From a virus: 40,662 bases of DNA. Of the stretch, positions 1-40,662 are shown piece after piece. Both the position numbers and the translations under genes were made by a program. The notes under the pieces are model-generated. The model did no database searches and had not been told where the DNA came from. It worked only from the letters and a program-made list of their open reading frames with translations. The stretch spans positions 1 through 40,662 of IMG/VR virus record IMGVR_UViG_3300046533_000099; one strand, 5' to 3'. Position 1 is the stretch's first letter; each line of letters opens with the position of its first letter.

Positions 1-2967
1 AACGTGTGTCGTGTGGTGGTGCACCGCGTGAGTCTTCTTGGCCGTGTGATGTGCTGCGGCGTGATGATGCTTCTTCGCCGCATGGTGCGCCGTGTGGTGC
101 ACCTTTATGCCTAGGGCGTGCGCGATTGCGTCGCGCATGCTGTCAGCAATGCTCATCATCTGATGGCGAATGGCGGCGTCCTGCTTCTTCAGACCGTCGA
201 CGATGCCCTTCGCAGCGTGGATGCCCGCGCCGTACATGCTGTCGGCGACAGACTTACCGGTCGTGCTCGCCGTCTTGACTAGCGAGCCCTGCGTTTGGTT
301 TAGCTGCGATATCTGGCTCGCCGTCGCATTCACGAGAGCGTTAGCCGTGTCGCCGCCACTGTCGACGCCCGCCTGAGCGATTTGGTCGAGCAGGTCACCG
401 CGAAGACCCATCTTCCGAAGCCGGTCGATGTTCGCGGCGAATTGCTTCGCCTTCATCACCTGAGCCTGCATATTCGCGAGGACGTCGCCCGCACCGATCG
501 GCGCGCCGTTCTCACCCTGCATGACGACCGAAGCACCCTGCATGATGCCCGACGCGACGTTGTTCTTCTCGTCGGTCCAAGACTTCTGAAGGTCCTTCAG
601 GTGCGCGCTCGCCGACTTCAGGCGACCGGCGATCTTCTCGCGGTTCTTCGCGAGCTGCTCCAGTGCCTTACCGTCTCGGCGAACCGCCTTCTCGACGGCC
701 GTCGCTGCCTTCGTGTGCATCTTCGAGAGAAGCGACATTGTCTTATTCAGGGCGTTCTCAAGTTGCTTGTGCGTGCCGAGTAGACCATTCACAAGACCCT
801 GAATGATCCAGACGCCGAGCTGATGGAAGACCTTTGACGGCGACTTAATTCCGAACATGCTCTTAAACCCGGTTAGCGCGCTGTGACCAATGCCCTTAAG
901 GGTGTCGCCGACTAGGTGCCCGAACGCCTTTACGCCGTTAACCAGACCGTCAATCAGCGCCTTACCGGCGTCCCAAAGCAGCGTCCCGAAGTCACCGACT
1001 AGCCCCTTCAGGAAGCGGGTTATGTCGTCGAATGCCTGAGTGACTAGCTTCTTCAGGTCCTGCCAAGCCTTGCCCCAATGGCCCGTGATGATGTCGAGGA
1101 CAATGCCGATCACGTTTAGCACGTAGTGAATGCCGAGCGTTACGGCATTCTTTATCGCGTCCCAAACCAACATCACGGCGTCTTTGATCACGGCCCAGAT
1201 ATCAGACCAGGTCTGAGCGAGGATTTTCAGCCCGGTCTTTATCAGGTCCCAAGCCTGCTTTGCCCAAATCTCGATGATCTTCCAAGCTAGCTTCCACGCT
1301 GCGGAGAGTTCCTGAGTGTGACCCTTCCACCACGTGGTCAGGTCCTTAAAGCGAGCCTTTAGCCACTTCAGAACGTTGTTGTCGAACCACTTCACGACGG
1401 CGTGAATCGTCTTCACGCCCCACTGCCAGACGGCATGCCATGCCGCTACTGCCCCGCGCCATGCGGCGACAAAGGCGTGAGCGACGGCCGGAATGTTCTT
1501 CTGTATCCAGCCCCACACCTGCCGCCAATGCATGATGAGCATGACCAGCGATGCGACTAGCGCCATAATGCCGATGACGATCCACGTAACCGGGTTAGCG
1601 AGCATCGATGCCGTGAACTCAGCGGCGGCGATAGCGGCAGCCGTCAGACCGACGACCAGGATTCCGCCGATGACCCCGGCAAGGGCGTACGCGGCCGTCT
1701 TGTGCTTCGTAAGCCACGTGACGCCGGTCGCTAGTACGCCGATCATTTTCGTCGCGTACGGGAGTAGGACTTGACCGATCGAAATTCCGATGGCTTCCGT
1801 CGAACCCTTGAATTCGGCCATTCGCTGATTGAAGGTCTTCTGAACGTCCGCCCAACCCTCGACGCCCTTACCGCCGTCCTTCACGTGCTTCGCGATTCCG
1901 GCGACGTTGGCTTGAAAGATCTTCGCGTGAGAGCCGGTTAGCTGAAGGGCACCCATCATCGATTTGGTACCGCCAACCATTTGGGCGAGTGCACCGATAT
2001 AGGTCTTCTGATCCGGGCTTAGGTTCGCGAGTGCCTTCTGAAACTCGGTCGTGTTCTTCGAAGCCTTCTTAAGCGTGTCGATCATCACGGCACCATGCTT
2101 CGTGTGCCCCGCGATAGCGGTCGTCAGCATGTCAAGGGTCGACGCGAGACCCTTCTTACCGAGATTCTGCGAGACCTTGAAAGAGTCGAGACCGAGACCG
2201 CGCATAGCCTGAGCGGCCTTACCGGTCGGGTTCGACAGGTTGCCGATCGTCTGCCGAAGGTAGGTCGCGGCGACGTCGGCCGACGTTCCCTGACTGGTCA
2301 TGGTCGCCATAGCGCCGAGAACTTCATTCAGCCCGACACCAGCCGCCGCAGACACGGGGAGGATTTTCGACATAGAGCCCGCTAGGGCTTCCATGTTGGT
2401 TTTTCCCTCAGCCTCAGTACCGACTAGGGCGTTCATCACGTCGGTCGTGTTCTGAGTGTTCTTCGCAGCGTTCGACGACTGAAGGTTGTAAGCGTTCATA
2501 GCCGTCGTGACAGCGTCGGTCACGGTAGCCAGGTCGGCCGCGCCGACCTTCGCACCCATGGCGGATACGCGAAGGACGTCGAGTGCGTTCCGCCCATGGA
2601 ATCCCGCCGACTCGACCATGTACAGACCTGACGTCAGGTCCTTAGTCGACTCGCCGACCTGCCCCGCCATGGTCAGTACGCCACGACTCACCAGGTCCAT
2701 GTTTTTAGCGAACTCGCCCGCACCCGTGCGAACACGGGTCATCTGAGTCTGAAAGTCGGCCGCCATGTGAACCGTTTTGACGGCCGCAGCAGCCGCAGCG
2801 ACACCGACGCCGAGAAGCGCCGCCTTACCGACGGCGCCTAGCTGCTTCATCGAGCCGCCGCCTTCGCGCTCGACCTTCTTAAGCTCGGTGCGAACGCCAC
2901 GCGAAGTGGCCATAAAACCAGTCGAGTTACCTAGGAACTCGATAAAGACCGGGGGCAGCGATCCCAC
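1..2967 (-). CDS. Tape-measure protein, N-terminal 989 residues (gene continues at 40498-40382)
   Basis: Sets tail length and is ejected with DNA through the siphovirus tail. The frame runs open from a GTG at 2967 (preceded by GGGAGGG, 7 nt spacing) to base 1 and continues in frame at 40498 to a stop at 40382, giving 1027 residues. Seen: a TP901-type N-terminal half, two adjacent hydrophobic segments near residues 428-475, Trp-rich amphipathic repeats (about 480-650), a Lys/Glu-rich helical part and a very His-rich C-terminus. It follows the tail chaperone frames and the gp10-like gene and precedes the minor tail genes, the standard position. No ATG is available near the RBS. About 20 leucines are encoded by CTA, unusual for a Streptomyces-like genome. 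Function is confident from size, order and composition. Confidence 0.93.
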   Translation of the reverse strand, partial: MGSLPPVFIEFLGNSTGFMATSRGVRTELKKVEREGGGSMKQLGAVGKAALLGVGVAAAAAAVKTVHMAADFQTQMTRVRTGAGEFAKNMDLVSRGVLTMAGQVGESTKDLTSGLYMVESAGFHGRNALDVLRVSAMGAKVGAADLATVTDAVTTAMNAYNLQSSNAAKNTQNTTDVMNALVGTEAEGKTNMEALAGSMSKILPVSAAAGVGLNEVLGAMATMTSQGTSADVAATYLRQTIGNLSNPTGKAAQAMRGLGLDSFKVSQNLGKKGLASTLDMLTTAIAGHTKHGAVMIDTLKKASKNTTEFQKALANLSPDQKTYIGALAQMVGGTKSMMGALQLTGSHAKIFQANVAGIAKHVKDGGKGVEGWADVQKTFNQRMAEFKGSTEAIGISIGQVLLPYATKMIGVLATGVTWLTKHKTAAYALAGVIGGILVVGLTAAAIAAAEFTASMLANPVTWIVIGIMALVASLVMLIMHWRQVWGWIQKNIPAVAHAFVAAWRGAVAAWHAVWQWGVKTIHAVVKWFDNNVLKWLKARFKDLTTWWKGHTQELSAAWKLAWKIIEIWAKQAWDLIKTGLKILAQTWSDIWAVIKDAVMLVWDAIKNAVTLGIHYVLNVIGIVLDIITGHWGKAWQDLKKLVTQAFDDITRFLKGLVGDFGTLLWDAGKALIDGLVNGVKAFGHLVGDTLKGIGHSALTGFKSMFGIKSPSKVFHQLGVWIIQGLVNGLLGTHKQLENALNKTMSLLSKMHTKAATAVEKAVRRDGKALEQLAKNREKIAGRLKSASAHLKDLQKSWTDEKNNVASGIMQGASVVMQGENGAPIGAGDVLANMQAQVMKAKQFAANIDRLRKMGLRGDLLDQIAQAGVDSGGDTANALVNATASQISQLNQTQGSLVKTASTTGKSVADSMYGAGIHAAKGIVDGLKKQDAAIRHQMMSIADSMRDAIAHALGIKVHHTAHHAAKKHHHAAAHHTAKKTHAVHHHTTHV

Positions 2968-2982
2968 TATTAACCCTCCCTA

Positions 2983-3008
2983 GCCACCTACTCACGTGAG
3001 TAGGTGGC
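2983..3008. promoter_or_regulatory. CIR copy 1, 26-bp perfect palindrome
   Basis: Core half-site CACCTACTCAC followed by its exact reverse complement, extended by two bases on each side. It fills the gap between the tape-measure start and the stop of the upstream gp10-like gene. By analogy with phiC31 conserved inverted repeats it is a likely repressor operator. Confidence 0.85.
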
Positions 3009-3012
3009 CGAG

Positions 3013-3495
3013 TTAGAAGACTTTGGTCGCCGCGCCCCAATGCTTCTCCCATATGGCGGGCATTTTCGGTTCAGCGTTACGAACGCCCGGCTTGAAATAC
3101 GGGAACTTCGCTTCCTGCTGTGCCTTGTAAAGGTTCTGGACGTTCCCCGCACCACCGGCGAAGACAGCCGTCGACATGGCATGGAATCGGACCCGGGGGC
3201 GTCGACTCGCCTTAATCGAGCCGTACAGATGACCCGTGAAGTAACCCGGACCACCCGTGCGCGGGGAATGTTCCGGCCCGGCGACGGTCACGGCTTCGCC
3301 GGTACGGTCAGACGGTCCGCGATGATTCCAGCGTGGGGCACCCTTCATCTCTCGACGAATCGAGCGCTTCGTGACCCGCCCAACTTCCTGAAGGGCCTTG
3401 CGAGTTGCTAGGTCAACGCCCTTATCCATCATGAGTAGGGACTCAGCCGTACGCCGGTTCCCATGCACGACGGCGCTAATGAAGTCACCCGGCAT
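3013..3495 (-). CDS. HK97 gp10-like tail/neck protein
   Basis: 160 residues. Central basic region and the stretch GPGYFTGHLYGSI resemble the TGxLxxSI signature of HK97 gp10-like proteins, which act in tail completion or at the head-tail joint. ATG at 3495 has GGGAGGCG 8 nt upstream and overlaps by 11 nt the end of the second chaperone frame (stop at 3485), indicating translational coupling. Family members usually sit before the major tail protein; here the gene lies between chaperones and tape measure. It could instead be an unrelated minor tail protein; the call rests on motif and context only. Confidence 0.5.
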   Translation of the reverse strand: MPGDFISAVVHGNRRTAESLLMMDKGVDLATRKALQEVGRVTKRSIRREMKGAPRWNHRGPSDRTGEAVTVAGPEHSPRTGGPGYFTGHLYGSIKASRRPRVRFHAMSTAVFAGGAGNVQNLYKAQQEAKFPYFKPGVRNAEPKMPAIWEKHWGAATKVF

Positions 3496-3733
3496 TCTTG
3501 TTCGCCTCCCGCTCTTCGAGCGTCTTACGCACCTTCTCGACCGTGTTGTCGACGGCTAGCAACCAATCGAGTTCGACGGCCGATTCGTCGTCGAGTTCGG
3601 ACGGGCGACAGTGCAGCATCGTGCACAGTCGCCACGTCCGATATTCCTCCGACGGATACTCGGAAGGGTCGTATCTGTCGCCCCCCTCCAGCGCCGACGC
3701 TAGGCGACGGAGGGCTCGATAGGGGACGCCGGG
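3485..3733 (-). CDS. Tail assembly chaperone, downstream frame (gpT-like, via -1 frameshift)
   Basis: An open frame without its own start codon, in the -1 frame of the upstream chaperone, from just after a TGA at 3736-3734 to a TGA at 3487-3485 (82 residues). It encodes an acidic, Glu-rich helical peptide with RTWRLCTMLHCRPSELDDE in the middle, typical of the T extension of lambda-type G/GT chaperones, which hold the tape measure during tail assembly. Slippage must occur between 3733 and the upstream TAG (3702-3700); the codons TCC CCT at 3726-3721 are the most plausible site, though not a textbook slippery heptamer. Expected fusion about 220 residues. Confidence 0.7.
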   Translation of the reverse strand, partial: PGVPYRALRRLASALEGGDRYDPSEYPSEEYRTWRLCTMLHCRPSELDDESAVELDWLLAVDNTVEKVRKTLEEREANKNAG

Positions 3734-4143
3734 TCAGGGGTCGGATCGAAGTCGGGCATGAGTTCCTGCATGTACGGCGAGGTAGCCGCGCGAAGGGCGT
3801 CGAGGTCACGGCCGGGCAGGTCCTGACAGCCGTCGGCCGACACGGGGAACTCATACGACCAGCCACGGACGGCCGCAACGATAAGGGCGTCGTTCAGGTC
3901 TTCGAGTAGGTCGAATGCCTCGCCCATGCCGGAAGCGATCTTCAGTTGCTGGTCGGGGGTGAGTTCCTTACCGCCCGACTTCTGAGCCTCAGCGACGGCT
4001 CCGGCGAAGGCAGGCATACCGGCGAGGGTCGTCTGAATCCGCTTAATCGGTCGGCGCTGTCGCTCGGTCACGTCGGCGACGGGGCGAAGGTCGGCCCAAC
4101 CACCGGACGGCAGGGAAACGCGAGTAGGGGCTAGCTCAGTCAT
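3700..4143 (-). CDS. Tail assembly chaperone, upstream frame (gpG-like)
   Basis: 147 residues, directly after the major tail protein with a TAATG stop/start overlap. Sequence is helical and acidic (LTPDQQLKIASGMGEAFD) and ends in a Pro/Asp-rich tail. Position between major tail protein and tape measure, together with the overlapping -1 frame downstream, identifies the G component of the G/GT pair. Chaperone G and the frameshifted GT fusion normally coat the tape measure and are absent from the virion. Start ATG at 4143 is fixed by the overlap. Confidence 0.75.
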   Translation of the reverse strand: MTELAPTRVSLPSGGWADLRPVADVTERQRRPIKRIQTTLAGMPAFAGAVAEAQKSGGKELTPDQQLKIASGMGEAFDLLEDLNDALIVAAVRGWSYEFPVSADGCQDLPGRDLDALRAATSPYMQELMPDFDPTPDPASPIEPSVA

Positions 4144-5108
4144 TACTTGTAAGTTCCTGACGTAACGGCGTTCTGAATGGTGACCTTCACGGGCGAGAAA
4201 CCACCGGACGCGCCGATGTCAGTCGAGTTCGCGAGGGCTTCGAAAGTGATCGGAATCTCGACGAAGTCCTTACCGCGCGAAATATCAGCCGCCGAGTAAG
4301 CGACCTTCGTCATGTGCAACTTCACCTGAGTCGCCGCAGCACCGGCACCCTGCGAGAAGTTGAAGTCAAGCGCGGGCTGAACCTGCGTCAGGTAGTTAGT
4401 CAGCTGAGAGTCGTCTTCCATGATCAGAGTCATCTTCCCGTCGACAGTGACGGGACCCGACCACAGGTTCGTGGGTGCCTGAGTACCGTCGACGGTATTC
4501 ATGATGGACACCGGCCGCTTAATGCTCACCTCAGCGTCGAGGACACCAGCCTGAGTGACGCCGCCAATCTGCGCGACACCCAACCATGCAGGCTGAACCT
4601 GAACGGCCGTGAACGACGCCGTCGGAAGGGAAGCGGTAACCGACCCGAAGGTCGTCGCCTTCGCCGAGTAGGTCAACAGACCGTCGGCGTTGAACTTCAG
4701 GCTTAGCTCACTGAACTTCGCACCGGCGTACGCCCGGGTAGCGACGGAGTATGTGTCGGTCAGGGTGTACGACGGGGGCTGTCCGGTACCCGTGTTGAGT
4801 ACGGCGACGGCATGCGTGAACGGGGCAGAAGCGCCGGTCGTAGTCAGGTCGCCGAGAATGCCGGTAACCAGCCACCCGAGCGTGTCGGGGAACACGTCGC
4901 CGTCGAAGTCAACGGTCGCCGTAACCGGACCCGCAACCTTGTTGTAGGTCTCGACCATGGACCCGCGCCACCCCTTGTCATCCAGGAGTACGACGCTGTC
5001 CTTCGGCGTGATGTTGGTGACGGGTATAAACGCCGTCGGCGGTACAGCGGTACCGAAGGTGGCTTCCTTCGCGATACCGAGAAAACTGAGAATTGAAGAC
5101 TTAGGCAT
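4143..5108 (-). CDS. Major tail tube protein
   Basis: 321 residues, rich in Thr, Val, Ala and Gly with alternating beta pattern, as in tail tube subunits that stack as hexamers around the tape measure. The N-terminus (SSILSFLGIAKEATFGTAV) matches the common actinophage tail tube opening. ATG at 5108 overlaps the previous stop as TAATG; the stop overlaps the chaperone start in the same way. The long C-terminal half may hold an extra Ig-like domain, but I see no clear boundary. Identification rests on the N-terminal motif, length and gene order. Confidence 0.85.
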   Translation of the reverse strand: MPKSSILSFLGIAKEATFGTAVPPTAFIPVTNITPKDSVVLLDDKGWRGSMVETYNKVAGPVTATVDFDGDVFPDTLGWLVTGILGDLTTTGASAPFTHAVAVLNTGTGQPPSYTLTDTYSVATRAYAGAKFSELSLKFNADGLLTYSAKATTFGSVTASLPTASFTAVQVQPAWLGVAQIGGVTQAGVLDAEVSIKRPVSIMNTVDGTQAPTNLWSGPVTVDGKMTLIMEDDSQLTNYLTQVQPALDFNFSQGAGAAATQVKLHMTKVAYSAADISRGKDFVEIPITFEALANSTDIGASGGFSPVKVTIQNAVTSGTYK

Positions 5109-5341
5109 TAGGCACCCTTCGGGGCGTCGACGGCCGGGGCGGGCTCAGCCGGGGCAGAATCGGTCTTCGCCGGGGCGGGCTCAGCCTTCGCCGGGGCGGG
5201 GGCAGGGGCGGACGTGTCGACGGCTTCCCATCGGCCGTCTTCCGGCTCGACGTACCACTCGACGCAATCGCCGGGGCGAACCTCACGGCCGATGCCCGGG
5301 TAATACCGCTCATCCGAGCCCGTGTAGGTGTAAGCAGCCAC
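5108..5341 (-). CDS. Small structural-module protein with Pro/Ala-rich tail
   Basis: 77 residues from a GTG start at 5341 with AAAGGAT upstream. Residues 1-40 form a compact aromatic segment (YYPGIGREVRPGDCVEWYVE); the rest is a low-complexity run of Ala, Pro, Lys and Glu built from imperfect DNA repeats. It lies between the tail terminator-like gene (1-nt gap) and the major tail gene (TAATG overlap), so it is expressed with the head-tail joining genes. No function recognised; a minor virion or joint protein with a flexible tether is a guess from position. Confidence 0.6.
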   Translation of the reverse strand: MAAYTYTGSDERYYPGIGREVRPGDCVEWYVEPEDGRWEAVDTSAPAPAPAKAEPAPAKTDSAPAEPAPAVDAPKGA

Positions 5342-5342
5342 G

Positions 5343-5807
5343 TTAAATCCTTTGGTAGCACTCGACTTCGAGAGTTGCGCACGCGTGAAAACCGGCGTGC
5401 GCGTCGTCCCAATCGACTTCGGTCAGGTCGGTAATCGGCTTCGCGACGACGACAGCGCCGCCGAGAGTCGGATCGGAACGGACAACGGAGATGATCGACT
5501 CGACGAGACTCGACGCCCGTAGATAGGTCGCCTGAGCGTCGTCGCCGCCCCGGTACACATCGACGATCACCTCGACCGTGTATCGCTCTTCGAGCCATCC
5601 CGCACCGCCCGACCCGACCATCGAATTCACGCCGAGACGGCGGTGAACCTTCCCGACCGACACAATGTCGTCGGGCTGATTGGGTCCGGGCACGTCGTAA
5701 CAGACGAGAAGGCTCGACCGGGGGCTGTTCGGGTCCGGCGTTAGCTGAGCGGTAAGCGTGTTGAACAGATATGCCCGTGCGGCCGGGGCAGAAGACGAAG
5801 GGATCAT
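5343..5807 (-). CDS. Tail terminator / tail-completion-like protein
   Basis: 154 residues. Start ATG at 5807 overlaps the upstream connector stop (TAATG); a longer frame to 5951 is open but would lie inside the connector gene. The sequence alternates beta strands with helices (RYTVEVIVDVYRGGDDA, ATLEVECYQRI), as in gpU or HK97 tail terminator folds that cap the tail tube and join it to the head. Its place directly after the gp6-like connector and before the tail tube supports this; similarity is too weak to exclude another head-tail joining role. Confidence 0.55.
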   Translation of the reverse strand: MIPSSSAPAARAYLFNTLTAQLTPDPNSPRSSLLVCYDVPGPNQPDDIVSVGKVHRRLGVNSMVGSGGAGWLEERYTVEVIVDVYRGGDDAQATYLRASSLVESIISVVRSDPTLGGAVVVAKPITDLTEVDWDDAHAGFHACATLEVECYQRI

Positions 5808-6691
5808 TAGGCAATTCCCGGGGGGCGTCGGAACGGGTGCCACAATTCGAGGACACGGGTCGGCAGGGCGAAGCCGGTCGGAATGAAGTGCTCGCCGCCG
5901 TCTCCAGCGCCGCCGAACTTCGGACGGCCGCCCTGTTGCGTGAGCTGCCACAGATGACGCACTAGCTCTAGTACGCCGAGACGGATCGAATAGGGGACGG
6001 TCGAGCGACCGGCCGTGTAAACGACCTTCACGTTCTTCACGCCTTCGGCGAAGTCGACAGCGTCACCGCTGAAGGTGCGTCGGGTTAGCACGCCGGTCCC
6101 GTAGTCGACCGTGTAGGCGAACGCCGACGACACGCCCCCGCCTAGGGGCGACTCGGTCAGCACGAACGACCCAAGCCCGTAGAACTCGGTCACTGACAGA
6201 ACCGACTTCACGGGAAGCCAGTCAGGCACGATGGACGGAACGCCGCCGTCGAGGTACTGCGTATGAGTCTCAGGGATGAACGGGCCGCAATGGTCGCGGG
6301 CGAGATCTGCGGCGGCGAGAATGAAGCCCTGAAGTTCGTCATCCTGCCGAGTGTCGGTCGGCGTGATGTTCAGGTGCGCCTTCACTGAGGCGAGGTCGAC
6401 GAGTTGCTCGACGCCGACGGCGCGAACCTGAAACTGAGTCTCGCTCGACCAGACAACGCCGGTTCCGGTCGCCGTCCATCGGACCAGCCACACACCGGCG
6501 ACCGAGACGGACGGCACGACGGCCGTGTACGCCCCGCTAACGGGTCCCGAGACCGTAGGCGAGGTAGTCGCCCCGTTCGGGTCCGTGACGGTCACAGAGA
6601 CCGTTACAGCGCCGCTAGGGGCTCCCCCGTTGTCGGCGACCGGCACGGCGCTTACGGCGACGTCCTGCCCCGCGAAGTAGATCAGCGACAC
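5807..6691 (-). CDS. Head-tail connector, gp6-like, with N-terminal Ig-like domain
   Basis: 294 residues from a GTG at 6691 with AAGGGG upstream. The C-terminal part (from about residue 95, LVDLASVKAHLNI...DDELQGFILAA) is the typical start of HK97 gp6-type connectors, which form the ring below the portal. Residues 1-90 are Thr/Val/Ser-rich with GxY and WT motifs of an immunoglobulin-like beta sandwich, so this is a fusion of an Ig-like domain and a connector. It lies two genes after the capsid, as expected. Such Ig-like domains on virions often bind surface carbohydrates; here that is inference. Confidence 0.75.
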   Translation of the reverse strand: MSLIYFAGQDVAVSAVPVADNGGAPSGAVTVSVTVTDPNGATTSPTVSGPVSGAYTAVVPSVSVAGVWLVRWTATGTGVVWSSETQFQVRAVGVEQLVDLASVKAHLNITPTDTRQDDELQGFILAAADLARDHCGPFIPETHTQYLDGGVPSIVPDWLPVKSVLSVTEFYGLGSFVLTESPLGGGVSSAFAYTVDYGTGVLTRRTFSGDAVDFAEGVKNVKVVYTAGRSTVPYSIRLGVLELVRHLWQLTQQGGRPKFGGAGDGGEHFIPTGFALPTRVLELWHPFRRPPGIA

Positions 6692-6705
6692 GGAAGCCCC
6701 TTCGG

Positions 6706-7029
6706 CTAGCTAGCGCGACGGACCGAAGCCCGGAAGACGGAACCCGGCTCGCCGAAGTCGGCGACCAGACGGAAGAAACGGCCCGTTAGGCGCGTCTCTG
6801 ACGTGTTCCGGTACTGGACCGGCCGGGGCAGAAGAACGGCGCTTCCAGCGGCGTCTATGGCTTCCTCGAAGCCGACGCTCGGCTGTACGCCGTTGAAGCT
6901 GTAGAGAAGGCGAACCGAATCGAAGCCGTCGCTCTCAATCCATTCACCGGTAAAGGTGCCGTTCTCGTCGAGCACGGCGTCGACCTCGACGGCGATATCG
7001 GAACGAACGGCAGGCTTAGCGGGTGGCAA
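6706..7029 (-). CDS. Uncharacterised head-module protein
   Basis: 107 residues starting at TTG 7029 with AGGAGAG 5 nt upstream; no ATG or GTG fits the RBS better. Predicted mostly beta strand (FDSVRLLYSF, RLTGRFFRLVADFG). It sits between the major capsid gene and the connector, where head decoration or head-completion proteins are often encoded, but no family is recognised. CIR copy 2 separates it from the capsid gene. Confidence 0.6.
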   Translation of the reverse strand: MPPAKPAVRSDIAVEVDAVLDENGTFTGEWIESDGFDSVRLLYSFNGVQPSVGFEEAIDAAGSAVLLPRPVQYRNTSETRLTGRFFRLVADFGEPGSVFRASVRRAS

Positions 7030-7050
7030 AGACTCTCCTAGGGTTGGACC

Positions 7051-7082
7051 GGGGGCACCTACTCACGTGAGTAAGTGCCCCC
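7051..7082. promoter_or_regulatory. CIR copy 2, extended 32-bp palindrome (GTAAGTG variant)
   Basis: Core 7056-7077 with one change in the right arm (GTAAGTG for GTAGGTG), extended by five G and five C on the outside. Lies just after the capsid stop on the minus strand; the extension also allows a stable RNA hairpin. Confidence 0.85.
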
Positions 7083-7096
7083 AATCACGGGGCGAA

Positions 7097-8425
7097 CTAG
7101 AACGTCGGGGCGATCAGACCAGTACCCTGGATAAGCGCGATGCTCTGGGGATAGCGTCCGGCCTGGAACGACGCGTAGTTGTACAGACGGATGAAGACCG
7201 ACAGGTTCTGAGCGAACGTCTGCTGGAACGCCTCAGCGCGAACGTTGCCTTCCCACAGCATCAGGTCGGCCATGCGCGCGATGATGATCACGTCTTCGGT
7301 ACCGGCGCCGTTCGTGGTGGTAATACCGGCGTCGACGTACACGGGCAGACCCTGAAGCTGACCGACGTAACCCTGAGCGGCGACGTCACCGGCCGCCGCA
7401 AGGTTGTTCATCGGGGAACCGGCCGAAGGGGTGACCAGCGGGCGACCCTGACCGTCGGCACCGGCGAGGAAGTACGCCCACCGGCGCGGGTGCATCACGA
7501 TCGTGTCCGGGGGCAGGAACCGCGAAGTGTGCACGGTCTGAATCGCACCGGCGATCTTCGAGTAAAGCTTCGCGATCGTCGGCGCGCCATCGACGTACGA
7601 CACGGCGTTGATACCGGCGAGCTTCGTAATACCGGTCAGGTTGCCCGCACCACCCGCAGCGGCGAGAACCTGAGCATTCAGCTTCTGCGCGTAGTCGCCC
7701 GCGAGGTCGGAAAGAACGACCTGGTCGATGTTCAGCGGCGACTGTTCGAGCAGCTGAAGCGAAATGGTCTGGCCACCCGCAATGGTCACGACCGGGCTCG
7801 AAATGCTGGTCGTGGTCAGGTCGGTGTTCTGAACGGCCGTGTTCTGCGTGGTCTGCTGAGCGACAGCGGTACCGGTCGCGACCTTCGGAATGTTGATCGC
7901 GTCAGTACCGGCCGGAAGCGCGAAGGTCGGCGTCAGGTTCGCGGTAATGCGAGCCGGACGGGCGAGCTTCACGAACTCCTGCTCTAGCCACAGGGGCGGA
8001 ACGAACTCGCCACCCGCACCGTTCACGGTCGTAATGGCTCGCTTCTCAGCGTCGGCGCGCATGCGGTCGTTGCGAGTCAGTCGCTCGGACGCGTCGCGAT
8101 CACCCTTGTTGCGCGCAAGGTGAAGGTCTCGGAAATAAGACCGACCGCCAACGTCGTTGCGGTAGATCTCAGGCTCGCTAGTGACCTTCACGGAACCGGC
8201 GTAGCGCTTCGCGACGTCGGCCGCCTTCTCGTCGGCGCGAATCTGCGCGTCGAGTTCCTCGATACGCGCGTCGAACTCGCGAACCTCGGTCTCTAGCTTG
8301 TCGAACTCCGACTTCTCGTCGTCGGACAGGCCGCGCTTCTCGGTCTTCGCGGTCTCTAGCATCGCGTCGAGCTTCGAACGGGCCTCGGTGCGATTGGCGA
8401 TAACGCCGTTAATCACATCACGCAT
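7097..8425 (-). CDS. Major capsid protein, HK97 fold, with N-terminal scaffold domain
   Basis: 442 residues. ATG at 8425 (MRDVINGVIANRTEARSKL) has AGGAG 8-9 nt upstream; the frame is open to 8485 only because it reads through the CIR. Residues 1-75 are a Lys/Glu-rich coiled coil, the HK97 delta domain that scaffolds prohead assembly and is removed by the protease encoded next door. The rest has HK97 features: LWLEQEFVKLARPARI, a long E-loop/P-domain region and IIARMADLMLWEGNVRAEAF near the C-terminus. Forms the icosahedral shell. High confidence from length, domain order and neighbours. Confidence 0.93.
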   Translation of the reverse strand: MRDVINGVIANRTEARSKLDAMLETAKTEKRGLSDDEKSEFDKLETEVREFDARIEELDAQIRADEKAADVAKRYAGSVKVTSEPEIYRNDVGGRSYFRDLHLARNKGDRDASERLTRNDRMRADAEKRAITTVNGAGGEFVPPLWLEQEFVKLARPARITANLTPTFALPAGTDAINIPKVATGTAVAQQTTQNTAVQNTDLTTTSISSPVVTIAGGQTISLQLLEQSPLNIDQVVLSDLAGDYAQKLNAQVLAAAGGAGNLTGITKLAGINAVSYVDGAPTIAKLYSKIAGAIQTVHTSRFLPPDTIVMHPRRWAYFLAGADGQGRPLVTPSAGSPMNNLAAAGDVAAQGYVGQLQGLPVYVDAGITTTNGAGTEDVIIIARMADLMLWEGNVRAEAFQQTFAQNLSVFIRLYNYASFQAGRYPQSIALIQGTGLIAPTF

Positions 8426-8459
8426 GGGTGAGGTACTCCTGTTTTGGGCATGGCGGAAG

Positions 8460-8481
8460 CACCTACTCACGTGAGTAGGTG
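8460..8481. promoter_or_regulatory. CIR copy 3
   Basis: Exact 22-bp core between the prohead protease stop and the capsid start. Confidence 0.85.
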
Positions 8482-8493
8482 GCACCGAAGGGG

Positions 8494-9234
8494 TTAGAGA
8501 GAAAGCGCTCGAAGGCGAGCGTCGTAAAGAGATAGGTCGACGTCCTCGACCTCTCGCGCTTCGTCGCTCTCCCCTGCCGGGAGAGCCGCCGCGAGTTCAG
8601 GGATCAGCCGGAAGAGAGCGTCTAGCTTCTCCGGGGTCAACTCCCCCGCGCGCAACTCGCGCATAGCCGAAGCGAGTTCGGCCGATCGGAGCGAGGTAAG
8701 CCCGCCCGTGTGAGGGTTGGCGCCATAGTTCACGACCGAGACGTCGCCCTTATTCAGGTCGACTTCGGTAATGTCGCGCTGAGTCCAGTCGGGCGACCAG
8801 TCCTGACGCACGACCCGGAACGCGAACGACATTTCATCGAGGTCGCCCCGCTCCATAGCGCTACGCAGCGTCTGAACGGCAGGCGACGCCGGGTCGAGGT
8901 CTGCCTCGACGTGAAGCCCTGTCGAGTCCTCGGCGAGCCGCATGGTGCCGCTCTTCGTCCTCGCGAGGGTGATGCCGTCGTGGTTGACTTTAAAAGGCAC
9001 GTCGGCACCGGCAGCTAGCGTCCTCGCGAACGCCCCCGCCCGAATTACCTCCGTGTAGTCGCCTAGAAAGTCCTGCATCTCATACGCGGCGTCGACGACG
9101 GACGCATAACCCCTGAAGGTCAGGGAGTTGCCTCCCGTGCCGTCCGCCGACTCTCGAAGCTCGACACCCTCGAAGGGTCGGCTTCGGTTCTCGACGACCC
9201 CCTGAAGGGTCGCGCGACTTGCAAAGTTGCTCAC
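8494..9234 (-). CDS. Prohead maturation protease, HK97 U35 family
   Basis: 246 residues, GTG start overlapping the portal stop (TAGTG). Catalytic signature seen: LTFRGYASV near residue 40, His85 in KVNHDG and Ser136 in EMSFAFRV, the His-Ser arrangement of herpesvirus-like prohead proteases. It cleaves the capsid scaffold domain and itself during head maturation. The C-terminal 70 residues are Glu/Ala/Leu-rich and helical and may bind capsid or be autocleaved. Placement between portal and capsid is canonical. Confidence 0.92.
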   Translation of the reverse strand: MSNFASRATLQGVVENRSRPFEGVELRESADGTGGNSLTFRGYASVVDAAYEMQDFLGDYTEVIRAGAFARTLAAGADVPFKVNHDGITLARTKSGTMRLAEDSTGLHVEADLDPASPAVQTLRSAMERGDLDEMSFAFRVVRQDWSPDWTQRDITEVDLNKGDVSVVNYGANPHTGGLTSLRSAELASAMRELRAGELTPEKLDALFRLIPELAAALPAGESDEAREVEDVDLSLYDARLRALSL

Positions 9235-10481
9235 TACAAAACCGCCCCCAAATCGTCGGCCTTAGGCGCAGTAGATGAAGCGGCGTTGTCCTTCATCTTC
9301 GGTGCGCTGGAATTCAGCGGGGCGGCGATGTTGTCGCCACCCTCGACCGGTGCGTAATTCTCAAGCGCACGAATTTCGTTGGTCGTGAGAATTCCGGTTG
9401 AACGGGCGGCCGTGTAAACGGCGTACCGTCCGGCCGTGTCCGTCCTCAATAGGGCGTCGGCGTTGAACCGTGCCGTCTGAGGTTTGCTGAGCATGGTTGA
9501 CCATGCGTCTTCGAACCGGCCCAACCACGGTGACAGCGTGTAGGCGAGAAAGCCGAGCCCCTGCTGTTCGATGCCGGTTCCCCATGAGGTCGTCTTATCG
9601 ACCTGACCGAGCATGTGCGGCGGTACGCCGAACAACATTGCTAGGTCGAGATTCTGTGCCGCCCGGGTGCCGAGAAACTGAGCGTCGTCGGGCGTGACGC
9701 TGATTGGGTGCCAGGTAGCGCCGCCCGTAAGGACGCCGACCGTGTGCGAGTTCCTGAGCCCGCCATGCGCCGACTGGAAGCTTTCTTTGAGCCCTCGCGC
9801 CCGTTCCCGGTCGAGGTCGCCGGGCACCGAAACGATGCCGGACATGTGAGCGCCGGACCCGAAGAAGCGCGCGCCGAACTCTTCAGCGGCGAGACCGAGA
9901 CCGATCGCTTCCCGGGCGTACTGAATCACGCTGATACCGGTCGCCGCCCCTGGGTACGACATGCCCAGTAGGTGAACCATGTTGTGAGCCGGAACGGTCA
10001 CGTTGTCGACTTCGTACGCGCGCTGTCCGCTCTCGTCGAACTCGCACTTCACGTGATCCGGGTGCAGTACCCGAAGCCGAGTCGGACGGCCCATGCGGTC
10101 GCGCGTCAGGACAACGGCGTACGCGTTCCCTCGCAAGAGCAGCGAAACCATCATCTGACCGAAGCCCTGTCGGCGCGTAGTCAGTGCCGAATTCGAGCCC
10201 CCGCCGAACGGGTCGGAAATGATTTGCGGGGGCGGCTCGACCGTCTGTCGAATCTCGCCGTCTGCCTTCACGGCATCGAACGGGAGACCCGAGACAGCGT
10301 CAGAGAGAATGCGGACGGCCGACGCGACGACGAGAAGGCGCATAGCCGTCTCTTCGGTCACGGACACGCCCGAAGCCGACTGAGGGGCGAGCTGTCCATT
10401 CGAGGGGATCGCCCACGGGTCACCCGACCCGCTAGCCAAAATGCCCCGTGTCTGCTTACTGGCCCGGCGTAGAAGGCTCAT
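9234..10481 (-). CDS. Portal protein
   Basis: 415 residues from ATG 10481 (MSLLRRASKQ); a TTG at 10499 in frame would add six residues and is less likely. HK97-type portal features: an N-terminal segment ending in AVRILSDAVSGLPFD, the wing and stem region LRGNAYAVVLTRDRMGRP, and the crown helix region with DLAMLFGVPPHMLG. The dodecameric ring nucleates head assembly and conducts DNA. The start lies inside the 3' end of the small membrane-protein gene, suggesting coupling. Confidence 0.93.
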   Translation of the reverse strand: MSLLRRASKQTRGILASGSGDPWAIPSNGQLAPQSASGVSVTEETAMRLLVVASAVRILSDAVSGLPFDAVKADGEIRQTVEPPPQIISDPFGGGSNSALTTRRQGFGQMMVSLLLRGNAYAVVLTRDRMGRPTRLRVLHPDHVKCEFDESGQRAYEVDNVTVPAHNMVHLLGMSYPGAATGISVIQYAREAIGLGLAAEEFGARFFGSGAHMSGIVSVPGDLDRERARGLKESFQSAHGGLRNSHTVGVLTGGATWHPISVTPDDAQFLGTRAAQNLDLAMLFGVPPHMLGQVDKTTSWGTGIEQQGLGFLAYTLSPWLGRFEDAWSTMLSKPQTARFNADALLRTDTAGRYAVYTAARSTGILTTNEIRALENYAPVEGGDNIAAPLNSSAPKMKDNAASSTAPKADDLGAVL

Positions 10482-10641
10482 TGCCCACCACCCAACCAAC
10501 TAGCAGAAGCGCGCCGCCGAGAAGACCGACGCCCAGCGCTGAACTGAACGACCAACCCGCGCCGACCAGACAGCCGAGACCGCCGATATCAGCGCCGTCG
10601 GATATGACGCGTCGCCACGGAAGCGACGGGAGGTATTTCAC
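10456..10641 (-). CDS. Small membrane protein between terminase and portal
   Basis: 61 residues from GTG 10641 with AGGAG 5 nt upstream; that RBS overlaps the stop of the large terminase gene. Two hydrophobic stretches (ADIGGLGCLVGAGWSFSSA and LGVGLLGGALLLVGWVV) predict one or two membrane spans and a short polar tail. No homologue recognised. It overlaps the portal start by 26 nt. A function in DNA entry, lysis timing or exclusion is possible but unsupported. Confidence 0.65.
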   Translation of the reverse strand: MKYLPSLPWRRVISDGADIGGLGCLVGAGWSFSSALGVGLLGGALLLVGWVVGNEPSTPGQ

Positions 10642-10649
10642 GCGTACTC

Positions 10650-12161
10650 CTAGAGATCGGCCCAGTTAAAGAACTGTGTTTCGGGCTCGCGTTCGGGTTC
10701 CTGCATCGCTCGCTCTAGTCCCATGACGGCGGACACGGCGAGGTCGATTTTCCGGGGCGAGCCCTTCGAGTCCTTACTGATTCGCGACCCGCGAGAGTCG
10801 GTGCGAATTACTGTGTTCGACAGATGACGCGCTAGGCGAAGGTCGCCGGAATGCGTGAGCGACTTATTCATGACGGCTTCGAAGAAGCGCTGAGTCGCCG
10901 GAACCATTCGGGCGGGCGACTGAGGGAACTCGACGACGGGCAAGCCTTCGTCTTCGAGAACCTGATACGTCCTCGCCCATCGGAACGGGTCACACACAAT
11001 CTCGCGCACCGACCAGCGACGACACGCGTTACGTATCTCCGCCTCGACGTCGAGGATTGGTACCGACCAGTCCTGACCGGATTCCTTCGGCTTCTCCCAT
11101 GCGGCGACGACGTCGATGTGTGGGAGTTCCTCGCCCTGAGGGCACGTGACCACAGTGAGCGCCGTCGAGTCGTTGTTAAACGACCCATCGAAGGACAGCA
11201 CGACCTCAGCACCGGCCGGAATCGGCTCGCTCGCGCCCTTGCACTCGTCCCATGCGCCGGACGGAAGCCACGCCTGAGCCGTCGAGACCCATTGGTTAAG
11301 TCGCTTCGTCCGGTACTCCGCTTCGGGTGTCCGCAGTACAGCGGCGGCGAAGTCGTCGGCCGACACAATGTCGCCGTAACCAGGGTTCGCGTTTGCCCAC
11401 ACGGCCGGGTCGCGATGATCCGACCCTTCCGGGGCTCCCCACCATTCGAAGTAGAACGACGGGTCGTCGATCTCGCCGGAAACGATGCGCTGTCCGTATT
11501 GGTACATCCCGTAACACAGGGAGTCGCCGCCCGTGCTATCGCTCTTCACACCGGCCGTCGTAATGCCGACGAGAAGGGGCTCAGTACGGGCACCGGTCGC
11601 GAGCGCCATAACGTCCCAGAGTTCACGGTTCGGCTGAGCGTGCACTTCATCGAAGAGCACAAGGTGAGGGTTAAGACCCTCCTTCGTAAATGCCTCAGCC
11701 GAGAGAACCCGGTAAACACTTCCGGTCGCCGGAAGCTCGATAGCGTCGCGGTAAGTCTTGAAGAGTCCGCCGAATTGCGGCTCTAGCTCGATCATCTTCT
11801 TCGCGGTACCGAAGACAATTCGAGCCTGTTCTTTATCAGCAGCGCACGAAAAGACCTCGCCGCCCTTAGGGCCGAAGGCGAGACCGTACAGCGCCACACC
11901 GGCGCCTAGCGCGCTCTTCCCGTTCTTACGGGGCACGCCGATAAGTGCCTGTCGGTGCTTCAGACGGCCGTTCTCTTTGCGGGCGAATAGGCGACGCATC
12001 ATGGCCGTTTGCCAGTCGCGCATAACCATCGGTTCGCCCGCTGAACCGCCGACTGAATCCTTCGTGACCCGGAGAAACTGAGTGAACGATCCGAAGTCGT
12101 CGCCGTCGCCCCGGGCTATCTCGTCGGCCGTGACCGGCGTTAGGTACAGCGGGGTAGTCAC
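10650..12161 (-). CDS. terL: Terminase large subunit
   Basis: 503 residues, GTG start with GGGAGGT 6 nt upstream. ATPase: Walker A GVPRKNGKS (75-83), Walker B LVLFDE (167-172). Nuclease: first acidic residue in VLSFDGSFNNDST (Asp325, Asp331) and a later conserved CDPFRW segment. Packages DNA into the prohead and cuts concatemers at cos or pac with the small subunit. Matches the HK97/phiC31-type TerL length. Flanked by TerS (across a CIR) and portal. Confidence 0.95.
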   Translation of the reverse strand: MTTPLYLTPVTADEIARGDGDDFGSFTQFLRVTKDSVGGSAGEPMVMRDWQTAMMRRLFARKENGRLKHRQALIGVPRKNGKSALGAGVALYGLAFGPKGGEVFSCAADKEQARIVFGTAKKMIELEPQFGGLFKTYRDAIELPATGSVYRVLSAEAFTKEGLNPHLVLFDEVHAQPNRELWDVMALATGARTEPLLVGITTAGVKSDSTGGDSLCYGMYQYGQRIVSGEIDDPSFYFEWWGAPEGSDHRDPAVWANANPGYGDIVSADDFAAAVLRTPEAEYRTKRLNQWVSTAQAWLPSGAWDECKGASEPIPAGAEVVLSFDGSFNNDSTALTVVTCPQGEELPHIDVVAAWEKPKESGQDWSVPILDVEAEIRNACRRWSVREIVCDPFRWARTYQVLEDEGLPVVEFPQSPARMVPATQRFFEAVMNKSLTHSGDLRLARHLSNTVIRTDSRGSRISKDSKGSPRKIDLAVSAVMGLERAMQEPEREPETQFFNWADL

Positions 12162-12178
12162 GGCGTTACCTCCCTGAG

Positions 12179-12200
12179 CACCTACTCACGTGAGTAGGTG
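12179..12200. promoter_or_regulatory. CIR copy 4, overlapping the terS stop codon
   Basis: Exact core. The TAG inside its arm (12184-12182) is the stop codon of the small terminase, whose last residues TYSRE are encoded by the palindrome. Lies between terS and terL. Confidence 0.85.
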
Positions 12201-12658
12201 GCACGCTTCGCGAGCATGTCCTCGAATGCGTTCTTCGCCTTCACTTCGGCGAGACCCATACGGGTACGGTCGGCGGGCGTGTAACCGAGAGACGCGAGCA
12301 CGCTATGAAGCTGCTTACGGCTAGTCGACAGCGCGCCGACCAGTGGATTTATGACCGGATAGCCCTTCTCGGTCACGAAGACTCGACCGGCTTCGTTGAT
12401 CTCGCGCTGAATCTCGGCGCACTCGTCGACGAGACGGGCGGCGAGTTCGACCGTCGGGCGGTCGGTATTGGCGAGCCAAGGGGTCGAGGCGACGACGCCC
12501 CGAATGAAGTCGACGCCGTCGGGGCCGAGATCTTCGGGCGGTTCGAAGGGAAGTTCAGGGAGCGCGACCGTGTCGGCGACGGCCGGTAGTGCACGCTGCC
12601 CCGGGTTGCCGAGTTTGCGCTTCCGTTCAATCGGCTTCGGAGGTCGACCAGCGGGCAT
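12182..12658 (-). CDS. terS: Terminase small subunit, P27 family
   Basis: 158 residues, ATG 12658 with GGGGAGGTC upstream. The opening MPAGRPPKPIERKRKLGNPG is the hallmark of P27-type small terminases, which recognise the packaging site and regulate TerL. The C-terminal residues TYSRE come from the CIR palindrome. Directly downstream of the probable cos region and an HNH gene, a common arrangement in cos-type phages where HNH proteins are needed for terminase cleavage. Confidence 0.9.
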   Translation of the reverse strand: MPAGRPPKPIERKRKLGNPGQRALPAVADTVALPELPFEPPEDLGPDGVDFIRGVVASTPWLANTDRPTVELAARLVDECAEIQREINEAGRVFVTEKGYPVINPLVGALSTSRKQLHSVLASLGYTPADRTRMGLAEVKAKNAFEDMLAKRATYSRE

Positions 12659-12852
12659 GCGGGCGACCTCCCCGGGGGCTAAATTCGGACATTAAGGGGT
12701 GGATCGGGCCGATACCCCCCGGTTCGAATTTCGCGGCGGTGTGTTCCTGGCTGGGGGCTGGGTCCGTCGGGCTTGCACCGCTAGAGATAGGAGTGCCCCC
12801 CTATAGACGTGGATGTCCGAATTGGGACTGCCCACCTCGATAGGCTTGACTC
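12659..12852. other. Non-coding gap, candidate cos / terminase-binding region
   Basis: 194 bp with no credible ORF between the HNH and terS genes. It is bracketed by an 11-bp perfect inverted repeat, AATTCGGACAT at 12682-12692 and its complement at 12813-12823, and contains runs of C (12715-12720, 12796-12801). A cos site normally lies here in HNH-TerS-TerL phages. Assignment is inference from position and symmetry. Confidence 0.45.
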
Positions 12853-13191
12853 TCAGCGGGAAGTGTGCTTACGGCTATTGCATGAACGGCACAAGACTTG
12901 AAGGTTCGACCTGTCGTCGGTCCCACCTAGAGCCTTGGGTGTGATGTGGTCGACTGTCAGATCAGAAGCGACGTGCGACGGCACTCCGTAGCCTTGGCAC
13001 TGCTCACCGTAGGTATCCCTATGCTCAGTGAGTATCTGTCTACTAAGTCTCTGCCAGTGGTACCCATACCCACGTTGGGTAGACGTACCACGATAGGCAT
13101 TAGCTCTCTGTCTGTATTCCGCCTCATGTACATCACAGCGTGACGGGTTATACGTGAGCCGCTTACACACTAGGCAGGGACGCTTACGCAC
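12853..13191 (-). CDS. HNH endonuclease
   Basis: 112 residues, GTG 13191 overlapping the upstream peptidase gene by 8 nt, with GAGG upstream. HNH motif: two CxxC zinc-knuckle pairs (CLVC near residue 6 and LCRSCN near 100) around LTVDHITPKALGGTDDRSNLQ. In HK97-like phages the HNH protein next to terminase stimulates specific cleavage at cos, so it is probably part of the packaging machine rather than a homing enzyme. Confidence 0.88.
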   Translation of the reverse strand: MRKRPCLVCKRLTYNPSRCDVHEAEYRQRANAYRGTSTQRGYGYHWQRLSRQILTEHRDTYGEQCQGYGVPSHVASDLTVDHITPKALGGTDDRSNLQVLCRSCNSRKHTSR

Positions 13192-13681
13192 CTATCAGCC
13201 TCGCTAGATCGCCCGGCGTAACGTCCCCTGGAATGCGCCCCGGGAATAGCTCGATATCAGCCTGCCGGAATACTTCGGTCACTAGCTGACTGCAAATCAT
13301 GTGGTGGGTGTCCTCGACGTAGCGTTCTAGGAACGACGCGCCGAAAAGACGACGTGCACCGATCGCGAGATAGTCGAGGTAGCTATAGGGCGTATTCACG
13401 AGACGGAAAGCCTTTCTCGCGATCGCCTTACGCTGCTCTTCGGTTAGGTCGAGGTCGCTATAGAGCGTGTCTCGCCCGCCGACAGCGGAATCGAGCGGAA
13501 CTAGCCTCGCACCGCCCGGCTCAGCCTGAACGACCCAACCATCGGCGACGACGACGAACGCGTGAGTGAAGCGCGAGCCGGACCCGATTACCTTCTGTCC
13601 GGCCTCAATCAGACGGCCGGTAAGACCGTGAATGCGGGTCACGCCGAACTGACCGATCGAGGGCGTTGTCGAGTAGCTCAT
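13184..13681 (-). CDS. Permuted papain-like peptidase/amidase (YiiX-type, NlpC/P60 superfamily)
   Basis: 165 residues. ATG 13681 with GAGGAC upstream; the longer frame to 13975 lies over the neighbouring HNH gene. Order of catalytic elements is His first (RFTHAFVVV, about residue 41) and Cys later (HHMICSQLVTEVF, about residue 129), the circularly permuted papain arrangement of the YiiX/YebB group, thiol hydrolases of peptides, peptidoglycan cross-links or amides. No signal peptide. Lying between two HNH genes upstream of terminase, it is not in a lysis cassette. Its substrate is unknown. Confidence 0.7.
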   Translation of the reverse strand: MSYSTTPSIGQFGVTRIHGLTGRLIEAGQKVIGSGSRFTHAFVVVADGWVVQAEPGGARLVPLDSAVGGRDTLYSDLDLTEEQRKAIARKAFRLVNTPYSYLDYLAIGARRLFGASFLERYVEDTHHMICSQLVTEVFRQADIELFPGRIPGDVTPGDLARLIGA

Positions 13682-13688
13682 ACCGTCC

Positions 13689-13955
13689 TCAGAAGGGTGT
13701 GTTCGTCGCCCCGAAGTCTTCGCGAGTCTTCGCCTTGTGGCAGGGCTTACAGAGAGCCTGAACGTTCTCGGCGACGTCCTCGCCGCCGAGTGCCAGGGGG
13801 TGAATGTGGTCGACGTCGAGCCCTGAGGCGAGTCGAGGAATGCCGCACTCAGCGCACGGGAAGCGACCCGCTCGACGGAGTTCCTTACGGAGCTTCCGGG
13901 CGGCGTCGTTGCCCCGGGCGAGGACGTCTGAGCGTCGATAGTTCGATACGCGCAA
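13689..13955 (-). CDS. HNH endonuclease, second copy
   Basis: 88 residues starting at TTG 13955 behind AAGGGCGG; no better start exists. Complete HNH core: CAEC near residue 34, LDVDHIHPLALGGEDVAENVQ and LCKPCHKAK with the second Cys pair. First protein gene after the tRNA cluster and CIR 5. Distinct in sequence from the HNH at 12853-13191, so not a recent duplicate. Either this or the other may be the packaging cofactor. Confidence 0.82.
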   Translation of the reverse strand: MRVSNYRRSDVLARGNDAARKLRKELRRAGRFPCAECGIPRLASGLDVDHIHPLALGGEDVAENVQALCKPCHKAKTREDFGATNTPF

Positions 13956-13972
13956 CGTTCCGCCCTTCGGGG

Positions 13973-13994
13973 CACCTACTCACGTGAGTAGGTG
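13973..13994. promoter_or_regulatory. CIR copy 5
   Basis: Exact core between tRNA-Leu and the first HNH gene, at the head of the late protein-coding operon: a logical place to silence late transcription in a lysogen. Confidence 0.85.
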
Positions 13995-14004
13995 AGTCTG
14001 TGAG

Positions 14005-14077
14005 TGCCTGCCCCGGGATTCGAACCCGGACCGTCGGCGACCTAAGCGCCGTGTCTCTGCCGTTGGACTAGACAGGC
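14005..14077 (-). tRNA. tRNA with UAG anticodon (Leu, CUA codon), class I shape
   Basis: 73 nt. Acceptor GCCTGTC pairs with GGCAGGC; anticodon stem CGGCG/CGCCG with loop CTTAGGT gives anticodon TAG; T arm CCGGG-TTCGAAT-CCCGG; discriminator A; no encoded CCA. D stem only 3 bp (GTC/GAC). Bacterial tRNA-Leu normally has a long variable arm, but here it is 5 nt. The codon read, CTA, is rare in Streptomyces but frequent in this phage. Confidence 0.85.
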
Positions 14078-14084
14078 TCGTTTG

Positions 14085-14157
14085 CTGGCACGGCAGGACT
14101 CGAACCTACGACTAACGGATTAACAATCCGTCGCTCTACCGACTGAGCTACGCGCCA
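14085..14157 (-). tRNA. tRNA-Asn (GUU)
   Basis: 73 nt cloverleaf: acceptor TGGCGCG/CGTGCCA, D arm GCTC/GAGC, anticodon stem ACGGA/TCCGT with loop TTGTTAA (anticodon GTT), T arm GTAGG-TTCGAGT-CCTGC, discriminator G. CCA not encoded. Seven bases from the tRNA-Leu gene, so co-transcribed. Confidence 0.93.
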
Positions 14158-14161
14158 AAGA

Positions 14162-14226
14162 GAGAGTTGCTCGGAATCGAACCGAGACACGGGGCTTATG
14201 TTCCGTGCCCAAACCTGGCAACGCAC
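14162..14226 (-). tRNA. Degenerate tRNA-like gene (possible CAU anticodon)
   Basis: A perfect T arm (CTCGG-TTCGATT-CCGAG) and an anticodon-like arm (CACGG/CCGTG) whose enlarged loop contains CATAA are present. The acceptor has two mismatches and the D arm is shortened, giving about 64 nt. Tandem with the two good tRNAs. Probably a decayed tRNA or an unusual minimal tRNA-like RNA. Confidence 0.45.
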
Positions 14227-14233
14227 GAGAAGA

Positions 14234-14277
14234 GCCCCGCGCTACAACCTAGGGAGAGAAGCTAGGGAGCGCGGGGC
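14234..14277 (-). other. Stem-loop between promoters and tRNA cluster
   Basis: Ten-bp perfect arms (GCCCCGCGCT and complement) around a 24-nt loop. No T run follows on the minus strand, so it is more likely a processing or attenuation hairpin in the tRNA leader than a simple terminator. Confidence 0.5.
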
Positions 14278-14343
14278 GTTAGAGGGGCGGAACTCAGACC
14301 GCCTGCAATGGTTGGGTGCGCGGGATTCGCCCTCTATACACAC

Positions 14344-14361
14344 TAGAGCGGAAGGGTTTTC
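14344..14361 (-). promoter_or_regulatory. Phage-type promoter motif P2
   Basis: Minus strand reads GAAAACCCTTCCGCTCTA, the consensus of eight dispersed copies. Tandem with P1; faces the tRNAs and the late operon. Confidence 0.6.
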
Positions 14362-14362
14362 C

Positions 14363-14380
14363 CTAGAGCGGAGCGGTTTT
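14363..14380 (-). promoter_or_regulatory. Phage-type promoter motif P1
   Basis: Minus strand GAAAACCGCTCCGCTCTA, two changes from consensus, one base from P2 and directly downstream of the 98-bp nested dyad. Confidence 0.55.
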
Positions 14381-14387
14381 CTCGCCC

Positions 14388-14485
14388 GGGTGACGCAGGT
14401 GACGTTCGATGTGTTGTTTTGGGTATCCCTAAGACTTCTCTAAGGGATACCTGAAAATGCATATCGAACGTCACCTGCGTCACCC
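14388..14485. repeat. 98-bp nested inverted repeat, copy A
   Basis: Outer arms of 23 bp are perfect (14388-14410 and 14463-14485, beginning GGGTGACGCAGG) and inner arms of 9 bp (GGTATCCCT at 14422-14430; complement 14443-14451). Each outer arm contains two GTGACG boxes. A diverged copy lies at 32748-32845; both abut a phage promoter motif. Function unknown. Confidence 0.85.
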
Positions 14486-14593
14486 GAACCCCTCACGCTG
14501 TCGCGCCGACGGCATGACGCACACTCTCCGTAATCCCCTGGTTACAGCTTAGGGTCACCTTACCGAAGCCGTACGCGGCCGTCTGTGGGCATG
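14486..14593. other. Intergenic spacer, nothing recognised
   Basis: Between the nested dyad and the int terminator; no ORF with a ribosome-binding site and no further repeat seen. Confidence 0.5.
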
Positions 14594-14628
14594 AAAAAGC
14601 CCCGGTCGGGCCGAAGCCTTACCGGGGC
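14594..14628 (-). terminator. Rho-independent terminator after int
   Basis: Minus strand: GCCCCGGT, 14-nt loop, ACCGGGGC, then TTTTT. Starts about 20 bases after the integrase stop, so it closes the early/lysogenic arm before the late promoter region. Confidence 0.9.
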
Positions 14629-14649
14629 GGTTTCAGGGCCGTACGGCCG

Positions 14650-16440
14650 TCACAGGGCCGCTAGCTCCGCCTCGCTCGGTTCGACGGCGTCGTCGTCGAC
14701 GGGAAGCGGTCGCCAATCGAGCGTCACGCGTTCCTCGACGGGAATGAACTTCTTCGTTTCCGGGTCACGCCCCGCGCCGATGGAGACGCCGGTCAGAAAC
14801 AGGTCGAGGAACGACCGCCGCTTGAATACGTCCCACTTGGACCAGGGCGAGCCGGGGCCGATCGGGTCGTCGTCGACGGCGAACCATTCCGTCGGGATGC
14901 GAACCGCATCCGCCGTCTGCACGTCGAGGGTGGCGAGTCGGCCCGTGCACTCGTCCTCGAATTGCCGGTACTGCGTCATGGTCGCGCGCCACATGTCGAG
15001 TTCTTCGCGACCCCGGTACAGCCCCGCTTTGCGGTCCGCCTGAAGCTCAGCGATCGACTGCCGGACGTGGTCGAGGTGAGACGCCGTCTCTCGCCGTTCC
15101 TCCGCGACCCCGGCGAGGTCGGTCTGAGCCGCAAACCGTATCGCCGCAGCCTCGACCCATGCGCGGTCGTCGGCGTCGTCCATGTCGGCGTTCGCGAGCC
15201 GTGCCCACACCCGGTTAGCTACGTAGTCGTCTGCGAGGTCGCGCCGGATCGCGAGGCCGCCGTGACCCTTCGGGTTTGAGCACATGTACGACCCTGCGCT
15301 TAGCGTGCCGTTCCGGCCCTTTGTGCCGCCTGTCTGTCCCATGGACCCGAGACACATTCCGCAGCGTGTGAACCTCCATCCGCTAAGCAGTGTCGGCGTA
15401 ATCTCCGCCCCTCCGGGTCTGACGTCGGGGCGTGAACGCTTCTTGCGTGCTTCCTGTAGTTCGAGCCACTTAGCACCCGTGATGAGCCCCCTATGGGGCG
15501 CGAGGGGCTTTCCTGTCTCGTCGCGGGCGATCACGTTCACGTGTGCCTTACCGCGCTTGACCCGGTCGACGGCGAAGCCTCCGATGGCGGGGTGGTTGAG
15601 AATCCAGCGGACGGTTTGTGCTCGCCATCGGATGGCGTCGTCCTCGCCGGACACCCGTCGGGCTTTGATTGATTCCAGCCGCTTAGGGGTGGCGCGTCGT
15701 GCGGCGTTGCCCGGGGCCGGAACGTTCTCCTTTTCGAGGGTTACCGCAATGCTGTTGTCGGTCTGCCCGCTGAACGACATTTCGATCATGCGCATGACGG
15801 TTTCGACGTGATCGGGATTGTCGTCGTCGGGTTCGAGGACGGAAACGACCAGGTTTCCAATCTGTTCGCGGGCGGCGCGCATTCCGTAGACAGCGGAGCT
15901 TGAATGGTGCCCGCCGACGGCTTTGATTTCGTCTTTCGCGCCCTTGAGTCGCTCGGCCTTAATGTCGCTGTCCTGCTTAGCGAGGGCAGCGATAAGAGCG
16001 AAGATCGCAACGCCGATCGGCGAGGACGTGTCGAGGAACGGTTCAAGCGCCGACACGAACCGCACGCCGTGCGCCTTGAATTCGCGGTCTATGTCGAGGG
16101 CATCGTGTGCACCCTTGCGCGTGAGCCGGGAAAGCTCATTGACGATCACCACGTCTACCTCACCGGCGCGTACGGCTTTCATGAGTTCCTCGAACCCGGG
16201 GCGGATCACCTTCGGGTCCCACCCGGAGCGCCCGACGTCCTTGAACACGCGTTCAGGGGCGACCTCCCACAGGACACCGCCCGCCGACCGGGAAGCGGCG
16301 ACGGCCGCGCATGCGGACACCTGCGCCTCGGGGCTCGCCTCGGATGCGTCGGGGCGTGCTTTCGACTGCCGGGCGTAGATCGCCACGCGTACGGTGTCCA
16401 TCAGGTGGGCGGGCGTGTTGGGGGAAACCATGGGTGCCAT
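14650..16440 (-). CDS. int: Large serine integrase, phiBT1-like
   Basis: 596 residues from ATG 16440 (MAPMVSPNTPAHL), chosen because it aligns residue for residue with the phiBT1 integrase start as I remember it; an in-frame extension to 16533 would read through attP. No good RBS is visible. Catalytic domain: YARQS with nucleophile Ser26, LSRLTRKGAHDALDID, and IALIAALAKQDSD-type segments. Then the recombinase domain (WRAQTVRWILNHPAIGG), a zinc ribbon (CGMCLGSMGQ ... CSNPKGHGG) and a coiled coil (VAEERRETASHLDHVRQ). Catalyses attP x attB integration; reversal needs the directionality factor encoded at 30414-31106. Confidence 0.95.
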   Translation of the reverse strand: MAPMVSPNTPAHLMDTVRVAIYARQSKARPDASEASPEAQVSACAAVAASRSAGGVLWEVAPERVFKDVGRSGWDPKVIRPGFEELMKAVRAGEVDVVIVNELSRLTRKGAHDALDIDREFKAHGVRFVSALEPFLDTSSPIGVAIFALIAALAKQDSDIKAERLKGAKDEIKAVGGHHSSSAVYGMRAAREQIGNLVVSVLEPDDDNPDHVETVMRMIEMSFSGQTDNSIAVTLEKENVPAPGNAARRATPKRLESIKARRVSGEDDAIRWRAQTVRWILNHPAIGGFAVDRVKRGKAHVNVIARDETGKPLAPHRGLITGAKWLELQEARKKRSRPDVRPGGAEITPTLLSGWRFTRCGMCLGSMGQTGGTKGRNGTLSAGSYMCSNPKGHGGLAIRRDLADDYVANRVWARLANADMDDADDRAWVEAAAIRFAAQTDLAGVAEERRETASHLDHVRQSIAELQADRKAGLYRGREELDMWRATMTQYRQFEDECTGRLATLDVQTADAVRIPTEWFAVDDDPIGPGSPWSKWDVFKRRSFLDLFLTGVSIGAGRDPETKKFIPVEERVTLDWRPLPVDDDAVEPSEAELAAL

Positions 16441-16493
16441 GTCTTGATTCTGCTGCATCACTGCTCTGACCTGCGCTTTCGTGACCGATTCTT

Positions 16494-16545
16494 TGTGATG
16501 GTTAGTTACCCATGGAAGGTGATCCATAAGCAACTAACCAGCACC
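16494..16545. other. attP: Attachment site attP, phiBT1-like
   Basis: Imperfect dyad immediately upstream of int: arms GTTAGTT (16501) and AACTAAC (16532), inner TGGA (16513) and TCCA (16523) around AGGTGA, so the centre is GT at 16519-16520. From memory, the phiBT1 attP shares TGGA-N6-TCCATGGG, AACTA and GGTGCTGG in the same register. Serine integrases recombine at a central dinucleotide; GT is used by phiBT1. Confidence 0.8.
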
Positions 16546-16586
16546 GTATCAGGGCCCGTGTCGGCACAGGGGATCGGGACAGCGGG

Positions 16587-16620
16587 AAGCCCCGCCCGGC
16601 GAGGGTGCCGAACGGGGCTT
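16587..16620 (-). terminator. Terminator-like hairpin upstream of attP
   Basis: AAGCCCCG and CGGGGCTT arms, 18-nt loop; no T run on the minus strand. Separates the 16672 operon from int. Confidence 0.6.
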
Positions 16621-16671
16621 AGGGTGAGGGAGCGGGTCCCGGAGCGCTATGGATGCTCCGGGGCTCGCTTG

Positions 16672-16884
16672 CTATCCGGCCGCTATGGGTTTGCCGATCC
16701 TCGCGAGCCGGTAGGCGCCGTGAAGCCTTGAACCTTCCTCGCAACCCTTGCTCGGCCCCTTAGAGCTGACACAGACCGGGCAGGGCGGCGTGACTCCGTC
16801 CCTGGGGTGCACGTGGTCGACGTACGCCGCCCACGCTGTCTCGTAACCTGCCTGGGGGACCGTCGGCCCCGTTCCCTCGCTCAT
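16672..16884 (-). CDS. Small Cys-containing protein next to attP
   Basis: 70 residues. ATG 16884 overlaps the upstream stop as ATGA; the longer frame to 17019 lies within the neighbour. Segment YVDHVHPRDGVTPPCPVC has an HNH-like DH and a CPVC knuckle, but no complete nuclease motif. Last gene before attP, co-translated with the zinc-ribbon protein. No known function; a regulator or metal-binding partner is possible. Confidence 0.6.
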   Translation of the reverse strand: MSEGTGPTVPQAGYETAWAAYVDHVHPRDGVTPPCPVCVSSKGPSKGCEEGSRLHGAYRLARIGKPIAAG

Positions 16885-17111
16885 GCCGACGCCCGCTTTC
16901 CGAGTAGGTCGGCGCAGTAGCCACAACCTTTGATCACGCCGGAATTCGACGCTGATTCGAAGATCGCGATTACCACGAGGGTTTGAGTCTCTCCGCCGCA
17001 CAGAATGCAGAAAGCCCACGGCTTCGGGTAAACGATCTTCGCTTGCCCGTCGCCCGTAGGCTCAGAGTCAAGCGACATTCGCACGGTGTCGACCGTGTCC
17101 GCTTGGGTCAT
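16881..17111 (-). CDS. Zinc-ribbon-like small protein
   Basis: 76 residues, ATG 17111 with AGGAC 8 nt upstream. Two CxxC pairs (FCILCGG near 35, GCGYCADL near 63) indicate a treble-clef or zinc-ribbon fold of about 30 residues. Coupled by ATGA to the next gene. Such phage zinc ribbons bind nucleic acid or RNA polymerase; the role here is not known. Start choice is well supported. Confidence 0.65.
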   Translation of the reverse strand: MTQADTVDTVRMSLDSEPTGDGQAKIVYPKPWAFCILCGGETQTLVVIAIFESASNSGVIKGCGYCADLLGKRASA

Positions 17112-17169
17112 TTTCGATTGTCCTGTCTGAACGTCAGGCCCGGCGAGTTACCAAGCCAGTCTCAGAAGG

Positions 17170-17400
17170 CTACTCCTCTAGTACGTAGGTCGTACGTCCC
17201 ACGGTGACACTCGTCGCACCGTTCCTAACCTGCTGAGCGGCACCCTCGAACTCTTCTGCGCGCTCTTTGTGCTCCCGTGCTGCGCGCTCCCACAGCGCCG
17301 CGCGTCCTTCGAGTTTGCCGAGTAGGGCGGCGACGTCGGAGAAGGTTTTGATCTTGGGTGGGGTGATGCCGTCGAGCGGCTCGTATGTCTCGTCATCCAT
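17170..17400 (-). CDS. Small coiled-coil protein
   Basis: 76 residues, ATG 17400, weak RBS. A helical stretch (LLGKLEGRAALWERAAREH) rich in Ala, Glu and Arg is followed by a short beta hairpin (TSVTVGRTTYVLEE). Resembles small helix-hairpin proteins common in actinobacterial chromosomes and mobile elements. No function recognised. Confidence 0.55.
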   Translation of the reverse strand: MDDETYEPLDGITPPKIKTFSDVAALLGKLEGRAALWERAAREHKERAEEFEGAAQQVRNGATSVTVGRTTYVLEE

Positions 17401-17430
17401 GCGGGCGAGCCTAGCGGGCCGCTCTCGGCC

Positions 17431-18432
17431 TCACAGTCCGTAGAGATCAGGGAGTGACCCCTCATGCGGTACGTCCTCCTTGTGGCGCACGAACGGGCCC
17501 TGATCCCGGAGCGACAGGAAGACGGCGGGATCGACTGTCGGCGGGTCGTCGGGTGTCGGGTCGGGGGCGAGCTGGTCGCCGGGGTCGGCCGTCGGCGGGT
17601 CGCTGGGCGTCGGGTCCGGCGTCGGTGCCGGGGCGGAGTCGACAGCGTCGGCGACTGCCTGACCGACCGTCTGAACGGTGTCGTGCGTCGCCGCCGTCGG
17701 GTCCGTGATCTGAGCCGTCGCGACGACCGGAACGTCGGCTGTCGGGGCGAGCGCCGTCACGGTAACTGTCGCCGGGTCGGCGGGAGTTGCCTTCGTCGGG
17801 TCCTCGACGGTCAACAGGATCTCGACACCGACACGGGCGGCATGCCTGCCCGGCTTCGCCTTCTTCTTGCCCGGCTTCTCGAAGACGGCATCAAGGATCG
17901 ACGCGCCCGGCTTCGGTGCCTTCACGGTGCCCCACACGTACAGGGTTCCGCGTGCGTCGACACGGGCCTGAATCGTCGAGCCCTTCACGGCGTGCTTCTG
18001 CACCTTGTGCACGATCGGGAGTGCCCACGACGGAAGGTTCTTGAGTTCCGGAAGCATGTCGTCGAGCCCCTTCCGGATCGCGTCCTTCCCGTCGCCGGTC
18101 GGCTTCGGCGTCGGCGAGGGCGTCGCTGTCGGGGCGGTTCGTCGAGGCGTCGGCACGGTTCCCAGGGACGGCCGCGAGAGCGTCTCTGAGGGGCCCTGAG
18201 CCGCTCCGTGCGCCGACGGCACCCGGTCGGCCGCCGTGAGCCCCTCAGGGACGTACACGGGCGGTCTCGACGGGTCCGGCTGGTCGAGGTCGGGCACGGC
18301 GTCGCCGACCGGGCGGGATCGTTCGTAACTGATCGCCGTAAGCCCCGTGAAGGCTGCGGCCGTCGCCAGTGCGGCGAGAGCCGACACATAGCGCGTCCGG
18401 CGTGGTGGGTCTGATCGGGCATGTTCGGGCAT
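17431..18432 (-). CDS. Membrane-anchored, Pro/Thr-rich extracytoplasmic protein
   Basis: 333 residues, ATG 18432. Residues 1-14 are charged (SDPPRRTRY), followed by one hydrophobic span (VSALAALATAAAFTGLTAI), so the chain is probably anchored with the bulk outside. A Pro/Thr linker (70-115) leads to a globular segment (about 120-240, WALPIVHKVQKHAVKG ... VGVEILLTVEDP) and a Pro/Asp-rich tail. It lies with small genes upstream of int, away from virion genes. Lysogenic conversion or superinfection exclusion is a reasonable but untested idea; no family recognised. Confidence 0.6.
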   Translation of the reverse strand: MPEHARSDPPRRTRYVSALAALATAAAFTGLTAISYERSRPVGDAVPDLDQPDPSRPPVYVPEGLTAADRVPSAHGAAQGPSETLSRPSLGTVPTPRRTAPTATPSPTPKPTGDGKDAIRKGLDDMLPELKNLPSWALPIVHKVQKHAVKGSTIQARVDARGTLYVWGTVKAPKPGASILDAVFEKPGKKKAKPGRHAARVGVEILLTVEDPTKATPADPATVTVTALAPTADVPVVATAQITDPTAATHDTVQTVGQAVADAVDSAPAPTPDPTPSDPPTADPGDQLAPDPTPDDPPTVDPAVFLSLRDQGPFVRHKEDVPHEGSLPDLYGL

Positions 18433-18446
18433 GATCGGACACTTTC

Positions 18447-18472
18447 AAAAAATCGGAGTGCTGGATTCCGAT
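18447..18472 (-). terminator. Short rho-independent terminator
   Basis: Minus strand ATCGGA, 9-nt loop, TCCGAT, overlapping a run of six T. Follows the 18511 gene and lies just upstream of the 17431 gene. Confidence 0.6.
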
Positions 18473-18510
18473 AGTGGCACATTCAACAGGTGATCGGTAC
18501 ACCAGTCGCT

Positions 18511-18873
18511 TCAGGCGACCAGGGAGGACACGACGGCGCTCGCCGGGAACGGGGGCAGGGTCGACCAGTCGGCAACCCACTCGCCGACGGCGATCATCGG
18601 CAGACCGGGGGCGAGTGCTCGCCACTCCCCCATGCCGACTAGCCAACGGGTCGTGTTGCCCCGTACCTCGATCCGGAACGCCTGAACGCGCGTCAGGATG
18701 CGGGCGACGATCGCGCCGACCGTATGCAGCGCCGCCGCTATGTCGGCTTCGCTGGTGACTAGTTCGAGGAACGACGTAGCCTCGAACTCAGGGGCGGGAA
18801 TCCATCGGATGAGACCGGCTTCGTCAACGGCCGGAACGGCCACCGTGAAGGCGGCGCGGTACATGTGGCGCAT
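18511..18873 (-). CDS. Uncharacterised 120-residue protein
   Basis: ATG 18873 with GAGGCT about 7 nt upstream. Soluble, hydrophobic-rich sequence (MYRAAFTVAVPAVDEAGLI ... ALHTVGAIVARILTRVQAF) with an alpha/beta pattern. It ends before a terminator and is preceded by a cluster of small palindromes at 18964-19035, so it may be separately controlled. No family recognised; it reads like an actinobacterial accessory gene. Confidence 0.55.
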   Translation of the reverse strand: MRHMYRAAFTVAVPAVDEAGLIRWIPAPEFEATSFLELVTSEADIAAALHTVGAIVARILTRVQAFRIEVRGNTTRWLVGMGEWRALAPGLPMIAVGEWVADWSTLPPFPASAVVSSLVA

Positions 18874-18963
18874 ATGCGGAGCCTCGCATTCCGCATGCCG
18901 TCGCGCCTATCGCCCTTAGGTCTCGTCTACACGACTGTCGTCGTACGCCTACAGGATGATCTC

Positions 18964-19035
18964 GGGTAAACCCGTTCGGCATAGCCGAACGCCATAACTG
19001 ATAACTCATCAGTAGTGATACTTAGTTTCGCTAAG
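18964..19035. promoter_or_regulatory. Cluster of short palindromes in an AT-richer leader
   Basis: Three dyads in a row: CGTTCGGC-ATA-GCCGAACG (18973-18991), ACTGAT-AACTC-ATCAGT (18997-19013) and CTTAG-TTTCG-CTAAG (19021-19035), with GGGTAAACCC at 18964. The 229-bp gap 18874-19102 has no credible gene. Likely operator/promoter region for the 18511 gene. Confidence 0.5.
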
Positions 19036-19061
19036 CAATATCCCGACCCCGGGAACGACGA

Positions 19062-19089
19062 AGGCACCTACTCACGTGAGTAGGTGCCT
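19062..19089. promoter_or_regulatory. CIR copy 6, 28-bp perfect palindrome
   Basis: Core 19065-19086, extended by AGG/CCT. Directly after the stop of the 19103 gene. Confidence 0.85.
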
Positions 19090-19102
19090 CAGTCGGGGTC
19101 CG

Positions 19103-20593
19103 TCAGACGACGTCGCACTCGACGATCCGGAACTTCCGGTGCGCCCCGGCGTGCCGCTCGAAGTCGCGCAAGCCGGTCTGCGCGGCGGGGTAGGTTTCCG
19201 ACCAGCGGACGACGCCGTAACCGATCTCGGGGCCGTTCAGAAGTTCGTCGATCTCGCGCGCGAGCCGGTCGATATCCCGCTGAAGGTCTTCAGCCTTCGA
19301 TTCGAGCGCTTCGGCGAGATCGAATTTGTGGTCGCGGTATCCCCCGTCGGTACCGAGCCACCACCCGGATTCGCCCTCAGCGCCGCTGTGAAGGTACATG
19401 TCGTGTCGCTCCCCGTGCTGCCACTTCTTGTCACGCACCCGCTTAACCTTCGGGTCCGCCGCGAGTTCGGCGAACCGGTCGCGCTTCTCGACCGCTTCCG
19501 TCCACCGGTCCTCAAGTTCGTAAGCCTTCTCGTGCCGGTTCTCGGTCACCTCGACGGCGTACAGATACGACCGGGTCTCGCTCGACCGGGTCGACACGGT
19601 CCCGTCGGCGTGAACGACCTTCGTCGTGCGCTTCTTCGAGGGCTTCGGCATTTCCTTAACCTCCTGCTGTCCGTTGTCGACGACCGTCGCCGACGTGTCT
19701 TCGGTGTACTTCTCATTGAGCGGAACGACGATCGGCATAACCGAGAACATGTTGCCCCCGGCGAGCTTCGCCTTCACGGGGACGGCGACCTTACCGAGAT
19801 AGAAACCGACCTTCGCGTCGTTCGCGCGGCGGCGCTCTTCGGTCTTCGCCTTCGAGGGGTTGAACCATCCGAGCCCCCGCCCGTTCTCGTCGAGGATCAG
19901 GTACGCACGGCCGTACTCGCCGTCGACCATGCGAGCCCGAACCATGTTCCCTTCGAGGTCGAACACGGCCGGAAGCGCCCACACTCCGCCGTTCGCGTCG
20001 ATCCGCCCCTGTAGCTCTTCCTCGGCGGCGAGAAGCGAGTGAGCGCGGTTCGTCAGGGCGTTGTCGATCGGGTCCGTCTGGTCGTCCTCGACCGGCTTCG
20101 CCTTCGTCTTCGTGTCGGCGTAGTCGTACGCTTCGGCGTGGTCCATGCCCAGCGCGCGACCTTCTTCGAAGGCGACGGAGTAAGCCGACTTCTCGACGAT
20201 CGGCGCGACCTCGACGACCGGCGCGATCTCAGCCTCGACGGCCGCCTCGACCTCGACGAGACCGGCTTCGATCAGTTCCTCGCGGGTCGGACCGATAGCG
20301 TCCTTCGCCCCAGCCGCCTCGATGGCGGCGACGGCCTTACGGGCGGCGACACGCTCGCCGTCCTCGACGTCTGCACCCGACTCCCAGGTGAACCCGTCGA
20401 GTATGTCGATGATCCAGCCGAACACCCACGCCGGGGCGGTAAGCGTGATGCGCGAACCCTTGCCGTAACGGCGAACGGTCGCGGTACCCCAGTAGCGAGC
20501 GAAGAGCTTCGCATCGGGCGTCGAGGGAGACTCGACCGCCGGGGCAATGTCGATGAGTGCCGCTACCTTGCCCGGGAGGCTTACCGTGATCAT
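19103..20593 (-). CDS. Large uncharacterised early protein, 496 residues
   Basis: ATG 20593 (MITVSLPGKVAALIDIAP) with AAGGAG 8 nt upstream. N-terminal alpha/beta part (1-90) with WVFGWIIDIL; a Glu/Ala/Val-rich linker (100-160); a central region (VWALPAVFDLEGNMVRARM, LILDENGRGLGWF); then a charged C-terminal half with RTTKVVHADGTVSTRSSE and long coiled helices. It stands alone between CIRs 6 and 7, behind a terminator, so it forms its own transcription unit. I do not recognise the family; a DNA-associated or regulatory role is speculation. Confidence 0.7.
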   Translation of the reverse strand: MITVSLPGKVAALIDIAPAVESPSTPDAKLFARYWGTATVRRYGKGSRITLTAPAWVFGWIIDILDGFTWESGADVEDGERVAARKAVAAIEAAGAKDAIGPTREELIEAGLVEVEAAVEAEIAPVVEVAPIVEKSAYSVAFEEGRALGMDHAEAYDYADTKTKAKPVEDDQTDPIDNALTNRAHSLLAAEEELQGRIDANGGVWALPAVFDLEGNMVRARMVDGEYGRAYLILDENGRGLGWFNPSKAKTEERRRANDAKVGFYLGKVAVPVKAKLAGGNMFSVMPIVVPLNEKYTEDTSATVVDNGQQEVKEMPKPSKKRTTKVVHADGTVSTRSSETRSYLYAVEVTENRHEKAYELEDRWTEAVEKRDRFAELAADPKVKRVRDKKWQHGERHDMYLHSGAEGESGWWLGTDGGYRDHKFDLAEALESKAEDLQRDIDRLAREIDELLNGPEIGYGVVRWSETYPAAQTGLRDFERHAGAHRKFRIVECDVV

Positions 20594-20639
20594 TCGCCTT
20601 ACTCCTTCGCCGCCGTCGTTGTTGAGGTCTCGACCGTAC

Positions 20640-20661
20640 CACCTACTCACGTGAGTAGGTG
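20640..20661. promoter_or_regulatory. CIR copy 7
   Basis: Exact core in the leader of the 19103 gene, just downstream of a terminator: an operator position for that unit. Confidence 0.85.
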
Positions 20662-20673
20662 CTCAAAACGCAG

Positions 20674-20695
20674 AAAACCCCCGCCGAAGCGGGGG
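20674..20695 (-). terminator. Rho-independent terminator
   Basis: Minus strand CCCCCGC, TTCG loop, GCGGGGG, then TTTT. Ends the ThyX-deaminase operon about 55 bases after its last stop. Nearly the same hairpin occurs at 34561. Confidence 0.9.
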
Positions 20696-20741
20696 CAATC
20701 TTGCAAAGACTTTACCTAAGGAACGGGCGAAGCGGACAGAT

Positions 20742-20763
20742 CACCTACTCACGTGAGTAGGTG
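20742..20763. promoter_or_regulatory. CIR copy 8, encoding the deaminase C-terminus
   Basis: Exact core. The last codons of the deaminase (HLLT) and its TGA stop lie within the palindrome. Confidence 0.85.
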
Positions 20764-21159
20764 CTCGCCGTCCGGCGTGACGACCCGGCGTACTCCGGTC
20801 GCCCGTATGAGCGTCCAACATGCCGGGCACGGCTCACGCGTGACGTACAGCGTCGAACCGTGAAGCTCGCGCGGGTCGGCGTGCCGAAGCGCGTTCCGTT
20901 CGGCATGGTCGGCGAGGCAATTCGAGTAATCGCTGTCGCGCGGGCAGTCCTCGACCGACAGTCGACCCCGGGGGCACGCACCGGCCGACGCACAACCCGG
21001 CACACCAGCCGGGGCACCGTTGTAACCGGTCCCCCGAACCTCGTTGCGGGCGTTCACGAGAAGTGCGCCGACCTTCGCCCGGGTGCAGTCGGCACGGGTC
21101 GCCGCCCATGCCGCCCCGGCGAGAAAGTAGGTGTCCCAATCGGGACGGGTCACGGCCAT
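20749..21159 (-). CDS. dCMP deaminase
   Basis: 136 residues, ATG 21159 overlapping the previous gene by 10 nt. Zinc-dependent cytidine-deaminase fold: HAE at 85-87 (DHAERNAL) and PCPAC at 110-114. An extra Cys cluster (CASAGACPRG, EDC) is typical of T4-like dCMP deaminases. Converts dCMP to dUMP, the substrate of ThyX two genes upstream, so both raise dTTP supply for phage replication. The C-terminal HLLT and stop lie in CIR 8. Confidence 0.92.
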   Translation of the reverse strand: MAVTRPDWDTYFLAGAAWAATRADCTRAKVGALLVNARNEVRGTGYNGAPAGVPGCASAGACPRGRLSVEDCPRDSDYSNCLADHAERNALRHADPRELHGSTLYVTREPCPACWTLIRATGVRRVVTPDGEHLLT

Positions 21160-21275
21160 ATCGCCCGCGCTACGGCGACGCCGATCACGAACATGATCAG
21201 GAACACGAGAGCGTCGACGAAGAATGAGCGCGGGTCGTCTTCGCCGCCCCAATCGAAACGGTTGTCGTCGTTCAC
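21150..21275 (-). CDS. Small single-span membrane protein
   Basis: 41 residues from GTG 21275, overlapping the upstream stop as GTGA; the open frame beyond it is arginine-rich and lies inside the neighbour. Polar start ([16 protein letters not shown]) then one strong transmembrane helix (FFVDALVFLIMFVIGVAVA). Translationally coupled to deaminase and the 21272 gene. Function unknown. Confidence 0.65.
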   Translation of the reverse strand: MNDDNRFDWGGEDDPRSFFVDALVFLIMFVIGVAVARAIWP

Positions 21276-21610
21276 TTGCGAAGCCCCTTCTTCCGGAATT
21301 CGTCGCGCACCTTCCGAATCAGCTTCTCGACTCCGTCGCGATCGTCGGCGTCGGTGCCGTAGGACTCGCGAAGCCACTTACGGGCGTCGGCCGCGAACAC
21401 GGCCGGGTCGTCGATACGGGTCAGGTCACCGACGCTCTCAGCGTTTTCGAACGGCGAGAAGCACGAACACCCGGCATCCTCGCCCCAGAAGAGCGCGCCG
21501 TCGTCGAGCCGCTGGAAGACGGCGATCATGTTGAACTCATATCCGCCGATCGTGTCGACGTCGCCGACGATCCGGGCGGCGAAGTTCTCGGGGCTGTAGT
21601 AGATGTTCAC
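21272..21610 (-). CDS. Conserved-looking actinophage protein, 112 residues
   Basis: GTG 21610 overlaps the ThyX stop as GTGA. N-terminus [19 protein letters not shown], a tyrosine/phenylalanine-rich beta region, then [17 protein letters not shown] and a basic C-terminal helix ending [13 protein letters not shown]. The [14 protein letters not shown] segment looks like a family signature, probably of a phage DUF, but no function is known. Part of the nucleotide-metabolism operon. Confidence 0.7.
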
Positions 21611-22311
21611 TTCTTCTCGCTTCCGTAGGGCGAACTAGGCATGTCCTGCACAGAGTTGGGGGCGATCTCGCGGAGCCGGTCGAGGACGAGACCCGCGAAC
21701 TCCCGAATCTCGGCGTCGGCGGCGACATGCCAACGCTTGCCGAGTACGTCGCGCCACGCGCGAAGGTTGCCCGTCACGACCATGTCGACCGGGGCGGCGT
21801 TCGGCAGGATCGCCCGTGCCGCTTCGCGAGCAGCCTTACGGGTGAGTCCCTTCGAGCGAAGTTCCTTCACGGCCGCTTCGTACCGGCCGACGGCGTATGA
21901 GTACGCCGACCGAATGAAGGCTTCGCCCTCAGTGCCTCGCATGGCAGGCGGGATAACCGGCTCAGTGTCGCCGTAGTCGACATAGCGCTGAGAGACGACC
22001 GAGAACGACAGGTGTCGGTGCCGGGTGAGTTCGGTCAGTAGGGCACGGGAGACGCCCCGCACGAGAAGGGTCACGCTCGCGTGTTCCAACACGCTGAAAT
22101 GACCCTGACCGATGATGTTCGCGAGGTAGTCGCGATTCGCCGCCGTCTTCTCGTTGGGCCGGTCGAACGACTTGTAACAGATGCGACCAGCCGCTTCGGC
22201 GAGCGCGTCAGGGTCGGTCGTCCAACTATTCGGATGCGTCTCGTATCTGTACGCCTGAAGTAGGGGGCTGTACGTCGGAAAGTGCGTGTACGCCAATACG
22301 TCGACGTTCAA
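21607..22311 (-). CDS. thyX: Flavin-dependent thymidylate synthase
   Basis: 234 residues. TTG 22311 chosen: GGGGG lies 7 nt upstream and it directly follows the previous stop; the open frame to 22509 is antisense-like. ThyX signature RHRxxSxxxxSxRY is present as [14 protein letters not shown] (97-110); [10 protein letters not shown] (71-80) and [13 protein letters not shown] are also diagnostic. Methylates dUMP to dTMP with methylene-tetrahydrofolate and FADH2. Works with the dCMP deaminase and dNMP kinase. Confidence 0.93.
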
Positions 22312-22313
22312 AG

Positions 22314-22685
22314 TCAGTGCCCCCGCTTCTGAAGCGAGAAGGCGGCGAAGCCCTCGATACGCCCGTCGGCGTAGTGCACGTACCCTTCCGGCGTTCCCTC
22401 CGGTGCCCACTTCCCCCACTTGAGTACGTCCGCTTCGGGTAGGGGCTTGCCGTAGTGACTCGGCACCGGGTCGCCCTCGCCGCGTGCGGAATACCAGCGG
22501 TCGCCGCAACAGTCGCAGTCGACCCCGGCGTCGATCCCATCGAAGTAGATTCCGAGTCGCTGCGCCTTGAAGTCGGCCGTCTCGGCGTCCGGCGCTTCGA
22601 TGATGACGAGAACGGATATCCCGTCGTTCGTGTCGTAGTCGAAACCGCCGCCGCTGTTGTTCTGTCGGTACTCGAAGAAAGGCAT
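22314..22685 (-). CDS. Uncharacterised Cys-containing phage protein
   Basis: 123 residues, ATG 22685 with GGAGAG upstream. An N-terminal beta hairpin ([18 protein letters not shown]) precedes a ferredoxin-like stretch ([19 protein letters not shown]) and [10 protein letters not shown], perhaps metal-binding. First gene of the operon after CIR 9; ThyX follows 3 nt later. Similar small proteins are common in actinophage early regions but have no assigned role. Confidence 0.7.
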
Positions 22686-22702
22686 GTTCTCTCCAATGGA
22701 AA

Positions 22703-22739
22703 GGGCGAGCACCTACTCACGTGAGTAGGTGACTCGCCC
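22703..22739. promoter_or_regulatory. CIR copy 9 with extended arms
   Basis: Core 22710-22731, flanked by GGGCGAG and CTCGCCC with a one-base offset; long dyad in the ThyX operon leader. Confidence 0.85.
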
Positions 22740-22752
22740 GGGGCGACGTCGG

Positions 22753-22836
22753 TCAGTAGGCGATGAGCACGGCGATCTGCCACACAAGCCAAATCACGCA
22801 CGCGTATGCGAAGTACTCGCGGAACTTCAAACCCAT
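22753..22836 (-). CDS. 27-residue membrane microprotein
   Basis: ATG 22836 preceded by AGGAG at a good distance. The peptide starts MGLKFREYFAYA and is otherwise one hydrophobic helix rich in Val, Ile, Leu and Trp. Too short for most gene callers. RBS and composition support a real membrane peptide; function unknown. Confidence 0.6.
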   Translation of the reverse strand: MGLKFREYFAYACVIWLVWQIAVLIAY

Positions 22837-22852
22837 TGCTATCTCCTGTCGG

Positions 22853-23005
22853 TTATCGAATTGCCGGAAGCAACTCGGCGAACTCAGCGCCGGATACGAC
22901 GACCGTCGAAACGGTCTCGCCGTCGGCGTTCTTCATGTGAAGGTCGAACCCGGCGTCGACCCGGGTCGCCGTAACCGTGTTTCCGTTCGCCAGCGTGAAA
23001 GTCAT
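22853..23005 (-). CDS. Small beta-rich protein, 50 residues
   Basis: ATG 23005 (MTFTLANGNTVTATRVDAG) with purine-rich AGGGGAGACAGGGAA upstream; the longer frame to 23056 lies inside the sigma-like gene. Alternating beta strands (TVTATRVDAGFDLHM, ETVSTVVVSG) suggest a small barrel. Lies 29 bases after the sigma-like gene, same operon. Not recognised. Confidence 0.6.
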   Translation of the reverse strand: MTFTLANGNTVTATRVDAGFDLHMKNADGETVSTVVVSGAEFAELLPAIR

Positions 23006-23034
23006 TTCCCTGTCTCCCCTTGCGTTGTGGTGAA

Positions 23035-23835
23035 TCAGAAACCGGCTTCGGTCCACAGCTTCGCGAACCGGGTCTTACCGAGCGAGCGAATGACCCGCAC
23101 TCGGTGCCGCTCGATGCCGAAGTCGGCGGCGATCTCGTCGTCGTTCTCGGTGCCGTACAGCCCGACCGGGTCGATACCGAACGTCGCCTTCAGTACGTCG
23201 TTCTGCTGACGCCCCATGCGGTCGAGGATCGTGTGAACGTTGTCGCGCGTTTCGTTCCGGCGTACGCGCTCGTAGTCGCCCGCCTCGACGAGATCGGCCG
23301 AGACGCCGACCGTCTCGGCGACCTTGTCCAAAAGCGTCATGTAGGCGTCGCCGTCGCCGGACGACGGGGCGTCGAGGTACTCGACTCCCTGCCACGACAT
23401 GCGGGCCGCGAACGCCATTTCGGGAGATAGCTTCTTCTTCCCCATGACGTCCGACTGAGCCACCTTCTCGGCTTCGTACGGGTCGCCCCCCGCGATGCTG
23501 AGGGCTCGCTCGAACTCGCTCGCTATGGACCGGGTGACGCCGGGGCGGGTCTCAACCTTGCGAGCGTCACTCATGACGCCCTGAACGGTCCTGTCGATGA
23601 AGACGAAGAACTCGGCGACCGTCTGACCGTTGAACCGGCCGAGAGCCTCCCAGACAGCCACACGGCCCGTTTGGGCGAGGTCTTCCTGAAGGTCGAGGTC
23701 GGTCCGGCCGGACCCGGTCGCGTAGCGGCGGGCGAGTTGCTGCACTCGCTCTTCCGTCGCCTCGACGACGGCCGTAACGGCGCTCAGGTCGTTGTTCTTC
23801 GCGTCGGCTATCTGCTGCTCGGTAAGGGCGATCAC
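23035..23835 (-). CDS. Sigma-70-like RNA polymerase factor
   Basis: 266 residues, GTG 23835 with AGGAGAG 6 nt upstream. Region 2-like segment about residues 45-95 (LDLQEDLAQTGRVAVWEAL, then F-rich helix and VQGVMSDAR) and a region 4-like helix-turn-helix at the C-terminus (DDEIAADFGIERHRVRVIR) are visible; a middle part (ISWQGVEYLDAP-like) resembles region 3. It probably redirects host RNA polymerase to phage promoters. It lies immediately behind promoter motif P3, so self-amplification is possible. The domain call rests on pattern, not a search. Confidence 0.7.
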   Translation of the reverse strand: MIALTEQQIADAKNNDLSAVTAVVEATEERVQQLARRYATGSGRTDLDLQEDLAQTGRVAVWEALGRFNGQTVAEFFVFIDRTVQGVMSDARKVETRPGVTRSIASEFERALSIAGGDPYEAEKVAQSDVMGKKKLSPEMAFAARMSWQGVEYLDAPSSGDGDAYMTLLDKVAETVGVSADLVEAGDYERVRRNETRDNVHTILDRMGRQQNDVLKATFGIDPVGLYGTENDDEIAADFGIERHRVRVIRSLGKTRFAKLWTEAGF

Positions 23836-23871
23836 GGCGTCTCTCCTGTGTTCCGGTGTCTGCTCTGTGGG

Positions 23872-23888
23872 GAGCGGAAGGGTTTTCC
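23872..23888 (-). promoter_or_regulatory. Phage-type promoter motif P3
   Basis: Minus strand GGAAAACCCTTCCGCTC, matching consensus over its central part; about 40 bases upstream of the sigma-like gene. Confidence 0.6.
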
Positions 23889-23917
23889 GGAACGGGGCAG
23901 AGAGCGCGCTAGGTAGA

Positions 23918-23933
23918 CGTGACGTGCGTCACG
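23918..23933. promoter_or_regulatory. GTGACG palindrome upstream of P3
   Basis: CGTGACG-TG-CGTCACG. The same GTGACG boxes form the outer arms of the nested dyads upstream of P1 and P6. Confidence 0.55.
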
Positions 23934-23965
23934 GAGCGTCTCCGGGCATGCGGGGGCATGACTAA

Positions 23966-23993
23966 GCCCCGTCCGGGTTTGCTCGAACGGGGC
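23966..23993 (-). terminator. Terminator-like hairpin
   Basis: GCCCCGT/ACGGGGC arms followed on the minus strand by TTAGTCATGCC, the same layout as hairpins at 14594 and 32889. Would end transcription coming from the polymerase gene. Confidence 0.6.
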
Positions 23994-24356
23994 CTAGCGC
24001 TTTGGGCCGTCGTCGTTGCGGTGCAGAACGTATGTCGCGCACCAACGAAGGGCAACCAGCGATGTTGCCTACTATCGCCGCTAGTCTTTTGGGCGTCTAC
24101 CTTTGAAGCGAAGGCGAAACGGCGGTACAACCTGTGGTCGTATGCACGTACTCACGAGTACGACTCAAGGATGATGATCCACGGGGCTTCGTGACTTAGA
24201 CGAGACGTCAGGTGCCAGCAAACGGCATTGCAAACCCATGGGGAAGAGTTCACCTACTCACGTGAGTAGGTGCCCGGACAGATATAGCCGAACCGGACAC
24301 CTACTAACGGCGGCAGTAGATAAGTGCAGGTCAGGGGGTCGTTACTACGACGCTGT
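23994..24356. other. Longest early intergenic region, no credible gene
   Basis: About 360 bp between the P3 hairpin and the DNA polymerase stop. Short ORFs on both strands lack an RBS and phage-like composition. Contains a CIR-like palindrome GTACTCACGAGTAC (24148-24161) and CIR copy 10. An origin, small RNA or regulatory leader are all possible. Confidence 0.5.
24251..24272. promoter_or_regulatory. CIR copy 10
   Basis: Exact core, 85 bases after the DNA polymerase stop. Confidence 0.85.
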
Positions 24357-26204
24357 TTAGTAGTCCGCCCCGTACAGAGAACCCCAGGAACGCCCGCCTA
24401 CCTCCGCTTCGGCGTCGATCGGGACCCCGTAGAGATCGAACGTCATGCACCGCTCGAACTCGCGAGCAAATTCGCTCGCCTCCAACTTCGGTACGGACGC
24501 GAGGACTTCGTCGTGAATCGGCAGGCGCATGTGATCCAAGAGACCGGCTTCTTCCATGTTCAGGAGAGATTGGCCGAGCACGTCGCGCGCCGCCGACTGG
24601 CACGCGTAGTTAACGACGGCGTACGTACGGTCACGGTCGAGCGGAAGCCGACGGCCGGTCGCCGACACGTGCACCATGCCCGTGTGACGCGCTTCACGCT
24701 GCCACCTGCCCGACGCCCGTTTGATCTCGGGATAGACCCGGTCATAGGTCGAGATCGCCCGCTGAACGTCCTCGATCGGCGCACCGGTCTGCCGGGCGAT
24801 CGTCGCCGCCCCTCCCCCGTACACCTTCCCGAGACCGACACCCTTCGCTAGCTTCCGGTGCTTCTTCGTGAAGCCGTCGCCGAACACGAGACGGGCCGTG
24901 AAGTCGTGCAGGTCCTCGCCCGCGCGAATGGCTTCCTTCATTCGCTTCACGTCGGCGAGGGCGGCGAGAACCCGCATTTCGACGGCCGCGAAGTCGGTCG
25001 ACACAATCACTTCGCCTTCGTCGGCGAGAAGACAGCGGCGAATCATTTGGTCGGACGATGGCAGAGTTTGCAGCGCCGGACGGACGATTGACATTCTTCC
25101 CGTCCGTGCCTGCAATGCGTTTATGTGCGGGTGGACGCGCCCCGTCGAGTCGACCGTGTCGAGGAATGTCCCGACGTACGCCGAGCGCCACTTACCGGCA
25201 CGCTTAGAGCGAAGAACGGCGACAGCCAAAGGGTTAGGCGTACGCGTGTCGAGCGAGTTCCAACTGAGATCAATATCCGCGAGCGCACAGAGAACCGCCT
25301 TATCTACCTTCACGGCACCGGAAGCCGTGCGCTCGGTCAGGGTCTCCCCCATACCGGCGAGCGCTTCGGCGATCTGAGCCGTTGAGTTCACGTTGTCGAC
25401 GCCGTACCGCGCGGCCTCAGCGACGAAGCGAGCCGCTTCCATGCTCAACCGTTCGTGCAGCGACTGAGTGAAGTCGACGTCAAGCACCATGCCCCGGCGT
25501 TGCATGGTCGCGCAGATACGGGCGATCTCGTGCTCGTACTGCCTGAGTGCCTGCCGGACGTCGAGGGCGTCGAGCCGCTCGACCAGTCTCGGCCAGAGAC
25601 GCGCCGTCAGGATCACGTCGAGACCCGCGTAAAGGTTGTACGTCGGGTGGTCGAGCGGGATACCGGCCCAGCCGGTTTCCTTCGTCAGACCGAGCGACCG
25701 GAAGACGGCCGTAAGGTCACCCTGAGTGTCCGGGGCGGACGGGTCGACGTAGTAAGCCGACAGGGGCTTAAGGGACGTCCCTACGCCCCCTTCCATCGGC
25801 TGTCGAGGGTCGACCAGCGCGGCGAGAATCTTCGTGTCGATCGTGCGCGGCGCGAGTTCTTCGAGGGCGACCCCGGCGTGACGGTCGAGAACCAGCCAAT
25901 CGAAGGCAGCGTTATGGATCAGGTAGCGGGCATCCTGCCGAAGCGCCGACCGGGCGTACTCGGCGAACCATCCGCCCCGCTCGAAGTGGAGTACCCATGC
26001 CGTCCGGGCGTCGCCGAACTGAACGGTTCTCAGCCGGTAGCCGTCGCGGTAGACGTCGAGCCCGGTCGTCTCTGTGTCGACGGCGATCGGGCCACGCCTC
26101 GATGCCTCGACAAACCACCGTTTGAACGCGTCGAGGTCGTCGGGCGTCTCGGGTATGTGGACGGTTACCGTCTCGCCCGCTATGTCGTGTCGGTATGTGC
26201 GCAA
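24357..26204 (-). CDS. polA: Family A DNA polymerase with 3'-5' exonuclease
   Basis: 615 residues. TTG 26204 chosen because GGGGAGA lies 5 nt upstream; a GTG at 26231 would sit inside CIR 11. Exonuclease: DTETTG (43-48), NAAFDW and YAGLDVILT. Polymerase: motif A DFAAVEMR (Asp about 404), motif B HRKLAKGVGLGKVYG (about 449-463), motif C HDE (about 564). No 5'-3' exonuclease domain, as usual for phage replicative PolA. Motif A differs from the common DYSQIELR but keeps Asp and Glu. Works with the primase-helicase upstream. Confidence 0.94.
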   Translation of the reverse strand: MRTYRHDIAGETVTVHIPETPDDLDAFKRWFVEASRRGPIAVDTETTGLDVYRDGYRLRTVQFGDARTAWVLHFERGGWFAEYARSALRQDARYLIHNAAFDWLVLDRHAGVALEELAPRTIDTKILAALVDPRQPMEGGVGTSLKPLSAYYVDPSAPDTQGDLTAVFRSLGLTKETGWAGIPLDHPTYNLYAGLDVILTARLWPRLVERLDALDVRQALRQYEHEIARICATMQRRGMVLDVDFTQSLHERLSMEAARFVAEAARYGVDNVNSTAQIAEALAGMGETLTERTASGAVKVDKAVLCALADIDLSWNSLDTRTPNPLAVAVLRSKRAGKWRSAYVGTFLDTVDSTGRVHPHINALQARTGRMSIVRPALQTLPSSDQMIRRCLLADEGEVIVSTDFAAVEMRVLAALADVKRMKEAIRAGEDLHDFTARLVFGDGFTKKHRKLAKGVGLGKVYGGGAATIARQTGAPIEDVQRAISTYDRVYPEIKRASGRWQREARHTGMVHVSATGRRLPLDRDRTYAVVNYACQSAARDVLGQSLLNMEEAGLLDHMRLPIHDEVLASVPKLEASEFAREFERCMTFDLYGVPIDAEAEVGGRSWGSLYGADY

Positions 26205-26221
26205 GCTATCTCCCCACACGG

Positions 26222-26257
26222 GGCAGGGCACCTACTCACGTGAGTAAGTGCCCTGCC
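26222..26257. promoter_or_regulatory. CIR copy 11, 36-bp extended palindrome (GTAAGTG variant)
   Basis: Core 26229-26250, extended by GGCAGGG and CCCTGCC. Between primase-helicase stop and DNA polymerase start; could act as operator and as RNA hairpin. Confidence 0.85.
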
Positions 26258-26264
26258 GTTGTTG

Positions 26265-28694
26265 CTACTTCGCGAAAATGCCCGGACCCGTCGCCGGGGC
26301 GACTGCCCCCGCCACCCGTACGCCGACCAGCGCGATACCGGTCTTCGTCTTCCTTCGGGTCACGCCCCGCTCTTCGAGGGCGTCGTAAAACGCACGGCGT
26401 GTCCAACGTTCCCGAGCGGGAAGGTTTTCCGCCTCGCACCAATCGAGGTACGCGTTAAAGGCTTCGTTGCCGTTCATCGACGCCGTGTCGTCGATCTCCA
26501 GTACGCCCGGGAAGAACCCAGCGAGAGCGTCGGACGTCTCGCGGTATTCCTTCACGGCCGACTGCACGACGCCCGGGTCGCCGAGACCGTCGGCGTACCA
26601 CTCGACCGCCCCGCGCACGGCCCATGCCGCGATGCCTTCGGCTTCGGCAGTCAGCTTCGAGTCGAGGTCGTAATCGCGTTCGTGCGGGGCGAACCAACGC
26701 TGAAACGGGATCATCTTGACCCGTCGCCAAAGCCCCTCATCCTGCCCCCGGAACTTCGGCTTATGGTTCGTCGCGAGCATGAGAAGAAAGGTCGGCTTGA
26801 ACTCGAAGAATTCCTGACGAAGGAACCGGGCGGCGATCATGTCCTTACCCGTTACCCGCTTCAGAACGGCTTCCGACATTGGCTTGCCCGACTCGCCCTC
26901 GCTCGCCATGACGAAGCGAGAACCGCGAAGGGCGGCGATATCGTTCGGGATTCCTCCCGACGTCTTTTCCTCGAAGGTGGCGAACGGGGTCGTCTTCGAG
27001 ATCGACCTGAAGACAGCGGTAAGCGTGTCCGTAAATACGCTCTTTCCGTTCGCCCCCTTCCCCCACAACACGGCGAAACACTGCTCGGACGTGTCGCCCG
27101 TCATGCCATAGCCGACCAGACGGCGCATGTACGCCGGTAGGTCAGGGAAGCCCGGAAAGATCTCGTCGAGGAACTGTTCCCATCGGGGGGCGACGGCTTC
27201 CGGCCGAAAGTCGAGGTCGAGCGCATAGGTCAACATGTCGCGCGGGTCGTGCGTGCGAAGGGTGCCCCGGCGAAGATCGACCGTCCCGTTCCGGAAGCTC
27301 AGCAGGTGCGGGCGAGCGTCGAACTCGCTCGCGTCGACGTGAACGTTCGGCACCGACCGAAGCTCGGTCAGTAGGGCGTCAATACGGGTCGTCATGGTGA
27401 ACGCGCGTGCCTTCTGAAGGTCGCCCGCCAGAATGAGCGCCGCTCCCATGCGGTGAATCTCTTGACGCACTTTCACGGTCGACCGCTCCCACACGGAACC
27501 GTTCCACACGAAGAATCCGAGACCCGGGGCGTACTTAATCCGGTTCCCGGACCATGCGACCAACGCGTGAGCGTTCATCGCGTCCGACTCGCCATAACGG
27601 GTGATGAGCCCCGACAGGATGCGAGCCGCTTCCTGCCCTTCGCTCGCCTCGACGACGTCGGCACCGGTCCGGCTGGTCAACTCGGCCGAGACAGCCTCAG
27701 CCTTCGCCGTCTCGGCGTCGCGCACGGGGCGAGCCGTCCTTACGGCACGGTGCAGTGACGCCGCGAAGCCGGACGGGTCGCGCTTCCTCCAATCAGTCAA
27801 GTCGTCGCCCTCGAAGGGCACTTCGAGCGTGAAGACCTCGACGCCGTGTTCGGCGAGCCCGTCGGCGAGACGGCGAGTGAAGCCCTGTCCGGCCGTGTCG
27901 TTGTCGCCGCACACGATCACCTGAGAGCCGCGAAGCCCTTCGGCGAGTTCGGCAATCAGCTCAGGGGAAGCGGCGAGCGACGCGCCCCGGACGGCGACGG
28001 CGTCATAGCCGACAGCGACCGCTGTAAGGGCGTCGCCGGGCCCCTCCGTGACGATCGTCGCCGAGTAACCCCCGTGCCCCCGGAAGACCCCGTAAGGGCT
28101 CCAGTGAGCCCCTGAGGGGTTCTTGAGAGACACCCAACGCTGCGAGCACTCCCCCGTAACGTCGCGCCCCTGAAGACCCCGTGCGACGCCGTCGAACCCG
28201 TCGAGCGGCACGGTAAGGCGAGGGAAGTTCAGGAACGTACGGGACACGTACGCGAAGCCGTAGCCGTCGCCATAGTCGACGCCGAGACGGAGTTCGGCGG
28301 CCGTGTCGAGGTCGAGCCCGAAGCGGTCGACCAGGTACGTGCGAGCCGCTTCCGAGTATTCGTCGGCGAAGTCGCCGAGCATCATCGACGTGTTGTCGAT
28401 GTACGTCGCGAGAGCGGCGACGTGCCCCGTAGCGACCAGCGTCGGCCGTTCCTTCGGGACGGTCAGACCGGGGCCGGTCACGTCGAACAGATCACGCCAT
28501 TCGAGTTTTACAGCGTCGATCACGTTCTTCGTCGGACAACCCGCCCGGCACGTAATCCGAACCTTGTTGTCGTCGCCCCGCCATATGCGGAGAGACGGCC
28601 GACTGTCGGCATGTGCCGGGCACCGGGTCGCGTATCCGCCGTCGGCTTCTTCGGTCACCTGCCCGAAGCGGGCGAGCACGTCGCTAAAGCGCAT
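26265..28694 (-). CDS. Primase-helicase, P4-like (zinc finger, Toprim, SF3 helicase)
   Basis: 809 residues, ATG 28694 (MRFSDVLARFG) with AAGGGAA 8 nt upstream. Zinc finger Cys25, His28, Cys49, Cys53; Toprim EGPGDAL (217-223) and DND (264-266); D5-type N-terminal helicase region about 400-500; superfamily 3 ATPase with Walker A GKGANGKS (545-552) and LMLATNHKPKF further on. Makes primers and unwinds DNA at the phage fork. Lies behind promoter motif P4 and ahead of the polymerase gene. Confidence 0.93.
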   Translation of the reverse strand: MRFSDVLARFGQVTEEADGGYATRCPAHADSRPSLRIWRGDDNKVRITCRAGCPTKNVIDAVKLEWRDLFDVTGPGLTVPKERPTLVATGHVAALATYIDNTSMMLGDFADEYSEAARTYLVDRFGLDLDTAAELRLGVDYGDGYGFAYVSRTFLNFPRLTVPLDGFDGVARGLQGRDVTGECSQRWVSLKNPSGAHWSPYGVFRGHGGYSATIVTEGPGDALTAVAVGYDAVAVRGASLAASPELIAELAEGLRGSQVIVCGDNDTAGQGFTRRLADGLAEHGVEVFTLEVPFEGDDLTDWRKRDPSGFAASLHRAVRTARPVRDAETAKAEAVSAELTSRTGADVVEASEGQEAARILSGLITRYGESDAMNAHALVAWSGNRIKYAPGLGFFVWNGSVWERSTVKVRQEIHRMGAALILAGDLQKARAFTMTTRIDALLTELRSVPNVHVDASEFDARPHLLSFRNGTVDLRRGTLRTHDPRDMLTYALDLDFRPEAVAPRWEQFLDEIFPGFPDLPAYMRRLVGYGMTGDTSEQCFAVLWGKGANGKSVFTDTLTAVFRSISKTTPFATFEEKTSGGIPNDIAALRGSRFVMASEGESGKPMSEAVLKRVTGKDMIAARFLRQEFFEFKPTFLLMLATNHKPKFRGQDEGLWRRVKMIPFQRWFAPHERDYDLDSKLTAEAEGIAAWAVRGAVEWYADGLGDPGVVQSAVKEYRETSDALAGFFPGVLEIDDTASMNGNEAFNAYLDWCEAENLPARERWTRRAFYDALEERGVTRRKTKTGIALVGVRVAGAVAPATGPGIFAK

Positions 28695-28721
28695 GGTGTG
28701 AGTTCCCTTCGTCAACACCCT

Positions 28722-28739
28722 TAGAGCGGAAGGGTTTTC
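28722..28739 (-). promoter_or_regulatory. Phage-type promoter motif P4
   Basis: Minus strand GAAAACCCTTCCGCTCTA, exact consensus, filling the gap between the resolvase-like stop and the primase-helicase start. Confidence 0.65.
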
Positions 28740-29273
28740 TCACTCGGCATCGGCGTTTCGTACGGCGTCGAGAAGCCCGGCGAAGTCGTCGACGGTCGTC
28801 GAGAAATACCAACGCGAGGAATCGAGCCCCCGGAATGACGGCCGGAACCCGTAGAGATACGCGAAGGTCTTCGCCGACACTCCGAAGAACAGCCGAAGCC
28901 GGGTGAACGTCCGGACGTCGATGTGCACACGTCCCGACCTGACGCCTAGTCGGCGTGCCTTGTGCGCTACGACGGCGTATGGGAAACCGGCGTTCTTCGC
29001 CTCGACGAGACCCTGACGAAGCCAGGTCGGCACGGCCGGATTCTTCACGTCCTTGCACTCGACGACGAACGGCCACGCGTGAAGGTCGCCGACGTCGTAA
29101 CTACCTTCCTGAGCCTGCCTTTTGACGTTCAGCGGGTCGGCGGGATTCCGGAACTTAGTCAGTCCTGCCGGTAGGTCTTGCCACCCGTCGACGTACAGCC
29201 CTAGGGCGTCGTTCAGGTGATCGCGAACGGCGCTCTCCCATGCCGTCCCCCGTGCCTTATTCGGGTTAGCCAC
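28740..29273 (-). CDS. PD-(D/E)xK nuclease, Holliday-junction-resolvase-like
   Basis: 177 residues, GTG 29273 with GAGGGGGC upstream. Early Glu in GTAWESAVRDHL (residue 13), Asp in DVGDLHAWPF (about 60) and ECKD (about 70) form the E-D-ExK core of archaeal Hjc and phage resolvases. A basic helical C-terminus follows. Likely resolves branched recombination intermediates before packaging. Could instead be a VRR-type nuclease; the catalytic class is firmer than the substrate. Confidence 0.75.
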   Translation of the reverse strand: MANPNKARGTAWESAVRDHLNDALGLYVDGWQDLPAGLTKFRNPADPLNVKRQAQEGSYDVGDLHAWPFVVECKDVKNPAVPTWLRQGLVEAKNAGFPYAVVAHKARRLGVRSGRVHIDVRTFTRLRLFFGVSAKTFAYLYGFRPSFRGLDSSRWYFSTTVDDFAGLLDAVRNADAE

Positions 29274-29355
29274 GACGCCCCCTCGCTACCGACGCGACGA
29301 CCCACAGGGCGGAGTCGACAGCGACGCCGACGAAGAACCAAATCGACTCAGTCAC
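29266..29355 (-). CDS. 29-residue membrane microprotein
   Basis: GTG 29355 overlapping the upstream stop (GTGACTGA), with GAGGTGG upstream; ends 8 nt inside the resolvase-like gene. One hydrophobic helix (IWFFVGVAVDSALWVVASV) and a basic tail (ARGRRG). Tight overlaps support translation. Function unknown. Confidence 0.55.
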   Translation of the reverse strand: MTESIWFFVGVAVDSALWVVASVARGRRG

Positions 29356-29527
29356 GTAGCCACCTCACCTCAACGCCGCGCGAGAGAGCCGATGCGAGGG
29401 CGTCGAGGTAGCGCCCCCAATCCTTGCGCCCCTCGACCCCGGGGTCGAGAACGACCGTGTCGCCCCGCCCCATGGTCCGTACGTCGCCGAGAGCCGGACC
29501 GGTCTCGACGGAGATTCTCCGTATCAC
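29348..29527 (-). CDS. Small uncharacterised protein, 59 residues
   Basis: GTG 29527 with GGAAGGG 6 nt upstream. Acidic/basic mixed sequence with TVVLDPGVEGRKDWGRYLD and a helical C-terminus. First gene after CIR 12 and coupled to the microprotein downstream. Residues GxxLG...LxPG recall small nucleotide-binding folds, but nothing is diagnostic. Confidence 0.6.
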   Translation of the reverse strand: MIRRISVETGPALGDVRTMGRGDTVVLDPGVEGRKDWGRYLDALASALSRGVEVRWLRD

Positions 29528-29541
29528 TGTGCACCCTTCCT

Positions 29542-29563
29542 CACCTACTCACGTGAGTAGGTG
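29542..29563. promoter_or_regulatory. CIR copy 12
   Basis: Exact core, between a strong terminator and the 29527 start: operator position for the resolvase operon. Confidence 0.85.
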
Positions 29564-29573
29564 ATGAGACGAC

Positions 29574-29610
29574 AAAGGGCCGGACAGCGCACGCTCGCAC
29601 TGTCCGGCCC
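29574..29610 (-). terminator. Strong terminator, 11-bp stem
   Basis: Minus strand GGGCCGGACAG, 12-nt loop, CTGTCCGGCCC, then TTTGTC. Ends the directionality-factor operon. Confidence 0.85.
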
Positions 29611-29621
29611 TGCCTTGCCTG

Positions 29622-29894
29622 CTAGTCCTCGACGCCCGGCGTGATGAGCCGGACATGTTCGGCGGATATCCACTCAGCGCGCATGGAACGGCGAGCCGTG
29701 AAGCCCGATTCCGTGCCCGTCGGCCGGACCCTCAGCATGGGGCGAAGACGCCCGCCTTCGAGCCGTGCCGTCACCTTCTCGACGACGGCGTCGGTCATGC
29801 GTACCCGGTTCGCCTGTCGGGTCGCGTAGGCGACTAGGTCGCCCCGGTAAAGCTCTTCGCCCGCGTAGTCCGTGACGACGCCCCGCTTCGCCAT
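29622..29894 (-). CDS. Small basic protein, 90 residues
   Basis: ATG 29894 overlaps the previous stop (TAATG). Beta-rich sequence (YAGEELYRGDLVAYATRQ, LRPMLRVRPTGTESG) with WISAEHVRLI at the end, suggestive of an SH3-like or KOW-type small barrel. Last gene of the directionality-factor operon. Not recognised further. Confidence 0.6.
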   Translation of the reverse strand: MAKRGVVTDYAGEELYRGDLVAYATRQANRVRMTDAVVEKVTARLEGGRLRPMLRVRPTGTESGFTARRSMRAEWISAEHVRLITPGVED

Positions 29895-30223
29895 TAGATG
29901 CGCCCCCATGCCTTCGAGCCGTACGTCGGCGTAGTGCCGAACAGAATGTCGTCGAGCAGCGTCCGGCCGTTGTCGGCGTAGGGGCGGAATTCCAAACCAC
30001 CGGTAGAGCCCGGACGGCCGAGAAGGGGCTTCTCGTCGCCGCCGTCGACCCGCGCCACCTTCAGCGCGTCGTAAACGGCGTTCACGTGCCTACGGGGCGA
30101 CGCGAGCGGGTCGCCCGCCACACGGCCGAGAACGGCGAACACTACGTTCGCTTCCTCCGCACTCAGCTTCAGTTCGACGAAGTCGCGCCGGATCGTCTCA
30201 GTCTTCTTCTCTGCCTTCGCCAT
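29894..30223 (-). CDS. Uncharacterised early protein, 109 residues
   Basis: ATG 30223 with AGGAGAG 6 nt upstream. Lys/Glu-rich start (AKAEKKTETIRRDFVELKL) then a helical bundle (SAEEANVVFAVLGRVAGDP) and a Gly-rich C-terminal half (GGLEFRPYADNGRTLLDDI). Coupled to the next gene by TAATG. Function unknown. Confidence 0.65.
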   Translation of the reverse strand: MAKAEKKTETIRRDFVELKLSAEEANVVFAVLGRVAGDPLASPRRHVNAVYDALKVARVDGGDEKPLLGRPGSTGGLEFRPYADNGRTLLDDILFGTTPTYGSKAWGRI

Positions 30224-30232
30224 GCTTCTCTC

Positions 30233-30409
30233 CTAAAGGTCGATCTCGTCGTCGACGCCGAATCGGCGACGGCGTTCGTGAATCAGGGGCTCTCGCGCTT
30301 CGGGCGGGAATTCCCACATCGGGCGACGCACTTCGTCATCATCCGAATCACGGAAGTGCGCCGCCCATATGAGAGCCGCGTAAGCCGGGGACGGGAATAG
30401 CGGCGGCAT
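30233..30409 (-). CDS. Small protein, 58 residues
   Basis: ATG 30409, four bases after the directionality-factor stop; coupling rather than a clear RBS probably drives it. Contains YAALIWAAHFRDSDDDEVR, a Pro-rich middle and an Arg-rich HERRRRF segment, ending DDEIDL. The stop lies within the leader of the next gene. Looks like a small tail-module (gpG-adjacent) type peptide in composition, but its early-operon place argues otherwise. Confidence 0.55.
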   Translation of the reverse strand: MPPLFPSPAYAALIWAAHFRDSDDDEVRRPMWEFPPEAREPLIHERRRRFGVDDEIDL

Positions 30410-30413
30410 GTGG

Positions 30414-31106
30414 TTACTCGGCGATCGCGTCGTTATAGCTGCGGATGTTGTCGAGAACCGGCTTCAGGTAGGACACGTGCCGACCCTTCTTCGTCGTGTA
30501 CTCGACGAGTTCGAGTCGGAGGGTCGCGACGGCTTCGCCGCCGACACGGGCGAGGTCGTTCTCGTACTCGTGCAGCACTTCGGCGAGCGTCCACGAACCC
30601 GACTGGAATCGGAACGACCCGAGATCGGGATCGTCGGCGAGCCGGAACGTGATGTTGATCGACGGCGACGGACCGACGTAATCCTTCGCCGCCTGCTTGC
30701 GCTCAGCGAAGAGAGCCGGGCAACCACACGGCCGACCCGCCTTCTCGTCGGGGCTCAGGAACTCGACGCCATCACAGTGATGGACCAGCTTGGACCGGTT
30801 CCACAGCTTCATATCCGACCGGATCGCCTTGACGCCGTCCAGGATCACCGGAACGGCATTCGCGGCCGTCAGAACCTCGATGAAGTTCTCGTTCGGCGAG
30901 TCGGTCTCGTCCGGCACTCCGCCGAAAAGCTGAGCGACGGCATCGGCGACGACCCGGTCGCCGGTCGTGATGCGCCACTCAGACAGCGACTCAGGCTGTC
31001 CATCGACCTGACGGCCGGAATGGAACCGGCCGACCGTGCCGTCGGAGTAGTTCGCCCGGGGCTTCGGTGCGGCGTCAGGGTCGGTCTCGAAGATGCGAAG
31101 TGCCAT
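30414..31106 (-). CDS. Recombination directionality factor, phiC31 gp3-like
   Basis: 230 residues, ATG 31106 with GGAGAGAGC upstream. The N-terminus (MALRIFETDPDAAPKPR, then VGRFHSGRQ, LSEWRITTGD and AQLFGG) is characteristic of the gp3-like family; phiC31 and phiBT1 gp3 bind integrase and switch it from integration to excision. A C-G-C pair (PCGCPALF) and KGRHVSYLKPVL follow. Located in an early lytic operon behind P5, as expected for an excision factor. Family recognition is from memory, so not absolute. Confidence 0.75.
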   Translation of the reverse strand: MALRIFETDPDAAPKPRANYSDGTVGRFHSGRQVDGQPESLSEWRITTGDRVVADAVAQLFGGVPDETDSPNENFIEVLTAANAVPVILDGVKAIRSDMKLWNRSKLVHHCDGVEFLSPDEKAGRPCGCPALFAERKQAAKDYVGPSPSINITFRLADDPDLGSFRFQSGSWTLAEVLHEYENDLARVGGEAVATLRLELVEYTTKKGRHVSYLKPVLDNIRSYNDAIAE

Positions 31107-31175
31107 GCTCTCTCCATTCGTTGGGGAGAAGGGGCGGCGGCGTCGGTGCCTACCGTCCGCCCCCTCTGATTGGCC

Positions 31176-31193
31176 TAGAGCGTGAGGGTTTTC
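31176..31193 (-). promoter_or_regulatory. Phage-type promoter motif P5
   Basis: Minus strand GAAAACCCTCACGCTCTA, two changes from consensus; between the RNA ligase stop and the directionality-factor start. Confidence 0.6.
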
Positions 31194-31199
31194 TCCGCC

Positions 31200-31829
31200 C
31201 TACTTCGCGAGCGCTTCCCACTTCCCGGCGTCGTTGTTGTCGAGGGTCGCCTTATAGACCTGACGCGTTGCGTGATGGAACACACACACCCCTTCCGGGT
31301 CCATGAACCCGGGGGCGGCGACCGAACCGAACGCGCGAAGCCCGTCGAGGACGGCGGCGACCCTGGTCGTGTCGAACGGTCCCCTGTACAGCACCGGTAC
31401 CGGCTCGACGGGCACGCCACCGACGTTCGCCTTCACGTCGGCGTGACGATCCGTGTTGAAGAGCGAGAAGGCACGGCCGGTCACGCCGTAACGGCGCTGA
31501 ATACCGGCACCCCACCACTCCCCGAAGTGCAGCCCCGGACCCAAAAGGCGGGCGAGGTCGACAGCGTTCGCATGCACCCACCCGGCGAAGCCGAAATTGT
31601 CGTCACCGGGAACGACGACGCGCTTACGCGACTGTGCGGCGACATGCCAAACACGCTCGCCGTCCCAAGCCTCCCCAGACTTGAGCGGGTAGACGTCGAA
31701 CACGGCGGCGTTGCTCACCTCGACACCCGGCGTGATGTGAATCGCGGCGTTGGTGCCGTCGATCTTCTCAGTAACCGTCATGTCCCGGAAAAGCCGGGGC
31801 GTCTTCGGCCATGCCTGAAACTCGACCAT
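31200..31829 (-). CDS. RNA ligase-like nucleotidyltransferase (Rnl2 type)
   Basis: 209 residues, ATG 31829 with GAAGGGAA upstream. Motif I EKIDGTN gives the adenylated Lys22; FGEWWG is motif IIIa-like, EGVCVF motif IV and VYKAT motif V. Only the nucleotidyltransferase domain is present (T4 Rnl2 is longer), as in many short phage ligases. It may repair tRNAs or seal RNA nicks made by host defence nucleases; this phage also encodes tRNAs. A DNA ligase role is less likely at this size. Confidence 0.85.
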   Translation of the reverse strand: MVEFQAWPKTPRLFRDMTVTEKIDGTNAAIHITPGVEVSNAAVFDVYPLKSGEAWDGERVWHVAAQSRKRVVVPGDDNFGFAGWVHANAVDLARLLGPGLHFGEWWGAGIQRRYGVTGRAFSLFNTDRHADVKANVGGVPVEPVPVLYRGPFDTTRVAAVLDGLRAFGSVAAPGFMDPEGVCVFHHATRQVYKATLDNNDAGKWEALAK

Positions 31830-31853
31830 GCGTATTCCCTTCAGGAGATTCGG

Positions 31854-32693
31854 CTACTTCGCGCGGCGCTGAGTGCCGGTCACAATGCGACCGAGCGACT
31901 TCGCGAGGGCACGGCCGATAACCGTCTTCGAGGTCTCGCGATCCCAATCGAAGACCTTCCGCAGCGTCAGGAACACATCGAACACGTCTTCGTCGATACG
32001 CACCGGCTTGAACGCCCACTGATCCGGCGTGACGTGAAGGACGGCCGCGCCATCGAGGGGCGGCATAGGCTCGCTCGACCCGTCCGGCGCAATGATCCTG
32101 TCGGCGTACGCGTATGCCGCCATCTGAAGGGCGACGTCGGGATACGTGTCCTTCGAGGTCTTCCAGTCGACCATGAGAAGGTGCGGTTCGCCGGACCGGT
32201 CCGGGGTCGGCTTCCCGTCGACGTCGAGCCATACGCGAAGGATCGCGTCGAACGATCCGGCGTAGCCGTGCGCGTCGCTCCAGGCGACGTCCTCGGCGCG
32301 CACTAGCTCAGGGTTCACGACCCGAAGGAACTCAGCGAAGTGTGCCCGGTAGGGCTCTAGGTCAGGGTGAACGCTGTACGGCGTCTCGCCCCGCATCATG
32401 CGTTCGAAGAGATCGTGTGCGTTCGAGCCGATGTCGGCGCGAACGGTCGTGTAACGGCGAGACGCCCCCTTCAGATAGTCGACCGCTCCCTGTCGGTCAC
32501 GCTCAGCCATGCGGGCGACGAAGTCGATTGAGTCGACGGCGAGTTCGGCCGTCATCTTCGCCGACCAGTACTGAAGAAACGGCTTCGGCAGCATGCCGAC
32601 GACGCTTGTCACGCCGGGCACTCGGATATCGGGTGCGGCCGTGTCGACGTAGAAACGACTTCCGCCCCGCTTGACTGTCTGAACGCTTCCCAT
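31854..32693 (-). CDS. RecB/Cas4-type PD-(D/E)xK exonuclease
   Basis: 279 residues, ATG 32693 (MGSVQTVKRGGSRFY) with GAAGGG upstream; the frame to 32738 would overlap P6. Nuclease core: GSNAHDLFERM (His in motif I), GYAGSFDAIL (Asp), LMVDWKTSKD (D-x-K) and ALQMAAYAYAD (QxxxY). Such phage RecB-like enzymes process DNA ends for recombination. First gene of the unit behind P6, followed by the RNA ligase. Confidence 0.85.
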   Translation of the reverse strand: MGSVQTVKRGGSRFYVDTAAPDIRVPGVTSVVGMLPKPFLQYWSAKMTAELAVDSIDFVARMAERDRQGAVDYLKGASRRYTTVRADIGSNAHDLFERMMRGETPYSVHPDLEPYRAHFAEFLRVVNPELVRAEDVAWSDAHGYAGSFDAILRVWLDVDGKPTPDRSGEPHLLMVDWKTSKDTYPDVALQMAAYAYADRIIAPDGSSEPMPPLDGAAVLHVTPDQWAFKPVRIDEDVFDVFLTLRKVFDWDRETSKTVIGRALAKSLGRIVTGTQRRAK

Positions 32694-32728
32694 GGTTGCC
32701 CTTCGGTCGGTGTGCTTACAGACCGATG

Positions 32729-32746
32729 GGGAGCGCAAGGGTTTCC
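32729..32746 (-). promoter_or_regulatory. Phage-type promoter motif P6
   Basis: Minus strand GGAAACCCTTGCGCTCCC, a diverged copy, one base downstream of nested dyad copy B and just upstream of the exonuclease gene. Confidence 0.55.
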
Positions 32747-32747
32747 C

Positions 32748-32845
32748 GGGTGACGGAGGTGACGGTTTGAAGGTTGTTTCAGGTATCGCTAGGAGATCTC
32801 TAAGGGATACCTAGAAATGCAAATCGAACGTCACCTGCGTCACCC
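32748..32845. repeat. 98-bp nested inverted repeat, copy B
   Basis: Same length and layout as copy A at 14388-14485: outer arms start GGGTGAC(G), inner arms GGTATCGCT/AGGGATACC. The arm distal to the promoter is nearly identical to copy A; the promoter-proximal arm has drifted at three positions. Confidence 0.8.
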
Positions 32846-32888
32846 ATGCCCGCTGAACGGCTGTACGCCCGCCTGAGGGCATGACGAA

Positions 32889-32919
32889 GCCCCGACCGGG
32901 CGAGGGGCCCAACCGGGGC
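32889..32919 (-). terminator. Terminator-like hairpin
   Basis: GCCCCG/CGGGGC arms followed on the minus strand by TTCGTCATGCCC. Lies between P7 and the nested dyad, so RNA from P7 could be a short transcript of about 70-100 nt. Confidence 0.55.
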
Positions 32920-32963
32920 TGTACGGCCGCGAGAGCGGCGCTCAGGGCTTCGCGGGGCGCCAC

Positions 32964-32981
32964 TAGAGCGGAACGGTTCCC
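32964..32981 (-). promoter_or_regulatory. Phage-type promoter motif P7
   Basis: Minus strand GGGAACCGTTCCGCTCTA. It has no ORF directly downstream, only hairpins and the nested dyad; candidate small-RNA promoter. Confidence 0.45.
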
Positions 32982-32994
32982 CCGGGCATGCGAA

Positions 32995-33026
32995 ACGCCC
33001 CGACCCTCCGAAGAGAGCCGGGGCGT
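32995..33026 (-). terminator. Terminator after the repressor candidate
   Basis: Minus strand ACGCCCCG, 16-nt loop, CGGGGCGT followed by TTCGC; 16 bases after the gene's stop. Confidence 0.75.
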
Positions 33027-33042
33027 CCGGTGTAGTGCGGGA

Positions 33043-34479
33043 TTAGATCTCAGAGAGAAGGTTCTTCACCGTGTCCCGGATCGCTTCGAGCTTCGCCCGG
33101 GTCGCCTTCTTCTGCTTCTCGTCGAGACCCTCGACGCCCTTCGCGTCGACTTCCTTCGAGAGCTTCTCCATCTTCTTCACGTGGTCGATAAGGATCTCGG
33201 TCGGCGTCTTCTCCTTACCGGTCTCGGCCGGACCGGAAGCGGCGGCGAGTTCCTTCTGAGCCTCGGCGACGGCTTCGTTCGCCGGGGCGAGTGCTTCGTT
33301 CATCTCCTCTTCGGTCATCTCGCCCGCTTCGAGCTTCCGCTCGACTTCGTCCGTGAGCTGACCGAGCTTCGCGGCGGCCGTGTCGAGTTTGTTCTGAGCC
33401 TTCTCGACGAGAGCCTTCTTCTCGCGGTTCGCCTTCGCGATCTCGGCGCGGGTCTGAAGCGTAATCCCGAAGTGCTTCGCGACCACTTCCGACGCCGACG
33501 GCTTCTTACCGTCGACCGCCTTCGCGGCGTCGAGCAGCTTCGAGAAGCGCTTCGCTTCTTCCGGCGAGTGGTCGAGCGCGCGGAGGTACTCGACCCGGAC
33601 GTCGACCATTGCGTTCTGAGCCGACTTCTTCACGCTGTCGACGCCCGCCCGGATCACGTCGGCCGCTTCGTCGGTGCCCTCAGCCGGAAGACCCTCCGTG
33701 ACTCGGGTATAGACGGCCGTCGAAGCCTTCTTCGACTGGTCGAGGTCTGCCTGAAGGTCGGGAACGCCGTCCTTCGGAATGTTCAGCCGAATGTCGAGAA
33801 GCATCCGGGCAATTTCCTTGCCCGCGCCGTACGCCGTCGCCGCAGCCTCGCGCACCTTCGCGGCAGCTTGGTCGACCAGGGGGTTAACGCCCTCGATCTC
33901 CGTGAAGTCCTTCGGCAGGGTCGCGACCTCAGTCGACGGCGCCGGAACGGCCGGGGTCGGCACTTCCTGAACCGTGACAGCGGCCGTCATGCGCTGCCGA
34001 AGCGGGTTGCGCTCGCGCGCCGGAAGCTTCGCGACGAGAGTGTCGGTCTCCTTCTTCAGTTCCTGAGCCCCGTCGACGTTCTCAGCCTCGACCAGCGAAG
34101 CCATACGCTCGATGTTCGCCTCGATCTCCTCACGAAGCTTCGCGTTCGTCTCGTCGTTCGCGGTCGTCTTCGTCGTAGCCATTTCGGCTACCCCCTTCGG
34201 GTCGGTCGTGCTGTCGGTGTCGATCTCGGTTGCTGCGGTAGGCAGCATAGCAGGCGCGGCGAGGGCGGCGAGCATGACCCGCCAACAAGCGGCACACGGG
34301 GCGTTGTCGGTGTCGTGCACGCCGACGTATCGGCTTCCGTCCATCATGAGACGGCCGCAAAGCGTCTCGTCGTTGCCCGTGCTCAGGTGGAGAGCCTTGC
34401 CCTTGCCGATGAGCGCGAACTTCCGGGTCGCCTCGCGACCACTGTCGATCCACTCCTGAAGTTCGTTGCGCTCGCTCAC
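33043..34479 (-). CDS. Repressor candidate with nested internal start (phiC31 c-like layout)
   Basis: 478 residues, GTG 34479 with GGAGGGGCGG upstream. N-terminal 70 residues hold CGRLMMDG and PCAACW (possible zinc site). A second in-frame start, ATG 34182 (residue 100), has AAGGGGG 8 nt upstream and would yield 379 residues. The rest is helical, Lys/Glu/Ala-rich, with a possible helix-turn-helix (SASEVVAKHFGITLQTR, about 322-338). CIR copy 13 is in its leader. phiC31 makes nested repressors of about 74, 54 and 42 kDa from gene c that bind CIRs; sizes here (about 51 and 41 kDa) are similar. Alternative: a structural or recombination-associated coiled-coil protein. Confidence 0.5.
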   Translation of the reverse strand: MSERNELQEWIDSGREATRKFALIGKGKALHLSTGNDETLCGRLMMDGSRYVGVHDTDNAPCAACWRVMLAALAAPAMLPTAATEIDTDSTTDPKGVAEMATTKTTANDETNAKLREEIEANIERMASLVEAENVDGAQELKKETDTLVAKLPARERNPLRQRMTAAVTVQEVPTPAVPAPSTEVATLPKDFTEIEGVNPLVDQAAAKVREAAATAYGAGKEIARMLLDIRLNIPKDGVPDLQADLDQSKKASTAVYTRVTEGLPAEGTDEAADVIRAGVDSVKKSAQNAMVDVRVEYLRALDHSPEEAKRFSKLLDAAKAVDGKKPSASEVVAKHFGITLQTRAEIAKANREKKALVEKAQNKLDTAAAKLGQLTDEVERKLEAGEMTEEEMNEALAPANEAVAEAQKELAAASGPAETGKEKTPTEILIDHVKKMEKLSKEVDAKGVEGLDEKQKKATRAKLEAIRDTVKNLLSEI

Positions 34480-34528
34480 CGTGTCCGCCCCTCCGTCGCC
34501 GTTTCCTACCTACCGAGGGACACCGTAC

Positions 34529-34550
34529 CACCTACTCACGTGAGTAAGTG
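34529..34550. promoter_or_regulatory. CIR copy 13 (GTAAGTG variant), leader of repressor candidate
   Basis: Core with one right-arm change, 50 bases upstream of the 34479 start and next to a terminator: placed for autoregulation. Confidence 0.85.
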
Positions 34551-34560
34551 ACCCAAACGC

Positions 34561-34586
34561 AAAAAGCCCCCGCCGAAGCGGGGGCT
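34561..34586 (-). terminator. Strong rho-independent terminator
   Basis: Minus strand AGCCCCCGC, TTCG, GCGGGGGCT then TTTTT: 9-bp perfect stem. Follows the dNMP kinase. Confidence 0.95.
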
Positions 34587-34592
34587 CAGTTG

Positions 34593-35183
34593 CTAGTCGA
34601 CTAGGGCGTCGACCCGTTCGTGTAGGGCGGCGAGTGTTCCGGCGTTCGTCACGATGCTGTCGGATACGTAGCCGTTCAGCGCGGTCTCTGACACGTGCCG
34701 ACGGTTCTTCAGCTCTTCGGACGTGACCGTGTCGGCCGGGTACGTCGGCCGGATGATCCGGACCATGCGGAAGCCCTTCGCCTTAAGGGCGTCGGCTTCG
34801 TTCGGGTACCGGACGTCAGAGACGACGACAGGCATATTCCACTTATCGGCGGCGTCGACTTTGTCGAGCAGCAGGCGAAGCCAAAAGTCGGGGTCGAATT
34901 CCCGAATGCCCTCCCCCATCTTCTGAAGGGTCCGGCGAACTTCCGGCATTTCATCCTTCGCTCGCTCCCACCCCTTCCGCTGAATTGCGTCACTCAGCCG
35001 GACGGGCAGGAATCCGCGAACGCCGGGTTCAGCGCCGACGATCGGGTCGAATGCGAGCGCTGCATCTTTCAGCGGGTCGGCGAATGCGAGCCGGGTATAG
35101 GCGAACCGGCTCACGAGACGGGCGGCGACCGTGTCCTTTCCGGACCGTGCCGCGCCGATCAATGCAACGTGCGGGTATCCCAT
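34593..35183 (-). CDS. Deoxynucleoside monophosphate kinase
   Basis: 196 residues, ATG 35183 (MGYPHVALIGAARSGKDT) with AAGGGGAAC upstream. P-loop GAARSGKDT (10-18); then LAFADPLKDAAL, LQKMGEGIREFDPDFW and VVVSDVRYPNEADAL, all typical of T4 gp1-like dNMP kinases, with a C-terminal R-H-x-SE lid region. Phosphorylates dNMPs to dNDPs, complementing ThyX and dCMP deaminase. First early gene behind P8, ended by a strong terminator. Confidence 0.92.
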   Translation of the reverse strand: MGYPHVALIGAARSGKDTVAARLVSRFAYTRLAFADPLKDAALAFDPIVGAEPGVRGFLPVRLSDAIQRKGWERAKDEMPEVRRTLQKMGEGIREFDPDFWLRLLLDKVDAADKWNMPVVVSDVRYPNEADALKAKGFRMVRIIRPTYPADTVTSEELKNRRHVSETALNGYVSDSIVTNAGTLAALHERVDALVD

Positions 35184-35217
35184 GCGTTCCCCTTCAGAGT
35201 GGTTAGACACTCGTCAG

Positions 35218-35236
35218 GAGAGCGCAAGGGTTTTTC
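35218..35236 (-). promoter_or_regulatory. Phage-type promoter motif P8
   Basis: Minus strand GAAAAACCCTTGCGCTCTC, two or three changes from consensus, upstream of the dNMP kinase and directly downstream of a 12-bp dyad. Confidence 0.55.
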
Positions 35237-35318
35237 GTCACTCTCCGTATGCCCCGCGGAATGCCGGCATGGGGCTTACCGCCCGTGATGTCCGTTTTTC
35301 CGTTCGACGGAGAGTGAC
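35237..35318. repeat. Inverted repeat with internal hairpin at late/early junction
   Basis: Perfect 12-bp arms GTCACTCTCCGT (35237-35248) and complement (35307-35318) enclose a GC hairpin (GCCCC/GGGGC, 35251-35275). It touches the holin stop and abuts P8; combines late terminator and promoter-flanking dyad. Confidence 0.65.
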
Positions 35319-35683
35319 TAGACGACCGGGGTCGACGGGGTCACGACGGACCCGTCGGCGACCGGGGCAGGCTCGACGGCGACCGGCTCGACGACCGGCT
35401 CGACGACCGGGGCGTCGTCGGCGACGTCGTGAACCTGCATGAACGGCACGCCGAAGTCTTCGGCGAGAGCCTCGACGTCATGCTCGACCGCCTGAGCGTC
35501 GATCCCATGCCGGGCGAGGTACCCGGAAGCGAAGGTGACAACGGCCGTCACGCCCGCCTCGACGAGACCCCGAACGTCAGGCTGAACCGAAGGCCAGAAG
35601 ACATGCGGGGCGAGAATGCCAGAGACGACAGTCGTCGCTGCGGCGGCGACAGTGGACGCAATTACCTTGCCAGAGATAGCCAT
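35318..35683 (-). CDS. Holin-like membrane protein
   Basis: 121 residues, ATG 35683 with AAGGAAC upstream. Two hydrophobic helices (VIASTVAAAATTVVSGIL, about 7-24, and VEAGVTAVVTFASGYLA, about 41-57), then an acidic, Val/Pro-rich cytoplasmic tail of repeated PVVEPV units. Second gene after the endolysin and last late gene, the expected holin position. The holin could be this protein, its neighbour, or both together. Confidence 0.7.
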   Translation of the reverse strand: MAISGKVIASTVAAAATTVVSGILAPHVFWPSVQPDVRGLVEAGVTAVVTFASGYLARHGIDAQAVEHDVEALAEDFGVPFMQVHDVADDAPVVEPVVEPVAVEPAPVADGSVVTPSTPVV

Positions 35684-35695
35684 TACTTGTGTTCC

Positions 35696-35926
35696 TTACT
35701 TCTGAGCGAGGGCTTCAATTACAGCGACTACCGATGCGACAGCGGTAACGGGAATTCCGTACTTCCAGCGCTCGACCGACCGAAGTCGGCTCTCGTGATC
35801 GTCGAGGGTCTTAGTGTCGTCGTTGCGAGACTGAGCGAGTGACCGAAGGTCGTCCCGCATGCCGACAATCTCGTCGTAGATCTCTCGTGCGGAAATGGTG
35901 ACGATCCCTAGCTGTTCGTCTGCCAC
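35696..35926 (-). CDS. Coiled-coil protein with C-terminal membrane helix (possible holin partner)
   Basis: 76 residues, GTG 35926 overlapping the endolysin stop (TAGTG). Residues 10-50 are a charged helix (EIVGMRDDLRSLAQSRNDD), followed by YGIPVTAVASVVAVIEAL as a single span. Similar coiled-coil/TM proteins sit beside holins in many actinophages. It may be an antiholin or pinholin, but this is from layout only. Confidence 0.65.
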   Translation of the reverse strand: MADEQLGIVTISAREIYDEIVGMRDDLRSLAQSRNDDTKTLDDHESRLRSVERWKYGIPVTAVASVVAVIEALAQK

Positions 35927-36627
35927 TAGCGCACCTTCGCCTGAAGGGCCTTAACAGCCTTCTCTAGCGCCGTCACACGCTGAGCGAGGGTAAGCACCGG
36001 GGCAGGGTGGGGGGTGGGTGCCGGAAGGGGAACCGGCTTCGGGGCAGCCTTCGCCGGGGCGGGCTTCGCCGGGGCAGGGACACCGGCCCATGCCTTCAGC
36101 GCCGAGACGCTCGCGAAGTTGGCGACGTTGCGGTCGATCCCGCCTGCCCACGAATACTGGTGGAACACCCACGGGTGTACGACGTGCGGGTGTCCGGCCG
36201 GGTGATTCGGGTCGGCGATCCATAGACCGTCGCCCGCGTAGTTCTCGGTGTCGTGGTTGTGCCAGTAATCCGTGTTGCAGTACAGCACGACGCGGTGACC
36301 CGGGGCGTGCGCCTTCACGTGCTTTATGAACGCGTCGCGCTCACCCTGAGAGACGCCGGAAGCTTCCCAGTCAAAGGCGAGGACGTCGCCCGGCTTCAGG
36401 GTGGCGTGCTTCAGGAAGTACTCAGCCTGAGCGACGCCGTCACCCGGTCGGCCGAAGTGATAATGCCCGACCACCAGACCGGCCGCGCGAGAGTGCGCCA
36501 CCTGCCCGGCATAGCGCGGGTTCGTGTAGGACGTGCCCTCAGTCGCCTTGACGAAGGCGAAGGCAAGCCCCTTAGTCGGGAATGCGACCGGCTGATATGC
36601 GGAAACATCTACGCCGAGAATGGCCAT
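35926..36627 (-). CDS. Endolysin, GH25 lysozyme
   Basis: 233 residues, ATG 36627 behind AAGGGGG. GH25 muramidase: Asp7 in GVDVSAYQ, FVKATEG, GHYHF, and the catalytic pair Asp86/Glu88 in AFDWE, plus VVLYCNTDYW. The domain ends near residue 180; a Pro/Ala/Lys linker and a short coiled coil (LTLAQRVTALEKAVKALQ) follow, probably oligomerising or wall-binding. No signal peptide, so export needs the holin. Cleaves peptidoglycan at the end of infection. Confidence 0.93.
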   Translation of the reverse strand: MAILGVDVSAYQPVAFPTKGLAFAFVKATEGTSYTNPRYAGQVAHSRAAGLVVGHYHFGRPGDGVAQAEYFLKHATLKPGDVLAFDWEASGVSQGERDAFIKHVKAHAPGHRVVLYCNTDYWHNHDTENYAGDGLWIADPNHPAGHPHVVHPWVFHQYSWAGGIDRNVANFASVSALKAWAGVPAPAKPAPAKAAPKPVPLPAPTPHPAPVLTLAQRVTALEKAVKALQAKVR

Positions 36628-36639
36628 AAGGAATCCCCC

Positions 36640-36891
36640 TTAGTTGAAGGTCGGCGGAGTAACCGCCGTGTCGCAGTTGTAGGAAGTGCCGACGCTCTCC
36701 GACTTACTCGCCTGCACGTATACGGGGCGCATGGCGGTAGGCCACGCAAAATCCCTGAGCGTCTCGACCAGACTTAGCCACGTAGCGTCATCCATTCCGG
36801 CACTACCATTAACGGAAGTCTGGAAAATCTGATCGCCGTTAGAGTCCGAGACATAGAGCGAGTAGCTAGTGCTACTACTCGACTGAGACAT
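36640..36891 (-). CDS. Small tail-region protein, 83 residues
   Basis: ATG 36891 with AAGGAC 9 nt upstream. Ser/Thr-rich start, beta-rich body (SYSLYVSDSNGDQIFQTSV) and a helix (DDATWLSLVETLRDF). Lies between the C1q-like tail protein and endolysin. Possibly a tail-tip accessory or fibre chaperone; no family recognised. Confidence 0.65.
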   Translation of the reverse strand: MSQSSSSTSYSLYVSDSNGDQIFQTSVNGSAGMDDATWLSLVETLRDFAWPTAMRPVYVQASKSESVGTSYNCDTAVTPPTFN

Positions 36892-36903
36892 GTAAAGCCG
36901 TCC

Positions 36904-37449
36904 TTACTGACTAACCCATAGAGCCGACATAGAACACGCGACGTCGCCCGCCGACGCCGAAGTTGCAAGACCCGGCGACGTGACACCGGAGTTTTGGTTT
37001 CCCTGTACCTCGATGTAATCGCCGACGTTCAGCTGAACCATGCACGTCGTACCGACAGCGGACGAACCGCCCGACACGGGCAGGGTCTTGACGAAAGACC
37101 CATGAACTGTGGACGAGCCGTTTACCTGAATACGCACGGCACGCCAACCGGCGCCGTTGGTGGTGTACGAAGCAATCCCGGACACGAGATAAAGCCCGGC
37201 AACCTGGCACGTGTACCGGCTCGTATTGGTCGTCGTCGAGTGTCCGCCGTAGTTGTCGAATTCCTCGGTCTCTAGGTTCAGGCTTACCCACTGACCGTCG
37301 AGAAGGTTCTGCGCCGTTTCCGCGTGCGCACGGAACGACGGCGGTGACATGAGGTAGCCGACGCCGTCGCGAACCTGAGCGTTCCAAAGACCGGCCGTCA
37401 GGAAGTTACCTGTCGCCGCCGTATAGGGAGTCGGAGGCTGAAGAGTCAC
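36904..37449 (-). CDS. Tail-fibre-like protein with C1q/TNF-type jelly roll
   Basis: 181 residues, GTG 37449 with AGGGAC upstream. N-terminal 40 residues (AATGNFLTAGLWNAQVRDG) are the usual short attachment segment of actinophage minor tail proteins. The rest fits a C1q-like trimeric beta sandwich: FRAHAETAQ, FDNYGGHS, YTCQVAGLYLVSGIASY and a hydrophobic end. Such domains bind host surface ligands, making this a receptor-binding candidate. Coupled genomically to the 943-frame tail protein. Confidence 0.75.
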   Translation of the reverse strand: MTLQPPTPYTAATGNFLTAGLWNAQVRDGVGYLMSPPSFRAHAETAQNLLDGQWVSLNLETEEFDNYGGHSTTTNTSRYTCQVAGLYLVSGIASYTTNGAGWRAVRIQVNGSSTVHGSFVKTLPVSGGSSAVGTTCMVQLNVGDYIEVQGNQNSGVTSPGLATSASAGDVACSMSALWVSQ

Positions 37450-37469
37450 ACTGTGTCCCTTGCTCCGGG

Positions 37470-37491
37470 CACCTACTCACGTGAGCAGGTG
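37470..37491. promoter_or_regulatory. CIR copy 14 (GCAGGTG variant)
   Basis: Core with one right-arm change, between the large tail gene and the C1q-like gene. Confidence 0.8.
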
Positions 37492-37501
37492 ACCGGGTCG
37501 A

Positions 37502-40321
37502 TTAGTACGCGAAGAGCGCCGTTCCGAACTTCTCGGCGCTGTCGAGGTATGTCGGGTCAGTGACACCGGACGGGAGCACTTCGCAGATGATGTCTCCGAC
37601 GCTGTGAGCCTTGGTCGTCGCCACCGTCAAGCCGACGAGTGCCGTTGTCCAGCCGGACGACGTGCCGCTGATACCGGCCACGGTGACGGTTTCCTGATTG
37701 GCCGTGCCTAGCCCAAGGATCAGTTGAGTTCCGGCCGGTAGCTGAGCGCTGAGCGGGTTCGTGTTGTCCGCACTCGCGTTCACGATGATCGACGTAACTC
37801 CGATGGATGCGGGCGTGTTCAGCGTCGTATGCCACGGGGCGAACTGACCGTAAGGGTTCGCGTCGATCGGGCTGCACTGGAGAGTTACATAGGCTTCATT
37901 GTCGGCGTTCATGTCCCATGAGATCTGTTCGACAAAGCAGTCGATAGAAACCATGGGGGCACCGAACGGCCGTCGGTTGATACGGACCCGGGTACCTAGC
38001 TCTAGCGCGAGCAACGGGGCCCATAGAGCCGTGTTGGCGGACGGGTGAAGTTTGATGCTCTGTACGCGCGTCAGGGGCTGTTTGTAGCGGCTCACGAAGT
38101 AGTTCGCCGCATCCTGCGCTTCGAACGCGCTAGTCGTGTTGATAGTGCGCGTCAGGGTGCGTGTGTAGTAGGCGGCGATACTCGCCGCATCGCTCGCCGT
38201 GAAGTTGTTCCCCGTCGGCTGCTGAGTGACCGTCGCGGAGTTCGACAGGTGCGTCGAATCGAAGTCCAACTGAAGGTCTTCGTAAGGGAGTTCGCCCGTG
38301 CCGTCGCCGAACGTGAGGGCAGGGGTAAGGGCGTTGTACCGTACGCCCCGACCTAGGAAGGTAATCGTCCCGTCGGCTGATACGAAGTGCTCGCCGTTCT
38401 CGGTCGTCACGACGTCGCTCAGCGCCGACATAGCGTCGCCACCCGACAGACTGTCGGCCGGACCCATCGACGCCGTCAGGCCGGTTCCGATGTTGCTTGC
38501 CCCCGTGTAACCGGCATACCGAAGAATGCGCGAGTAACGGGCACTGCTGCTTTCGCCGCTAGCGCTCGACTTCCATGTCGAGTAGAGCTGTCCCATATCG
38601 GCTTCCGACAGCAGCGTCGGGAATTCGGTAACGAACGCTAGATCACCCTTATAGACGTCCGTCGCGGTCTTCGTGCGAGGGACCCATAGCGCGCCGAGAC
38701 AGTCGACGGGCGGGTTAGTCATGACCAGACCCGAACCGGTGCTAGTCGACTGAACGCCGTCGAGCGAGGTACGGAAGTGCGACGCGTCAAAGCCGAACAT
38801 GAACAGATGCCAATTTCCGTCGGCTACGTTCACGCCACTCTGAAACGCCAAGCTGAAGTTGTAGTCAGTCAGGTTCGCATTCGCGTTTACCCGCAACCAA
38901 CCATCACTGCCGAGAGCTACCCGAATATGTCCGTCGAACGTGCCGTCTCCGAAGTCGTCAGTTCGCGTCTCCCAAATGACCAGTCGGTCAGACGGTAGCG
39001 ACGTCGCACGGAAAGCAACCATGCGTGTCCATCCGGCCGGGTTGCCCGGTCCGTTAATGCCGACGGCAGTCAGGTCGAGGACGGTCGCCGGGTTCGGGTT
39101 GGTGCCGCTACCGGGAATCGGCGGGGCGAGGGTTACGACAGTGCCCGTCGAGCCCGTGAAGGCACCGGTCGCGCTCGCCGACGTGACGCTGTTACCGGCC
39201 GACAGGTTGCCGTTTCCGGTCTTACTGAGTACGGCCGGAAGCGCTCGGAAGTTGCCCGACTCGTCGGCGAACGACGTCGAGCCGACAGCGTCACCCAACG
39301 GGTAACAGAACCGGGGCGAGTGCGAGTCGATCTCTTCCTGAAACACTTCCTTTAGCTGTACCTGAGACAGCAGCGCGAAGGCATCGACGGCCGTCGGAGT
39401 CACTTCCTCGTATGTGCCGTCGTTAGCCCATTGCGTCGCCCAACGCTCAGTGAAGCCACTAAATATCGGGTACCACTTACCCGGAGAAACCCACGTAGTT
39501 GCGGTGCTCGCCCACTCGACTTGCAAGCCATCCACAATGATTGTGCTTGCCGCCGTGGTCGTCGCACCGACGTTGAAACCAATACGCATGCCGTAAACGG
39601 CGCCGGTCGTCGGGGCAGTAGCAGTGACTGTGAGTCGCTGCCATGCGGGCGTGCCGGAAGCGCCGGTAATCGCTGTACTAGAGCCATTTCCGAACACCTG
39701 CGAACCGTCGGCGTTCAGCCACGCAATGTACGGAAGAACAGTGGTCGACGTTGATGCCGTCGTGTTGGCAACCCACAGCGAAAAAGTGACTTGCTTCCCG
39801 GGCCGAATGGCAGGCACGTCGTATTTAAAAATGCCGGAGTTTACGCCCTGTGCGTTAGGGATAGCGAAGCTGAATACGTTGGCACCCTGCCACGCCTGCC
39901 CGTTACCCAGCACGGCAACGGTTCCCGGAATTGCTCCGGTCGGAAGTTGGAAATTCCATGAGGCCGGGAAAGCGCCAGCCGCGAAACCCTCACCGGCCGT
40001 AGCAATCTCCGGTGCCAACAGATTAGCCGTAGGTGGCCATTGGGCACGGCGTCGGTACGGCTGATAGGGCAGGATCTTTCCGCCGTACGGTCCCCCGGTA
40101 TTCGTCGGGTCGAGGGCGCCGTCACGCGAGTCGAGAACGACGCTGTATTCGCCCGCCTGAGGCTGGTCGAGTTCGTACTGTTTCCCTCGCCGCGCGTTTG
40201 CTTGCGAGAGAGTGCGGTCGACGAAGTTCACCATGCGCGATGCCGGGAAGCTCGCGCCTGCGGCCGTCCATGACGGGCCCCAAAGTTCCTCGACGACTGG
40301 ATAGTTCGGGTTTAGTGCCAT
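37502..40321 (-). CDS. Large minor tail / tail-tip protein with carbohydrate-binding domains
   Basis: 939 residues, ATG 40321 (MALNPNYPVVEELWGPSW) with GGAGGGACC upstream. Order seen: an N-terminal tail-adaptor region (about 1-95); a CBM4/9-like jelly roll (about 95-265, RPGKQVTFSLWVANTT); a segment with RFCYPLGDAVGS; a LamG/concanavalin-like sandwich (about 430-570, GNWHLFMFGFDASHF); then a C-terminal base-plate-like region (RYKQPLTRVQSIKLHP). It is the only large protein after the tape measure, so it probably merges distal-tail, tail-hub and receptor functions. Confidence 0.8.
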   Translation of the reverse strand: MALNPNYPVVEELWGPSWTAAGASFPASRMVNFVDRTLSQANARRGKQYELDQPQAGEYSVVLDSRDGALDPTNTGGPYGGKILPYQPYRRRAQWPPTANLLAPEIATAGEGFAAGAFPASWNFQLPTGAIPGTVAVLGNGQAWQGANVFSFAIPNAQGVNSGIFKYDVPAIRPGKQVTFSLWVANTTASTSTTVLPYIAWLNADGSQVFGNGSSTAITGASGTPAWQRLTVTATAPTTGAVYGMRIGFNVGATTTAASTIIVDGLQVEWASTATTWVSPGKWYPIFSGFTERWATQWANDGTYEEVTPTAVDAFALLSQVQLKEVFQEEIDSHSPRFCYPLGDAVGSTSFADESGNFRALPAVLSKTGNGNLSAGNSVTSASATGAFTGSTGTVVTLAPPIPGSGTNPNPATVLDLTAVGINGPGNPAGWTRMVAFRATSLPSDRLVIWETRTDDFGDGTFDGHIRVALGSDGWLRVNANANLTDYNFSLAFQSGVNVADGNWHLFMFGFDASHFRTSLDGVQSTSTGSGLVMTNPPVDCLGALWVPRTKTATDVYKGDLAFVTEFPTLLSEADMGQLYSTWKSSASGESSSARYSRILRYAGYTGASNIGTGLTASMGPADSLSGGDAMSALSDVVTTENGEHFVSADGTITFLGRGVRYNALTPALTFGDGTGELPYEDLQLDFDSTHLSNSATVTQQPTGNNFTASDAASIAAYYTRTLTRTINTTSAFEAQDAANYFVSRYKQPLTRVQSIKLHPSANTALWAPLLALELGTRVRINRRPFGAPMVSIDCFVEQISWDMNADNEAYVTLQCSPIDANPYGQFAPWHTTLNTPASIGVTSIIVNASADNTNPLSAQLPAGTQLILGLGTANQETVTVAGISGTSSGWTTALVGLTVATTKAHSVGDIICEVLPSGVTDPTYLDSAEKFGTALFAY

Positions 40322-40344
40322 GGTCCCTCCCATGAGGGGGCGAG

Positions 40345-40366
40345 CACCTACTCACGTGAGTAGGTG
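40345..40366. promoter_or_regulatory. CIR copy 15
   Basis: Exact core in the leader of the large tail gene, just after the tape-measure stop. Confidence 0.85.
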
Positions 40367-40381
40367 ACCCGCCCCGCTCGA

Positions 40382-40662
40382 CTACCGCTTGAATTGCTTC
40401 CAGGTGAACGAGTTACGCGCGCCTAGCTTCAACATCTCTTCGTGGAACATGTCGCGAAGCTCGCGCTTCGAGTGCACCGACCCGTGAACCTCGACGTGAA
40501 CGTGTGTCGTGTGGTGGTGCACCGCGTGAGTCTTCTTGGCCGTGTGATGTGCTGCGGCGTGATGATGCTTCTTCGCCGCATGGTGCGCCGTGTGGTGCAC
40601 CTTTATGCCTAGGGCGTGCGCGATCGCGTCGCGCATGCTGTCAGCAATGCTCATCATCTGAT
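40382..40662 (-). CDS. Tape-measure protein, C-terminal part (continues from base 1)
   Basis: Completes the gene listed at 1-2967; unique coding sequence is 40498-40382, while 40499-40662 duplicates 1-164. The unique part and overlap encode an extraordinary His-rich stretch (KVHHTAHHAAKKHHH and onward, about 17 His in 43 residues), followed by a charged helical end (RELRDMFHEEMLKLGARN). Stop TAA/TAG region at 40382; CIR 15 and the large tail gene follow. The only difference in the overlap (127 vs 40625) changes an Ala codon GCA to GCG. Confidence 0.9.
   Translation of the reverse strand, partial: QMMSIADSMRDAIAHALGIKVHHTAHHAAKKHHHAAAHHTAKKTHAVHHHTTHVHVEVHGSVHSKRELRDMFHEEMLKLGARNSFTWKQFKR
40499..40662. 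repeat. 164-bp contig-end overlap with bases 1-164
   Basis: Identical to the window start except T127/C40625. It joins the tape-measure gene in frame, so it is the closing overlap of a circular or permuted assembly, not a repeated element within the phage. Confidence 0.9.

Follow-up and report, generated by a model that had tools for sequence, protein, structure and literature searches.

A probable attP with a reversed core in a phiBT1-related phage

A dyad directly upstream of the large serine integrase gene (int) in a 40,662-base virus record from IMG/VR (hereafter the window, i.e., the whole stretch of DNA analysed) is, with a probability that we put at roughly 85%, the attP with which a temperate Streptomyces phage related to phiBT1 joins an attB in the SCO4848 gene, int lying along that gene. 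The attP sequence, the relation to phiBT1 and the junctions and polarity of integrated relatives were observed; that Int binds and cuts there, which attB the window uses and in which direction it inserts are inferred from these. Under this model, Int dimers would bind both arms and cut at the central dinucleotide, which reads AC in int direction and GT on the opposite strand. The cut attP would be joined to an attB of the type TGGATC-AC-(T/C)TTCG near codon 24 of the host SCO4848. The prophage would then lie with int in the SCO4848 direction, at the promoter side of the host gene, because the central dinucleotide decides how the sites are joined; phiBT1, with its core reversed relative to int, would go in the other way round. 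In phiBT1 excision, the central dinucleotide is described as the sole determinant of the outcome (PMC3836970).

The attP sites of serine integrases, the target of phiBT1 and the dinucleotide rule are already known; our searches of the open-access literature turned up no account of polarity differing naturally within the phiBT1 family, nor of the carried SCO4848 genes described below. For phiC31, Smith, Till and Smith are said to have switched integration polarity in the laboratory in 2004, by the same rule but with engineered rather than naturally differing sequences. In Streptomyces and beyond, the phiBT1 integrase serves as a standard tool. A naturally occurring relative whose arms are similar but whose core is reversed amounts to an experiment of nature on the rule that the dinucleotide sets direction.

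The dyad beside the integrase gene

The window Int aligns with phiBT1 Int over its full length (382/596 identical, 64%), as an earlier note on this DNA had claimed, and carries Resolvase N-terminal (PF00239) and Recombinase (PF07508) domains, both above cut-off, at the size of a large serine integrase (~600 aa). The int reading frame stays open further upstream, across attP, and we infer the start codons given in Table 1 from an RBS-like sequence common to relatives. On the + strand the dyad reads TGGTTAGTTAC-CCATGGAAGGTGATCCATAAG-CAACTAACCA, with its centre between 16519 and 16520, and its TGGA-N6-TCCA core occurs only once in the whole window; the coordinates, the core and the central GT on this strand are as the earlier note gave them.

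The bare dyad is within chance: 15/22 positions pair, 16 positions in the window score equal or higher, and the maxima of 20 Markov-shuffled windows ranged from 14 to 17. Its significance comes from position and homology, and it is because of these, rather than its pairing strength, that we identify it as attP. That is, the dyad is flanked by the int start on one side and by a GC-rich hairpin farther upstream on the other, as is the annotated phiBT1 attP; both sites are followed by GAAAGCGCAGGTCAG and then int; and the two align with 36/46 arm bases identical. A comparable dyad recurs ahead of int in relatives, and the proposal of a phiBT1-type attP adjoining int and sharing arm sequence thus holds, the window having the short dyad directly upstream of int that characterizes this type. 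The GC-rich inverted repeat was not among the elements reported by an automated scan.

Table 1. Features of the window around the predicted attP, and the gp3 homologue
Feature	Position	Strand	Remarks
attP dyad (predicted)	16494..16545	.	int-frame left arm 16521-16545, right arm 16494-16518
Core TGGA-N6-TCCA	16513..16526	.	int-frame TGGATCACCTTCCA; conserved in L004-L006
Predicted crossover dinucleotide	16519..16520	GT on +, AC in int direction	from phiBT1 alignment and both S. natalensis prophage junctions
Large serine integrase (Int)	14650..16461	-	probable start GTG 16461 or ATG 16458, behind AGGTCAG
RBS-like AGGTCAG ahead of int	16466..16472	-	many relatives have a similar sequence here
-10-like TACGGT (by eye)	16543-16548	-	beside left arm, pointing across attP
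GC-rich inverted repeat (AAGCCCCG...CGGGGCTT)	16587..16620	.	upstream of attP as read in int direction; by eye resembles a terminator
gp3 homologue (phiBT1 recombination directionality factor)	30417..31106	-	53% identity; predicted activity

Outside the integrase region, the window phage is, judged by its sequence, a partial relative of phiBT1. Homologues of the phiBT1 primase, polymerase, exonuclease and gp3, the last described as the recombination directionality factor (RDF) of phiBT1 (PMC3836970), share 53-67% identity, unlike the terminase large subunit and portal (31-40%) and the phiBT1 major capsid protein, for which no counterpart was detected in the window at E 1e-3. Just downstream of int, the window encodes tRNA-Leu (tag) and tRNA-Asn (gtt) on the minus strand (14004-14157), and phiBT1 has an annotated tRNA-Lys in the corresponding neighbourhood of its int. 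A search of 18 genomes with the window ORF at 16672-17019 gave no match.

Reversed core and match to SCO4848

Read in the direction of int, the window attP is GGTGCTGGTTAGTTGCTTATGGATC-AC-CTTCCATGGGTAACTAACCATCACA and that of phiBT1 (Lomovskayavirus BT1, AJ550940) is GGTGCTGGGTTGTTGTCTCTGGACA-GT-GATCCATGGGAAACTACTCAGCACC, the GT core of phiBT1 being published (PMC5937489). The window core (TGGATC-AC-CTTCCA) is a near reverse complement of the phiBT1 core (TGGACA-GT-GATCCA), with the central N6 identical at 0/6 positions unturned and at 4/6 turned, and by this comparison the core is clearly reversed relative to int; that is, the window has AC where phiBT1 has GT in int direction. The arms outside the central six appear to run like those of phiBT1 (36/46 identical unturned vs. 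33/46 turned), an orientation that is weakly determined because the arms are near-symmetric. The earlier note had the arms turned relative to the core in comparison with phiBT1; that difference stands, but in the int frame the turned element is the core, and the arms give a slightly better fit when left as they are. Placement and arms are alike in the two phages, whereas the reversed core predicts opposite polarity in SCO4848.

We compared the 18-bp attP cores with 10 native SCO4848 attBs in both directions. The window core was identical at 11-12/18 positions with int along the gene and at 6-7 against it, and the phiBT1 core at 7-8/18 along and 11-12 against. The longest word that the window shares with the attBs is TGGATCAC (8 bases, sense), and the longest that phiBT1 shares with the antisense strand is AGTGATCCA (9 bases), which includes the published GT core; the crossover region of phiBT1 is given as 9 bp (PMC5937489). 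In sequence, therefore, the window core matches SCO4848-type attBs in the sense direction of the gene and the phiBT1 core in the antisense direction.

Nine phage records hold an intact attP, and seven of these (the window, its near-copy L004, L005 and L006, which share its core, and L038, L039 and L043) have AC in int direction; the others are phiBT1 (GT), the only GT-type attP seen, and L007 (CA). By this count it is not the window that is the odd one, AC being the common polarity in the group. The cores of L038, L039 and L043 contain GACCAC and match the attB type of another genus, that of genome G003, in which TGGACCAC occurs in 18/29 genes read, which suggests that the attP core follows the host attB. 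The related attP of L007 (9866-9917 of that record) has the core TGGACTCAGGTCCA with its CA centre and fits SCO4848-type attBs poorly in both directions (6-8/18).

Integrated relatives and the history of polarity

Loci with related integrases were collected from bacterial genomes, and 22 integrated loci, whose Int is 53-77% identical to that of the window (best segment), entered the polarity count, one of them (L041) being a viral contig that contains a junction. Left out were L022, L023 and L024 (37-39% identity) and the fragment L029, all with other upstream sequence, as well as L105 and L106 (43% relatives), the distant matches L050-L063, the remnant L030, and L042 (96% identical to phiBT1 Int) and L035, whose sequences begin at int. 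The genomes drawn from the genus numbered 392, and a second draw was apparently identical.

At 20/22 loci the N-terminal piece of SCO4848 lies upstream of int in the same direction; 15 of these pieces are clear (E <= 2e-12) and five decayed (E 2.5e-6 to 0.18), by E values from a small database that held the upstream stretches of the integrated loci only. No SCO4848 piece was found upstream of int in L028 and L098, and the C-terminal half expected there for the phiBT1 polarity was found at 0/22 loci. The severed host gene belongs to the SCO4848 family of membrane proteins (NCBIfam, from one intact native gene and one carried copy) and is cut at codon 24. Relatives with a readable junction agree with AC in int direction, and the 41.4-kb prophage of S. 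natalensis ATCC 27448 (L010/G001) can be read at both of its junctions, which lie 41,415 bases apart: the near one reads TGGATCAC-CTTTCAC...int and the far one GTTAGTTGAGTGTGGATCAC-TTTCGTC, running into TTTCGTCAAGAATCTG of SCO4848. This prophage resembles the window in its AC core in int direction and in its SCO4848 target, predicted for the window, and differs in carrying its own full-length SCO4848 copy, for which the window has no match. The junction and int start of L030, outside the 22, also lie along the gene in the AC polarity, one 42-residue int piece being inverted. Among the integrated relatives found there was no lysogen of the window's own clade (the window, L004, L005 and L006), and none of GT polarity was found in the genomes with related integrases. 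The earlier suggestion that the reversed orientation could affect polarity is borne out in the relatives, none of which is arranged like phiBT1; the SCO4848-type attB predicted for the window agrees with their junctions and with the core match.

On an Int tree of 26 rows, phiBT1, L042 and L035 form a group (100/99) nested in a clade of 18 rows (99/100). Wherever a site can be read in the rest of this clade, L007 excepted, it has AC in int direction, as it does in the more distant L019, L041, L038, L039 and L043. Because phiBT1 nests inside an AC group, the window has the common and probably older polarity. Most parsimoniously, polarity would have changed once, on the phiBT1 lineage, at a point on the branch left unplaced by the unreadable sites of L042 and L035, and the tree suggests that phiBT1 is the unusual member of the family. 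L007 is nearest to the window clade (87/97), and its different core indicates that attB can change.

Could the dyad instead be an operator or terminator of int? Dyads of such quality are not rare in the window, yet in S. natalensis both junctions map to the homologous centre, and the relatives' junctions largely refute this reading, which we regard as extremely improbable. Scarcely more credible is the proposal that the arms rather than the dinucleotide set direction, so that the window would integrate like phiBT1: the arms do fit slightly better unturned relative to int (36/46 vs. 33/46), but relatives with the same core polarity lie along SCO4848, and the dinucleotide is described as the sole determinant for phiBT1 excision (PMC3836970). 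It is also unlikely, though less so, that the attP is correctly identified and the target is another gene, as drift of the core in the window clade might bring about; L007, whose core fits SCO4848-type attBs in neither direction, speaks for this, whereas the fit of the window core to the Streptomyces-type attB (11-12 of 18), the readable junctions of the relatives in SCO4848 (20/22) and the GACCAC cores, which fit the natives of another genus as if following the host, speak against it.

The alternative that deserves the most weight concerns how the reversal arose, i.e., that the whole ~50-bp attP and not the core alone was turned in one lineage. With near-symmetric arms both readings score nearly alike, but collinear arms are ahead by 2-5/46 positions in 9/10 comparisons with phiBT1 and tie in one (L043), these 10 rows being related to one another and two of them assembled from half sites. 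We consider a turn of the whole site possible, although the less probable account; the favored reading of an attP that joins SCO4848 with int along the gene is the same in either case.

The carried SCO4848 gene and possible selection on polarity

Many integrated relatives (L009, L011, L013, L015, L016, L019, L025, L076 and others) carry an additional SCO4848 gene of full length. It lies just within the far junction and runs antisense to the native pieces; in seven elements, 95-109 bases separate its start from the first codon matched in the severed end of the native gene. Among 22 genomes, picked for holding integrated relatives or remnants and hence not random, a full-length SCO4848 match was found in 22/22 and a second full-length one in 0/22, and in 11/22 the C-terminal native piece lies 46-105 bases from the carried copy on the opposite strand. 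No SCO4848 gene was found in the intact-attP records (0/9: the window and phiBT1, searched whole, and L004, L005, L006, L007, L038, L039 and L043, searched in part). The carried copy likely replaces the broken SCO4848, letting the elements persist, and how phages cope with insertion into a useful gene thereby becomes a question open to testing. The vectors pNG1-4, designed to prevent the damage that phiBT1-type insertion does, likewise include a gene copy, that of SCO4849 (PMC7460540).

The carried gene may come from another genus, since codon 18 is TCN in 29/29 genes read from the genus of G003 (one of which, L142, looks like a carried copy) and TCC in the native fragment of L019; it is TCN in 22 carried genes and AGC in 10 native ones. 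Carried genes form one group with the 10 hosts only, and no longer do so (three changes) when the G003-genus genes are added. When 19 carried genes are compared with 10 native Streptomyces genes, 6/7 near-fixed base differences fall in codons 15-24. We rejected recoding of the carried gene to escape its own integrase: the 36-bp attB span holds 3/7 of these differences and ranks 32 of 181 sliding windows, and TCN occurs also in the G003-genus genes and the L019 fragment.

A -10-like TACGCT, comparable to that of the window (Table 1), is present in 6/8 far junctions of integrated relatives and absent in L019 and L076; a consensus promoter scan at attP found no promoter. Such an element could be of use to int while the phage is free, and to the severed SCO4848 and SCO4849 once it is integrated. 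It is tempting, if rather doubtful, to think that integration polarity is under selection in the family and that phiBT1, in reversing its core, lost the arrangement of promoter and replacement gene. With the window polarity, the host SCO4848 promoter would feed int, the left-arm element would face the severed SCO4848 end and SCO4849, and long-lived integrated forms would gain the full-length replacement gene.

Integrated elements range from 41.4 kb (S. natalensis) to ~2.2 kb (L016), with L025 and L030 as smaller remnants. L016 (9866-12289) is reduced to an integrase with an open frame and the carried SCO4848 gene, and L030 (9333-10318), flanked by the two native SCO4848 pieces, is a ~0.7-kb remnant that keeps an intact carried copy.
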